From: Pseudisothecium myosuroides
Taxonomy: Eukaryota; Streptophyta; Bryopsida; Hypnales; Lembophyllaceae
Length of the DNA stretch: 64,000 nt
Direction: 5' to 3'
NCBI GenBank assembly: GCA_951799445.1
Contig: OX637289.1
Span: 3,512,501-3,576,500 of the forward strand
This document shows positions 1-64,000 of this stretch, piece after piece. The position numbers and the translations under genes were made by a program. Within the stretch, counting starts at the first letter, position 1; each line of letters begins with the position of its first letter. The notes below the pieces were generated by a model that was given only the letters and a program-made list of their open reading frames with translations, had not been told where the DNA came from and made no database searches.

Positions 1-756
1 GTAGATTGGAAGATATTGGCGTCTGAAGTGGCAAAAGTCCTTTTTTTGGCCCTGCGAAAAACCGGGCAGCTGCACTTCACAAGGTCAGATTATTATGAAA
101 AAATTTCCAAAATGATTGTGCTTCTTTGGATTCATTTTTCAGGGCAAGTTGGCTACATGCTTGAAAATTTTCATATTATTTGGAATTGTACGACATATAG
201 GAAAAAAATAGTAAGTAGAAAGAAGTAGAGAATGGTTCAAAACACTAAATTGTTAAGAAGTTAATTATGGAATTAAAAAATGCCAATCCCAATGGTTGCA
301 ATGTTGTAATAAACAATCTACATCCTACAATTTTATTTTCTTTGAAAAATATTGAAAATTGAGTGAAATAAACGACTTCAAAGTTTATTTTAGAATAGAC
401 AATCTATAACTGCCCGCAAACTAAAAATCCTCATAACGTTTGACTCATTGATCAAAATGGAATGATTCAAAGCTTTCCACGTATATATAAATCTAATAAA
501 CCAATTTCAAATTTTTATTTTTGAAAAAAGTGATTTTTTTTATCTGCCTGGACTACCTGAGTTGAAAAACAAACAACATATTCGGCCATAACTTTTGACT
601 CGTATTTTCAAATGTCATGAAATTTTGTGCATATAAAAGATATTCCTTGTCTCCACCTTCTATAAAAATTTCAGTCCAAAATATACAAATCTCCAGTCGC
701 ACGTACTTGCCCAAAATTTCTATGTTGCCAAAAAAGGTATGTTGGTCCTTTAGGGG
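1..756 (+). mobile_element. piggyBac-type MITE, left end cut by the window edge
   Basis: The right end reads GGTCCTTTAGGGG followed by TTAA (757-760), the same end as the large piggyBac element at 39.8-48.4 kb and the MITE at 11.2-12.1 kb. Positions 1-230 resemble the left subterminal region of those elements, sharing a block ending in CGGGCAGCTGCA with about 39.97-40.0 kb. There is no coding capacity. The family assignment rests on ends, TTAA flank and subterminal similarity read by eye. Confidence 0.65.
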
Positions 757-760
757 TTAA

Positions 761-1520
761 CCTCTAAAGTTGCATTGTCTCCTCTAGGGACAAAATGAAC
801 TCTGGGCTGGCTTCTATGGTCTCAATATTTGTCATGATTTTTTGAATTTTTTGTGAAGATAGAAAAATACTTGATCTTTTTTAAAATAATTTTTGTATTT
901 TAATCTATGCCCAAGAACAAAAGTTATGGCACAACAAGTCCAAAATATATTTTGGCAAGGACAAAAAACCTCCACAAAAAATTAAAATTAAAATTAATTA
1001 ATATTTTTTATATAGATTGTGATTTTATCTATGATGAAAGCTTTTATTCATTCCATTTGGATTAGTAATGTGAAAATTATGGACAATCTTATTTTTCAAG
1101 CAATAAGAGCATTTTCTTGAAAAAATAGCTTACAAGATTCAATTTTCACAATTTAAAAAAAACAACACTATTCTACAAGGTTAAGATCTATTGCTAGAAC
1201 AATCTCACCGTTGAAATTAGTGTATTTCATTTCCATCTTAGAGCTATTAATGGTTTAATTTTTCCTTTAATTTTGAACCTACTTCTACTTTTAATCAATT
1301 TTTTAATGGATGAAAATTAAGTCTTTTTTATTTTATTTTTTATTTCTAGACTCTCAATTCATTTCTTTAATATAAAACATTAGAAATTCAAAATCACTAC
1401 AAAAAATTTAGTGCAAAATCAACAGTGTAAAATTTTAAGTTAAGAAGATTCAAAGTCAAAAATCTAGTTAAACAAGGTGCAAAAGAACTTGTTTACTTCA
1501 ATTTAAATGCATGTGTTCTA
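761..1520 (-). mobile_element. piggyBac-type MITE, inverted, truncated
   Basis: It starts directly after the TTAA at 757-760 with CCTCTAAAG and then matches, in reverse complement, the right end and interior of the MITE at 11.2-12.1 kb. The shared landmarks include the stretches around 890-960 and 1200-1330. The copy fades near 1520, where a different repeat begins. Two elements thus appear to share one TTAA. Confidence 0.55.
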
Positions 1521-1529
1521 ATAAACTTT

Positions 1530-1622
1530 TATTGAAAATCTCCTTAAAGATCATTACTTATAATCTTATGTCTAGGACTATACTTTAAAACTCACTTAAA
1601 AACACCCCTTTCTCTAGTACGG
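1530..1622. repeat. Half copy of a foldback MITE
   Basis: About 90 bp match the right arm of the foldback element at 52656-52878 (shared core TAGGACTATACTT, then ACTCACTTAAA and CCTTTCTCT). The left arm is not present here. From 1623 to 1948 I see no gene or repeat I can name. Confidence 0.5.
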
Positions 1623-1948
1623 ATCCATACTTCTATTTTCATCCACAATCTGGTGATTTTATCCAAGATTTTTTCATAATTTGAAATTTTCTTGTGAAAA
1701 AATTTACGGTTTGTCGTCATTTTGTAGCCAATTTTTTTTGGTGTTGTTCCAATATAGCGCTATTTTGCCACCAAAAATAGCCCTGCTCTAAAGTACTACT
1801 TGGAGTGTTGCTTGGAGTTTTTTCCCGCACCCACTCAGTGATAAATTAAAAACTTGCCCCCTTACATATTGAGGTGGGTGATTTTGTATTTCCTGACTTC
1901 TCAAAACAGAGTCGGGGGTCTGATTCCAATTATCCTACTTTTTCCAAA

Positions 1949-2210
1949 CATTAGAAGAATTTTTAGCCCTCCGGAGGACTGCTCGCCGAAACAGTCAAAA
2001 ATCACGAATTTATTTATTTTATTTTTAATTTTTAATTAATTTTTAATTTATTTTTTACTCGTAAATATCAATTTCCGCACCAATTGCCATTGCAGTTTCA
2101 GGTGGGCGGGAATAGGAGAAAAACGAATTTTTCAACAAAAAAAAGCAAATTTCAGGGTACCCCGGAGGGCTGTGAAGCAACCCTCCGACGGCCTGAAATT
2201 TTCTCTAATG
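1949..2210. mobile_element. Short TIR element with CCTCCGGAGG motif
   Basis: The element begins CATTAGAAGAATTT and ends AATTTTCTCTAATG, with CCCTCCGGAGGACTGC near the left end and CCCCGGAGGGCTG near the right. A second member lies at 51145-51486 with the same layout. It has no open frame and an AT-rich centre. The superfamily is not determined because no clear target duplication is visible. Confidence 0.5.
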
Positions 2211-2626
2211 ATACGCTTCAAAATTTTCGGCATAAATTCATTAACAGAATATCGTAAACACTCCTTCGTTGACAGAGTTTGCCACGGAAGCTCTTCATTA
2301 ACGAACAGTGGATGAAAAACATCAGCTGTCGTTATTATGATGATGCATGACTGTCGTCAATTATTTAAAATCCGCGTCTCTGTTCTGAATAAGTACTAAG
2401 TTACACACTAAGTAGAACAAATAGGAGCCCTGAGCTCGCTCATAATTAATGCCGAATGAATGATCCGGAATGTTGCGCATAATAACGTCAAGTTTCGATT
2501 CAGATCGAGCTCCATTCAGATCGAGCTCTAAACTTGTGACATTCAACTGCACAAATGCTCTAAAATATAGAATGGTATCGATTTACGTGGAGTCCGGCTG
2601 TGACGGAAAGTGCCACAGTCGAAAAT
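2211..2626. other. No gene seen; short duplication
   Basis: There is no convincing coding region. A short direct repeat around TCAGATCGAGCTC occurs twice near 2500-2527. Confidence 0.4.
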
Positions 2627-2795
2627 TTCCGCCAATTTGACGAATCAACGATCGTTTCAAGGTAGTTGTGTACAAACACACCATCGTTCTTCTCGTTCGG
2701 ATTCCGCCAATTTGACGAATCAACGATCATTTCAAGGTATTGTAGTTGTGTACAAACACACCAACATTCTTCTCGTTCGAGTGGGAGCTCGAGCT
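2627..2795. repeat. Two-copy tandem repeat, about 75-80 bp
   Basis: TTCCGCCAATTTGACGAATC occurs at 2627 and again at 2702, each followed by TTTCAAGGTA, GTTGTGTACAAACACACCA and TTCTTCTCGTTCG. The second copy carries a few extra bases. Open frames here on both strands run through the repeat and look incidental. Confidence 0.75.
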
Positions 2796-3989
2796 TCATT
2801 CCCGCGTTCCTGGACCGTTGGATTCTATGCCAAATGGCTAACCGGGAAGCTTCAAAGGAAACAAAAATCTCAATGATAACATGCACTTGGTGTATCTTAC
2901 GTACAATGGTGACATGCTGACATGATAATAACTACGTTGTCTTTTTGTGTCCGATGCAGTTAATTATAACTTCTGCACGACCTTTCAGATCCCACCGAGA
3001 GACATTGGTACGTTCAGCCTGGGTCTCACTGAGCTGAGGACAGGGCGTGTAACAGCTTATCATTGATATTTATGTAATTTAATAACTGGACTGATAAAAG
3101 ACAACTGCTACAAGACACACACAGTCCTATCAAAATTGCATGTGAACTTCTACTTAAGTGTGCTGTCTGTCTGGGTACTCTGGTCTCTGTTTTCATTTAC
3201 TACTGGAAATTCAAGTAACTGCTCATCCTCGAAAATTTGAACTCCTCGTTCCTGCCCGGAATGGGATCTCATATGGTGATCCGAAATAATCTTCGCCGCG
3301 ATAGACATTCCCATTTGGCCTCGTGATGACTTCATCAAAGACAGCCATTCAATTTGCCGAGAATTAGAGACTCATCAATCTATCAATGGAATATTAGCTG
3401 ATGACCAAAATCAACACAGAGTTAACAAACCCAATGAAACAGGAGCATGTAATTAAAATCTATTATTGGGCCAAAATCATACATCGTTAGCAACCCCCTT
3501 TGCAATTTGCAATTTCTTGGTACATCGAAAACAGTACACAAGTGATAACAGACAAGATGCACAAACTCGAAAAAGAAATGTGACAGAAAGCGCGGGCGAG
3601 AAAACGAAAACGAAAACGAAAACAAGAATGGCGCGAGAGCTAGAGGTACTAGGTTGGTTCGTAAACTTCGAGAAGGTCGAAGGTGGTAGGTCGATGGGAA
3701 ATCTACACAAGGAGGACATCTCAATTCTCCGCCCGGACGACTACGTCCCGCAACCTCTTCGAGACGCATGCAGCTACCGGTGGATCACCGTCGCCGTTAC
3801 CGCGGCTCGGTCATCCACCGGTAGCCGCCTGCGTCGCAGAGGTTACGTAGATCGTAATCGCGCCAATGCAACGAAATTGACGATGTTCCCCTGTGCGAAT
3901 CGCAGTTGGCGATCGAGAGGTCCAGACGGCTCAAATAGAGCAGCGAAAAATTCAGGAAGAATCGTAATGGCGACGACTCAGCCAGTCGT
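2796..3989. other. Gene-island flank, no gene recognised
   Basis: Composition becomes GC-richer from about 3.6 kb toward the ureF relic. A short perfect microsatellite of GAAAAC units sits at about 3598-3626. An inverted pair, CTACCGGTGGATCACCG near 3774 and CATCCACCGGTAG near 3812, lies in the GC-rich part. Several overlapping open frames occur on both strands, but none shows a recognisable domain. Confidence 0.4.
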
Positions 3990-4880
3990 GTATACGACTC
4001 ACCTAATTCACCAGTGGCAACCTTCTCACAGTTAGCCTTCTGTGTGGAGATCGCCTTTGCAGTCTCTGAGGTTGGCGAGCAGTTGCATCGATGGCGACCG
4101 AGAATGTGGACATGGAAGGAGTGGTCGTCTCCTGCACCAAGCCGAAAGTGGGATTTTGAGGGTGGACGACATGGCAGCTGATCGATTCCATCCTCCCCAC
4201 GGGCGGATTCGGGCACTCGTATGGCTTAGAGGCCGCGTTTCAAGCAGGATTAGTCTACCGCGCTGGAGCGATTCGCCGTCACCACGGTAGAGAATGCGGG
4301 CACGCTGCTGCTGCCTTTCGTGTTTGTAATTCGCCTCGAGCCAAGCGACGACTTTGGAAGGTTGGTTCGCATTGAATTGTGCTCTGCACGCCTGTCCGAT
4401 CCTGTCCAACGGAGTGGCGCACGTTGGCGTACGTGGGGCAGGGGAAGGAGCTTAGTATAGTGTCCTGGCGGTTAGTGGATTCAGGGAGATCGCCGCCGGT
4501 TTCTGGTTTCTGGGTATTGAACTTCGATCGTCACTGCGCAGCGCTGCATTTGCACCTCGCGTTCAGTGGCGCGGCGTGCTGTTCGCGGCCACTGGGTTGA
4601 CCCTCGTCGGCCCACGGAGGCTGCGCTGCAGCAGCGCCGCCATACCCAGTTCGCGGACTGCGTCATGGGGAATTACGCCGATCGGAGTGCTCACGAGGCG
4701 TCTCAGCTCGAGCTCCTTGTCGTTACTGCCCCAAATTACAGGCTCACCTTACTTTCCCGTCTCTTCGATCGGCTCGTATCCTATTTCCTGGACATATTAG
4801 CCCCAAATCAGAGCAAGGCCCGCACTAGTCGTCCCAGATCTGCCTCAGGATTCCCCCCTGTCAGAGCTGAGTAATCCGTT
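3990..4880 (+). pseudogene. ureF: Broken urease accessory protein UreF gene, copy 1
   Basis: UreF is part of the UreD-UreF-UreG complex that helps load nickel into urease in the cytosol. The frame starting at TGG 4172 reads WQLIDSILPTGGF, then HSYGLEAAFQAGLVY, the hallmark N-terminal UreF segment. Compared with the second copy at 35.3-36.2 kb, 8 bases are missing right after this, near 4259. The family sequence resumes in another frame (from 4263: LERFAVTTVENAG then TLLLPFV). A later fragment near 4591 reads TGLTLVGPRRL, matching the conserved C-terminal NLVGP region. Other blocks are scrambled across frames. No start codon or continuous frame was found, so this is a relic. GC content is well above that of the surroundings. 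The family identification is firm; the outer limits are approximate. Confidence 0.8.
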
Positions 4881-5446
4881 TCAAATGCTCCTCTTCTGCA
4901 ATTGATGGATCCAACGAATGGGGAGTGTCTTCTTCTGATTACACGGTAGCCACCAAGTGAAATTGCCGTTTTGCCGAAAGTGTAAACTTGTTAAACTGAG
5001 GCAGGAAAACTATTCTTGAAAATTGCCAAACCTTAGCCAGATGACTATGTTCAAAACTTTTATTACCACCGATGATCAAATATGGAAATTTTAAATAAAT
5101 ATTTGGAATCAGTGACTCCCAATGTGGTGGGGAAGATGGAGTACAAATTAACCTCTACAAAATAGGAAGCAATGAGTGGGTCAAAACCAAAATTCCATGA
5201 AACAGGCGCAAAGGGGAAGGGTGGAAATGGACAACATCGTTAAATTGGCACGATTCAGGGCGCCAAAAATTGTGATTCATCTGCACAAAGCTCTAAAGCC
5301 TAGGACTAGTATAGATTTCAAAATGCACGATCTGAACGTAAACGTGCCAAGTTTGTGAAAATATGCCAATTTAACGAAATTCACGTTCAGGAAATGAACG
5401 GGAAAATATGGCGTATGGAATACCGCCATTTTAACGAAATTTCCCA
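4881..5446. other. 3' flank shared by both ureF copies, then unassigned
   Basis: From about 4875 to 4975 the sequence matches 36220-36330 downstream of the second ureF relic (shared stretch AATCCGTTTCAAATGCTCCT), so the duplication extends past the coding part. From about 5050 to 5446 I see nothing recognisable. Confidence 0.5.
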
Positions 5447-8060
5447 TGTCATTACTCCCTGGCGGACAGACGGAGACTCAGCAACACAATTCCTTGCCAA
5501 ATCCACAAACAGAGGAACCATACAAGGGAACGAGAAGCAGAATGGATTAGCAGAATTACAGTTGTGGGGTCGGTTTCTTTAGGCATTGGAAAAATGACAC
5601 AATCTTTTTCCTCGGCACTCTCGACCAGGAAGTCCTGGCCATTCGTATCCGAATTACAGTCTTCTTTTCATACAAGGAATATATCACGTACTTAATTCTC
5701 CTCTGAAAACAAACATTGGACTCAGGCGGCCTTACTTCTCTTCAATCCTGCTTACCGTTGCACCGATATCCCTGCCCCACCTCACTCGCACTAAGCTCTA
5801 TTAAAGTCAGGCGAACCAGCCTTGGGCGTAAGCACTTACTCGCACCAGTATACAACTCTAACAAAAACCTAATGGTCAGGCTTCAGCTGGCAACCTTGGG
5901 GAACAACTATTGACAGTAACACTAGCAACCAAAAGAATGACCTAGACGGATACTTGCGGTGCGACTCCCATATTATAAGGGCGGAGACCGTCCATAATCA
6001 AGTCTCGTTTTGAATTGCGCATGAGGTGTAAACGTGCCTCATGCTCTATAATAGGTTATGAACAAGATACGATGCATTTCAAACCTGGTTTCAATCCCTT
6101 TTCCGTTCCCGGGGTGGCGACTTGCTTGGAATAGTGGAACAGAAAAGAGCAGGTCAGCAAATCGCCAATTTCGTTAATTTGGCATGGTCCCGGTCCTAAG
6201 TTTGTGGCATTCATCATTCGACTCCAAGCTCTAGAGACTAGACCTCCTTTAAGATTTAAGTTTCAGGCCGTGCACCCTAAAGAATGCAAAGTCATGGACT
6301 TCCGCCATCATAACCAAATTAACGTCCAACGACTAATCAACATGATTATCCGACCTGGAACTCAAGCTCTTGGAATGCTCGTGGTGCAAAATAACCGCTT
6401 CAACATATCCGGAAGCAATGGAGTAAGTAACGTCGTATTTCTCACAGAGACGCGCAACAATCGGTTGCAGTTGCGGAAGGTGACAGTGATTCACCGTAGG
6501 AAACAAATGGTGAATAACTTGATAATTCAAGCCCCCACTAAACAGATGGGTCCACTTGCTGCCCACCCCGAAGTCCTGCGCCGTGATCACCTGGTGCTTG
6601 TACCAATCCGAGTCTTCAATGTGCGTTGTATGTGGAAGCAGATGGTTGATCTGCGTGTTCATCATAAAAAGAACGGAAAATATTGCATACGGTAGGACGG
6701 CGAAGGCTAAGCTCTTGCTGGAAGACTCCAGGCAAAGGAAAGGCCACGCGTGAATGACGACAATCGTCACGAGGCGTCCGAGGATGTGCACAATCCGACG
6801 GAGGCCTGAAATGTCCATCATGGGCACAACATCGTTGTACAAACTGCTCTGGAGCATCCAGAGATCCGTCGTGGTGGCATTACCGATCGGCAAAGCCACG
6901 CTCCACCGAAGCAGCGTGTAAACCCAGAAGCTTTGCAACCGGTGCAGGGGTGACCATTTCACGTCGCGATGCTCCCGCTTCATCCAGTCATGGTGGTGCA
7001 CGTCGGGGTCGCGGTCGCCGAGGTTTGCGTAGCTGTGGTGGCCGATGTTGTGTTGCTGATACCAAGTGAACGGGGAAGAAATAAACGGGAAAATGTAAGG
7101 GACGATGGCATTGATACGCCAGTTGGCGGTGAGCGCGAAATGAGTTGCGTCGTGGAAGGTATTCACCATGACGACCCAGGCCGTGAGCGGGAAAAGCACC
7201 AAAAATCGCCAGTCGCCGCCAATGAAACCCAAAAATGTGGCCACGTAGAACACGGCCATGATCGCGATCTCTGTCCAGCGGGCTGGGGTTGCTTTCGTTG
7301 CTTCACGTAGCGACACATTCCGCCGATTGGCCTCCCCTTGGAAATACTCTTTCACCTGAAATTTCAGGGCCTCTCCGAAGGCGCTCGGCCATTCAAACTC
7401 GTGCTCCGTGATGCCATGTTGCTGCTCCAGTGTCTGCAGATGCTCGCTGTCGGAAGCGTCGATTTCGTACCTGGCAAGAATGGCGTTCAAGGCCGCGCGA
7501 GACGTGAACGGGTGGTGGCTTTCGAACATCACCGTCGCGTCGCGCCCACGCGCTAGGCCGAGCGCCAGCGGCCCACCCGGGTGGTGTCTCTCGAATTCCG
7601 TCAAGTCGTACCACTTGCCATGGATTTTTGTCAAAAACTTGCTTGGTTTCCGTGCGGTGAAAAATCTCCGCGGATGTATTGTGAACTCCGACCTGCCAAC
7701 AATCCCTGGCTTCAAATACTGATTTGCTTCATGAAGTGACACAACTGCTGCCGCCTTAGTATCACCCACCGGCATTGATCCCTCCGTCGAAGAGACCGGC
7801 CTGCCGACTCCGGTCCGGTCCAGCATAGCTAACTTAACGTTAGCGTCAGTCCTCCTCAAACGCTCGTCACAATTCAACACATCAGCATAAAGCAAGCTCG
7901 AAAAAGAACGACAACAAAACTAGAAACCACACTAGAAACAGTAACTTAATCGTCTGCAAATGCGGAATGAGAGCGTGAGATTTTGGGACTCATCGCTGCT
8001 GCGGTGCCACCTAAATAAGCTTCAACAACAGTGGCTATTAAATGTACGAGATTTTATTTT
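5447..8060. repeat. Duplicated block with desaturase gene, copy 1
   Basis: This block is closely similar, in the same orientation, to 30750-33335. Similarity begins near CTCCCTGGCGGACAGAC, covers the whole 3' flank, the desaturase gene and its upstream region, and ends just past TAAGCTTCAACA near 8025-8060. Small insertions and deletions separate the copies, for example near 6095 and 7945. Confidence 0.85.
6333..7895 (-). CDS. Cytochrome b5-fusion front-end fatty acid desaturase, copy 1
   Basis: A single intronless frame of 520 codons. Front-end desaturases insert a double bond between the carboxyl end and an existing double bond of an acyl chain, usually on ER lipids, with electrons delivered by the fused cytochrome b5. 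The b5 heme motif HPGG is at residues 105-108, with candidate second ligands at H127/H128. The desaturase core has three histidine boxes: HDATH (248-252), HNIGHH (282-287) and QVIHH (459-463). The Gln in box 3 marks the front-end group. Hydrophobic segments lie at about 208-245, 262-278, 368-390 and 395-413. The second copy has a stop codon upstream of the equivalent of residue 31, so the true start may be M41 (ATG at 7773-7775, MPVGDTK). That start gives a 480-residue protein, typical of plant and moss Delta-5/Delta-6 enzymes. Regiospecificity cannot be told from sequence. All catalytic residues are present. Confidence 0.92.
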   Translation of the reverse strand: MLYADVLNCDERLRRTDANVKLAMLDRTGVGRPVSSTEGSMPVGDTKAAAVVSLHEANQYLKPGIVGRSEFTIHPRRFFTARKPSKFLTKIHGKWYDLTEFERHHPGGPLALGLARGRDATVMFESHHPFTSRAALNAILARYEIDASDSEHLQTLEQQHGITEHEFEWPSAFGEALKFQVKEYFQGEANRRNVSLREATKATPARWTEIAIMAVFYVATFLGFIGGDWRFLVLFPLTAWVVMVNTFHDATHFALTANWRINAIVPYIFPFISSPFTWYQQHNIGHHSYANLGDRDPDVHHHDWMKREHRDVKWSPLHRLQSFWVYTLLRWSVALPIGNATTTDLWMLQSSLYNDVVPMMDISGLRRIVHILGRLVTIVVIHAWPFLCLESSSKSLAFAVLPYAIFSVLFMMNTQINHLLPHTTHIEDSDWYKHQVITAQDFGVGSKWTHLFSGGLNYQVIHHLFPTVNHCHLPQLQPIVARLCEKYDVTYSIASGYVEAVILHHEHSKSLSSRSDNHVD

Positions 8061-8339
8061 TTCTTGGAATCAAATGAAACATAATTTTATTGCAAAACGT
8101 CAGAACCAAACTGAAACAGCCAGGCCAAAGACCGGTCAAGAAATCACAGAGCCAGAAACTAAATGTTGACTGTCAAAACTGTCAGAGGTTAATGTCAGTA
8201 CGCTTGTTTTGTCAGTCAACATGGTTCGGAACCGTAGTAACTGTTTCTTAATGAAGTGCAGTTCCCACATGATTGGTACCTTATTCAGCAGTCGTGAGGG
8301 ACCTGATGTACCCCACACATCAGTCCGATTACCAATTTT

Positions 8340-9362
8340 TTTTTTTTTTTTTTGACACAAATAAAGGTCACCCTTTATTGCAAGAAGTAAAATACAAAGC
8401 CCAGCCGCAAGCGGCCTGGGGAGTGAGAAACAAACGACCAGACTGACAAATCAGATAAAATACAAAACAAAGCGCCAACAAGGAGGGGCGGGGACCGCCC
8501 CATTTAGGCGCAAAGCGCTTAAGGTGGTTGAAAAATAAAACCCGCCCGAGGACCCACTACACTAAAATTGGTAAATAGTGTTGGCAACACTAATTGTCCC
8601 ACCTAACACTAATTGTGATTTGCAAGGTTAGTGTTAGAACATTATTTACCCATTCTAACACTATTTTAGCTCTACAATAAAAATGTAGTCAAGAGGTTCA
8701 CTTGTTAGCGTTGTCACTCAGATGCTCTAAGCAACCTACTGAAGTGAGCATGTTGTACAGGAGCAGCCGATTCTACTGCAGATTATTGCTGTGCACTTGA
8801 TTTGGTGCCCAATAAAAGATTAAAACAATTCACTTCCGTTGCTGCCGCTCCTCAAATACTGAGCTCCAAATTCTTTTTAAGAGTTAAAACAAATGGAAAA
8901 GGTAGGAAATTCTGGACTGTTGCTGCAAAGGTACACAGCAGCAGATGCAAGCTTGAGTCCTCTGACCCTCTCGTTTGTCAGTGGGAAGTGCAGATCAGAT
9001 CTCCAGCGGGTGTTAATTGCAGCATTCACGCACTGTGTTACGATGCTCACTTGAATGCCCCTCAGAGTTCAGAGTTCGTTCTAATCCAATCACGCATCCT
9101 CAAAGCCTCTGCTTTTAAATATTCTCCATTCACAACAAATCCCAGTCTGTAGAGGACAGAGTTGAATTTGACAGTGCAAGTTACGTACCCAACATTATTT
9201 ACACATAAGTTGGGAAATAGTGTCAGGGGTAAAAAATAGGGAACAACATTAATTATCACCCAACACTATTTATCAATTTTAGTGTAGCGCCCATCTAGGA
9301 GAACCGTCGACCCTCTCGGCAAAGAGGTCGTTGCGACACCATCTGTTCTCAAAACGTTCGAC
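8340..9362 (-). mobile_element. Poly(A)-tailed retroposon (SINE or truncated LINE) with 17-bp target duplication
   Basis: The plus strand shows a run of 18 T (8336-8353), which is a poly(A) tail on the minus strand. It is preceded on that strand by AATAAAGGG. The flank GTCCGATTACCAATTTT (8323-8339) recurs as GTCTGATTACCAATTTT (9363-9379), a 17-bp target duplication with one mismatch, as left by target-primed reverse transcription. Without the nested element at 8552-9287 the retroposon is only about 290 bp. It has no coding capacity and could be a SINE, a 5'-truncated LINE or a retroposed transcript. Confidence 0.8.
8552..9287. mobile_element. TIR element nested in the retroposon
   Basis: The left end CTACACTAAAATTGGTAAAT and the right end, in reverse complement CTACACTAAAATTGATAAAT, form inverted repeats of about 28 bp with one mismatch. 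They continue as AGTGTTGG on both sides. Both flanks are retroposon sequence, so this element jumped in later. The CACTAC start suggests a CACTA-like non-autonomous element, but the target duplication is unclear. An open frame at 8802-9152 shows no known domain. Confidence 0.75.
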
Positions 9363-9479
9363 GTCTGATTACCAATTTTGATCCGATGGCCAAAAATAGT
9401 CCAAATTTTGAACTTTAAATTTTTTTGAAAATTAACAAGTCACCTTCCCAAATCCAAGGACAAGGAATTGTAAAGAAAA

Positions 9480-9845
9480 TCCAAATATTGGAAAAAAAAT
9501 TCACTAAAATTCAATGCCAACACATGTGTGCTCCAAACAATGGGTGGAGAGATTGTTTTTATATTGAAATTTATTGTCCATCATGAATCTTCAAAGGGTA
9601 TGGGACAATTAGAAGATGAGAGCTTGACCACTTATTGTCAAAACACAGGAATTGTGTGCAATGTAGGATTTCAAACCTCATGTAGGCATAATAGAATAAC
9701 ATTTTTTAAGAAAGTTTGAACTAAGAAAAGTTGGTAAATCAAACTAACTTTCATCTTCAAAAATCCGTTTGAGATTCCAAGCCTCCAATCAAAATTTTGG
9801 GACAAAATTCAGAGAGGAATTGGAACAAACTCCTCAAGTTTCATT
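9480..9845. repeat. Dispersed repeat, partner of 60430-60900
   Basis: The block containing CAAAGGGTATGGGA, GAAGATGAGAG and TTATTGTCAAAA is found in inverted orientation at about 60590-60860. The part TTTGAGATT through AATCAAAATTTTGGGACAAA matches both arms of the foldback at 60.4-60.8 kb. There is no gene. Confidence 0.55.
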
Positions 9846-9850
9846 GCATA

Positions 9851-10025
9851 TTAACCCCTAAATGCCCAAGGCCTTTTTTGAGCTTCTTGAAACTTATCCT
9901 AAATTGAACTAAAAGCCAACATTTTGATGAGTTTTATCAAATGTTTAATGAATTTTAACCATACAAATTCAAACCAAACATGTTAAGTATCAAATGGGAA
10001 AAGAAAAGTTTAATAATATTATTTA
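9851..10025 (+). other. Solitary piggyBac-like end
   Basis: TTAACCCCTAAATGCCCAAGGCC at 9851 resembles the left end of the TTAA-flanked family, including a following CTTTTTTG. No matching right end was found nearby, so it may be a truncated element. Confidence 0.35.
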
Positions 10026-10148
10026 CACTACCAAAAAACAACAGTATAAATGAATTGTCCACAATGACTGCAAAACAATCATTTTGCAATCATTGTTGTG
10101 TTACAATCATTGAGGACAAGTAATTTATATTCTTGTTGTTTTATAGTG
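10026..10148. mobile_element. Small foldback MITE, CACTA-like
   Basis: The 123-bp element starts CACTACCAAAAAACAAC and ends, in reverse complement, CACTATAAAACAACAAG. The arms pair over most of their length around AATTGTCCACAATGA / TTGTCCTCAATGATT. It is flanked by TTA on both sides (10023-10025 and 10149-10151), fitting a 3-bp target duplication. Confidence 0.65.
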
Positions 10149-10619
10149 TTATAAATTGAAAGATTATAATGTTTGATTATCAAGGAGTTAAAACTATGAA
10201 ATCAAGCTAAAGTCTTACCATCCTCTTTTCACATGTCAAATCTAAAAAATTGTCCACCAAAAAAATATGAGGATTAAAAGGTAGAACATGCATAACCCCA
10301 ATGAATTTATGGCTTTTCAAATTCTATTCTTTTATTTTTTTAAATGAATTTTTCATGTAATTTTGTCTTTAAGATCTAGTATATTTGAGAGCCCTCAACA
10401 ATAGAAAATCAAGATTTGCAATGGACAACCTTGCAAAAAATCTTGAATAGAAAATTCACAATCATTCATTTTCATAATTAGATTTTTGATGCTAAGACTA
10501 GACTTCCAAAAAACATTAAAAAATAACAACTAATGAAAATAGTAATTTGGTTAGGTTTTATTTAACTTCATAGATTTGTCGACAAGAGAATTTGGTACGT
10601 CAAGCATTTAAAGGATTAA

Positions 10620-10890
10620 GGTAGGTACTCGCCAAACCGCCAATTCTTGCTACTTTGCCTAGTTTTCATTATTATTAGACAAGTCAAATTTTCATAATTT
10701 CTTCTTGGCAAGTGAAAGGAGCTTCCAACACACCAAAGAATGCAACATTTGAATATTGTATGCAAAAGTTATGATGGGTCAAAGCTTTTTTTGATAGAGG
10801 TTATAAAATTGTTTCTTCCACATAGGTACGAAGATATACACTAAAGTATGATGGTTTTGGGTAAGTGGCGCATACAAGGTATCTAGCTTA
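10620..10890 (+). repeat. Dispersed repeat, copy 1 of 3
   Basis: Similar blocks in the same orientation occur at 56725-56975 and 58655-58895. Landmarks are CTTGCTACTTTGCCTAG, the TTATTATTA stretch, CCAACACACCAAAGAATG, TATGCAAAAGTTAT and TTTCTTCCACATAGGTA. No coding capacity is seen. Confidence 0.6.
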
Positions 10891-11103
10891 TAGTTGCATT
10901 TCACAATGAGAAAAAAAAATGGACAACACACACACATCTAGAGCATCCCAAATGATTAGTGTACCAGTAACTTACCATAAGCTTACTGCAAAATTGATTT
11001 TGCAATATATTTGAATCATTATTTTCATTTTCATGTTGGAACCACGCTACACTAAAAAAAAATTAGTGTCATCCATACCTAGCTACTTACTCAAGGTGTG
11101 GGT

Positions 11104-12298
11104 GCTAGATTATCCACCCTTGGTAATAAAGCAAACACAGCCAGGTTCTTAGTTTTTATCCACTTTTTAACCCCTAAAGGACCGAGGCTTTTTTCCATCA
11201 AATTACACTCAAAACTGCCATTTCTATTGTGAAGAGCAAAAAACTTTAAAAATTGTTTTTTTTTGCATATCCAACCATAAGATCTTATACTTGACTACTA
11301 GATGAATACGTGGAAGAAATTTCAGAAACTTTGAACATGTAGATTGCAAGATATATGCATTTAAAGTGAAAGAAACAAGTTTTTTTGTACCTTGCTTGAC
11401 TAGATTTTTTGGTTTTGAATCTTTTTAATTCAAGATTTTTGCACTACTGATTTTGATTTTCTACTTATTTATGTTAAGTAGTTGAGTTGAGAATCTACAA
11501 AAAAAATTTAGGAAAAAAAGCACTTAATTTTCACTCATTAAAAAATTGTTAAGTAGAAGTGGGTTCAAGATTGAAGGAAAAACTAAATTGTTAATAGCTT
11601 TTAGATGAAATTGAATCACAATAATTCCAACGGTGAAATTGTTCTAGCAGGAAAATCTAACTCTTTCTAACAAATTTTTTTGAAAAATTCTAAAAATTGC
11701 ATTCAAAAATGAATTCTAAAAGTTATTTTTCCAAGAAGATGCTTAGATTGCCCGAAAAACTAAGATTGTCCATAACTTTCTCATTATTAGTCCAAATTGA
11801 ATGAAACAAAGCTTCACATGTAGACAAAAATATAATCTTTGAGGAAAAAAAAATTTTAATTTTTTTTTAATTTTCTGTGATTTTTTTTGTGCTGCCCGCC
11901 GAACTCCATTCTTGCTTATTGTGGCATAACTTTTTCTCCCGAGCATCAATTAAAATAAATATTATATATTCACAAAGCTCTCGCAAAAATACACAACCTC
12001 AAAAATTCCCAAAAAATATCACTAAAAATTGAGACAGTAGGAACCTACCCAAACCCAAATTGTTCCCCGAGGGGACAAACGGTCAGCAAACGGTCCTTTA
12101 GGGCCGGGGTTAATTTAAGGGGTGTTGTGAGCGCGGTCCACTATGCCTTCCAAGCAATGGATCTTTGTGGGCGCTAGATTATCCACCCTTGGTAATAAAG
12201 CGAACATGACCAGGTTCTTAGTTTTTATCCACTTTTTAATTTAAGGGGGTGTTGTAAGCGCGATCCACTGTGCCTTCCAAGGAATGGATCTTTTGCTA
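11104..12298. repeat. 126-bp tandem duplication, first copy split by a MITE
   Basis: GCTAGATTATCCACCCTTGG occurs at 11104 and 12173. Subtracting the 943 bases of MITE plus one TTAA leaves a 126-bp unit. The first copy is interrupted at ...CACTTTTTAA and resumes at TTAATTTAAGGGG. The second copy reads straight through as CACTTTTTAATTTAAGGGGG and is therefore a natural empty site. Confidence 0.85.
11171..12109 (+). mobile_element. Complete piggyBac-type MITE with TTAA target duplication
   Basis: The left end is CCCCTAAAGGACCGAGG. The right end, in reverse complement, is CCCCGGCCCTAAAGGACCG, so the ends pair apart from a short insertion. TTAA flanks both sides (11167-11170, 12110-12113), and the neighbouring tandem copy shows one TTAA at the same place without the element. 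The 939 bp carry no transposase. The motif ATCCAACCATAAGATCTTAT about 100 bp inside the left end recurs in other members. It would depend on a piggyBac transposase supplied elsewhere. Confidence 0.85.
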
Positions 12299-12539
12299 AT
12301 GTTTCATAAATGTCGTGGATGGGCAAAAGAAATGGCTAGAGATGCATGTGATGACTTCCAAGCTAACTGCCAATGATCGGGGGTTACGGTTACTTAACGG
12401 TGAAATTCTACCGTATTAACTATCTATCCTATGTCGAGTGTAGACTAGGTAGGTGGCGCCATTTCTAACAATCCTACCTAACTGAAATGGGACCCCCTAG
12501 GTTCCTTCCATGGACCCCTAAGGTTATCTATTATGTTTT

Positions 12540-13290
12540 TTACGTCCCACCTGGGAATTCTACTTTTAGAGACTAACCCTAAATTTTAACTTCTACTCTA
12601 AGTTTTAACGTTTAACTCTAAGTTTTTATTTTCAACCTATTCTAAAATTTACTCTCCAAAGTTAACTCTCCAAAGTTAACTCTATGTTTTGACTTTCAAC
12701 TTTAAGTTTTTACTCTTAAACTAACTCTAAAATTTACCTTCTAAGTTTAATTCTATGTTTTGACTTTTAACTCTAAGTTTTTTACTTCTAAAATTAATTC
12801 CAAATTTCAACCTCTAGGTTTAACTCTACAATTTCACTTTTGACTCTAGGTTTTCCACTTCTAAAAATTAACTCTAAGACTTAACTTCTACCTCTAACTT
12901 GTTATTTCTACTTTTAGCTTTGAATTCTACTATCTAAGTTTTACTCCAAGTTTTGACTTCTAAGTTTAATCCTAAATTTTAACCTTTAATCTTAACTCTA
13001 CTTTAAATTTCTAACTTCAAGATTTGACTCCTCTTTCTAACTCTAAAATTCTACTTCCTAAATTCACTCTAAGTTCTTACTTTTAATTTCTCCATTCTAC
13101 TTGGATTTTTTGACTCCTAGATTAATTCTAACTTCTTACTTTTAAACTACTCTAAGATTTGACTTGAGAATTTGACCCCTAAAATTTAAGCTTCTAAATT
13201 AACTCCAAATTATTAACTTCTCAATTTACTCAAATTTTTGCCTTCTAAATCTAATCCTAAATTCTACTCCCTAATTTATGAACTTCTAAT
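12540..13290. repeat. Degenerate short-unit array (CTCTAAGTTTTAACTT-like)
   Basis: About 750 bp are built from loosely repeated units of 15-25 bases such as TTTTAACTTCTACTCTAAG and AACTCTAAAATTTAC, with variable spacing and substitutions. The plus strand is pyrimidine- and A-rich. It looks like an old minisatellite and has no open frame of note. Confidence 0.65.
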
Positions 13291-13389
13291 CTAGACGGCT
13301 AACCTATTCTAGCTAATCATGGCTACGGCCTAATCAAGAATATCAAGGAGTAATCAAGAGAAAATGCCAAAAATTAGGTTAATGGCTTA

Positions 13390-13449
13390 CCTCATCGTTG
13401 CTAGTGTTGGAAATAACCTCGTCCACATTTTTGTGTGCATCCTCGTCCA
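13390..13449 (-). CDS. Possible first coding exon
   Basis: On the minus strand an ATG (13447-13449) opens exactly 20 codons, beginning MDEDAHKNVDEV and ending SNDE. GTAAGC, a good splice donor, follows at once in phase 0. The acidic start and clean donor are suggestive, but no downstream exon was found in the repeat-rich sequence that follows. The protein is not recognised. This is a weak candidate. Confidence 0.2.
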
Positions 13450-13969
13450 TGGTACTCCCTTGGTTATTTATTTTCTTTTCAAAGCTCACCGCTTATTTTA
13501 GAAAATATTACACTTTTTAGGATCTAACCTCCTTCCTTCTCCCTTTCCTTCTTTTTCTTTCTCTTTTCTTCTTCTACAAGATTACTATTCCACCAAGTGT
13601 ATTGATGGCGTTCTTACAACTCAAACTCCAAAATCTAAGAGAATTTTTTTCTTTCTTCTAATGGTCATCAAGCATTTCCGAGATTTCCTCCTAGGTCTAC
13701 CTAACCTTAGGTCTAGGGTACTATTGATCGTCTCTCTTACCTCGTCTCCTATTTCATTCTATTCTCCTCTAACCTTCCTCCATTGTTTATAGATGTAACT
13801 TTTTTGTTGGTGAGAGTTGGAATTTCTTGTGTGCAGGTACGGTGGTGCGACTCTTTTTCTCCCTCCTCCCTTTCCGTTTTAGGCTCTAAACCTCTACTCC
13901 CACCCAGCTTAGTAGTAGGTTAATCCCATAATCTTTTAGGGAGGACAAACTTCCCCTCCAAAAAAAAGA

Positions 13970-14335
13970 CAAGTTGAAGTAGCCTCCCCAGGCCAAACTC
14001 CTGCCTGGCCGCCCCAAGATCCCCGCCTGGCCACCCAGCTCTCTGGCTGGCTGGAAGCTGGCTGGGGGGTCGGGTTTTTTTGTTTATTTTTTAATTATAA
14101 TTTTTTATTAAATTTTTTTTGAATTGGTTTTTGACTGATTTTCTGGCTAATTTTTGATCTGGTTTTCCGAACTGGTTTCTGGTTGGTTTTTGATCCAGTT
14201 TTTTAGACTGATTTTCTGGCTGGTTTTCTTAACTAGTTTTATTGATTGGTTTTCTAAACTAGTTTTTTGGATTGGTTTTCTAAACTGGTTTTTTGGATTG
14301 GTTTTCTAAGGACTAAGAAAAGACTAGGCCTGGCT
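13970..14335. repeat. GC-rich CTGGCTGG stretch followed by a GGTTTTCT array
   Basis: At 13975-14070 variants of GCCTGGCC and CTGGCTGG recur. From about 14110 to 14330 variants of ACTGGTTTTCTGGATTGG recur every 20-25 bases. No gene is seen. Confidence 0.6.
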
Positions 14336-14618
14336 AAAAACTAGGAAAACTGGATTTCTTTTTCTAACTAAGGAAAAAACTAGATTTTATTAAACTTGGG
14401 TAACACAAAACTTGCTAATGCTAGATATCTTGGAAGCTAAACTCTAGACATTTCCAAAAAGGTCTTGGAAACTAGACTTTGGAACTAAAGACTGGGGAGG
14501 TTCAAAGCTCGCCATAAAGTTGGATTTAACACCAACTTTAGGACTTCGTGGCACTTCGTGGCACTTCGGGGGTTCAAAGCTTTGCCGTCCGGACCGTTTT
14601 AACACATACTATAGGACT

Positions 14619-14951
14619 TTAGTTAGTCACAAGTTCAAAGCTTTGCCGTCCCATGGGAGGAGGTCCACACAACGAGGGAGACTTTAGAAGAGGGTAGAAA
14701 AAAAAACACTTAAAGAAAACACATAACAAAGTCAAAGCTTCGCCGTTCCTAAGGGGGGTCCACTCAACAAAAGAGAAGTTAGAAGAAGGTGGGACACTGA
14801 AAAACCACTTAAAAGAAATACACAACAAAGTCAAAGCTTCGCCGCCCCGGAAGGGGGTCCACTCAACTAGAGAAACTTTAGAAGAAGGTAAGTATGTGAG
14901 TAAGGGAAAACAAGAAGTTAAGATAAATATGGTGACACAAAACTCACACAC
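14619..14951. repeat. 99-bp tandem repeat, three copies
   Basis: CAAAGCTTCGCCG-type starts lie at 14634, 14733 and 14832, exactly 99 bases apart, with a weaker relative at 14574. Each unit continues with GGGGGTCCACTCAAC, then TTAGAAGA and CACTTAAAAGAAA. Because 99 is divisible by 3, one minus-strand frame stays open over 110 codons and reads as 33-residue repeats containing VEWTP and GEALTLLC. No known protein repeat was recognised. Confidence 0.75.
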
Positions 14952-17900
14952 TAAAGGCCCACCAAAGTGGCATCGCCAAGGTACAGTGGAGGGTGTCTTT
15001 AGGATTAGTACAAGACACCAAAAAAGACTCTTAAAACCACAAAAGCTAGCTCACGAGGGCACGAGAAGGATACACAAAGTATAGAAGGACGCTCAACTCA
15101 CAACAAGAGCACAAAGAGTATACAAAGCAAGATAGAAGGACCCCCAAGGACCTTCAAAGCTTGAAATGCAACAACAATGGAGCCAAAAGTGCTCCGAAAA
15201 TACCGTAGAGGTTTTTGGCTTCAAACTCCAAAATATCCAAAATAACTTGGATCCACGGACCCAAAATAAGAATTGGGGGTGATTTTAGAGAGGAAAATGG
15301 AGCCCTTATATAGGTTTCCAAGGGCCCACTCCCCCCTCTAATTTTCTAACGGTAACCTTATCAACTTAGATTTTCATCATAATCCCTAAAAAACAACTTC
15401 TACCATCTATGTTGAATCAACATCCTAGCTTTTGGAGATTAACTCCAATCGTCGAACGGATTGCGCCGTTGGCTCCAAATTGCCATGCTTAGGCCTAGGC
15501 TTTCTATTCCCCCATACTAGGACCAAAATCCCATCGTAGGCTAATTTAGATTAAAAATCAAGTCGTGGTAAATTCTTAAATCTTAAGAGTCTCCTATTTT
15601 GAGAAAAGTAACTAGCCTAGGGTCTCCGGTAGGTGCAAGAGAGTAGGAAAGGACTCTTTGTTGACTTCGTTTTGCCATCGTATGGTCCCGAAATGCCGGT
15701 CAACGTCGCGAGGACCCCGCCACGTGATTAATTCCTGAGCAATCTCGCCGGTTTGGGTACTTGCTGCTATTGGAATGTCGTGAAACTTCACGGAGCACAT
15801 TATTAACATAAAACAAGCTATGCTAATTTTTAGTTAGATTTTATTGTAACCTGGGTAATTTCCACGAAATTCCATGAAATTCCCGTTGGAAGTTAGAACG
15901 GTTGACCATCCAGAAAAGGTTCTTTTGGAAGTCGGAAGATGCCAGGAATTTTTATGGGACCTCTCAGGGAGTTGCATGAAAGATGTGTAGGTGCGTTTCC
16001 GTACCTGGCACAATTGATCAGTGGAGATTAAAACTGGCCATCTTCTTGAATTGGCGATGGTGCGGGAATATTCTATAGATGAGGAAATCTTGGCAAATTG
16101 ATTTCGCTGTTGGACTTCTGGCACGGGATTTATCCTAGAATACCATCTTTGGGCAGTAGATTCCTCCACGAGCCCGTCTTGTGTTAGTAGCTCCTACATG
16201 CTAACAATTAGGATTTGGGGAATTCATCAATCTAATGGGGAATTCTAAATCTAACTCTAGGATTCAACCTAGTGGCCTCACTGTGGATCCTTTGGACCGA
16301 CTTAGCCATGAATTGCCACATTCATGGTGGGATTTAGCCCTTTTGGGGCTATGCAACTCAAATCTTCCAAATCTCGCTATCTCGGCAATTTGGCATTTCT
16401 ACTCTATTTTTAGGCGAGGTTTGGGGAGTTCTAGGTATAAACGCAAATCTAAACCAAATATTATAATGGGCATGATGCAACTCCATTTTGGTTCTACACT
16501 CTTTTTATGATTTTTTGTATACTTTTATCAACTTTAAATTGCAAATTTCAAAAAAATAAAATCTATGAGTCCCAAGTGACAAATTGGGAGCTCTCACCTC
16601 TATGCTCCTGTCTATCATTGTGTCTCTACCTTTGTTGCTGCAAATATTTCGTATTGTTTGTCCCCCTTGCAGAATTGTAGTTTGTAGTGTCTTCTTGATT
16701 TCAAACTCTGGCAGTTTCTTCCCCTCTTGCCTTCTTGCTGTGGAATAGAATATTCTTAGTAGCAAGCTCAAGTTGTCTAGGGACTTACGTAGCAAACCCC
16801 GTATCTTGCCGCCGAAACACACAAAAGCTAGGATTGTGACTTGTGAGTTCTCTAGCAGGGCAACGCGTTGGCAAGTGTTTTCTAGAACAACTATGCCATC
16901 AAGTGAGGCGTATCAATAGCAGCAAGGAGAACTCACAGTTGGTCTTCATCTCCTTCACAACTTTGAAGGAGATGATGACCAATTGTGAATTCTCTAAAAA
17001 AAGTACAGTCAATTCTTATGCTGTGTTTGCAACTTAGGGCTTTGCTGTGGGATCAATGAGGGCACCCCAAATCGATTCTTGCATTTGCTTAGGGTTTGAT
17101 GTCTTGTGTTGTAGTCATTCTTGATTGTAGGATAGCCTTGCAAGGGAGCTACTAGTCTTTGTGGCTTTGTTGAAGGGATGATTGAAACTTGGAAAACCGC
17201 TCCTAGCTTAGGAATCAATCTTGTTTCTAATCACTCTTTCTGTATATAAAAATATGGAGACTTGTAGTTTAGAGTGGGAGTTCCTTAGTATTTAAGCTTG
17301 CAGCTTTTTAAATTTGTTATTGCCAAAGATTTGGCTTTTTTGCATTTTTATTGTTCCTCTTTAGATCAAGATTTATTATAATTATTCTAATTGAATTAAT
17401 ACTCCATCAAATCTTTTTTAAATTAGGACTCTACTTTGGCCAAGGGTTCTACTGCTTATCTTGCTGCGATGTGGTATTATTTTGCAATCTATTCATCAAG
17501 TGCGCAAATGCTACTCAATTGGAAAAAAAATTTATCCTCTATAATATACAGACTACAGAAGTTTAGAATGTTGTTTTCAAATCGCAGGGTAGTGAACTTG
17601 AACTTAGTCTAAGTAAGAAGTCGTAGTGAAGTCAAGTACATGTTGCACAAAAGTCACGGAAAAGTAGGGAACTAGTAGAAAGTTTGGTACTTTGCAATTT
17701 TGTGAGTACTTCATAGAAGATTGCAGTGGCTAATGTGTTGCATGCTGCAGTTCAAAGTCAGCAACAAAGTCTTCTTCATGAATCCTCGATTTGTAAGGCA
17801 AAAATTGGCTCTAGGGAGCACTAACAAGCTGCCATGTCAACACAAGTTCTGGACTTTCAAGTACATAAAGTTCATGATTGACTTGATGGAGCCTTTGGCT

Positions 17901-18300
17901 TCCTGCAGATGATTTGGCATTTAAACGGGAGGGAGTAGTTCATTCTATGGTGCAGGTGGAACTGCATACAATGTTGTTGTAAGTGCTGAGAGCCCTTGTA
18001 CCGCTCTTCCTTTGGAAATGCAAAAATCCCATTTCTTGACATCACTACTCTTAAGTTGAATGGATTGCATGATACCCAAGCTCAGTTGTTAGTGGCTAGT
18101 GTCTATCCAAAATGCAATGTGGAAGTGTTGCTGGAATCTTTCTTGAGTAGTGCATTCAGAAGTCAATGACCAATGTTTGAGAGTGTTGTCTTTGATTTGC
18201 ATTGCATGCCTCCCCGCATGTACAAAACCCATTGTTTCACACATAGTAGCAACACTACTAACGACCAACTGAACAACAACTCCTAATTGGCTCAATTGAT
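14952..18300. other. Long stretch without a recognisable gene
   Basis: Only short open frames without domains are present. Sequence style (for example the TATATAGG stretch near 15318 and purine-rich tracts) could be old retrotransposon non-coding DNA, but I found no LTR pair, primer binding site or polymerase motif. Confidence 0.3.
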
Positions 18301-18945
18301 TTTAATGACTAGAACGCAACTCAAAATGTACTATACAACGACTTCAAAATGACTTTTTCTTAGTCAAAGGGCCCCATATTCCTTTCTGCACACATCGTGA
18401 TAACTGAAAAACAACTACAAAATGACTTCTGACGTCATTATACACATCACATTCCCAACAATGCCTTTGTAACTTCCTGATGACTGATAAATGAGTGGAC
18501 ACGACTCTGTTACAACTTTGGAATGACCCTAAACCCTGAATCCTACATTGCAATCCACGTCAGATTTGTAAGGGGTCCGCCCCAACTTGTAAATGACTAG
18601 TAAATGATTAGCCTTGTGGTTGTCCACGTCAGATGTATCAAGGGTCCGTTGCAACTTGGAAATGACTTGCAAATGACTAGATACGTAGATGTCCACATCA
18701 TATGCTTGGTGAATGCACTTTCCAGCTTAGACTTTCTCATCCATCGTCCACCCAGAAAGAAAAAGATGGTGATAATAGTTTTTTTCAGTTTTTCAAAATC
18801 CGTAGATTTTAGGCCAATATATATGATAGTTCTACAACTGCAAAAGACGCAGTCATTTACCAGGCATTTAAGGCATAAATGACTCCTAGAAGTTGTAAAA
18901 CTGTCATTTATTGCAGTCATTTATACCCCCAATTTTTTGTAGTGA
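18301..18945. repeat. AAATGACT-rich degenerate repeat, MITE-like end
   Basis: The motif AAATGACT recurs many times. A block with CCACGTCAGAT, AAGGGTCCG, CAACTTG and AAATGACTAG is repeated in tandem near 18550-18700. The right edge reads, in reverse complement, CACTACAAAAAATTGGGGG, a typical plant MITE terminus. No matching left terminus was found. Confidence 0.45.
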
Positions 18946-21046
18946 ATAGAAATTAATTGAGTTGGAATCATTTGGAAGTGCTTGGCTAACCAAGTAGGGA
19001 TAAAAAAAAATGGGGAGGGATACTAGTTTTTATGTATTAAAGAGATAAGTGCTACCGACTTGCAGGTAACACTTTTGTCAGATAAATTTTGGAGGACAAT
19101 TAGTCTTGAGTCACATCACTTTTTTTTCCATTTTCAATGAAGTATCAAAGCACTTACTAGTATAACATACTCTAGTGGTGCTCCAAATTCCGACATTTAC
19201 TATGCATTGGACTAAAAAGCCCACATTAGAACATATATATATATATCACATATCTATGATTAATGTTGATATCATCCACAATCTTCCAACCCCTAAAATT
19301 TTGGGTTTGCCACCATTTTACCCAACATGTTTGCTTCTGCTGCAAGCTTGCATCATTTTGGCAAAAATACAATTCATTGATCTAGATTGGGACTATGAAA
19401 AATGGAATACTACAACAAATACAAAGCCTGGGGATCTAGTGTCACCAATTGGAGCTTTGAGTGGGAATGAATGGCATCTCAAAATCCGAGGCAGGAAGAG
19501 CCAGCTTGTTTGCCAGCTCATGTTGCAAAAGATTATTACAGCTGCATACAGACTCATTAATTTAACCCCAGTGAGAGTTGCAGGAACTTTCCTGCTTGCT
19601 CATTCAAACATTGAAATTAGCATTTCCATTTCGGATGATGAGATTACAAACCGTTCTCATTGGGATTAAATTAATTTGAATGTGGTGCAGTATCATACTT
19701 GGTACATAAGCATACAAAGTGGTTACAAATTATTGTAAACAATGTTTAAATCCCATAATGATTGGTATTGGCAACATGAGGTCTTAGAAGAGGGTTACTT
19801 TGCGATGAGCATACAAGCACAAGACAAATGGGTATTGAATATCCACTATTCATTGTGATTGACCATTGCCACTTGGCCTTGTACTTTTTACTTGGTGAAA
19901 TGTTCAATTTCCTAAATCTCACTTAGATGTGTTACATTGAACTTCCGATGAAGTATCATAAAATTGATGTCATGTACTGCCACATCATAATTAGTACACA
20001 TTATCCAAAATTCGTTGACCAAATCCGCTTATATATATTTCAGGCCAGAACTTTTAGAATTGCCTATACATGAGTGCATTTAGAGGGTTTTAGGATTAGA
20101 TTCTAAATTTTCAAACTATGAATTTGCCATATAGAAGTGTTGAATTGTTTTTGTATATGAACGGTTAACCAAGTTTTGTAAATTTTTCATATTTATTCTA
20201 CTCAAATTCATCCTAGCCTTTAAATAATTGAAATGTTGTACTACACGTCATTAGACTTATATAAGCGGTTTTACTCATGATGCAACTCTTTTTTAGGTTA
20301 CAAAACAAGCCAATGGTGCATTAACAAATAACTGCTTAAATCCATTGAAGCAACTTGGATAAAGGTCACCAGTTTACACTTCATGAGTTTTTTCTTACAA
20401 CTTGACTATACCCAAACATACTAAACGCCATGACTTAGTGAATTTGAAGTCCACACTAGAATACCGTAATTCTGTAAATTTCAAGTCCAAGGTGGACGTC
20501 TTAGTCTGCAAAATTGGGAAGTCCCAATTGTGAATTAGTCTCAAAGGTACATTTGCTGATTTAGGCCTAAAAGTGCCTAGTACAAGGAATATTGGGCAAA
20601 ATCGCAAAGTGGATTCATCCTATGGAGCATCAAACTGGGCCCAGGCAAAGTTTTAACATTTCCATGTGACCAATTGCTTGCACAAGAAAGTAAAGCTAAC
20701 ACAGAGCATTGAACCAACAAATTGGAATGACACTTTGAACTTCAATTGGGCACAAATGCGGAATGGAAATTTTGTATCATTCCATGGAGTAATTACAAGC
20801 TTGCTCAAGTGGCTACGGCAGTTCAAAATGGGCAGTTTCTAGAATGACAGCACTATGCCATACTCACCCGCTAATCAAAACTATACAGACCTTCGTAGTT
20901 GCCATGAACACAGCAACAAGAAGTGCAAGTTTGAGCCCAAATACATCACAAAGAAAGGCTAAACCAGAACTCTCAAAATGGACACTAACCTAAGTATCCT
21001 TTTTGTTTGGTGGCAATACTCAACCCTAATGCAAGAACACCAAAGC
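18946..21046. other. No convincing gene
   Basis: An open frame of 164 codons on the plus strand at 19175-19669 has no recognisable domain and AT-rich codon use. It may be chance or a decayed exon. Nothing else is identifiable. Confidence 0.3.
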
Positions 21047-21588
21047 CTACCACTTCGGTCCATCAAAATCTAGATCCTCATTTGCGCTAAATTGCCAAAA
21101 GGACGACATGGCACCTCCAGAATGTTGCGGGGAGTGAGACTGAGTGTCTTCATCTGTTGGGAAGATGGTGATTGAAGTTGGGATGTCATCTTCTTGCAGT
21201 CCCTTGTGACTAGGCCACTCCCACTCGTTCTCCGAGTAACGCCCATGCATTCGAGGTGATCCTCCCACAGATCCACCCAAGTAAAGTTCTGTATCAGAGT
21301 AGTATGTGTTGTTAAACCCCAGCTGATCATCCCACTCAGGGCCTGTGCCAATTTTGAGCAAGCACCTCCAATTTAAATGGAATATATGTTGATGCATAGT
21401 TCTATTTCATGGAACTCTGAATTGGCTTCCTTTGTCCACTGCAACTCGTCACCCTCGCCACACTTCAAAAGAGCCCTCACCGCATCTACAGAAAAGAAAG
21501 AGAGCTTCCCCCTGCGACGCTCCACTTCCTCATCAACAAGCTTCAGGTAATCACGCAGTTCAACCTTGGTTTTGGGTAGGGAAGACAT
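21047..21588 (-). CDS. Unidentified coding-like segment, two adjoining frames
   Basis: Two minus-strand frames adjoin. The upstream one (21373-21588) starts MSSLPKTKVELRDYLKLVDE and is charged and helical in character. The downstream one (21047-21397) runs through CLLKIGTGPEWDDQLGF and SENEWEWPSHKG to an acidic, Ser/Thr-rich tail ending DLDFDGPKW. Composition is richer in GC and in charged residues than the neighbourhood, which supports past or present coding. The join could be an intron or a frameshift around 21370-21400. I do not recognise the family. It could be a host exon pair or a gag-like transposon fragment. Confidence 0.3.
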
Positions 21589-22655
21589 AATTCTAAACTA
21601 GCCAGAACAACAGCAATCAAGTCTGTCAGCGCCCAAGCACAAACTACAATGAAACGCAAACTAGAGCTGGAAATGTGAAGCCAAACCTGCTCATCCAACG
21701 CCTAATACTTGCATAGACAGCATTCCTATACACACAAATCATAATCAGTCTTCAATGGAATTAGACGCCTTGGTTGAGGAAATATAAAAATTTGGACCCT
21801 AATACATCACCCATCAAACATAAAAAATTGGGAGATCACAATAAGTCAAAATTATGGACTCAATCATATCTAAGATTGCACACTAAGTAAATTGAGTGTA
21901 GTTCGGTTTTGCATTGATTACTAAATTAAGATTAAGACAAGTATAGAGTACAAGGGAGGCTAATTCAAAAAAAACTTTGAGTTTCAAAATCAACTAATTT
22001 CAGTCCAGACACTTCCAAAGAAATAAATGAAATAATCTAAGCAAGCTAAAATAGATGATTCTTCTAGGATAATATCTTACCCTACGTTGGGGTCTGAGTC
22101 ATTAGACTCCATAGAAAAATGTATATTACATTTTTCGGTACTTATGCAAGGTGGGCCAAAAGAAAGACAAGTTCATTCACGCACTGAGCTTCAGTATGGA
22201 TGAAGTAATGAAATTACTTAAAATGGCAAGGATAATTATAAAAAATATTGCCTAAAATGGAAGTATTAACATCGAATATGTCGTTAGTGGATTAATTTAG
22301 TATTGTACTTGTATATGTGTCAAAGTAGGAGCTTAGACTTTCAATATAGGAGACTATGAATTAAAAGTTTACTTCCTTGAAGTACTATATATGTATTCAA
22401 ATTCCTAGATAATCACTTTCCTACAAACAAAGTCCATGTATTCCAAGCACTATATCAAATGCGCCTTTTTTGACAAATGAATGTATCTAAAAGCTTTGGA
22501 TGAATTGAAAATGGAAGTTTGTAGAGCCCTGCATTAAGTAGTCCGGTCTCTGACTTGCACAGCTTTGGCCTAATGAAGTATGAGCCAAATATTTTATAAT
22601 ACTTATATATAGCAGTCTGTGTTGGCCTTCACGGTTTTGCGCTTCTAAATTATTT
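21589..22655. other. No gene or named repeat seen
   Basis: The stretch is AT-rich with only short open frames and no recognisable motif. Confidence 0.3.
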
Positions 22656-22659
22656 GAGA

Positions 22660-23040
22660 TCTTTCAGTTCGGTTTGGGGGAGAGGCGAACAGCTCCCCTC
22701 TCATATTTTTTGGTTCCACTCTGTGGCACCCTCGTGGGGCTCTCTTGCTACCAAGAGGTGTTTCTTGGGGTGCCAGTGTCGCAATTTTTTTTTAAAAGAT
22801 GCAAGTGCGTTGGTTTTGGATAAGGGGAGGGGGAGACCCTATACCCTTTTTGGATTCAAATGGGTGGGATCCAATCATGTCTCTCTCGCTACTGAGAGCT
22901 CCTACTTTGGTTACCGGCCTCGCAATTTTATTTTTGGATTCAGGTGCGTTGGTTTTTGATCAAGGAAAGGTCGACCTCTTTCCCTTCACATTTTTTTTTT
23001 ACGATTGGAGGTACCCTCGTGGGACAGTGAGTTCCAGTAG
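22660..23040. repeat. Degenerate tandem repeat of about 120-150 bp
   Basis: Related blocks recur with the elements GCAATTTT, a T-run, GCGTTGGTTTT, GAT, AAGG, CCCT, then ACCCTCGTGGG or a relative. At least two full and one partial unit are visible. Open frames across it are incidental. Confidence 0.45.
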
Positions 23041-23499
23041 TCTTCAGGTTTTGACGTCATCGTACGCAAGTCCCCTAATATTGGGCTATTTTGTGAATCT
23101 TGATCATGAAGGTAATATTTGTAGGTCAATCCAAAATGTGTTGGTTTTAAAATTCAGAACACAGATACCGTACTGCATTTTCTACTCCGCGGTCACAGGT
23201 CCATGGACATTGAAATCATGGTAATAGGTTGACATTGATTGAGCCGCAATATCAAATGCACATTCATAGGTCCACGGTAATAGGTCTACATTAAATATGT
23301 TTGTGGAATACCTAATATTTTTCAAACTCTAAACTATATCTAGGTTTTTAAACCAAATCCTCCAAAATGTCCAACTTTGTTTTGGAGGATGCAGGGGCTT
23401 GCAAAAGCTACACTCACCGCTCTCAAGCTCGTGCTTTTAAGCTCACAAACTAGTGTCGTTGCTATTAAAGATTTAATTTACGACTCTATCTTGTGCTTT

Positions 23500-24595
23500 C
23501 TTCTACTAAACAACTTATTTTTTAAAAATCAAATTTATTTAAATTTTAAAAAAATTCTAATTTCTTAGATTAGTTTCCCATTATAAAGATTTTAACTTCA
23601 AAACTTTATAGTGCAAATAAATGAAGTTAAGGGGATTCAGAGTCTAAAATCTAGTAAAGTTAGGTACAAAAATATAATTTTTCTTCACTTTGAACACTAA
23701 TATCTTACAACTTACGGGTGATTGCACGAAACACCTGTACTATTTGTTGCATTTTGCAACAATGCTCATGATATTTTCTAGAGTTTCTTAAAACTAGGAA
23801 ACCAATTTTTTTAAAATATGGCCAGCATATGTACCTTTAAGATGAAGGTAACCACCAAAGAAAATTCATTAAAAAATTCTCTAAGTAGGAGAATTAGAAA
23901 AGTGCCAAATCTCACAAAAATAGATATTTCAATGTTTTTATTAATTAAAAATAGGAAAAAAATTAAATTAAAAAAAAATGGGCCATTGTAGCAATTCTAT
24001 GGAGAAAATCATTCACCAAACAAACAAACAAAAATTTATACGTTTCGAAATGCAAGTAGAAAGAGGCTCACTTTGTGGACTTCTAAACATCATGTAACTA
24101 ATTATTTTTAGAAATCCTTTGGATAATAGCTAAAAATATACTACAAGACCATTCCTTCTAAATTTCACCTCCAAATTCGTTTTGGTTTTGGGTACTAAAT
24201 AGTACGGAGTACTAAAACCTCCAAAATTGGTAAGTGTGACATAAAATTGGGGGCTATTATTAAATAGTAAAACATTATAAATAAATTACAAAAAATTAGA
24301 CAAGGTGTATAATAGTCATAAGTACCTTGTCTATGAATTTTGAGTCATTTGGAATCAAAACGCAAAAGTTATGGCCCAAAAACTAATCAGTTCGTAATGT
24401 GTGACAGAAAATAGTACAAGTGTTTTGTGCAATCACCCTTAAGTTACATAGTCAAATATTATGAAAACTTTTGAAGCATTTTCCTACAAGTCTAATGCAA
24501 GATCCTATGATTAAATTTAAGAAAAGTGTAGTTTTGAAGTGTTTTTAGTGCAATTTAGTCATAAACCTCATCTGGATTTAGGACTCTAGTGGAGG
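23500..24595 (-). mobile_element. Decayed piggyBac-type MITE split by the G1 element
   Basis: Positions 23567-23715 and 24448-24590 match, in reverse complement, consecutive parts of the MITE at 11.2-12.1 kb (for example ATATCTTACAACTTAC on one side and ATAGTCAAATATTATG on the other). The G1 element interrupts it. The outer limits are approximate. Confidence 0.5.
23716..24438 (+). mobile_element. TIR element G1, intact reference copy
   Basis: The left terminus is GGGTGATTGCACGAAACACC. The right terminus, in reverse complement, is GGGTGATTGCACAAAACAC, with pairing continuing through TGTACTATTT. The length is 723 bp without coding capacity. The 9-bp flanks ACAACTTAC and TTAAGTTAC match at 6 of 9 positions, which could be an aged 9-bp target duplication of the Mutator type. 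Copies occur at 39248-48641 (split by a large insertion) and 55526-55672 (fragment). Confidence 0.75.
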
Positions 24596-25789
24596 CAATG
24601 CCAATGGTGCATTAAAACAATACTAATTCAATTGCTTTGATGTGCAAAGGCATACCATTTCTTAGTTGATGTTGTAACAACAAAATTCGTTACATTACCA
24701 ATTTTTTGATGCAAACTCACTAATTATTTTGATGCATTCATATTGCATTCAAGAACATCACATTACGTGTTCAACAAGCAATTAATACAAACTTATAGAA
24801 ATGTAATAGTAACAATTACACACTACATTGTCATAGTTATTTCACAAATTTTCATGCTGATTTCTAGGTAATTCAACAATGAATAGTTTCAAATTCAAAA
24901 ATCAACTTAGCATTGTTCACGGATTGTTATTTGTGGAGAGCATGATCAATTCAAATGCGCCTAAAAAGTTTGCACTCTCACAAATGCTATTACAAAATAT
25001 GGTGATTGTTTAGACTACACAATGTCTGTAGGTCTAACCTTCCAAGCAATGTACAGCATTACACATGAGAAACTCCAAAGCAAATCTAAAATGCTCCACG
25101 TTTAGCTCCCCTAGGAAATTGTAAGTACATCTCTACTATAAGCAAAGGACATGGATGCCATCCTCCAAGCTACTAACAGAGACTTGACGATTGACACAAT
25201 CTTGTAGGGGAGATTGATCCAACTACACATTGAAAACACCATGATTAGATTTAATCACCAAAATTACCAACCTAAAGCTCTTTGAATCTTTGATTACTCA
25301 TCTAACCGTGCAACTAAACACAAATTTTCTGCACACTATGGTGTTGCTCACCTTGCATCTGAAAGAACAATTCTGCCAAACTATATAGCGCAAGGATTAA
25401 TGCCATTTCCGTCTACAACATTGATCCCAAAAGTTGCATTTGTTTGAGAAGTCACATTAGACGATGTATCTATGTAAACAATCCTCAGAAGAGTAGTGAT
25501 TCCTTGAATAGAAACAACCTTGAGAAGAAGACCCAATTCGGAATTGCAACAACAAAGAAGAAGCTCACATTGCCGAGAGTCGTCCTTGCCAGAGTCGTCA
25601 TTTGGTAACAACGGTTGTCTTTGCATGCTTTTCTAATCCATCTCATATAATTTTTGTCTATGAACTCTTATCTATCAACTTTCATGAGCTGGGGAAGTTG
25701 AAAGAGATTACACAGAGAAGGAACTAATATAACATGTCTTGAATTTCAACTCCGCCCTAAAATAATAATCGAATAATTTGAAGAGTGAT
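24596..25789. other. No gene seen
   Basis: AT-rich sequence with short open frames only. A minus-strand frame at 25381-25626 has no recognisable domain. Confidence 0.3.
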
Positions 25790-26700
25790 GGAATATCTCC
25801 AAATGAAATTTAATAGTGCACTCTTCAACTTTACACTCATCAAAAATAATTTGCAACCAATTTCTAATCCAATCACAGGCTTACTTTGATTGATATGTAC
25901 AAATAGTATTAAGCAATAAAGGCAAGAGAAAGTAAATTAAATCTCTGTAAATTTGGAGACGAGGTACACATACACGATCTACAATACGTGCACCAGGATT
26001 TCCAAACATTGACCACCACCTCCATTTCGAAATTCCATCTATGAGCGTTAGCTGTAAAGAAACGCGCCATTAACTCCGTACTAAAACTTCTTTCGATTGA
26101 TTCAAACACTGATGGATTATCTCCTGAAATTTAAATTTGCGCCCTTCACCTTCTAATTCAACCAGAAAAACTTTGCAATCAATTTCTACCTTGATCACAC
26201 GCTTCCAACAACTACGTACAATACTAACTTACTTGTTGGATGCGCGCAAATGTCAATAACTTCTCCGCAAATGGAGTGCTGAAGTATACTTACTCTATCT
26301 TCAACTCTATATTAACTGTGATTGCTAATATCTACCACACCTCAACCTCGATTGCTGGACGTTGAGAAATAAAAAAATTCAAATTCAATCTCTGAGTGCC
26401 TACTACAAGGCAACTGATAGAAAGTATCTAATTGAAATTTAAGAGTGTGCTTTCAACCTCCTCACTAATCTACAAAATTTCTCAACCAATTTTTGACTTG
26501 AAATAGGCTACCTATGACTCGCAGGCATCGCATTCAATGATAAATATGCACAAATGTCAATAAATTCTCCGCAATTTGAGAGGCGAGGTGCGCATTCACT
26601 ATCTTAAACAAGAAAACCGCGATTTCTAAATGTCGGCTATTGTCTCAAGCTTGATTGCTTGTAATGTCAAGAAATCAAAATTCAATTTCTATCTCTGCGT
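25790..26700. repeat. Degenerate tandem repeat of about 300 bp, three units
   Basis: Three successive units share landmarks in the same order: TGAAATTTAA, a cytosine-rich CTTCAACT-type block, CAATTTCTA or CCAATTTTTGAC, ACAAATGTCAATAA, TCTCCGCAAAT and GAGGTGCGCATTCAC or a relative. The units are well diverged. No gene is seen. Confidence 0.45.
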
Positions 26701-28440
26701 GCAAAAACAAACATGTCATAGCTTACTCCAATTTCAGGCTCTATGAATATCAGTACAAGTCCTTATCATTGTGTTAAGAGAGTGCGAATGTAACCTAGAG
26801 GATACTATTTGCACTCTTTAAGCAGTTTATCTGACCTGAGTGGGAATTTGAAGTGTGATTTTTGTGAGATCACTATTATGATGTGGAAGGATCTCTTGAC
26901 AAAATCCGTCCACCTCAATGATTATCATCAAACCTTTTATGTTAGACCTTCATCCTTAGCTTGTGTATATAAGTCTTAGTGCTTTCCTAGTGAGCCATTT
27001 AGTTGAATGCATTGTCTCAGTTATTCCATTGGATAGTATGTGTGTATTATCTTGACAATATGTTTCTGTAGTGATATATTAATGACTCTGTAGTCTAGTT
27101 GGATAACTCTATAGTCTGGTCCAGTAGTGATGAATTCTCATGGAATCATGCAATGGGGGGTTGTAGATAAATCCATTTCTATTCAACCTAAACACATAAA
27201 TGAACCTAACTTATAATACTTTTTTAATATATTTTTTCAAATACCAATCAATGCATGAGCAACATTAAGTAATTGAATGAATGTTGCTTAAAACGTATTG
27301 ACTTAGTGCATGAATAATGTTGAATCAGTGTTATTAAAGAATGATTGGTGATTTAGCATAGAAGCATAGTTGATGCAATGTTGTATCTTGAATACTTGTT
27401 TATAAAGCATTGAAACAATTTGCATAAACTTAGTATTGACTTGGAAATGGGAGAAAATTAACACTATTTCGATGTTGCCACAATGCCAATTGTTTGATAA
27501 GTGCAAAGACAAGATTGCATCATTTAATATTGAGTTATTGTTGCTTCAATGGGCATTGCCTAAGTACCGACACAATGCCAAGTACATTAAATTAGCATTG
27601 AATTCTATTGTAATTGAATCAATAATGAACAAGTGTTAGCTCCATGAGGGGTCAAAATTGAGATGTTTTGAGGGTTAAACTTTAAAGCTCTTCTTAATCT
27701 AAAATGGTTTTGAGGTGTTTGGGGCATCTAAAATAAAGTATTGAGACTTTGTTTTTCTCCACTCATTTATTTTTTGAGATTAAAAAAACAAACGAACCTT
27801 TAGAAAATCTAACTTTTACAAAGATCCAACGAACTTTTATCCACTAATTCAAGTAGATGGAGCATAGCATTATTTTGCATTGAAAATTTGCATATTTCTT
27901 CACAACTTAAGGCTCAACTCAAATCTGAAGTCTTTAGATATTTTCACAAGTTGAATTTGAGTTATGGAGCTCAAAATCTTGAGAAAACCACATTGTCAAA
28001 AGACATCGAAAAAAACATCACATTGCTCTTTTTTTGGTCATATCTGATATATAAATTGCTTTTACGCCCCAATTTTTTGGCAAGACCTTTGCTCTAGTCA
28101 TAAAAAAGATCCTTTGATTACAAATTCTAAAAAGTGGATAAATTTTGATTTAGACTATAGTCCTATTTTTAAATGATATTATTTTTTGGCAATCTAATTT
28201 CAGAATTATTTTCTAATTTTTAACCTATGAAACTTTAGAGGTTTATTAGTCCCTAGGTTTCCTAATTATCACATTGGGCCAATCTAACCAACAATTGGTA
28301 AATAGATGGTTGTCTTCAACTTTATATGCGGAACAAGATAGTTGAAAGTAAAGACTATTCTCGAGAAGCACCTTAATGACACTACCATTACTCTCTCTTC
28401 AAACTTAGGAAAAAAATTACTCCGAACAATGAATTTTTTT
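26701..28440. other. No gene seen
   Basis: AT-rich sequence with short open frames and locally recurring words such as TGTTG and GCATTGA around 27240-27600. No mobile-element ends were recognised. Confidence 0.3.
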
Positions 28441-28540
28441 TAATGATTTTTAATGAAATTGAATTCGTTTTGCTTTCAGTGGGATCCGATTATGATTTTG
28501 ATTGAAGGCAGTCCACCGAGCTTTGGCTCCGATTGACGAC

Positions 28541-29205
28541 CTAATTACTTGTCGTGAATAGTCTGCTCTCGACCGACTCCGGGCCAGCCTCTTCATTCCC
28601 TGCAGCAATTGCAGCAATTGGCGTGGGCATGATTCTTCTTCCGACTCGTCTCTGGCGCCTGGCGAAGGCGCTGGCCCCTTGCATTGTGGGGTTCTCCAGC
28701 TCCGCAATCCGGCGACTCAGTCTGCGCCTGTCATGGTCGCGGTCTTCCATTTCCCGCAGCACGGCCAAGTTCATTTGCACCAAGTTCTCCACCAACTGCT
28801 CTAGCTCCCGAATACGCTCGCCCCGCAGGTCGCTCACGTGGCGACTTAGAGTCAACTGGATGTGGTGGATGTGCTCGTTCTCCTCCTCCAAGTAGTTTTG
28901 CACCAATTTGCAGAGCAGGCTGGAGCGAGCTGTCATCGGGGTGCGAGCAGCTCGTCCCCGATTTCCAGCACTGGGGATGGGGATCTTTGAATTAGCGGCT
29001 TCAGGAGTTGGCTCTGCAGGAGCCCCGATTCTGTTGAAAGCTCTGCGCCGTTTCTTCCAGAAAATCCGCTCTGCAAATTGGGCATGGCCGCGCTTGCTCC
29101 CCTTGAATTCGAAGGCTTTGTTCAAGCATGAGCGGCAGAAGAAGAGACCGCAAGTCGTGGCGACTGGCATGGACTGGTGGCTACCTCTACGCAGATGTCA
29201 CAGAC
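28541..29205 (-). pseudogene. Broken RING-finger plus coiled-coil gene
   Basis: RING proteins are usually E3 ubiquitin ligases in which eight Cys/His residues bind two zinc ions. Here the domain is complete in order but lies in three frames. CDICVEVATSP starts at 29202; TTCGLFFCRSCLNKAFEF follows from 29170 in another frame; CPICRADFLEETAQSFQQ starts at 29084 in the third. The expected His of the CxHxxC element is Leu. Downstream, in the second frame, a long charged helix with heptad character (from LCKLVQNYLEEENEHIHH to RRRLSRRIAELEN) resembles a coiled coil. A 209-codon frame (28541-29170) covers the second piece and the coil but not the first or last cysteine pair. The gene is therefore broken, unless undetected introns or errors explain the shifts. 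Composition is GC-rich like the neighbouring desaturase block. Confidence 0.65.
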
Positions 29206-30749
29206 TCATAGCAGTGCAGTCACATGTCCAATTCGTCCAGAAAGCTCCACCGAAGTTCCCTGAGTTGCGTCCATGCTGCAGTTTAGATGTCCGTCAGTTT
29301 TGAGCTATTACTAGGCACAGAAAACTGAACCATCGGCCAGATACTACTCGAGAGGTTATTATTGAATACCATACTTAAACTCACGCAACAGTCAACATAC
29401 CAACCTCATACGCACATTGACACACAAGGAACAGAGCACTTTCAACTCAAGCAGATCACCGTGTATTTCCGTAAGTAGCCACTTACATACTTGTCAGTAC
29501 TAATGCCTAGTACTAAGCTTACCCATACACCCAGATACCATAGCTAGGAATACCACTGCAATAAACTAACGCCACAACTATGCATCCTAACAAGGAACAG
29601 CTCCGTCCTGTAGCCAGGACATACGCTCGCTCATGCACCATGCTCATGATGATACTTACAGACCCCATCTTCTTGATACGGAGTGGGAACCTTCTGGTCA
29701 TGATAACTTGGTCCTGTAACTCAATTGTCCTGTAAGTTACAGCTAATATTGACAACACCACCACGTACAGCCACGTGTTGAGTTCTCTAATGTGTTGTAC
29801 TCCAATAGTTATGAATGTAAAATCACGGAGAATTGCACTACATATACCTATCCACGACAGTACGTGGATCACGGGACATGCCAGACTCGATCATTATTCA
29901 GTAGCATCGAATTGAAGGATGGATGTTACTCAAAATATATATTTCTACATGGCACGAATTCAATGAAATCTAGCAGAAGTCTAGACGATCACTTACATGA
30001 ATTTCTATTCACGAAGCCCAGAATGTAATGGTCCAGATTTTGTTTGAGAACGAAACTTGAGGTACAGATTATTCACACCACACATGCATTATCGGAAACC
30101 AACAGAACAGCCGGAAGGGAGTGACATCCAAGCAATTGAAACCTATCTCGAGCACTGCCAAAGTGCCAAGAGCAAGAGTGTGTATCTTCTCAATGCTCCC
30201 TTCCCACCTTGACTTTGCTCTCACACAAAGTGAAATTCGAACGGCCCTACTCCTGATTTTTCGCTCAGGACGGACTCTAAATCCAGAATTAAAGATATCA
30301 GAGCGAAGATCACCCGGCTATTTCAAGACCTGACGCTATTACACCTCGGTGGTAGAAATGTTTTGATCTGAGACTCGGTTATTAGTCTGAAATCGGAAGT
30401 GCCGACTGCCGAGATCTCCGATGGGTCTGGTGTAACGTCAATTTGGTTAGATTGACAGTATTCCAATACTTTGGCACGTTAGAGTATCTAAAATCTTCTT
30501 TTAATTACCACCGAGACCCAAGTGAACAAAAAATAAGATTAGTTAATAATGGGACCCATGTTCAGATAGTTACAGCATTTGGTCGCTTTTAGGTGTACGT
30601 TTGCTACCTCTTAATTTGGAATGGTAAAAGGAGACCGTATATCTTCCACGGCCGAGCAGATTTCTCTCACCAAAGTTCTCTGCCTTTCGGAGCTGATTAT
30701 ACGAGAACACGTGTGGTCCTGTGGATTACAAAATGCAACGTCACTGCTG
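29206..30749. other. Intergenic; no gene recognised
   Basis: GACTCATAGCAG near 29203 recurs at about 33409, and both are followed by GTCACATGTCCA, hinting at shared flanking sequence. The remainder holds short open frames without domains. Confidence 0.35.
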
Positions 30750-33335
30750 GTCCTCAGTACTCCCTGGCGGACAGACAGAGGCTCAGCAACACAATTCCTT
30801 GCCAAATATACAAACAGAGGAACCATACAAGGAAACGAGAAGCAGAATGGATTAGAAGAATTATAGTTGCGGGGTCGGTTTCTATAAACATTGGAAAGAA
30901 TGACACAATCTTTGTCCTGTGCACTCTCGACCAGGAAGTTCATAACCGAGTTACAGTCTTCTTTTCATACAAGGAATATATCAAGTACTTAATTCTCCTC
31001 TGAATGCAAACATTTGGCTCAAAGCTGCCTTACTTCTCTTCCATCCTGCCTGCCGTTGTACCCATATCTCTGCCCCACCTCACTCGCACTAAGCTCTAAT
31101 AAAGGCAGGCGAACCAGCCTTGGCGTGAACACGTACTCTCACGAGTACACAAGTCTAACAAGTTTAAGGTTCCGTCAGGCTTGAGCTGGCAACCTTGGAT
31201 TGACAGTAACACTAGCAACCAAAAGAATGACCTTTAAACGGATACTTGCAGTGGCGACTCCCATATTATAAGTGCGGAGACCATCCATAATCAAGTCTCG
31301 TTTTTAATTGCGCATGAGGTAACTTGCCTCATGATCTATAGAATAGGTTATGAACAAGATACAATGCATTTCAAACCTGGTTTCTCCGTTCCCGGGGTGG
31401 CGACTTGCTTGAAGTAGTGGAACAGAAAAGAGCAGGTCAGCAAATCGCCAATTTCGTTAGTTGGCATGGTCCCGTTTCTAAGTTTGTGGCATTCATCATT
31501 CGGCTCCAAGCTCTAGAAAGTAAACCTGGTTTAAAAATTAAGTTTCTGGCCGAGCACCCTGAAGAATGCAAAGTCATGGACTTCCGCTATCTTAACCAAA
31601 TTGACCTCCGACTACTAATCAACATGATTATCCTACATTCCTACCTGGAACTCAACCTCTTGGAATGCTCGTGGTGCAAAATAACCGCTTCAACATATCC
31701 GGAAGTAATGGAGTAAGTGACGTCATATTTCCGGCAGAGACGCGCAACAATCGGTTGCAGTTGCGGAAGGTGACAGTGATTCACCGTAGGAAACAAATGG
31801 TGAATAACTTGATAATTCAAGCCCCCACTAAACAGATGGGTCCATTTGCTGCCCACCCCGAAGTCCTGCGCCGTGATCACCTGGTGCTTGTACCAATCCG
31901 AGTCTTCAATGTGCGTTGTATGTGGAAGCAGATGGTTGATCTGCGTGTTCATCATAAAAAGAACGGAAAATATTGCATACGGTAGGACGGCGAAGACTAA
32001 GCTCTTGCTGGAAGACTCCAGGCAAAGGAAAGGCCACGCGTGAATGACGACAATCGTTACGAGGCGCCCGAGGATGTGCACAATCCGACGGAGGCCTGAA
32101 ATGTCCATCATGGGAACAACGTCGTTGTACAAACTGCTCTGGAGCATCCAGAGATCCGCCGTCGTGGCCATACCGATCTGCACAGCCACGCTCCACCGAA
32201 GCAGCGTGTACACCCAAAAGCTTTGCAACCGGTGCAGGGGTGACCATTTGACGTCGCGATGCTCCCGCTTCATCCAGTCATGGTGGTGCACGTCGGGGTC
32301 GCGGTCACCGAGATTCGTGTAGCTGTGGTGGCCGATGTTGTGTTGGTGGTACCAAGCGAACGGGGAAGAAAAAAACGGGTAAATGTAAGGGACGATTGCA
32401 TTGATACGCCAGTTGGAGGTGAGAGCGAAATGGGCTGAGTCGTGGAACGTGTTCACTATGAGGATCCACGCCATGAGCGGGAAGAGCACCAGGAATCGCC
32501 AGTCGCCGCGAAAGAAACTTGGGAAAGTGGCGATGGAGAGACCGGCCATGATCGCGATTTCTATCCATCGGGCTGGGGTTGCTTTCGTTGCTTCACTTAG
32601 CGACACATTCCGCCGATTGGCCTCCCCTTGGAAATACTCCTTCATCTGAAATTTCAGGGCCTCCCCAAAGGGAGTCGGCCATTCGAACTTATGCTCCGGG
32701 ATGCCTTGTTGCTGCTCCAGTGTCTGCAAACGCACGCTGTCGGAAGCGACGATTTCATATTTGGCAAGAATGGCGTTCAAGACCGCGCGAGAGGTGAACG
32801 GGTGGTGACTCTCGAACATCACCGTCGCGTCGCGGCCGCGTGCTAAGCCGAGCGCCACCGGCCCACCCGGGTGGTGTCTCTCGAATTCCGTCAAGTCGTA
32901 CCACTTGCCATGGATTTTCGTCAAAAACATGCTTGGTTTCGATGCGGTGAAAAATCTCCACGGATGTGTTGTGAACTCTTGCCTGCCGAGAATCCGTGGC
33001 TTCAAATACTGATTTGCTGCATGAAGGGACACAACTGCTGCCCCCTTAGTATCACCCACCGGCATTGGTGTTTTCATCGAAGAGGCTGGCCTGCCGACTC
33101 AGGTCCGGTCCACTATAGCTAACGTTAGACGTTAGTCCTCCTCAAACACTCGTCACAATTCACACATCAGCATAGAGCAAGCTCGAAAAAGAACGACAAC
33201 AGAAATAGAAACCAAACTAGAAACAGCAATCGTCTGCAAATGCAGAATGATGTCCAGCGTGAGATTTTGGGACTCATGGCTGCTGCGGTGCCACGTAAAT
33301 AAGCTTCAACACCAGTAGCCATCAAATGCACGAGA
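30750..33335. repeat. Duplicated block with desaturase gene, copy 2
   Basis: This is the paralogue of 5447-8060 in the same orientation, including the 3' flank (CTCCCTGGCGGACAGAC near 30759), the gene and the upstream region to about TAAGCTTCAACACCAG. Divergence is uneven: the stretch corresponding to the 3' end of the gene (about 31740-32120) is nearly identical to copy 1, while the 5' half differs much more. Confidence 0.85.
31641..33077 (-). CDS. Cytochrome b5-fusion front-end fatty acid desaturase, copy 2
   Basis: A single intronless frame of 478 codons. The role is as for copy 1: introduction of a double bond near the carboxyl end of polyunsaturated acyl chains, probably in the ER, with the N-terminal b5 domain as electron donor. 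HPGG lies at residues 69-72 and the histidine boxes are HDSAH (212-216), HNIGHH (246-251) and QVIHH (423-427), all intact. The frame starts MKTPMPVGDTK. Immediately upstream an in-frame TGA replaces the GGA of copy 1, and the equivalent of an upstream ATG is ATA, so translation must start at MKTP or MPVGD. The protein ends earlier than copy 1, after LSSR. Roughly 46 of the first 300 shared residues differ from copy 1, against about six in the last 175. Whether both copies are expressed or share regiospecificity is unknown. Confidence 0.92.
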   Translation of the reverse strand: MKTPMPVGDTKGAAVVSLHAANQYLKPRILGRQEFTTHPWRFFTASKPSMFLTKIHGKWYDLTEFERHHPGGPVALGLARGRDATVMFESHHPFTSRAVLNAILAKYEIVASDSVRLQTLEQQQGIPEHKFEWPTPFGEALKFQMKEYFQGEANRRNVSLSEATKATPARWIEIAIMAGLSIATFPSFFRGDWRFLVLFPLMAWILIVNTFHDSAHFALTSNWRINAIVPYIYPFFSSPFAWYHQHNIGHHSYTNLGDRDPDVHHHDWMKREHRDVKWSPLHRLQSFWVYTLLRWSVAVQIGMATTADLWMLQSSLYNDVVPMMDISGLRRIVHILGRLVTIVVIHAWPFLCLESSSKSLVFAVLPYAIFSVLFMMNTQINHLLPHTTHIEDSDWYKHQVITAQDFGVGSKWTHLFSGGLNYQVIHHLFPTVNHCHLPQLQPIVARLCRKYDVTYSITSGYVEAVILHHEHSKRLSSR

Positions 33336-35289
33336 AATTGACCGACAAAACTGGCAGAGGGCAGCGCTCATAGCGATGTACGCTGGTGTCAAGTACCGAG
33401 TTTGATGACTCATAGCAGGTCACATGTCCATGACATGAGAATAGACTTGAGAAGAGGGCTTCAAATTGACGTTCATCTGGCCCTTACCAGGTACTGTACA
33501 CGACCCAAAGACATTTGAAATTTTTTACAACAGTCTGTAGGAAGTAAAACAAGTACATATAATGTCTTAAGGAAGAGTGAAAGCAGTTTGAACATGTTTG
33601 TGATACCTCGCACGGATTTGTGATCTTGGATCGGTGATTCTATTGAGGGTTCTAACTTGCAAAGTCGTTTCAATATTGTCAGGAAGAATTCATTGGGTTT
33701 TGAGACATTAGATATTTAGATTATTGTTGTTAGTTCTCAGAGGTCAACAACTTGGAGTAGAAACTAGACTTGATAAACTTCCATTCATTAGTTGGGCTCA
33801 ATTTCAAAAGTTATTATTTCTAAGGCTAAAATTTAGATCAAGATGTGAAAGAGTTAATATGTGTCAAAATACAGTGCAAGGTGATTTGCGGATTAAGCAT
33901 CTTCTCATGTAGAAAAGTCGACAATAAAACTATGAAGGAATTTCCATCTCCATCTACCGTAAACAAATTCAAACAACTTCCAAACAAATTCGATGAAAAC
34001 TTCTCTTCTTTGACCTTTACGGGTCCCTAAAGTCATTGTAAAGACTAAAAGTAGTTGTCTTTGCCTTTCAAGATTAATGCTTGGAATTAACCCCCAAATT
34101 ATTTTTACTATCCCCTTAAATTTAATAATTTTTTATCATAGGGTTGGCAACTCTTCAACCCATTGCTTTTTTTCCCTCAAGAATTTGCAAGTTGTTGCAA
34201 TAAATGGTAGATTATTTTTTGCTTTTACACATTCTATTGGTTGGAAGCTAGTATGTCAAGTTGTATGTGAAGAAAATAAGTGAGCTGCTCTCTAAATCCA
34301 ACACCTCAATTTATGATATTGATGAAATTTCTTGCAATTTATGGTATCAAGCTCATGTGTTTATTCTTCATCTCACAATTCACTCCATACTGCAATTCAC
34401 GTCACTAAGAAAAATATCTCAGCAATATATTGCTTTCAAGCTTCACCGCTTTGAAAAGAATGATAGGGATGCTTAACTTCCTATTAATCGCACAAACGTG
34501 CTTGATTTTGACACAATTTGGCAGATGCATTATGTTGACACTATAATTAGACAGTTCACACAGTGCATCACACAGCTTCAACAACCCAAACACGTCAAGT
34601 TCCTATAATGCCAGTTGCAGTTGCTAGCAAATTAAAACTAGTGTTTAATCTACCGCACATGCAGCAGCGTGATATGAGGAAAGTACAGGCAGTGATCATG
34701 GATTAAGGCCTCAAGGGTGGGACACTTGATTGAGTACTCCCGTCCACCCACAATATGTGATAAATTAAAAATTTTATGGAAATTATGAAAAGGAATTGTA
34801 CATCTCTTAATACTCCTTCTTGTACATCCTTTGGTTTCTTTGTTTTTGCAACTTTTTGCCATGCAAATGAATCAACAACAAAGTACTCTACTAAACTACG
34901 TGAATCCAAATATGCTCGACGCTTTGAATTTCCCACCTCCGAGCAACGCTCGCAGGACAAAGAAGGTGGATCCGCCAACCTGAGGACTCGTGCCAGTCTA
35001 GAGGTGCAACACAGTGCCTAATCATCGATCATGATCGTTGCAATGGATGATTCGGTTCATGTTAGAACTGATTTGAATCGATGGTGCAGCGCATAAGAAC
35101 TAGATCGGGAACTAGATATGCCACTGTCGGTAGTGACAAAACCAAACCAATTCCTTGGTCAAATACATCACTGTATTTTACTGGTGTTACTGGTGGATGT
35201 CTCAGTACGTCGTCCAGCCGCCCACCGAATTATGGCGGCGAAAAACTTTGAGACCACCGAATTATCGGCCATGACGACTTCGCAGCTGG
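33336..35289. other. Intergenic; no gene recognised
   Basis: Short open frames only. A minus-strand frame at 34703-34978 starts MADPPSLSCERC and has a basic middle. It looks slightly coding-like but matches nothing I know. Confidence 0.3.
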
Positions 35290-36230
35290 TCATGGATTTG
35301 CGAGGGTTCAGCCAGCGAGAACCCTGTCGAAATCAGCCTTCTCTGCTGAGATTGCCTTCACATTGCTGGAATTCGACGATCTGTGCAGCGATGGCGACCG
35401 CGAATGTGAATATAGAAGGCCGGGTGAGACGTCACTGGCACCAAGCCCGACGCTCGCGGGCATGCTAGCGTGGAAGATATGCGTATGGCAGCTGATCAAT
35501 TCCATCCTCCCCACTGGCGGATTCGCGCACTCGTATGGCTTAGAGGCCGCAATGCAAGCAGGATTGGTCTACCACGTGCCCACGCTGGAGCGATTCGCCG
35601 TCACCACGCTGTAGAATGCGGGCTATCTATAGCTAGCAGTCCTTCGTGTTCGCCGCCAGCAAAGCGACGAGCTTCGCAGATTGGGCCGCATCGGATTCCG
35701 CCTAGCACGTCGGCCTCCAAATGGGGGCAGGGAAAGGCGCTAATCTTCGTGGCGGGGAGTGGTTTCATGAAGAACGCGACTTACGTCGCGGCGAAGCGGC
35801 CGAGCGTAATGTGAAACCCGAGCGCGATTTCGGGCATCACGCCGTCGTGGTGCAGTGGACCGGGGGTTCGGGTTGCTGGATGAAGACGCTGTCACGACGC
35901 AGCGGCTCATTCGCACCTCACGTTGTGCGACGTGCTGTCGGGGCCACATTGTCAAACCTCGTCGGGCCCATGGAGGCGGCAGCCATGCCCAGCTCGCGGA
36001 GCGCGTCTTGGGAAGAACACCCGATCGGAGTGCTCAACGAGGCGCCTCAACTGGCATTCCTACCCGAAACTGTCCATAGATTGCAGACTGAGTCGTTTTC
36101 CCTTCTCTTCTGCTGGAAACGTACTTTCTGGACATTCCTTGACACATTGGCCCACAACTAATCCCAGCCAGACCCGCACTAGCAGTCAACCTCGGGAGTC
36201 CCCCTGTTGCTCATTTCCAGAGGTGAGTAA
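35290..36230 (+). pseudogene. ureF: Broken urease accessory protein UreF gene, copy 2
   Basis: UreF acts with UreD and UreG in nickel insertion into urease. The frame 35363-35614 contains VWQLINSILPTGGFAHSYGL, then EAAMQAGLVYHVPTLERFAV, the UreF signature, and ends at a TAG (35612-35614) two codons before the conserved NAG. Later family blocks appear in shifting frames: a QGKAL-like stretch with VAGSGF near 35730-35770, then GLLDEDAVTTQRL near 35865, then NLVGPMEAAAMP near 35955. A real protein would need them in one frame. Copy 1 at 4.0-4.9 kb has different lesions (an 8-base deletion, while its codons at the TAG position are open), so each copy decayed in its own way. Similarity to copy 1 continues downstream to about 36.33 kb. 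The limits are approximate. Confidence 0.8.
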
Positions 36231-37740
36231 TCCGTTTCAAATGCTCCTCTTCAACAATTGACGGATTCAACGAATGGGCAGTGCTTTCTTCTAGTTACAC
36301 GGTAGCCAACTGAAATTGTCCTTTAGCCGAAAGCGTAACAATGTAAACCTTAGGCAAATGACCATGAGATTTGTCCACGACTATTGTTCAACCTGAGGCA
36401 GATGACCATGGGCAAATCTCGCTAATTTCTGAGTCAATTCATACGTTACTTCTTTGTCACTAGACAGATTATATGGTCAGTACTGTACACTGCGCCTTGT
36501 GTGTCTCTTGGTGCGGAACCCTAATTGGAATCCTAATTTCGCAGCGGGGTTTGTGATTTCGTGACATTTGTTTGGGCTCCTGACTAGACATAGTTGAGCG
36601 GTACATGCAAACAGGAGTTGGAATGTGTTGGAATTTGCAGAGGGATTGAAGGTGATGTACAGTACTGTACAATACAGTACAGATAGCACAAGGTTAGGGT
36701 TTCCCTTCTTCAGGGGCATCCAGTTAAACCTCAAACCCATTTCTAAACTGAAGCACCCTTAATGGATGCCCTAGATCCAACTCAGGGCAAACAAAAGAGC
36801 ATCTCGTTCTTCATGCTGTAAAATGCGACCAAATGTCGTTCCTTTACTTTTGTCACTCGTCACCTAGTAAACCTCAATTGGCAAATTTTATTTTATTATA
36901 AGTACTGTTGACCCCTATCGGCTAGCAGATATGAGCAGCACAACTCCACAACATATTGAAGATGCTAGAGTGCTAGGAGTGAAATAATTTGATGACCAAT
37001 TAGCAAACTCTTGAGCAGTTATCATTCACTAAGAGATTCATCCTCCAAAATAGTTTCTGTAGCTATCCAAGGCACTTCAGCTCACGAGGTCCTTTGCATC
37101 TTTCACACTTGTCATCTTTGATTCCAGCTTGACCATGAGCAACTAATTTGCTGATTTCATTGTCCAAGATCCCCTTTTGATGCGAGCTTAGGACTTTTGG
37201 AGGCCTTACTACAAAAGCGTGTTGTAAACGCGGAAGTGAGATCAATTCTCATGGAGAGGAGCTATTCGTTTTCAACTGGATCCATGGAATAAGTCACAGC
37301 CCAAAATATATGTGTTTACAGTGCCACATCTGCATGGCAGTTCCAACTAACCGCTTGTGGTCACTTGTTCTGCTCGCCCTGCCTCTATCGATGACTCCAG
37401 ATTCGATTGAGACCATGCCCTGTTTGCAAAACTATGCTGAAGTGGTCCAAACAATACGTCATCCCCACTTCTGGAGATGGTGCAGCAGTGTCAAGCGATG
37501 GCAGTGACAGCATCAACCTCAACGCCCATCATCTGCTGCGCCGAAATAAGCAGGCCAGTTTCCCTCTCGAAATGCAGCACTGCGTGAACTTCATGTTATT
37601 GAGACACAGCACGAACACTTGCAGAGGGATTTTGAGTCTCGGGTGGAAAGTGATCCATAGAGTATTTTGCATGTTTTCTCATGGAGATATTGAGCTTTTC
37701 TAAAATCCATACCATTAAGATAGGCTGTTTTCTTGTTTTG
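36231..37740. other. Unassigned; two weak coding-like pieces
   Basis: The ureF-type 3' flank runs to about 36330. Near 36478 and 36655-36683 AGTACTGTACA-type palindromes recur in inverted orientation. A minus-strand frame at 37063-37245 ends KDDKCERCKGPRELKCLG, a Cys-pair pattern that could be a C-terminal exon. A plus-strand frame from 37407 starts MRPCPVCKTMLKW. Neither could be assigned. Confidence 0.3.
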
Positions 37741-37990
37741 TTTTACTTTGTTTGTTACAGTGAGATCTCCCGGATCATGCATCCCCGGTCACGTGCTTGC
37801 TATCGTCGGAAAGCCCTCAGCAAGGAGGGGTGCGGTGCATAGGCTTTGTTTTGTGGCATTCCGACTCACGGTGGAAAGTCCTTGAATTTTGAAGTTATTT
37901 TTGAATTTAAAAAATAGAAAACTATTTTTACTTTTATTTTATTATATTGTGGCAACGGCACAAGGCACACTAGTCATATGAAGATGTCAA
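37741..37990. repeat. Dispersed repeat related to 57090-57420
   Basis: Shared landmarks in order are GATCTCCCGGA, GTGCTTG, ATCGTC, GAAAGCCCTC, a GAGG run, GGCTTTGTTTTGTGG-type sequence, GAAAGT, TTGAAGTTATTTTTG, and GGCAACGGCACAAGGCACACTA. No coding capacity is seen. Confidence 0.6.
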
Positions 37991-39247
37991 CTAGCTGAAA
38001 GCCATCTCAATTGGCAAAATTAAATCTTCTTGGATGCAGATTTTTTACTTCCAAATCTAATTTTTATAAAGGTTTTGTAGCACATAATATAAATGACTCA
38101 TGATTTATAGACTTTGCAAGCCTAAATCTCATTAAATTGAAGATTTCAAAGATCTAATCTCTTTAATTTGTAGACTTTTGAATCCTAAATTTGGAATAAT
38201 TCTTAGATTTCAAAAATAGAACTCTTGTACTTTCTAGATTTGTGTAGTTTTATAAATTTGTTAGATTTGTCAGATTTTGGATTTTCTTTACATTTCTAGA
38301 ATTTAATACATTGAAGTATTTAACTGAAAATAGAGTTAATACTTCAATGTTTGACAACTTACGCTTTTTATGTCTCCAACCTCACAATATCCTTGACAAT
38401 GGAGACGAGACAATTGCATGATCTATAATCAGTTAATTATTTAGACTAGAAACAATATTAATATGATATGTATCAATGTGATGTGAAATCTACCAATTTG
38501 GAATTTTGCACAAGGAATTTGGAGAGAAAAAATCAAATATAATATTCTAGGTATTTTCAAGCTAGAATGTAGCAATTGTGTTGTGACAAAGTTGTATTTT
38601 TGAAATTTTGAAAACTCATAGTTTATTCTTTGTAGAAGATAACATTAAAAAATTCATTCCTAAATGTATTACATCAATGACAATATGTGTAAGAAAGTTA
38701 AGTTTGTAATCTTAAATAATTCAGGAGTTACAAATACATTTATAAAATGGTACAAATGCATTGTAACTTTCACCATAGTAGCTTGAAAAAACCTTTGAAC
38801 TCACTATGGTCATGGGAGAAAAACAAGAGTTCTCTCCCTTCCACAAGGATGAATTCATAAGTAACTTCCTTGTGAATGTCAAGAATATATTCAAGAAAAA
38901 AGAAAGAGAATTAAGTGAGAAATGGAAGAGAGAACCAGGATAGGTGTTGACAATGTTGGTTTACAAATATTGGTGAGTTGGTTATATCAAATCTCAAATT
39001 GAAATCAAATAAAGCTACATTAACACCTAAGAGTCCCTAATAGAGAAGTAAATGTCAATAAGAAACTTTTTAAACACAATGAATTATAGACAATTAAGAA
39101 TCTCCACAATTAAGATCTTCATTATTGCAATTTTTTTATTTTCCTCCCATCCCTACGTGATTTGGTTCAAAACTTTGCATACAAATCATTTGGTAATGGT
39201 TGACCATTCTAATCACATCATTGAAGTATATACACTAATTGTTTTTT
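37991..39247. other. AT-rich stretch without a gene
   Basis: Recurring AGATTT words occupy 38030-38290. A hairpin forms from ACATTGAAGTATTTAACT near 38309 with AGTTAATACTTCAATGTTT near 38334. Nothing else is identifiable. Confidence 0.35.
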
Positions 39248-40395
39248 GGGTGAATGCAAAAAACACCTATACTATTTTGCGTCACATCTTGCGTGCTGAT
39301 TTGTTTTTTGGCCATAACTTTTGCGTTCTAGCTCCAAATGACTCAAAATTTATATGTAAGGTATTCGTGATTATTATACACCTTACTTAATTTTTTGTAA
39401 TTTTCAAAAATAGTTTAATGTCCAAAAATAGCCTCCAATTTTATGTCACACTTGCCAATGTGGAGGTTTCTAGTACTATTTAGTACCCAAGAAAACAAAT
39501 TTTGAGCTGAAATTTAAAAGGGATGGTCTTCCAGTTTACTTATAACTACTATCTAAAGAAATTCTAAAAATAATTAATTGTATGTGGTGTGGAAGTCTAC
39601 AAAGTGAGCTTCTTTTTGCTTGCATTTTGTAACATATAAAATATTATTTTGGAATTTTTTTTGGATAAATGACCATCTCCATAGAGTCGTTACAAATGGA
39701 TAATTTTCATTTCATGTATTTACTTTTGTTTCCTATTTTCAACTAATTTAAACATTAACCCCTAAAGGTTTTGGAAGCGGTTTTGAAGAAAGTAGTCAAA
39801 AAAAGGGTGTTTGTGGAATGTGAGGAGTGGGCCAAAAATGACCAGTTTTTTACAATTTCCAACCGTAAGATCTTGAACTTATCTTCACTATTTATCCACC
39901 TACCAATTTTGAACGGCAGATTCTTTGAAATGAGTGACATCTAAGGCTTCAAAGTGCGAATATCTTTTTTTTCAAAGTCAAAAATCCGGGCAGCTGCATT
40001 TAGACTGCTGGATTTTCCATGTATACAATTCCATTTTGATGGTTACTCCTTGGATTTGGGTTCTTCTATAAGTTAGGAACATGCCATAAAAATTTGGAAA
40101 TGATTGCACTTGCACAACATATAGGAAATGACATATTTGTACACATAGGTTTGACAAAAGTCCTGAACACTACCCTTTTTTCCAGCAATGAAAAAGTAAT
40201 TCAAATTAGTTCCAATGAAAAAACTGAATGGTGGAGTGAATTATATGTATGTGCTTCACCATATGGAATCAACCTTCCTAAAAAATTTAGAGATCTGAAA
40301 ATGTGGGAAAATAAATTAGCCCACAGTCTCCTGTGAACACTTCAGGCTTTGGGGCAGCATTCGAATGCTAGCTTCTGCTCCTCCGCCCCCTCACT

Positions 40396-40770
40396 TCACT
40401 CTGACAAATTTTCCAAATGCTTACACCCTGGGGCTGGCGTGGTGTGGCACAGAGTATCCAAAGCCAGGGACAGCCATATCCAGACTGGCGATCCGGTCTC
40501 GCGCCGAGGAATCCGAGGTTCAGGCAACCCAACAGCATCATGGCGGGGCTGCTCCTGCGCCTCAGTCGGAGAAGGCACCACGTGGTGCCGGCCGGTGTGC
40601 GGGACGCTGCAGATACCGAGCCACATGGAACTGTTGGCCCCGCCCCCAGGGAATATCCAACATGGGCCTTCAGTTCCATCTCCGATTGCAGTCCAGCCAC
40701 AAATTAGCCACAGACTGAGGAGGGTGATTGCAAACACATGAAGCAATTCCATCACAAATCCAGATTTCAA
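40396..40770 (-). CDS. Candidate secreted-protein exon within the piggyBac element
   Basis: The 124-codon minus-strand frame begins with a hydrophobic stretch (MELLHVFAITLLSLWLICGW) that has the form of a signal peptide. It is followed by a Gly-, Pro- and Cys-containing region (GPCWIFPGGG, CSVPHTGRHH). The segment is strongly GC-rich against AT-rich surroundings. Overlapping frames are also open on both strands, so coding direction is uncertain. I recognise no family. It could be a captured host exon or transposon cargo, or a chance frame in GC-rich DNA. Confidence 0.25.
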   Translation of the reverse strand: MKSGFVMELLHVFAITLLSLWLICGWTAIGDGTEGPCWIFPGGGANSSMWLGICSVPHTGRHHVVPSPTEAQEQPRHDAVGLPEPRIPRRETGSPVWIWLSLALDTLCHTTPAPGCKHLENLSE

Positions 40771-40960
40771 TACAAAACGAAATGTAATAAATAATTATTT
40801 TTGAGTGAGACCTAAGTAATATTGAATGTGAGGATTCATTCATATTATTTCAAAAGTACGGTTAGAAAAAGGGTACCCTAAAATATTGGAGTCAACAAAC
40901 TAAATATAATTGGCAATAAATAAAATGGTGAGGATTTAGGGTCTACAAAAGCTATGTCAA

Positions 40961-41932
40961 ACCCTCATGGAGGTGTAGGGTAAAAATAGAGAGGGTGAGG
41001 CAAAATACTTAGAGCCTCTCTAACAAGTCCAAATGGTGAGGAAAAAAAATATCAAAAAATTGGAAACACCTCATGGAGGTGTAGGGTAAAAATAGAGAGG
41101 GTGAGGCAAAATACTTAGAGCCTCTCTAACAAGTCCAAATGGTGAGGAAAAAAAATATCAAAAAATTGGAAACACCTCATGGAGGTGTAGGATAAAAATA
41201 GAGAGGGTGAGGCAAAATACTTAGAGCCTCTCTAACAAGTCCAAATGATGAGGAAAAAAAATATCAAAAAATTAGAAACACCTCATGGAGGTGTAGGGTA
41301 AAAATAGAGAGGGTGAGGCAAAATATTTAGAGCTTCTCTAACAAGTCCAAATGGTGAGGAAAAAAAATATCAAAAAATTGGAAACACCTCATGGAGGTGT
41401 AGGATAAAAATAGAGAGGGTGAGGCAAAATACTTAGAGCCTCTCTAACAAGTCCAAATGACGAGGAAAAAAAATATCAAAAAATTGGAAACACCTCATGG
41501 AGGTGTAGGGTAAAAATAGAGAGGGTGAGGCAAAATACTTAGAGCCTCTCTAACAAGTCCAAATGGTGAGGAAAAAAAATATCAAAAAATTGGAAACACC
41601 TCATGGAGGTGTACGGTAAAAATAGAGAGGGTGAGGCAAAATACTTAGAGCCTCTCTAACAAGTCCAAATGATGAGGAAAAAAATATCAAAAAATTGGAA
41701 ACACCTCATGGAGGTGTAGGGTAAAAATAGAGAGGGTGAGGCAAAATACTTAGAGCCTCTCTAACAAGTCCAAATGGTGAGGAAAAAAAATATCAAAATT
41801 TTGAAAACACCTCATGGAGGTGTAGGGTAAGAATAGAGAGGGTGAAGCAAAATACTTAGAGCCTCTCTAACAAGTCCAAATGGTGAGGAAAAAAAATATC
41901 AAAATTTTGAAAACACCTCATGGAGGTGTAGA
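40961..41932. repeat. 106-bp tandem array, about nine units
   Basis: CACCTCATGGAGGTG starts at 41067, 41173, 41279, 41385, 41491, 41597, 41702, 41808 and 41914, with a partial unit before. The period is 106 (once 105). Units are nearly identical. Each holds two inverted repeats: CACCTC-ATG-GAGGTG, and TAGAGAGG with CCTCTCTA about 20 bases apart. The array ends within 40 bp of the transposase 3' end. Confidence 0.95.
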
Positions 41933-41969
41933 GTTGCCCCAAGTGCTAAATCACATGGTTCAATTTATC

Positions 41970-43931
41970 TTAGGGTCTTCGGTCATGGTTTCTTGCATTT
42001 CGGGAATGCGGCCCATAATGATATTCTTCAAAACATCCTCAGTTTAGACACATGAAGCTCCGATTACATGATCGGCAATAGTAGCTACACTTTGGGTCCC
42101 CACAAATTAGGCATGGACGCCTCAAGCGACTCGAAGTTGGCATATGCGGGTGTGGATCTTCTTCTTCTTCATCCACATCCGTGCCTCGGCCATGCCAATT
42201 TTGGAGGAGAGCCTCACATAAATCGGCCTTGAATTGGAGGTGAGTAATTGGTTTCTTTCCACGGCGGCGTGGGCGCAAAGCCGATAGATAGATGATGTAC
42301 ATATTCAATATTGTTGTGTCCAATAGGAAGTAAAAGATGCAATGCCACCACTTATGTGACCTTGTCTGGCTAGAATATGAGGCTCTCAGCTGGTCCGCCA
42401 CATCCACCCCTCTCATGTGGGTGGTATATTCTAGATGTATCGGAGAGGTGGGAATTGGGTCCCTTCTTGCCCCATTCCTACGAGGAACCGTGGGTATTGG
42501 CACACATGGAAACACAATGGGCATTGCATGAGTGGAAATGAGAAGAACTGGACGTTTGTCCTTCCACAATACACATGCAATGCCACGGGATTCATGCATC
42601 CTCCACTCTAATGTACCTTGAGGTGAATTTCTCCAATTGAGAACCGCTTTTAGTTCCGTGGGTAGGCCAATACGATTTGCTCTCATAGTGCCAGTGGCAT
42701 AAATTTCCAATGCGGCCAATTCGGTAAATAACCCCACGCTAGAGAAGTAGTTGTCTGTGACAACTACATGTCCCTTTTCCTCTTGACCATTCAATAATCT
42801 CATCACTACGTTATGCGCCACATTCGCCTCCACATGAACTACTTCTGGAATTTCTTGACCTCCATTATGATTTGCACTGCAGTAGATTTCGAAATTGAAA
42901 ACATATTTAGAATTGGAGTCCGCTAAACACCAAACCTTTATGCCCCATTTCTGTGGTTTTTTAGGCATATATTGCCTAGCAGGACAATAAGAGCCTTTGT
43001 ATCATATCATCATTTCATCAATGGTAAGAAATTTTCCCAAAATCCACTCACGCTTGAAACTATCTCTAATGTCGTGTACGAGCCACCGCACTTGAACCAT
43101 CTTGTCATAACCGGGCAAATCTCTTTCTGAAACATAGGCAACTGGGTTGGTGACATGTAGACATCTTGTTATTACTTGGAACCTCACTCTAGAGAATATT
43201 TTGGAAATGCGTGGACAATGAAAGAAAGAGCCCTCTTTGCTCCGATACATCTTCATGTTCGGTTCTTTTTTCAAGCCCATATAAATGCAAGCTGCTAAAT
43301 ACGCCTTCAAGCTTGCAACTGTCAAAGGCAACCATCCCGGTCCGCCCCTTGTTTTTTCATTCTCATCCGGTGTGGTAGCATAACGATTACTCTCTACTAC
43401 AATTTTACGCAAGAGAGTATAAGGCCAAAATAGTGAAAATAGTTGCATAAAGGTGGGCATTGTACGGAAATGTCTTGTAGGCCCTCGTGCACCTAGAAAA
43501 CATTTTGGTTTGGAAAAATAGGTGAAGTGTGATTGTGACCATGTTGAATTCCGAAATCTATGTTTGACACCATCGGGATTATCTGGGTCCCCTCCATCAC
43601 TACTTGCATCCCCCTCATATGCACCCTCGCTCTCTGACGAAGTACTCAACATTGGTGCACGATGTAGCACTCTCCTCCGTTGAACCCTGCCTCCTTCGTG
43701 CTCTTGAGAAGGGTTGACATGTACCTCAGTTTGTGGCCTATGATCGCGTTGCTGTGGATGAGGTGGTGAAATATTTCCATTCTCAAAATAATCGCTCCAA
43801 TCTTCATTCATAAAGTCAGGATGTTCAGAAGGTACACCTAAAATCGCACTTTGCCTGAAATTAAAATAAATTTTTTGTTTAGAATGTGGAATTGAATATG
43901 TACATTCACAAAAGAGAAGATTGTAGATCAT
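41970..43931 (-). pseudogene. piggyBac-family DDE transposase, interrupted by stop codons
   Basis: piggyBac transposases cut and paste DNA at TTAA sites. The upstream frame (43002-43931) holds an acidic N-terminal region, then conserved core sequence ending LTIDEMMI with the first catalytic Asp (D305). One TGA (43002-43004) follows, and the same frame continues YKGSYCPARQYMPKKPQKWG. The downstream frame (42039-42968) has the second Asp in VVTDNYFSS (D72), the third in RGVDVADQL (D189, with D192), and a C-terminal Cys-rich domain (C286, C289, C294, C298, C301, C307). A second TGA (42039-42041) cuts this domain, and the same frame goes on GCFEEYHYGPHSRN to a TAA at 41970-41972. The first TGA is one C-to-T change from CGA (Arg). 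A TTTTAATTTCAG acceptor-like site (43855-43866) precedes RQSAILG, so an upstream exon is possible. No frameshifts are needed, so inactivation looks recent. Confidence 0.9.
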
Positions 43932-43984
43932 AAGCCAAAAAAGAATGTACCACTAAAAAGTTTTCCATAAAGGAACTAGGATAC

Positions 43985-44780
43985 ATTTCATGTCCTAATT
44001 CAAAAAAATTTGCTCACTACTCCAAAGTCCTCTATATATGATTGAGGAATTATTTTATGGCCCAATCCAAAAAAATTTGCTCATTACTCCAAAGTCCTCT
44101 ATATATGATTGAGGAATTATTTTATGGCCCAATTAAAAAAATTTGCTCACTACTCCAAAGTCCTCTATATATGATTGAGGAATATTTTATGGCCGAATTC
44201 CAAAAAAATTTGTTCACTACTCCAAAGTTCTCCATACATGATTGAGGAATTATTTTATGGCCCAATTCAAAAAAAAATTGTTCACTACTCCAAAGTTCTC
44301 CATACATGATTGAGGAATTATTTTATGGCCCAATTCAAAAAAAAATTGTTCACTACTCCAAAGTTCTCCATACATGATTGAGGAATTATTTTATGGCCCA
44401 ATTCTCAAAAAATTCTCACTACTCCAAAGTTCTATATGCACTAGTGAAGATTATATGGCCCACAAAAAAAAGAATTTTCACTACTCCAAAGTTTTCCATA
44501 CACTAGTGAAGATTTAGTTACATTCCTAAATCCATACATATGTACCATCAAAGTTTTCTTACACTAGAGATTGTTGAATACCCGACCAAGATTTTTTCCC
44601 CATGTACCAAAAAAGTTTTTTTACACTACAAAGTTTCAAATACCCAACCAAGAATTTTTCCTCGTATACCCAAAAAGTTTTTTTGAACTAAAGAACTTAG
44701 GATACCCGATGAAGAATTGTTCCTCATGTACCAAAGATTTTTGTAGGCACCCCATTTTTTGGGATACACTAAAAAGGTTT
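43985..44780. repeat. 67-bp tandem array, eight units, decaying to the right
   Basis: TCCAAAG marks units at 44021, 44088, 44154, 44221, 44289, 44357, 44422 and 44483 (period 65-68). Each unit contains GATTGAGGAATTATTTTATG and an A-run before TTGCTCACTAC. After 44520 weaker relatives (CAAAGTTT, ACACTA) continue to about 44780. The array lies upstream of the transposase gene. Confidence 0.92.
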
Positions 44781-45375
44781 GCATAATCTACTTTGAATAG
44801 TGGACCTACCACCCCATTTTTTCTGGGTCCCTCCTAATTTGGCATAACCTACTTTGAATAGTGGATGATGCACCCCATTTTTTTGGGCCCACCCTAATTT
44901 TGCATAATCTACTTTGAATAGTGGACCTACCACCCCATTTTTTTGGGGTCACTCCTAATTTTGCATAACCTACTTTGAATAGTGGATGATGCATCCCATT
45001 TTTTTTGGGCCCCCCCTAATTTGGCATTCCCTACTTTGAATAGTGGATGATGCATCCCATTTTTTTTGGGGCCCCCCCTAATTTGGCATACCCTACTTTG
45101 AATAGTGGATGATGCATCCCATTTTTTTTGGGTCACTCCTAATTTTGCATAACCTACTTTGAATAGTGGACCTACCACCCCATTTTTTTGGGGTCCCTCC
45201 TAATTTTGCATAACCTACTTTGAATAGTGGATGATGCATCCCATTTTTTTGGGCCCCCCCTAATTTGGCATACCCTACTTTGAATAGTGGATGATGCATC
45301 CCATTTTTTTTGGGCCCCCCCTAATTTGGCATAACCTACTTTGAATAGTGGATGATGCACCCCATTTTTTGGGGG
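44781..45375. repeat. 61-bp tandem array, ten units
   Basis: CTTTGAATAGTGGA occurs at 44791, 44852, 44912, 44973, 45034, 45096, 45157, 45218, 45278 and 45339. Each unit has CACCCCATTTTTTTGGG-like sequence, a C-run, and CTAATTTGGCATAACCTA. Long minus-strand frames across it simply read the repeat. Confidence 0.95.
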
Positions 45376-45963
45376 GGTAAACATAAACAATTTTTGGAAC
45401 AATCTTGGGAATTTCATGATGATGTCACATTTTTTGTTGGTTGCACTCCAGAGTTTTTCATGCACTATTTGCAAATTTTTATAATATACCAAAATAGATT
45501 TGTTTCACAAAATATATTTGCATACAATGTAAGAAATATTTCATCTTTTCCTACTAATTTTTTTTACTTATCAAAAGGTCTGCATACAATATCAAAACTT
45601 GTGGAGTTGGCGGTCTATAGGAATGCCTTTCCCCCTCCAAAATATCAAAATTCCCATAATTCTCCTAACCCTGAGCGCACACAGCAGTAGAAAACAGGGA
45701 GGGAGCAAAATAATGAACCCACCTCTTGAACTCCTCTACGCTGCTGCTGCCGGGCTCTGCATGCTGTCTATAGCCCCTCGGTACCTCATCTCCAGCGCAC
45801 CCCTATAGCCCGGACTGGCGCGCAGCCCGTGAACCGTTGGAGTCTCCCCCGGCGTGGCTACGTGGCTCCTCCCCGCAGCTGGGGTGGCCAGCAAAGCCTG
45901 CGCGCCAAGCAGCTTTGATTTCGGTGATTCCGAGAGGCCTAAAACGGTCTTCTCCTTGCTCGT

Positions 45964-47290
45964 TTATCTCCGGGTTGTCATCGGAGTTGTGTGGTATGTT
46001 GTCACGCCGCGGTTTTCTCCTTGTCTGCTGGCCTTCTCTGAAAAAAAAACTTCATTGTGTAGAAGCTCAGGAGGCCATTGCCAATCTTCGATTTCGTCGT
46101 CTGAATCTTCCGAATATCCTTCGCAGGACAACTCTCGTGCCGGTGCTACATCTTCGTCTTGGTTTTCTTGACTTTCCACGAGGTCGGGATTGGGCTCACC
46201 AATGCGCAGTTCGCTTCCTTCCTTTGGCGGAAGGGGTGGCACTTGCGGCAGCGAAGGGTCGGGGGTGCTGTCGTCACTATCAGCACTGTCTGCTGTCGTT
46301 GTGCTTTCGCCAGGGTCTTCAGTTCCATCTCCGTTGTTTGGGGCCCTCCTTTCTCGCTCTTGCTGCAGCCGTTCACTACGTCGGGGAGGGATATCGTCTG
46401 ACACAAGCTGAGGACCACGCAAGTACTCCAGGTAAGAAACAAAATTCTTGCATTCATATAGCAGGCCATGGAAGTCAAACCGATAATGCATGAGTAGAAT
46501 AGAGGGAGTTACCCATTTTCCCTTCTGGAATTGAGGTATGCGTGGCATTTCGTTTCAAGCTTCTTGCGGTAGATGTACTAGCCAGATCTGGCCACACTTG
46601 CTCTTTGATAAATAGCGGAATCTCAGGATAGAACTGCCACCGTTGACACCAGCCTAAGCACCTTGCAGCCTGTTTGTAAAAATGATGACGATAGTTTTCT
46701 GGTTTTGGACTTGCAGGCCACCTAGCCATTCCACGAGGGACTGGCAAGGAACGCAAATACGAGTCGTTTAGCAATGCCACGACTTTATATGCTTGAGCTG
46801 TAGATGCTCCCTCATGCGTAATCAAGAGTTCTAACAAATGATGGGCAACTGGATTCGCTTGTGAAGGAAAATCTAGGCGCAGCAAGCTCGGGGCATGCTC
46901 TTCTTGTTCACAGCAAGCGGCACTTCTATCTCGGTGAGCTACAGATTGAAGGGCTCCCGCAGCAGGCAGATTCTGCGTCGGCAGGTGGTCGTCGATGCAG
47001 AATTGAGAGTCTGGGATCTGGGAGAGGTCACCCCGACCTGACTGGTGCGTACCTCTTGTATCCCCACGGAAGCAGAATTTTCGTCCCTCCCCGCCTAGCT
47101 GCTCAACTTCTGAAGCGCTGCCGAGTATGCCGCCCACCTCCAGAGATGTCGTCCTGAGCCCCGCTTCGGCCGACCGGTGAAGAACGTTGATGCCGAGCTG
47201 CAGTGCGTCCTCCCCGAAGTTGCCTGTCGATGAATGCGCCCTGTCGTGAAACTGGGCAGTCAGCTGCTCCGCCTTCTTGCCGAATGGCAC
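45964..47290 (-). CDS. Unknown GC-rich coding-like region within the piggyBac element
   Basis: Two overlapping minus-strand frames lie upstream of the transposase, on the same strand. The first (46475-47290, 271 codons) contains HHLLELLITHEGASTAQAYK, WCQRWQFYPEIPLFIKEQVW and other plausible globular sequence. The second (45964-46548, 194 codons) starts MPRIPQFQKGKWVTPSILLM and becomes acidic and disordered (DIPPRRSERLQQERERRAP, SEDSDDEIEDWQW). The overlap near 46480-46550 suggests a frameshift or a spliced junction. GC content is far above that of the arrays beside it. I recognise no domain. It could be a second transposon gene, captured host sequence, or a relic of another element. It is not a known part of piggyBac transposases. 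Confidence 0.4.
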
Positions 47291-47893
47291 AGTCTCCTCC
47301 TACACGTTGCTGGATGCGCCCGTCGATGCTGGAACCGGCCTCCTCCTCCCCTCGGACTGCTCAATGCTCTCTTGCTCTCTCTCTAATGTGTCATGGTCTG
47401 CTATATCCAAAGTCAGGAGTGTTGCATTTGCCTCCATGCTTAAGTGTTGATAGTCTTTTGAAGAGTGTGAATGGTGGAAGGTCTAAGTAGAATTGTATCT
47501 GGCTAGTTTTGGTTCCATGAATGGAGCTGTCATTTAGACCACAATTTTTTGCGTTCTTTATTTTTTAATCAGGGTAGGATGATGTTATGAGCTCTTCATT
47601 TTTTGACGGTTCATAAGTGTTATAGGCATTGAGGGAGGTTACAAGAAACTTTATTTCAAATCTTGTACAGTGGAAAAGCATTTCATCGATTCTTGCAGAT
47701 CTTAGTGCTGTCAAGAAAATGGCGTCTATCAGGAGAGATGTAAGCTGAGATGTAAGCTATGGTCCAATTGCAGGTGTCTTGCATTCAAGGGCTGCATTTC
47801 TAGTAATATAAATTTGAATGTAAGTTTATTTGAATTTACACAGTCGTCATGAATTCGTTTAGGTAGCCGTCCTCCAAGATTCATGAAGTTCCA

Positions 47894-48226
47894 TTATGCA
47901 TAATTGGCAATTTGAAGCGTTTTGCCGTCTATTGTAGGGATGGGGTTGAAATTTGAATTATGAGTTTGCCGTTGCAAAAAATGTTGGGTGCTGAAACCAA
48001 GAGCGTTCACTGCATTGTGGCCCCTTTTGTTCTCAACTGCTGGCGCCAGGCCTTTAGCTTTCAATGTGGCCAGGAGCCCAGCAGTGGCAGTTGATGAGTC
48101 AGAGAGGGAGTTCCATTTTCCCATCATCGAGGACCCCTGCCCCCAGCTCTGCCCCTCACCATTGGGCATGTTCACAAATTTTCTGTCCCAGTGTAAATGG
48201 ACCTGCCCGTGCTGCCCTGCGAGCAT
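47894..48226 (-). CDS. Weak unknown frame, GC-rich, within the piggyBac element
   Basis: A 110-codon minus-strand frame from MLAGQHGQVHLHWDRKFVNM through GLAPAVENKRGHN. A plus-strand frame overlaps the same bases, so direction and coding status are unclear. There is no recognisable domain. It sits between the larger unknown region and the right transposon end. Confidence 0.2.
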   Translation of the reverse strand: MLAGQHGQVHLHWDRKFVNMPNGEGQSWGQGSSMMGKWNSLSDSSTATAGLLATLKAKGLAPAVENKRGHNAVNALGFSTQHFLQRQTHNSNFNPIPTIDGKTLQIANYA

Positions 48227-48641
48227 TCAAAACCACATAATCCTTAATAACTTTTTTTCCTAAAATGAAAATGATTTGAAAATAATTGCTCCTCAAAGGT
48301 ACTCCTCGGGAGCCCATTCTTTAAAAATTTCATTTCCAAATTCCTATAATTCTTCAAGTGGTGGCCTGACCAAAAACGCTATGTTCTCAAAAAAGCCAGT
48401 TTGGTCCTTCAGGGGTTAAGATATCCATTTTCTTGAGATTTGGCACTTTTCTAGTTCTTTTGCTTAGAGAATTTTTCTATGCATTTCCTTTGGTGGTTAC
48501 ATTCATCTTAAAGGTGTATACACTAGCCATAATTTTTTTATTTTTTAAAATTTATTTTTCTAATTTTATAGTGTCCCAGAGAAAAAATCATGAGTACTGT
48601 AAAAACACAACAAAATCGGTAGGTGTTTCTTGCATTCACCC

Positions 48642-49774
48642 TTTTCCAACATATTTGAATGCACTTCATCCATTTTTTGTAGCTCCCACAAAAAGCTCTT
48701 AAATATAATCCACCTAACAAATGCTAAATTGTTCTAAAATTTTAGTTTCATGCTTGCTTAATCTTTCTTGCCTGGCCATAAGACAAATTAATAAAGACTC
48801 CAACATCTTAGGAGAACTTTGAAACTAAATATTAATTTTGAATCTACAAGGGTTCAATGAATTTAATGTTAAATATTTTTTTTTTCTCATGCATATTTCA
48901 AAGTTCTATAACTCTTGACCATCGTTCAACCTCTATATCCTTCATTTTATACTTGAAATGTTGAAATGATTGAAGGATTGAATATGCAACAAGTCAATTA
49001 GTCTAGGATGGTAAATTGATGCCAAAGATTATTTTATACACTTGTCGGAGGAAAAAACAATTACACTAGCACTTAAATTTAAAACTTCAAACATCCACAT
49101 TACACTTCAAATAATCACAATATTTTATTTTTTCCACCATAAATTTTAAAAGAACAAAGACCTATAGAAAAAATCTTTTGACTTTCAAATCAAATCTTAG
49201 AGTGTTTTGGATGCAAATAATAAAAATAGTTCCTTGAGAAAATTTCTCACTATTTCTAATTGGTACTTATACAATGAGAAAAAAATTCAAATTACATTTG
49301 TCATTTGTTTCACTTTATTTGCACTTTTTGCTATTAAAATTACAACTATGACAAATTTTCAGGCCAAAAATTCACCCCATTTTGCAAGCCAGGTGGTGAT
49401 GCTCATAGAACATTACCACCAATTCCGCAAAATTGGACCACAACATGAAGAAGTGGTGGGGCACTTGCCACCTCATAAGATGTGGCGGTGCACTCAAGAC
49501 CAACCACCCCTTAAAGTCCTCACTAAAGCTCTCCTCTTTCTTTTCACACCTCTCACTAGCCTCTTTGTCTTTTACTAAGGCCATAGTCAAAGTTGACCAA
49601 CTTGGCATGAGTGTAATATTACCCACTACAAAGGCCCTTGATTGCTAAGCAAATGTAGAAGTGATGGGAAGAATGGCACAACTTTTAATGTGACGTGGTG
49701 CTAGTGCGGAGTCATTTTTGCATGCACATGCGGCAAGCCTAGAGTGGCATTGTCTAGGACTCGTGGCAAGAGTT
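48642..49774. other. No gene recognised
   Basis: AT-rich sequence. A plus-strand frame at 49207-49578 has a hydrophobic stretch (IQITFVICFTLFALFAI) but no other feature; it is probably chance or decayed. Confidence 0.3.
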
Positions 49775-49776
49775 TA

Positions 49777-49914
49777 AGGTAGATGCATCCATTTTTGTCC
49801 TTTCATTCTATTTTGACATCATGTACCAATGGTGCACATTTTCTGTATGGAATGTACTCCATTGATACACGATGACAAAATGGGGTACATAGACAAGAAT
49901 GGATGTGTCTACCT
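49777..49914. mobile_element. Foldback MITE, Stowaway-like
   Basis: The left arm begins AGGTAGATGCATCCATT and the right arm, in reverse complement, AGGTAGACACATCCATT. The arms pair for about 55 bases through TTTTGACATCATGTACCAATGG. TA is present on both sides (49775-49776 and 49915-49916), as for Tc1/mariner MITEs. Confidence 0.65.
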
Positions 49915-50055
49915 TACATCTCATCTCTTCTGACCTCCCCGTAGTCCCCTAAAGCAACCTACAATACCCAAAATGTGGTAGGACACTAAATCCATCTCAC
50001 AAAGTGGGACCATTAGGGTGAATTTTGTGTTTTGTGGGATGAATATGAAAAGGAA

Positions 50056-50688
50056 GCCCCCTATTTTGTGCCGTGTTAATCTTATTTTCACCCCACTTTC
50101 CTAGCTAGTTTGGGGCCTTTGACTGCAAATTTTGAATTTTTACTTGCAATCGGAGGCCCCAAATTAGCTAGGAGAGGTGTACAAGGTAAATTAATCAAGT
50201 TCAAAATACATTTTTTTTACATGCACCCTTGGAATGACTAGGGGGACAAGCGAGGGGGTCAATTCACTCCAACCCACTTCATGTGACGGATCTAGCATCC
50301 TGCAAAAATGTGCGTTCACCCCGCCAATGGAGAGTCTCGAAGTGACTCAAGATCATTCGTCACTCCGGTTCACTTAGAGCATTGCCATCATGGCTTGGCC
50401 TCCCTGGCCGGGACGCCATAGGCTGGGCCCGGAAGCCAAACATTCCCCCACCATGATGCATGCAACAAATATTGAAGCACCGGGCGCGGAGAATGTGGTT
50501 CATTTTGCTTCCCAATCCGATGCACGGTCAATTTTCAATTCACAAGTAGTGCAGTCTTATACAATAACATGAAATAAATATTTATATAGTGTCAAATGTT
50601 GAGAAATTAGTGTGGGGCAACCTAATTTCACTATTTTGTGAAGGAGAAGGTGTTAAGAGTTGAACAAACGCGGCACAAAATAGGGGTT
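50056..50688. mobile_element. TIR element of about 630 bp
   Basis: The left end reads GCCCCCTATTTTGTGCCGTG and the right end, in reverse complement, AACCCCTATTTTGTGCCGCG. The interior has GC-rich patches (50380-50470) and a 60-codon frame without a known domain. The superfamily is undetermined. Confidence 0.55.
50100..50172. repeat. Long hairpin, possible MITE
   Basis: CCTAGCTAGTTTGGGGCCT and AGGCCCCAAATTAGCTAGG are inverted repeats with one mismatch around a loop of about 35 bases. They lie inside the TIR element. Confidence 0.65.
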
Positions 50689-51144
50689 CTTTTTTTACAA
50701 CTTTCACCCTTGGTTGGACCTCCGCAAAAGGCTCGTTGCACTACGACCTTAATTATAGACTGGACCGCATCCAAGTGACGGAGATCAATACAATCAGTCA
50801 CATGCGAAACTATCTTCCTTCGTGGGTCCCCGAAAGGGACCGTGTATTTCTTTTTCCGCTTTTGTTGGCCCCCACCAAATATGCAAAAGTCGTACAGAAC
50901 AGGACAATACTGCAGCAGTAGGGCAGGCTAAGTTAAGCTTACTGTAGAGCATATTAGCATATTAGCATCCTTTCCAAATTGCAAAAAGGAAGTGGCAAAG
51001 CGGGAATATTCTTTAGGTGAAACAGACGCATCACGGCAAGAGTAAATTCCTTGGGTTTCTTTTGACGAAATTGATGAGTCTAGGGCTCCGTCCAGATCCC
51101 ATTGCCAAAAAAAAAGAGAAGTAAGGACAATTACCCCATGACAA
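50689..51144. other. No gene seen
   Basis: A short open frame at 50736-50921 has no recognisable domain, and no repeat ends were found. Confidence 0.3.
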
Positions 51145-51486
51145 CATTAGAGAAAATTTGGGGCCTCCGGAGGGCTGCTCTACAATCCTCTGAGGGACCC
51201 TGAAATTTACTTTTTTTTTGCAAAAAAATTAGTTTTTCCCCTATTTTTGCACAGCAGAAACTGCAGCGACAGTGGCGCATGAACCGAAATTTACAATTAA
51301 TTTTTTTTTTCCAATCTTTAAAAATTTAAAAAATTTAAAACATCGCGATTTCTGACCGTTCCGGCAAGCAATCAACTAAGCTGACTGCTCACTTCAGGAC
51401 AATTCTGGAGTGACAGGCCAAGCATTTTAATAGCTTGGCTTGTCACTCTGAAGCAGCCCTCCGGAGGGTTGGATTTTTTTCTAATG
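51145..51486. mobile_element. Short TIR element with CCTCCGGAGG motif, second member
   Basis: The left end is CATTAGAGAAAATTTGGGGC and the right end, in reverse complement, CATTAGAAAAAAATCCAACC. Both then run into CCTCCGGAGGGCTGCT. The organisation matches 1949-2210. It has no coding capacity. Confidence 0.65.
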
Positions 51487-52400
51487 ATAGTGCAGTATGC
51501 TAACTGGAAAAATGTGAGAATAAAGTTTTATGGTAAAACAAGCAATAAGAAACAAGGTTACAGTTGGGGGGAAAAAAATTGAACTTCATGTGATTTTTTA
51601 AAAAAATTTAGAGAAGGATGTCGCCTTGGACATCCCATTTTAGCCCATTGACATGCTTGTCAACGTTGAAAAAATAGCTAGTGTAGGGCTTCTACCAACC
51701 CATACCCAACTTAATACGTGCTCAGTTCAGTGCATAAAGACCTCAGCATCTACTAACTTTTGTAATCGATGAAATGAACTGATTTGCACTGATTTGAGAT
51801 GAATTGATGACACCGTGTAATTAAGGCATAGAATCTGTCCATTCCAAACACATGATATCTTCATTTCATGCAATTAACGCCCTAAAGTAAGCAATTTTTT
51901 AATTCCATAATTTATTTTTTTGTTTTTCAATGCAAACAACCTGGAATGGGTGTTTTTTTAAATGTTTGAAATGGGAGTTTGGACTGGATTGGAGTAGTCT
52001 TCACCTTATATTATACTACCACAACTTTAGAAAATTTACTAGTGCAGAAAAATCTGAAATCCTCCTCAATAGTCTTTCTAAGGTAGAGCCACCCGTAACC
52101 GACCGAATAAGCAATTTTAACATGATCTGGAGTAGTGCAAGGCAAATCAAATATTTTCAAAGGTGCATCCAAAGAAATGACAGGGATTGCAAATTTTTTG
52201 GTAATTTTATCACTTGAACAAAAATTGCTATAAATTTTGGGAGGCAAAAAGTGCTCTAGACCCAAGGCCTATGTCTAAACTCTTCCAATTCTAATCATCC
52301 AAGAACTTTTTTCCTACTCATTATTTCTTACTTTCTTTCTCATAACTTTGAACATATGTCATGAACTTATTAGCATTAGAAGACATTTAAGGCCAATAGA
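51487..52400. other. No gene seen
   Basis: AT-rich sequence. Open frames on both strands near 51930-52265 have no recognisable domain. Confidence 0.3.
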
Positions 52401-52655
52401 AGACTGCGAGTTCCCAAAGCGTTCCTAGCCTAGGAACTCTATCACATGCATAGTCTGAAGTGGTCGAAAAAGTGCCATGTCAGAATTTTTGAAAAAAAAT
52501 TAAAAAAAATTATATTATATATTTCTTTCACTTTTGGATATTTTTTTTAATTTTTAATTTTTGAAAAAAAATTTTTGATAGCATTACTATTGGTTCAGAA
52601 CACGGAAACATGCCTAAAACGGCCCTCCTTTGCCCTCAAATCTCCCCTAATGTTC

Positions 52656-52878
52656 CACTGCAAAGAGAGAGGGGTGTTTTAAGTGAGTTTTAAGTATAGT
52701 CCTAGACATAAGATTTTAAGTAATGACCTTTTAGGAGATTTTAAGTAAAATTTTACTAGAAACGTATGAAATTATAGTAAAATTTTACTGAAAATCTCCT
52801 AAAAGGTCATTACTTAAAATCTTATGTTTAGGACTATACTTAAAAGCTCACTTAAATCACCTCCTTTCTCTCGTAGTG
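52656..52878. mobile_element. Foldback MITE with near full-length arms
   Basis: The 223-bp element starts CACTGCAAAGAGAGAGG and ends, in reverse complement, CACTACGAGAGAAAGG. Long inner arms (TAAGTATAGTCCTAGACATA with TATGTTTAGGACTATACTTA, then TAATGACCTTTTAGGAGATT with its complement) pair around a loop of about 20 bases. A half copy lies at 1530-1622. Confidence 0.85.
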
Positions 52879-53249
52879 AATTCCAACCTTGAAAAGGAAA
52901 AAAAAAAAAAAAAAAAACATTCCAAGTTTCAAAAAATGTGGTGCAGCCTTGGTCGGAAATAACTGCACCTATATGTTGGGTATGGGTCACTAGTCAAGAA
53001 TGGGTGGCTCTACCTTATCTGGATGACTCCTATGCCACAACACTTGCAAATCTTTCCTTCTTCCAAATACACATATGCCACCCATTTTGCCAAACTGCTT
53101 TGTAAGTTGGGTTTACATTTCCATCTTTTCTCAATTTGTTTGAGGGTGTTATTTCATATAATCTAGTCATAAGGTGGAGGCACCCATTTCCATTGGAGGA
53201 GATTTGAGTTGTTTCCGTTGCTGGGAACCAGTCCCTTGCTGTCAAAATT

Positions 53250-53335
53250 TTAAAATAATTAAAAAATAAAAAATAATTAAAAAATAATTAAAAAATAATT
53301 AAAAAATAATTAAAAATAATTAAAAAATAATTTTT
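53250..53335. repeat. Simple repeat, AATTAAAAAAT units
   Basis: About 86 bp of repeated AATTAAAAAAT with small length changes. Confidence 0.9.
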
Positions 53336-53373
53336 TTTCAAAAAAAATATTTTAAAAATATTTAATTATTAAT

Positions 53374-53406
53374 ATCTGACGTGGCAGTCTCTTGGCCACG
53401 TCAGAT
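53374..53406. repeat. Perfect 12-bp inverted repeat
   Basis: ATCTGACGTGGC and GCCACGTCAGAT face each other across nine bases. It is probably structural sequence of the surrounding TIR element. Confidence 0.75.
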
Positions 53407-53458
53407 TACAATTTCCAGGCCATTCCCACAATTTCAACAACCCGGGAATTAGCAGTCT

Positions 53459-55232
53459 CTTAGACCCCTGAAATCTCTTGTAATGCAACATTTCACCCTA
53501 AACCAAACTTAGTAATATGTATATCTAGAATTTTTGTAATATATGGGTCATGCACATAAAGTACATGAATGAAAAAAATGTTTGGGGTGCTCATTGGAAT
53601 CTCACTTTGATCATTTATATTTCTCTCTTGGTATCTTGAAAATTCATTTTTTCTTTTAAAAACACCTTTAATTGCATTTGTATGTTTCCTAAAAAATTCA
53701 ATCTTGAATTGTGGCATTGGGAGGTATAATCTCTTCCTTATACTTTTGGGAATAAGTGCCTCTATTTGATCATGCAATCATGCAATTAGTCAATCATGTT
53801 TGACCATGCAAACTCCATCACTTGCATATCCATCCATTTTTTAAAATTTGTGAATACCTAATCATTTCTTCAATTCAAATCTAAATAGTCCACATTCCAA
53901 CACCAACAAAATAAAAATCAAATTTGTTTAAACTTGTGAAATACCTCCCACGACTGTAAAGACATGCCCAATGTACTCATTTGATGAAGATGAAACTAAA
54001 TTATAGTTGTATCCTAACTCACAATACGTTTACTTAAAAACAACCATCATGTTGCTATTATTTTTTGGCAAAATACAATCCTACCAAAATAGAGGGCCTT
54101 CTAAACTAGAAACAAACATTATTTGTTGTTGATTTGTTGAGATGGCTTCTACTTTGTTTTCAATTAGGGAAGATGGAGTATCCACCATTTATGGCTTTAG
54201 TTTGAAAAGGTAATGGAGAATATGCTAGAGTTCCTTGGAACAAGTGTCATGATCCAAATGCTAGGGGCTCAATCTCCATGGACAAAGAGTTGGCCAAATT
54301 TGACAAGAATTGGAGTTGTTTAAGTCTCTTTTGCACTCAATGTTCAGGGATTGAAGGTCAATTGGCATTTGTGGTACCGCAATACTAGTATAGTTTAAAA
54401 GTCTTTTACTCTTGTTTTCTCTCGTGTGCTTTACCTTTTGAGTGGAGATGCATTTTTACCATGTGCAATTGAAACTTATTTTGAATTAAGCTCCTTCAAG
54501 AAAACTTGTGAAATAGTACAATTTGTCATCAAATGCAACTTGCTTCCATTTAAAGGGTTGTCAATATTGCAAAGGTTTAACATGTGTACATTTGATTCAA
54601 AAAATTTAGTCAATACTCAATGGCCTACCCTTGGAAAGTATGAGACAACTATGGATTGCAACTACAAGGTGGAGTGTGGAATGTGGCTACTAAAAACATT
54701 GCCAATTCTTGGAGGGGAAATATGAATGGCACTGATTGGACTACAAAGGTACATGATTGGATTGGAGTCTTCAACTTGGATGCATATTAGTTCCTAAATT
54801 GCATTGTCAAATTCATGAACAACATTTCCTTCCACTCAAGAAAGGATCTGAACAGAATACAAATGGAGTTTTTACAACATACCTCAACTTTTCCGATTAG
54901 CCAACAAATATATTGCCTTATTAGATCCATTCCATTCATTTAGATATAATTTAGTCAAAGAAACTAATGACCGTAAAGTGGTTGTAGTGATTAAAAAATA
55001 CCTAAGAGAATCAATGTATAGACAATATCAAAGAACCTTAAAAATTTAATGTTCAACCCTATTGTATTATTTAAAAATCAATAGGTTGAGGGTCAATTTA
55101 GAATAGATTCTATAAACCAAAAAGTTGAGGTTCCTCTCCTACAATACCAAAGCGGTACAAAAGCTACTCAAATTACATCACCAAGTCTCTAATGTATAGA
55201 GGAAATAAATACTTCATGACTACTAGATCACT
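53459..55232. other. No gene recognised
   Basis: AT-rich sequence with short frames, the longest at 54426-54725 on the plus strand without a domain. Confidence 0.3.
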
Positions 55233-55427
55233 TCTACACTGAATAGGGGTATTAAGGGGACCAAAAAATTAAAGGGACTTATCTTGAAAAACTGTAGATG
55301 TTTGAAACATGATGTACAACCCCCGGACACTTCAATAACTATTGATGTACAGAAAAGGTAGATATTTATATAGTGTGAAATGTCAATTAATTAGTATGGG
55401 TCCCTTTAATACCCCTATTCAATGTAG
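55233..55427. mobile_element. Small TIR MITE
   Basis: The left end CTACACTGAATAGGGGTATT, followed by AAGGGGACC, pairs with the right end, in reverse complement CTACATTGAATAGGGGTATT, followed by AAAGGGACCC. The length is about 195 bp without coding capacity. Confidence 0.75.
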
Positions 55428-55525
55428 TAGACTTTGGATTTGTCCAAAGCTCTTACGCAAGAAGAAGCTGACTTTCTATGGCTCATCTAACACAAGGCAT
55501 TCCTAGTTTTTGACTAGAAGAGGAG

Positions 55526-55672
55526 GGATGATTGCAAGAAATACTTGTACTATTTTCCAACACACTACACTTGTTGATTTGTTTTTGGGCTGTAACTTTT
55601 GTATTTTTGCTCCAAAAGACTCAAGATTCAAAGATAATGTATGTATGATTATTATGCACCTTGGCTAGTCTT
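55526..55672 (-). mobile_element. G-element fragment (one end only)
   Basis: ATGATTGCAAGAAATACTTG at 55530, then TTTTTGGGCTGTAACTTTTG and GATTATTATGCACCTT, match the right end of G1 in reverse complement. The rest of the element is absent. Confidence 0.6.
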
Positions 55673-56720
55673 GGAGTTTATGGTAGTCAAAATCATAGTT
55701 ATATGGACCTTTTGGCTAAAAAGAAATGACAAAGTATTCAATGACATTAATTGGACCATTGAGAGATAACTTCCTAAGATCTGGCTAGGAATAGTTGATT
55801 GCAGTCATCTCATTTGGCAAACAATCAAAAGGCTCCTGTTCAACTATGTTATTGACAACAAATTTGTCATAAAATGGTGTGTCTAAATTTTTTTAGATAT
55901 CTACATAGAAGACAAGAACTATGTCAAGTTGGTCAAACATGCAATCTTGTTAAAAATTGAATGATTTTCCTCCAATTTTTTAGTGGAGAGTTTTTGAATG
56001 TGAATGGATCACTTGGGATTGGAAAGCTTCTCACTGAGGAAGTACATCATTTTCTATAGGAGAAGATGCTATATCGACAAATCACAGAAGATGCCTTTTT
56101 AACGTACTTGATAAATGTCCCAAATTGAGTATTCTATTGCGATTGGAACTTTGGGCATATTACCACTGTCTAATTGGTTTTATAATTATAATATGACACA
56201 AACATGTGATTTATACCATGAAGTTCTACACCATAATATACACACATGGTAAAAATTTCAGATTTTTAAGCTTATTTTGTATTTGATATGAATTTTATTC
56301 ACTTTCTCTTCAGAGATTCAAAATAATTTCAAATTTTCACAAAAATGAATGAAATTTTATGGCTTGTAGAAGACATGGGACTTGTTCTTTGAAAAAAAAA
56401 ATTTTAAAAAAATTCCATTCTGTTTCACTACCAAAATGAATCATTTAGAGTGGAGGACTTTAATGTTTGATTACACAATTATAGGCTTAAGCATCTTAGG
56501 ATTACCACAAGAATTTATAAACATTTAGATGGATGAAAGAATGTATGACTTTGTGTTCTTAAAACATGTTTGCATTCACCTATTGTTTGAAATTTTACTT
56601 TAAGGAGTAATATTATTTTGGTATCAAAATTACATTAATATAATTTTTAGATATATATACACCACTAATATTATTTTTAATATTTAAGATATGAAACTTC
56701 CAAACATTTTTTGTGACGTA
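55673..56720. other. No gene seen
   Basis: AT-rich sequence with no recognised repeat ends or domains. Confidence 0.3.
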
Positions 56721-56724
56721 AGGA

Positions 56725-56975
56725 GGGTACATCCCAAGTTGCCACTTTTTGCTATGGTACCTAGTTATTATTATTATACTATTCAAGTTTTCATATTTTG
56801 TTGTTGGCAAGTGAGAGGAGGTTCCAACGCACCAACGAACGCGGCATTTGGATACCGTATGCAAAAGTTCTATGGAGTAGTTTTTTTGGTAGAGGTTCTG
56901 AAATCATTTCTTCCACATAGGTACATGTTGATTTTCAAGATGCAGCCAGACTGATGGTGGTGGTTTTGGGTTAGT
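56725..56975 (+). repeat. Dispersed repeat, copy 2 of 3
   Basis: This matches 10620-10890 and 58655-58895 through TTGCTATGGTACCTAG, TTATTATTAT, GGTTCCAACGCACCAACGAA, TATGCAAAAGTT and TTTCTTCCACATAGGTAC. Confidence 0.6.
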
Positions 56976-57089
56976 GGTTGGAGGGCCCACCTTATTCCAC
57001 CATGGAATAAGGTACAAGGACAGAACGTACTCCCTTTGTAAGTTAAGATCCATACCTTAAGACACGCTATTTGTTTTGTTTTGTTTGTC

Positions 57090-57420
57090 ATGTTGTGATC
57101 TCCCGGACCGTGCGTCCCCCGGTGGCGTGCTTGATATCGTCAGAAAGCCCTCGGCGAGGAAGGGTGCATGGGCTTGGTTTCGTGGTGTTTGGACTTACAG
57201 TGTGAAAGTTATGGATTTTTGAGTTATTTTGGATTCCTTTAAATTACTAAATTATCCTAAATTATGTATCTTCTGAACCGTGTGTCAATTGGTCATGTTC
57301 TTGGTACCCTTGGAAAGCCCTCAGAGAGGAGGGGTTCACGGGCTTTACATTATGACATTTGAACCTATGGTGGGAAAGTTATGGATTTTTGAGTTATTTT
57401 TGGCAACAGCACAAGGCACA
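57090..57420. repeat. Dispersed repeat with two internal units of about 170 bp
   Basis: GAAAGCCCTC (near 57143 and 57313), GGGCTT and GTTATGGATTTTTGAGTTAT each occur twice about 170 bp apart. The ends match 37741-37990 (GATCTCCCGGACC and GCACAAGGCACACTA). Confidence 0.65.
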
Positions 57421-57945
57421 CTATGGATGAAATTTGTGTCCTCATTTGTTCTTTGCATTTCTGTACAAACAGATTTAGTAATATAGTGACGTGGCGCGGT
57501 CCTGCATCGTGGGTGGATTCAAAAGTTTGGATCCCCCTCATCCACGCATTCAATGGTTGAACATTTTTAAATATATTTTCAATATACAGTAGGATTTTAG
57601 GCCCTCTCTTGCAATGAAATTTCGTTTCATTTGTGGTCAAAAAAAATTTTAAAATTAAGAAAATAAATGTAGGAATACGCCATGGTGCCATGGTGGACGG
57701 ACGTGAGCGGTGTCCCACATCCATCCGCAGGTGTGGCGAGAATCCTGGGCCTAACACTTGGCCGCGTCTGCAGCCGCGTTGAAGCCCACTGGTGCGTTGG
57801 GGGATGTCTGAGGTGGCGAACTTCCATTGGAGAGTTGAGTTGGGAACTGGAAATTTCTCGGAAGGACCAGGGCGTAGGCTCGTAACTTAAAGTGCCTAAA
57901 GTCGCAAACGACTGCCAGGAAATGTTCCATTCGTTTTTCCATTTA
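57421..57945. other. GC-richer patch, no gene identified
   Basis: Around 57680-57860 GC content rises and frames are open on both strands, but no domain or splice pattern was recognised. Confidence 0.3.
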
Positions 57946-57949
57946 TTAA

Positions 57950-58517
57950 CCCTGGAGCGCTCCTACGTCCATTTCCTGGACGATGAACAGATTCAGATCC
58001 TTGTTTCTGTCTCATTCCTGCTTGGATGAAAGTCATCTTAATTTTTGGTGATACTTTATCAAGTTGTTGTCCTATCCATCGGTTGGATTTGGTGTTACTA
58101 GAATATATACATTTCTAAAATTACAAATGTGGAAGTATGTCAACTGGTCAATTTGCATTGACTTTAGTTCAAAACTAGATGTGCAAAAATGAGGTCAAAG
58201 ATGTAAAGGTCACAAAAATTTCAAAAAATCACCATATGAAGAGAACCTTATTTCAAATCCATTCCAACAAGTTTTACTCAAAAAATGATAATATTTTACT
58301 TGTAATTGAATTTAGAAGGAATTCTGAAATTTTCTTTTCAAAATTTATAGAAAAAGATTGGTGATAGCATTAGTAGATCTAATCGTACGGATAGAATTTA
58401 AAAATCAAAATCTACAGCTTTCATTTGTATACCAATTCCAAAATATTCTTCCAAATTGTAGTTTATAATGGTTTTTCTCAAATCATCAATTTGGAGATGA
58501 ATCTAGACGTTTAGGGG
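57950..58517. mobile_element. Possible piggyBac-type MITE
   Basis: TTAA (57946-57949) is followed by CCCTGGAGCGCTCC. The other end reads GACGTTTAGGGG then TTAA (58518-58521). The terminal match is short. AAATGTTCCATTCGTTT occurs on both sides (57920 and 58549), an unexplained flanking duplication. Confidence 0.4.
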
Positions 58518-58654
58518 TTAAATTAAAAAATATATTTTTTTTTTTTAAATGTTCCATTCGTTTCCTCAGGCACTTTCCTGGATTGATTCTTATGTAGAAA
58601 AGGCGGGTACCCTCCATGTGTTCCAAAGAAGAAAAAAAAGAAAATAAAAGTGGG

Positions 58655-58895
58655 TACCTGCAGAACCGCCACTCTTTGCTACTGTGCCTAGTGGTTATTA
58701 TTATTCTGATCAAATTTTCGCATTGAGAGGAGGTTCTAACGCATCAAAGAATGTGACGTTTAGATACCTTATGCAAAAGTTATAAAGGGTCGACATTTTG
58801 GTTTGGTAGATGTTCTAAAATTGTTTCTTCAACACATGTATTTATTGATTTTGGAATAGTACATAGAGTGGTGATGGTGGTTTTTCATAACATTG
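58655..58895 (+). repeat. Dispersed repeat, copy 3 of 3
   Basis: This matches 10620-10890 and 56725-56975 through AACCGCCACTCTTTGCTAC, TTATTATTATT, GAGGAGGTTCTAACGCA and TATGCAAAAGTTATAAAGG. Confidence 0.6.
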
Positions 58896-59460
58896 TTCTC
58901 CTTTGTTGGGGGGCCCTTTTGCTCCCTACAAGTCAGGAGTCCCCCAGCCAATGATTTTGCCAAATAAACAGCATAGTGAATCATACATTAAGCCCAGCCA
59001 ATAAAATTTTGAGTACTATAACTCAATTCTCCCCCGAGTATCTTAAGGGGAATTATACCTCCACTTGAGGGAAGGCGCATGACATAGTTTAGCAATGTTA
59101 TATTATGCAAGGTGCGATTTGGGATGTATTTACCTTTGGTTTTTAAAAACCCATTTAAAAACGGATTTTCAATTTCTGAAAGTTTGACTTCTTCAAATAC
59201 TTTTTAAGCAAATGTTTCTTAGAAAAAAAATGGAATTGAAATCTCCCCCAAGTAGTTTCATATTTTTTGGACATTCATAAAATTAGTATATGAATTTTGA
59301 AGTTGGAATTACATGTGGTTCTAAAAGCTTTTAGTCATGATTAATATGTTCATTGTTTGTACATTGACAAATGCAATTGATACATTGAAGAAACCAATAT
59401 ATACTTTTGTGTTGAAGAATAATTTTAGAGCTTGGTCACTTTACAGACCTCCTACCTTAA

Positions 59461-59960
59461 CCTCTAAAGTTTTTGGACTATATTTCATCAAAAAACACTA
59501 AAAAATGGATTGTTTTGAAGGCAAAGGCTCCCGAAAAATGACAATAGAAAACTTATTGCATCTAACCATAAGATCTAGTGGTAGACTACTTTATTCTGTT
59601 GTAGTAAAAAAATGGGAGGTTTTGACCGCACAGATTGTGAGATTATAGTGTTTGAAGTTGAAAAAAATGTTTTTTTGGGGGAATCCAAATTCTGGGCAAC
59701 TTTGATTTGGGGAGGATTTGCATAAGTTAATTTCATCTTTTGCTTGAACTTTTTTGCTTGCTTTTTGTGATAAAGTTGGTCAGATGTTCAAAAAAATTCA
59801 TAACATTTCAAATTGGGGAACATGTACCAAAAAAATTCAATAGAAAACTAGCTTCAAGAAAAGTCTCATACAAAGCCCTTTTTCAACAATTTATGGTTTG
59901 CACATACAATAATTTTTTGAAAATGTGAACGGTGTATTTCTAGGAATAAACTAGCTTTAG
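59461..59960 (+). mobile_element. piggyBac-type MITE, left half
   Basis: TTAA (59457-59460) then CCTCTAAAGTTTTTGGA. About 100 bp inside is ATCTAACCATAAGATCTAG, the subterminal motif seen in the other members. No right end was found. From 59961 to 60429 nothing is identifiable. Confidence 0.5.
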
Positions 59961-60429
59961 AGGAGGAAAAAATAAAAATCACCCAAAATATTAAACTTTG
60001 GCAAGCTTAATCAATCTATGTCCATATTAAAGTGAAGGTTAGTTGGGCATATTAGGCCTAGCATGGAAGGAGGCCTGGTCAGGGTTAGCAGAACCCGACT
60101 CATCTTTAATCATTGACACTAGATCACGTTTTCCTTGATTTTGAAGATGTTCCCCTTTCTTTCAATTTTGAAGATATTCCTTGCTCAATGAGCTCAGTGT
60201 ATTTTTAAAATATTCAATATTCAATTTCAGTGATATCAAAATATAGAGTATTGATCTTCGATGGCTTGTCGAGACACAAACATTGTGTGTTCTAAGATGT
60301 AAAGAGAGGATCTTTATGCAAGTGGAGTGGTAGGAGGTAAAACAATCCATGTGGGATATATAAATTAATATTACTAGGAGCTCAACCACTCATAGTTAAA
60401 TGAAAAGCAGGAATTGTGTTCAAATTAGA

Positions 60430-60900
60430 ATGTTAGGCCTCATCTTGGCATTGTTTGAATAACTTTTTACAAAACATTTTGAACTAAAAGTTAAAAAAAT
60501 CAAGCTAAATTTCATCTCCAAAAATTTGTTTGAGATTTCAAGTGCCTAATCAAAAGTTATGGACAAATTTCAAAGAGGGCTTAGAAGGGACATTTCATTG
60601 ACATTTTCAAACATCCTCTCTGAATTTTATCTATAACCTTTTTTTGGAGGCTCAAAATCTCAAATTTGGTTTCTGGAAATTAAAATTAGCTTAATTTTCC
60701 AACTTTTTTTAGTTCAAAGTTTCTTGAAATATTTAAATTATTCTACTATATTAAAATGAGGTCGAAAATTCTACTTTGAACATAATTCCTAAATTTTGAC
60801 AATAAGCAGGCAAACTCTCATCTTCAAATTATCCCATACCCTTTGAGGATTCATGACAAATGATGGATTTGATTATAAATATAACCTCTCCACCCTTCAT
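60430..60900. repeat. Foldback repeat with arms of about 150 bp
   Basis: TTTGAACTAAAAGTTAAAAAA at 60480 faces TTTTTTTAGTTCAAAG near 60703. TTTGAGATTTCAAG faces CTCAAAATCTCAAA, and ACAAATTTCAAAGAGG faces CCTCTCTGAATTTTATC. The right part and its continuation match 9480-9845 in inverted orientation. Confidence 0.6.
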
Positions 60901-62209
60901 TCCCACAAATGTTAAAGAAGCAATTGTTTCAATTTACCATCAAAATTTTTTTGGATGGTAATTTATCAAATAACAAATTGATAATTGATTCAATGGATTC
61001 TTTGGGCATTTTTTTTCCTTCATCCAAATGTGGTAATTAGGACTAACCACCTTATTAGGCTAAAAGAAGCCACAAAGCAATTGCCTCCCTACCACCACCT
61101 CTTTGTACATTGTGTCAAATTTATTAGTCTAGGAAAATGTCAAAAGTACCCTAGCCTGAACCTAGAGGAAGAGGTTGTCCAAGGCCCTGCCTAAGCTCTT
61201 CTAGGCATTGCAATGCAAATTTCACTATAATGTAAATCGCCATGCCTACGCTACCCTTTGTCTATGCAAAATGGCATTTTCCACTATAACACTTCATAGG
61301 CACATCCAATTGTAAAAAAAATTGGTGGAGCAACAAGGTATTCCTTGCCCCCACATTCAAAAAAAGGTGAAAATATCCGAAAGTTGTCACTATCATCATA
61401 AAGTTAAAAATTGCCAAAAAAATACACTAACCTTCATAAAATTGGCAATTTTTTGATGATATTGACAATGATAATTTAATCTTTTTGGACTTGTTGGATC
61501 AATATGTGCATCATGAACTCTAGTCTCTATACAAAAAATTGAATCTAAAAATGCCTTTTATGGCTGTAAAATATGAATTGAATGCATTGCCTATTTCAAC
61601 AAATATTTCAAATGCAAGGGCATTAAGATATAACAACGATCTATATTGCAACCTATACTCTCTCTACAGTGGCTAATGCAATCCTATACTCTCAATTCCA
61701 AAAAAAAATTCAAATATTGTGAGAATTAACATCATTTGTATGTTTATCAAATTGTTGATATTTTAATTACTATAAAAAATAATTTCTTGCAATTTTTATG
61801 TATAACAATATGAAATGATGTATACCAACATGCCAAGGCACAAAAAGTTTTCTTGAATTATAAGAAAAATTGACAAAAGATAAAGTAAAATTTCAAAATC
61901 ATGGTCAACAAAACCGAATTTTAGACATAGCTAACTTTAGAATTAATTTTCTTTCAAATCACAACTAATTTTTTTTCAAACTTCCATAGCAATGTCTACT
62001 ATGTTGCACACTACAACTATCATATATCTATTTTTAGACTTTGTCCATTGATGCTTATAGTATCTTTGTTTGAATGAAAGCGTTTCATATTTGTACTGAG
62101 TTTTATTAGTCATTGTATATAATATATCGACTTTGTAGAGTGGTCAATATGAATCTAAATTAATAATTTGATCGGTCAATGCATTTGGGATTGGAATTGA
62201 CATGGAACC
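60901..62209. other. No gene recognised
   Basis: AT-rich sequence. A plus-strand frame at 60985-61194 has no known domain. Confidence 0.3.
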
Positions 62210-62213
62210 TTAA

Positions 62214-63110
62214 CCTTAGAATTCTTGAGGCCATTTTCTCGTCAAAACCACTCAAAAAACTGCCATTTTCAATGCAAAAAATAACAAATTTAAACATTTG
62301 TTTCTTTTTGTATCCAACCATAGGACCTTGCACTAGACTAATATGAAAATGTCTAGAATTTTTTTATAAACTTTGACCATATTGATCACAAGATATAAAC
62401 ATTTAAAGTGAAGAAAACGAGTTTTTTTGGCATTTAGCTTGATTAGATTATAAGGCTTTGAATCCTCTTAATTAAATTTTTGTGATAGATTGTGAATCTA
62501 ATTTTTTTTTGTTGAATTGAATTGAGAGTTTGGAATATCTCGTAGATTTTCATTCTTTAAAAAATTATTTTAGTTGAAGCAAGAAGAGACAAAAAAAACT
62601 AAATTGTTGATAGCATTAAGATAGAATTGAAATATACTAATCCCAATGGTGAGATTGTTTTAGAAATCAAACCAAACCAAGTGCAAATTTTTTTATTTTA
62701 AATTATTAAAACTAAGTTCATAAACATGTCCAATACATTATTTTCTCAAGAATTTGCTAAGATTGCCTACAAAACAAGAAGCTTCGTCACTTTTACATCT
62801 CTTACCTAAATGGAATGAATCAAATCTTTCAATACAAAAATAAAATATAATCTTTAAGAAATAAGTTTCTAAAAATACTATTTGAAGTTTTTGTATTACT
62901 TTTGGCTACTAGCCTTCGCCTATTTTGGACTTATTGTAGCATAACTTTAATTTGTCCTTTAGCATTGATTGAAATAAAATTATATTCTCCAAAAGCTAAT
63001 TAGTTTTTCTATCTTGAAAAAAAGTTTCAAAAACCATGCCAAAAATTGAGATCATAGGTACCAACCCAAACCTTCAAGAGTCCTTCAAGGGATTCTTGAG
63101 GCTTCAGGGA
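62214..63110 (+). mobile_element. piggyBac-type MITE, diverged full-length copy
   Basis: TTAA (62210-62213) precedes CCTTAGAATTCTTGAGGCC. The right end, in reverse complement, is CCCTGAAGCCTCAAGAATCC before TTAA (63111-63114). The interior follows the MITE at 11.2-12.1 kb in order, including ATCCAACCATAGGACCTTG near the left end. The size of 897 bp is close to the 939 bp of that copy. Confidence 0.6.
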
Positions 63111-63114
63111 TTAA

Positions 63115-64000
63115 CCCTAGGATACATTTTGGGCAAAAATTGCCAAAAAATACCACTTTTTAGGATACCAAGAAAAAAATGAAATCAAACAAACAATCAA
63201 AATTCAACCCTACAAAAGTGTACTAGATTTCTATAAGAATGTGAGAAAAAAATCCATAATTTTTGACAACAATGATTTCAAGATTGTAGGCATTGAAGTC
63301 AAAAAAAAATTGACCCTACTCAACAAGGTCAAAGGACTTTTACTCTATGAGTGAATTTAAGCACTACATTTAGGGTTTTTGTGACAATTGCATCCTACAT
63401 CATGCTAGTTACATGCTTGCAAAACTTCAAAAATAAAGCATGTTTTCTAAAATTTATCCTAACTGCCCAATTATCTTTGGGCAACGTAACTTTCAATCCA
63501 AGCACACAATTGGAAAAAGGTACATTTCCAAGAAAGTGGTGCATGTCCACACCATCTGTCAAATTTTCAAAAAGGTCCATTCAAATTTGACTTTGTAGGA
63601 ACTTGCCTAAGTTTTCAACTAGTTGCTTAAAGCCCACTTGATTCTTTAGGAATTAAGCAAATCCCTACAATTCCATGGGTCAGAGATTAGAAATACTCTT
63701 TAAATTGCCAAAAAGCAACATCTTTTTAAAATAGTATTATAAATAAATATTTATCTATTTTTTAGAATTTGTAATTGTAGGATCTTTTTTATTATTAGTG
63801 CAAAGTTTTTGCCTAAGAAATTGAGGCGTAAAAGCAATGTATATGTGAGATATGACCCTCCAAAAGCAACACTATGTTTTTTTCAAGGTTGCCCAAGCTT
63901 TTGACAATGTGGCTTTGTCAAGCTTTTGAGCCCCATTACTCAAATTCAACTTTGTGAAAAGATCTAAAGACTCTAGATTTGAATAGAGCCTCAAGTTGTG
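63115..64000 (+). mobile_element. piggyBac-type MITE, abutting the previous one, cut by the window edge
   Basis: CCCTAGGATACATTTTGGGC follows the shared TTAA at 63111-63114. The segment near 63265-63340 resembles the left subterminal region of the family. No right end lies in the window, so the extent is uncertain. Otherwise no gene is seen. Confidence 0.4.

Follow-up and report, generated by a model that had tools for sequence, protein, structure and literature searches.

piggyBac transposases bind the ends of their elements, cut through hairpins and paste the elements scarlessly into TTAA. According to a beetle study (PMC12732532), intact beetle piggyBac elements are 2,074–3,465 bp long and carry a single ORF of ~500–725 aa; the same study notes that they occasionally occur in plant genomes, with red algae named. 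A survey that includes land plants tabulates piggyBac among the superfamilies present in every taxonomic group (PMC4438587), and piggyBac has been annotated in a fern (PMC6890710). As land plants are thus already on record, a moss host is no first for piggyBac. The word piggyBac occurs 0 times in a Physcomitrium expression study (PMC7466625), and among the open-access papers listed none dealt with a piggyBac having two ORFs or coming from a moss.

The window (the whole stretch of DNA analyzed, 64,000 nt, on contig C3) very probably holds an inactivated member of a lineage of large piggyBac elements with two genes, which has diversified within a moss genome. The sequence shows a TTAA insertion of one two-ended element with a transposase bearing the three Asp motifs (ORF2) and, upstream of it, a conserved ORF1, within which an ORF2 start codon lies in another frame. 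A sequence-only reading had proposed a single large piggyBac element in a plant-type host, spanning 8.66 kb from TTAA to TTAA (39755–48419), whose flanks are the two halves of another element (G2) with an uninterrupted copy, G1. TTAA was confirmed at both edges (Table 1), and the short terminal inverted repeats (TIRs) start with CCC, as is typical of piggyBac, their outer 10 bp being identical at 9/10 positions. Alignment of both flanks with the G1 region, which that reading had suggested, bore out the target: the rejoined flanks matched G1 (itself bearing 37-bp inverted repeats of 92% identity) in one alignment, 503/639 columns (79%), that runs continuously across the insertion point. There, G2 reads TTAA and G1 TTGA/TCAA, and rejoining leaves a single TTAA, as in piggyBac. 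The host is a moss, judging by the relatives of a desaturase gene at 31641–33098 (top match 79%; Ceratodon 72% and 71%, Physcomitrium 69%, then liverworts), consistent with the plant-type host proposed. The window contains two similar cytochrome-b5 fatty acid desaturase open frames ~25 kb apart, at 6333–7919 and 31641–33098 (−).

Table 1. Coordinates of the element, its predicted genes and its target site in the window.
Feature	Position	Strand	Remark
G1, uninterrupted relative of the target	23709–24445	.	
G2, left half (interrupted target element)	39248–39754	+	
Left TTAA target-site copy	39755–39758	.	
Whole piggyBac element	39759–48415	−	genes on minus strand; based on 24 end pairs in the genome
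Left terminal inverted repeat	39759–39768	+	CCCCTAAAGG; similar in other left-end loci
106-bp tandem array	40959–41931	.	9.2 copies; downstream of transposase
ORF2 exon 3, transposase core	41970–43854	−	stop 41972–41970 shared with L072
Tandem arrays, 68-, 62- and 61-bp units	43985–45375	.	within putative intron 2
ORF2 exon 2, acidic N-terminal region	45725–46407	−	end predicted from L072
ORF2 intron 1 (putative)	46408–46512	−	105 bp, phase 0; phases match L069–L072
ORF1, accessory protein	46478–47437	−	start 47437 predicted from sibling L072
ORF2 exon 1	46513–46548	−	ATG at 46548 within ORF1 end, +1 frame; MPRIPQFQKGKW, then GT donor
ORF1 conserved five-helix domain	46586–46852	−	alignment and AlphaFold model
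Right terminal inverted repeat	48406–48415	−	CCCCTGAAGG; most other copies: CCCCTAAAGG
Right TTAA target-site copy	48416–48419	.	
G2, right part (aligned portion)	48420–48536	+	

The sequence-only reading had also proposed looking for copies with both ends at a similar spacing, and had named ends that never occur together in other copies as the outcome that would speak against a single element. Searching the genome (388 Mb, 222 contigs) with ~300 bp of each end returned at least 40 left-end and at least 40 right-end matches. Those listed formed at least 24 correctly oriented left/right pairs (window copy included) and 0 wrongly oriented ones, spaced by 7,234–22,520 bp (median 9.1 kb; 21/24 at 7–12 kb), compared with 0.06 correctly oriented pairs expected by chance and a maximum of 2 in 1000 shuffles. 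Because the same two ends pair 24 times genome-wide, we consider the locus one element rather than a composite, and the adverse outcome is contradicted. A strict pattern, in which the neighboring bases are fixed too, placed TTAA at the outer edge of 22/30 left-end and 17/30 right-end loci; a pattern tolerating TIR variants did so for 29/30 on either side, the exceptions being L010 on the left, whose tip is lost, and L039 on the right, which is the window copy and whose TTAA was read by eye. Three full copies (L069, L070, L071) have TTAA and a TIR at both ends and differ in their flanks, while in L072, the closest sibling of the window copy (96–98% identity in long blocks), the left tip is missing. 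The order of transposase, ORF1 and arrays is the same in each of the five full copies.

Three left ends on three chromosomes (L033, L034, L035) share an identical 30-bp outer flank, as expected if they had inserted into a repeat or if a larger unit had been duplicated. The window itself contains six further piggyBac-type ends (CCTTTAGGGGTTAA, 0–2 mismatches), at 747, 757, 9851, 11167, 58508 and 59457, of which the first two adjoin and have one TTAA in common. In total, 8 matches of this type were found vs. 0.78 expected, and the six extra ones probably mark other or non-autonomous copies.

The DDE transposase noted earlier inside the element was recovered by a Pfam scan of 9 of the 22 stop-to-stop ORFs (≥90 codons), with PF13843 (DDE_Tnp_1_7) matching the two transposase halves (E=7.5e-21 and 3.6e-43) and no other Pfam family exceeding the cut-off in the nine ORFs. 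By sequence, the intact transposase frame of L072 matched piggyBat and piggyBac-type transposases of solved structure (piggyBat 9c0f, E=1.4e-24; 6x67, E=3.7e-22), and its motifs IDEMMI, TDNYF and MRGVD, which are also present in the window copy, aligned to 9c0f; we take their three Asp to be the catalytic residues. A C-terminal cysteine pattern is visible, though zf-Tnp_2 stayed below the cut-off (E=0.13, L069). With TTAA, TIRs, the DDE_Tnp_1_7 domain and the Asp residues all present, the element is assigned to piggyBac. Of 82 database relatives of the transposase, only two, both insect proteins, carry species names.

In the window clade, ORF2 appears to be spliced from three exons, with introns and starts predicted from the sequence. 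Exon phases 0 and 2 are common to L069–L072, and in L069 only does the spliced model remain uninterrupted (887 aa); L070 and L071 reach exon 3 and then stop inside it, and L072 has a stop in exon 2. Support for exon 2 as part of ORF2 comes from two of the 82 relatives, P0139 (E=4e-6) and P0174 (E=2e-4), in which a similar stretch is fused ahead of the transposase. The donor closing exon 2 was not found in the window copy, and a splice model was therefore not built there. That copy has a frameshift in exon 2 (near 46036–46048), a premature TGA in exon 3 shortly after the first Asp motif (43004–43002), an early stop at 42041–42039 and, in ORF1, a TAG at 47302–47300; given stops in both ORFs, we regard it as dead.

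In each of the five full copies, the putative intron 2 holds one array and another lies 3′ of the transposase. Unit length varies between lineages, measuring ~61–68 bp (window, L072), 86 and ~113 bp (L070, L071) or 51/104 and 28 bp (L069) in the intron, and 106, 127 and 140 bp across three lineages at the 3′ position. In a second, 5.4-kb family, the arrays are limited to two short ones with 18-bp units, spanning 35 and 53 bp. Arrays, introns and ORF1 explain much of the size excess over the usual piggyBac; the sequence-only reading had not recognized tandem arrays, introns and a second conserved gene as parts of this excess. The earlier claim that both size and host are unusual holds for size, by comparison with the 2,074–3,465 bp of beetle elements, and is qualified for the host, given the earlier land-plant records of piggyBac; that a single large piggyBac element resides in a plant is supported by the other copies carrying both ends together.

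In L072, ORF1 encodes ~320 aa that include a ~90–110-aa domain, for which AlphaFold predicts five helices (core confidence mostly >90). No Pfam family exceeded the cut-off, NCBIfam gave no match, PDB sequences contained no relative below E=0.2, and a structure search with the AlphaFold model returned no convincing fold match. The protein database holds 15 relatives, 13 of them on contigs <6 kb. Within the genome, four ORF1 queries (best 120–150 candidates each, with the matches of the three later queries hand-picked as absent from those of the first) yielded 227 match places or pieces, and scoring covered the best 116 of the 899 first-look candidates from a PF13843 search. An ORF1 match lay within 8 kb of 70 of these 116 transposases (68 of the 70 within 3.5 kb), against a random expectation of 1.1 on average and 6 at most in 500 shuffles; a single ORF1 query alone accounted for 41/116. 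The nearest match was upstream and on the same strand as the transposase in 70/70 cases. The remaining 46/116 scored transposases had no ORF1 match within 8 kb, which fits an absent as well as a more diverged ORF1. Across families, ORF1 identity is roughly 25–40%, and these comparisons point to a conserved gene upstream of the transposase that has no family match in Pfam, NCBIfam or PDB.

In 22/22 loci of the window clade (the five full copies plus 17 fetched because their ORF1 match lacked a stop), ORF2 has its ATG within ORF1, shifted to the +1 frame. As these loci are related, the kept ATG does not amount to 22 independent events. The ATG is positioned 139–142 nt past the start of the RHHFY codons, with a purine at −3 in 22/22, and opens the motif M-P-x4-[FY]-x-K-x-x-W (usually MPRxPxFxKGKW), directly followed by a GT splice donor in 20/22; in L079 and L092, the motif is broken by a stop. 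The ORF1 codons from which the ATG is built are AAT (15), GAT (4) and CAT (3), even though codons of the ORF1 domain end in T and in C equally often (115:117). More distant families likewise have a +1-frame ORF2 that begins within ORF1, as read through for L073/L094 and L095 and in part for L090 and L091. The L073/L094 and L095 ORF2 is a single frame without introns. Both L094 ORF2 (3244–6339) and L095 ORF2 share the N-terminal motif GEV-F-H-ITG--TY-V-F---LG--A-P---C, which by eye looks presumably chromo- or Tudor-like; Pfam gave at most Swi6_N at E=0.16 for L094.

Selection was assessed on a gapless alignment anchored on the RHHFY motif and comprising 19 of 25 loci (five full copies and 20 fetched stretches); excluded were L089, the distant L073, L090 and L091 and, because of their stops, L070 and L071. 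Only the ORF1 frame is constrained, with a pN/pS of 0.34, the two alternative frames giving 1.05 and 1.79. With a mean pS of 0.735, synonymous differences are near saturation on average, which makes pairs below a pS of 0.6 safer; of the 16 such pairs, 15 gave an ORF1 dN/dS of 0.09–0.36, and the W–L072 pair, with very few changes, gave 1.27. This pattern indicates purifying selection on ORF1. Where the two genes overlap, constraint falls on the ORF2 frame (pS 0.56, pN 0.17) and not on the ORF1 frame (0.21 and 0.30).

Near-identical copies retaining both ORF1 and ORF2 place the two-gene layout in recently moved elements. Two copies of the second family, an element of 5,414 bp including both TTAA with perfect 14-bp TIRs (CCCCTCAGGGCCGG), are 99.96% identical over 5,421 bp. 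Its ORF1 (245 aa from the first ATG) overlaps ORF2 (1,032 aa) in the +1 frame by ~390 nt and is identical or nearly so in five copies; the ORF2 frame has its full 1,056 codons in three of them and is reduced to 901 and 895 codons in the others. A third family comprises six copies with identical ORF1 and a 1,091-codon transposase frame, and the one copy read showed the ORF1/ORF2 layout of the second family.

By analogy with the piggyBac family, the ORF2 protein would act on the ends through binding, hairpin cutting and scarless TTAA insertion. It may be made from its own start codon, either from a transcript of its own or by ribosomes that scan past ORF1; in the window clade, its exons 1–3 would be spliced together, with an array lying within intron 2. 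In Harbinger, MuDR and En/Spm elements, the second protein serves as a transposition partner. From its position and the selection acting on it, ORF1 is most likely a small helical transposition partner, whose candidate targets include the element ends or arrays, the transposase and host chromatin. A more far-reaching interpretation, to which we give slightly less than even odds, is that a deep piggyBac lineage in this moss forms a true two-protein system: ORF1 would represent a new family needed for, or regulating, transposition, the transposase would be started in an overlapping frame inside ORF1, and a eukaryotic nuclear transposon would thereby couple two proteins on a single DNA segment. 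The fast-turning arrays at two fixed places in one clade would then be part of the system, perhaps as binding sites for ORF1 or the transposase.

Instead of a separate protein, ORF1 could encode the N-terminus of the transposase and be linked with ORF2 through a +1 frameshift or an unseen splice, as the overlap in the clades examined, reminiscent of frameshift-coupled genes, and a +1 frame open for 17–72 codons ahead of the ATG in 12/22 loci might suggest. We rate this as unlikely, however: the ORF2 ATG is kept in 22/22 loci, a +1-frame stop 2–6 codons before it in 8/22 leaves little room to enter that frame upstream, and the splice seen does not join the two frames because the ORF1 donor is in phase 1 and the exon-2 acceptor in phase 0. 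Slightly less credible still is ORF1 as a captured host gene fragment or passenger without a role in transposition. Its lack of a known function and the 46/116 transposases without a match would agree with such an origin, whereas its constant side and strand (70/70), its retention across families at roughly 25–40% identity, the purifying selection on it, and its open frame in families of near-identical copies speak against it.

A composite in which a short piggyBac adjoins sequence unrelated to it, or a false join of the assembly at the arrays, is exceedingly improbable as the origin of the 8.66-kb span. Tandem arrays are where assemblies fail, and the largest of the 7.2–22.5-kb elements may hold nested insertions, but at least 24 end pairs and five full copies with the same order of parts are at odds with either.

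Should the two-protein interpretation hold, it would bear on a standard genome-engineering tool whose transposition is regarded as needing one protein. With its conserved second protein and near-identical copies, this diverse lineage makes a dedicated piggyBac partner or regulator testable and puts a plant-derived piggyBac on offer, and the overlapping start codon provides a clean test case for two-protein expression by eukaryotic transposons.

Among enlarged piggyBac-like elements, to which the moss element belongs, Teratorn of medaka is reportedly a ~180-kb fusion of piggyBac to a herpesvirus. A Teratorn-like composite was ruled out for the window element, which is 8.66 kb long and showed only PF13843 among the 9 of 22 ORFs scanned. 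PIF/Harbinger, MuDR and En/Spm share with the moss element a second conserved gene beside that for the transposase; these are other transposase superfamilies, and the moss ORF1 has no Pfam match over the cut-off. With the piggyBac elements of insects and mammals (piggyBac, piggyBat, beetle piggyBac), the moss element shares TTAA, short TIRs starting with CCC, DDE_Tnp_1_7 and the three Asp motifs. It departs from the single-ORF, 2–3.5-kb habit, which is usual in beetles and not defining: unlike beetle piggyBac, the moss elements measure 5.4 kb (one family) or mostly 7–12 kb (window family) and carry two ORFs, with putative introns and tandem arrays in the window clade. piggyBac in plants was already known, and the novelty, relative to the papers searched, lies in a second gene, ORF1, that overlaps the start of the transposase.
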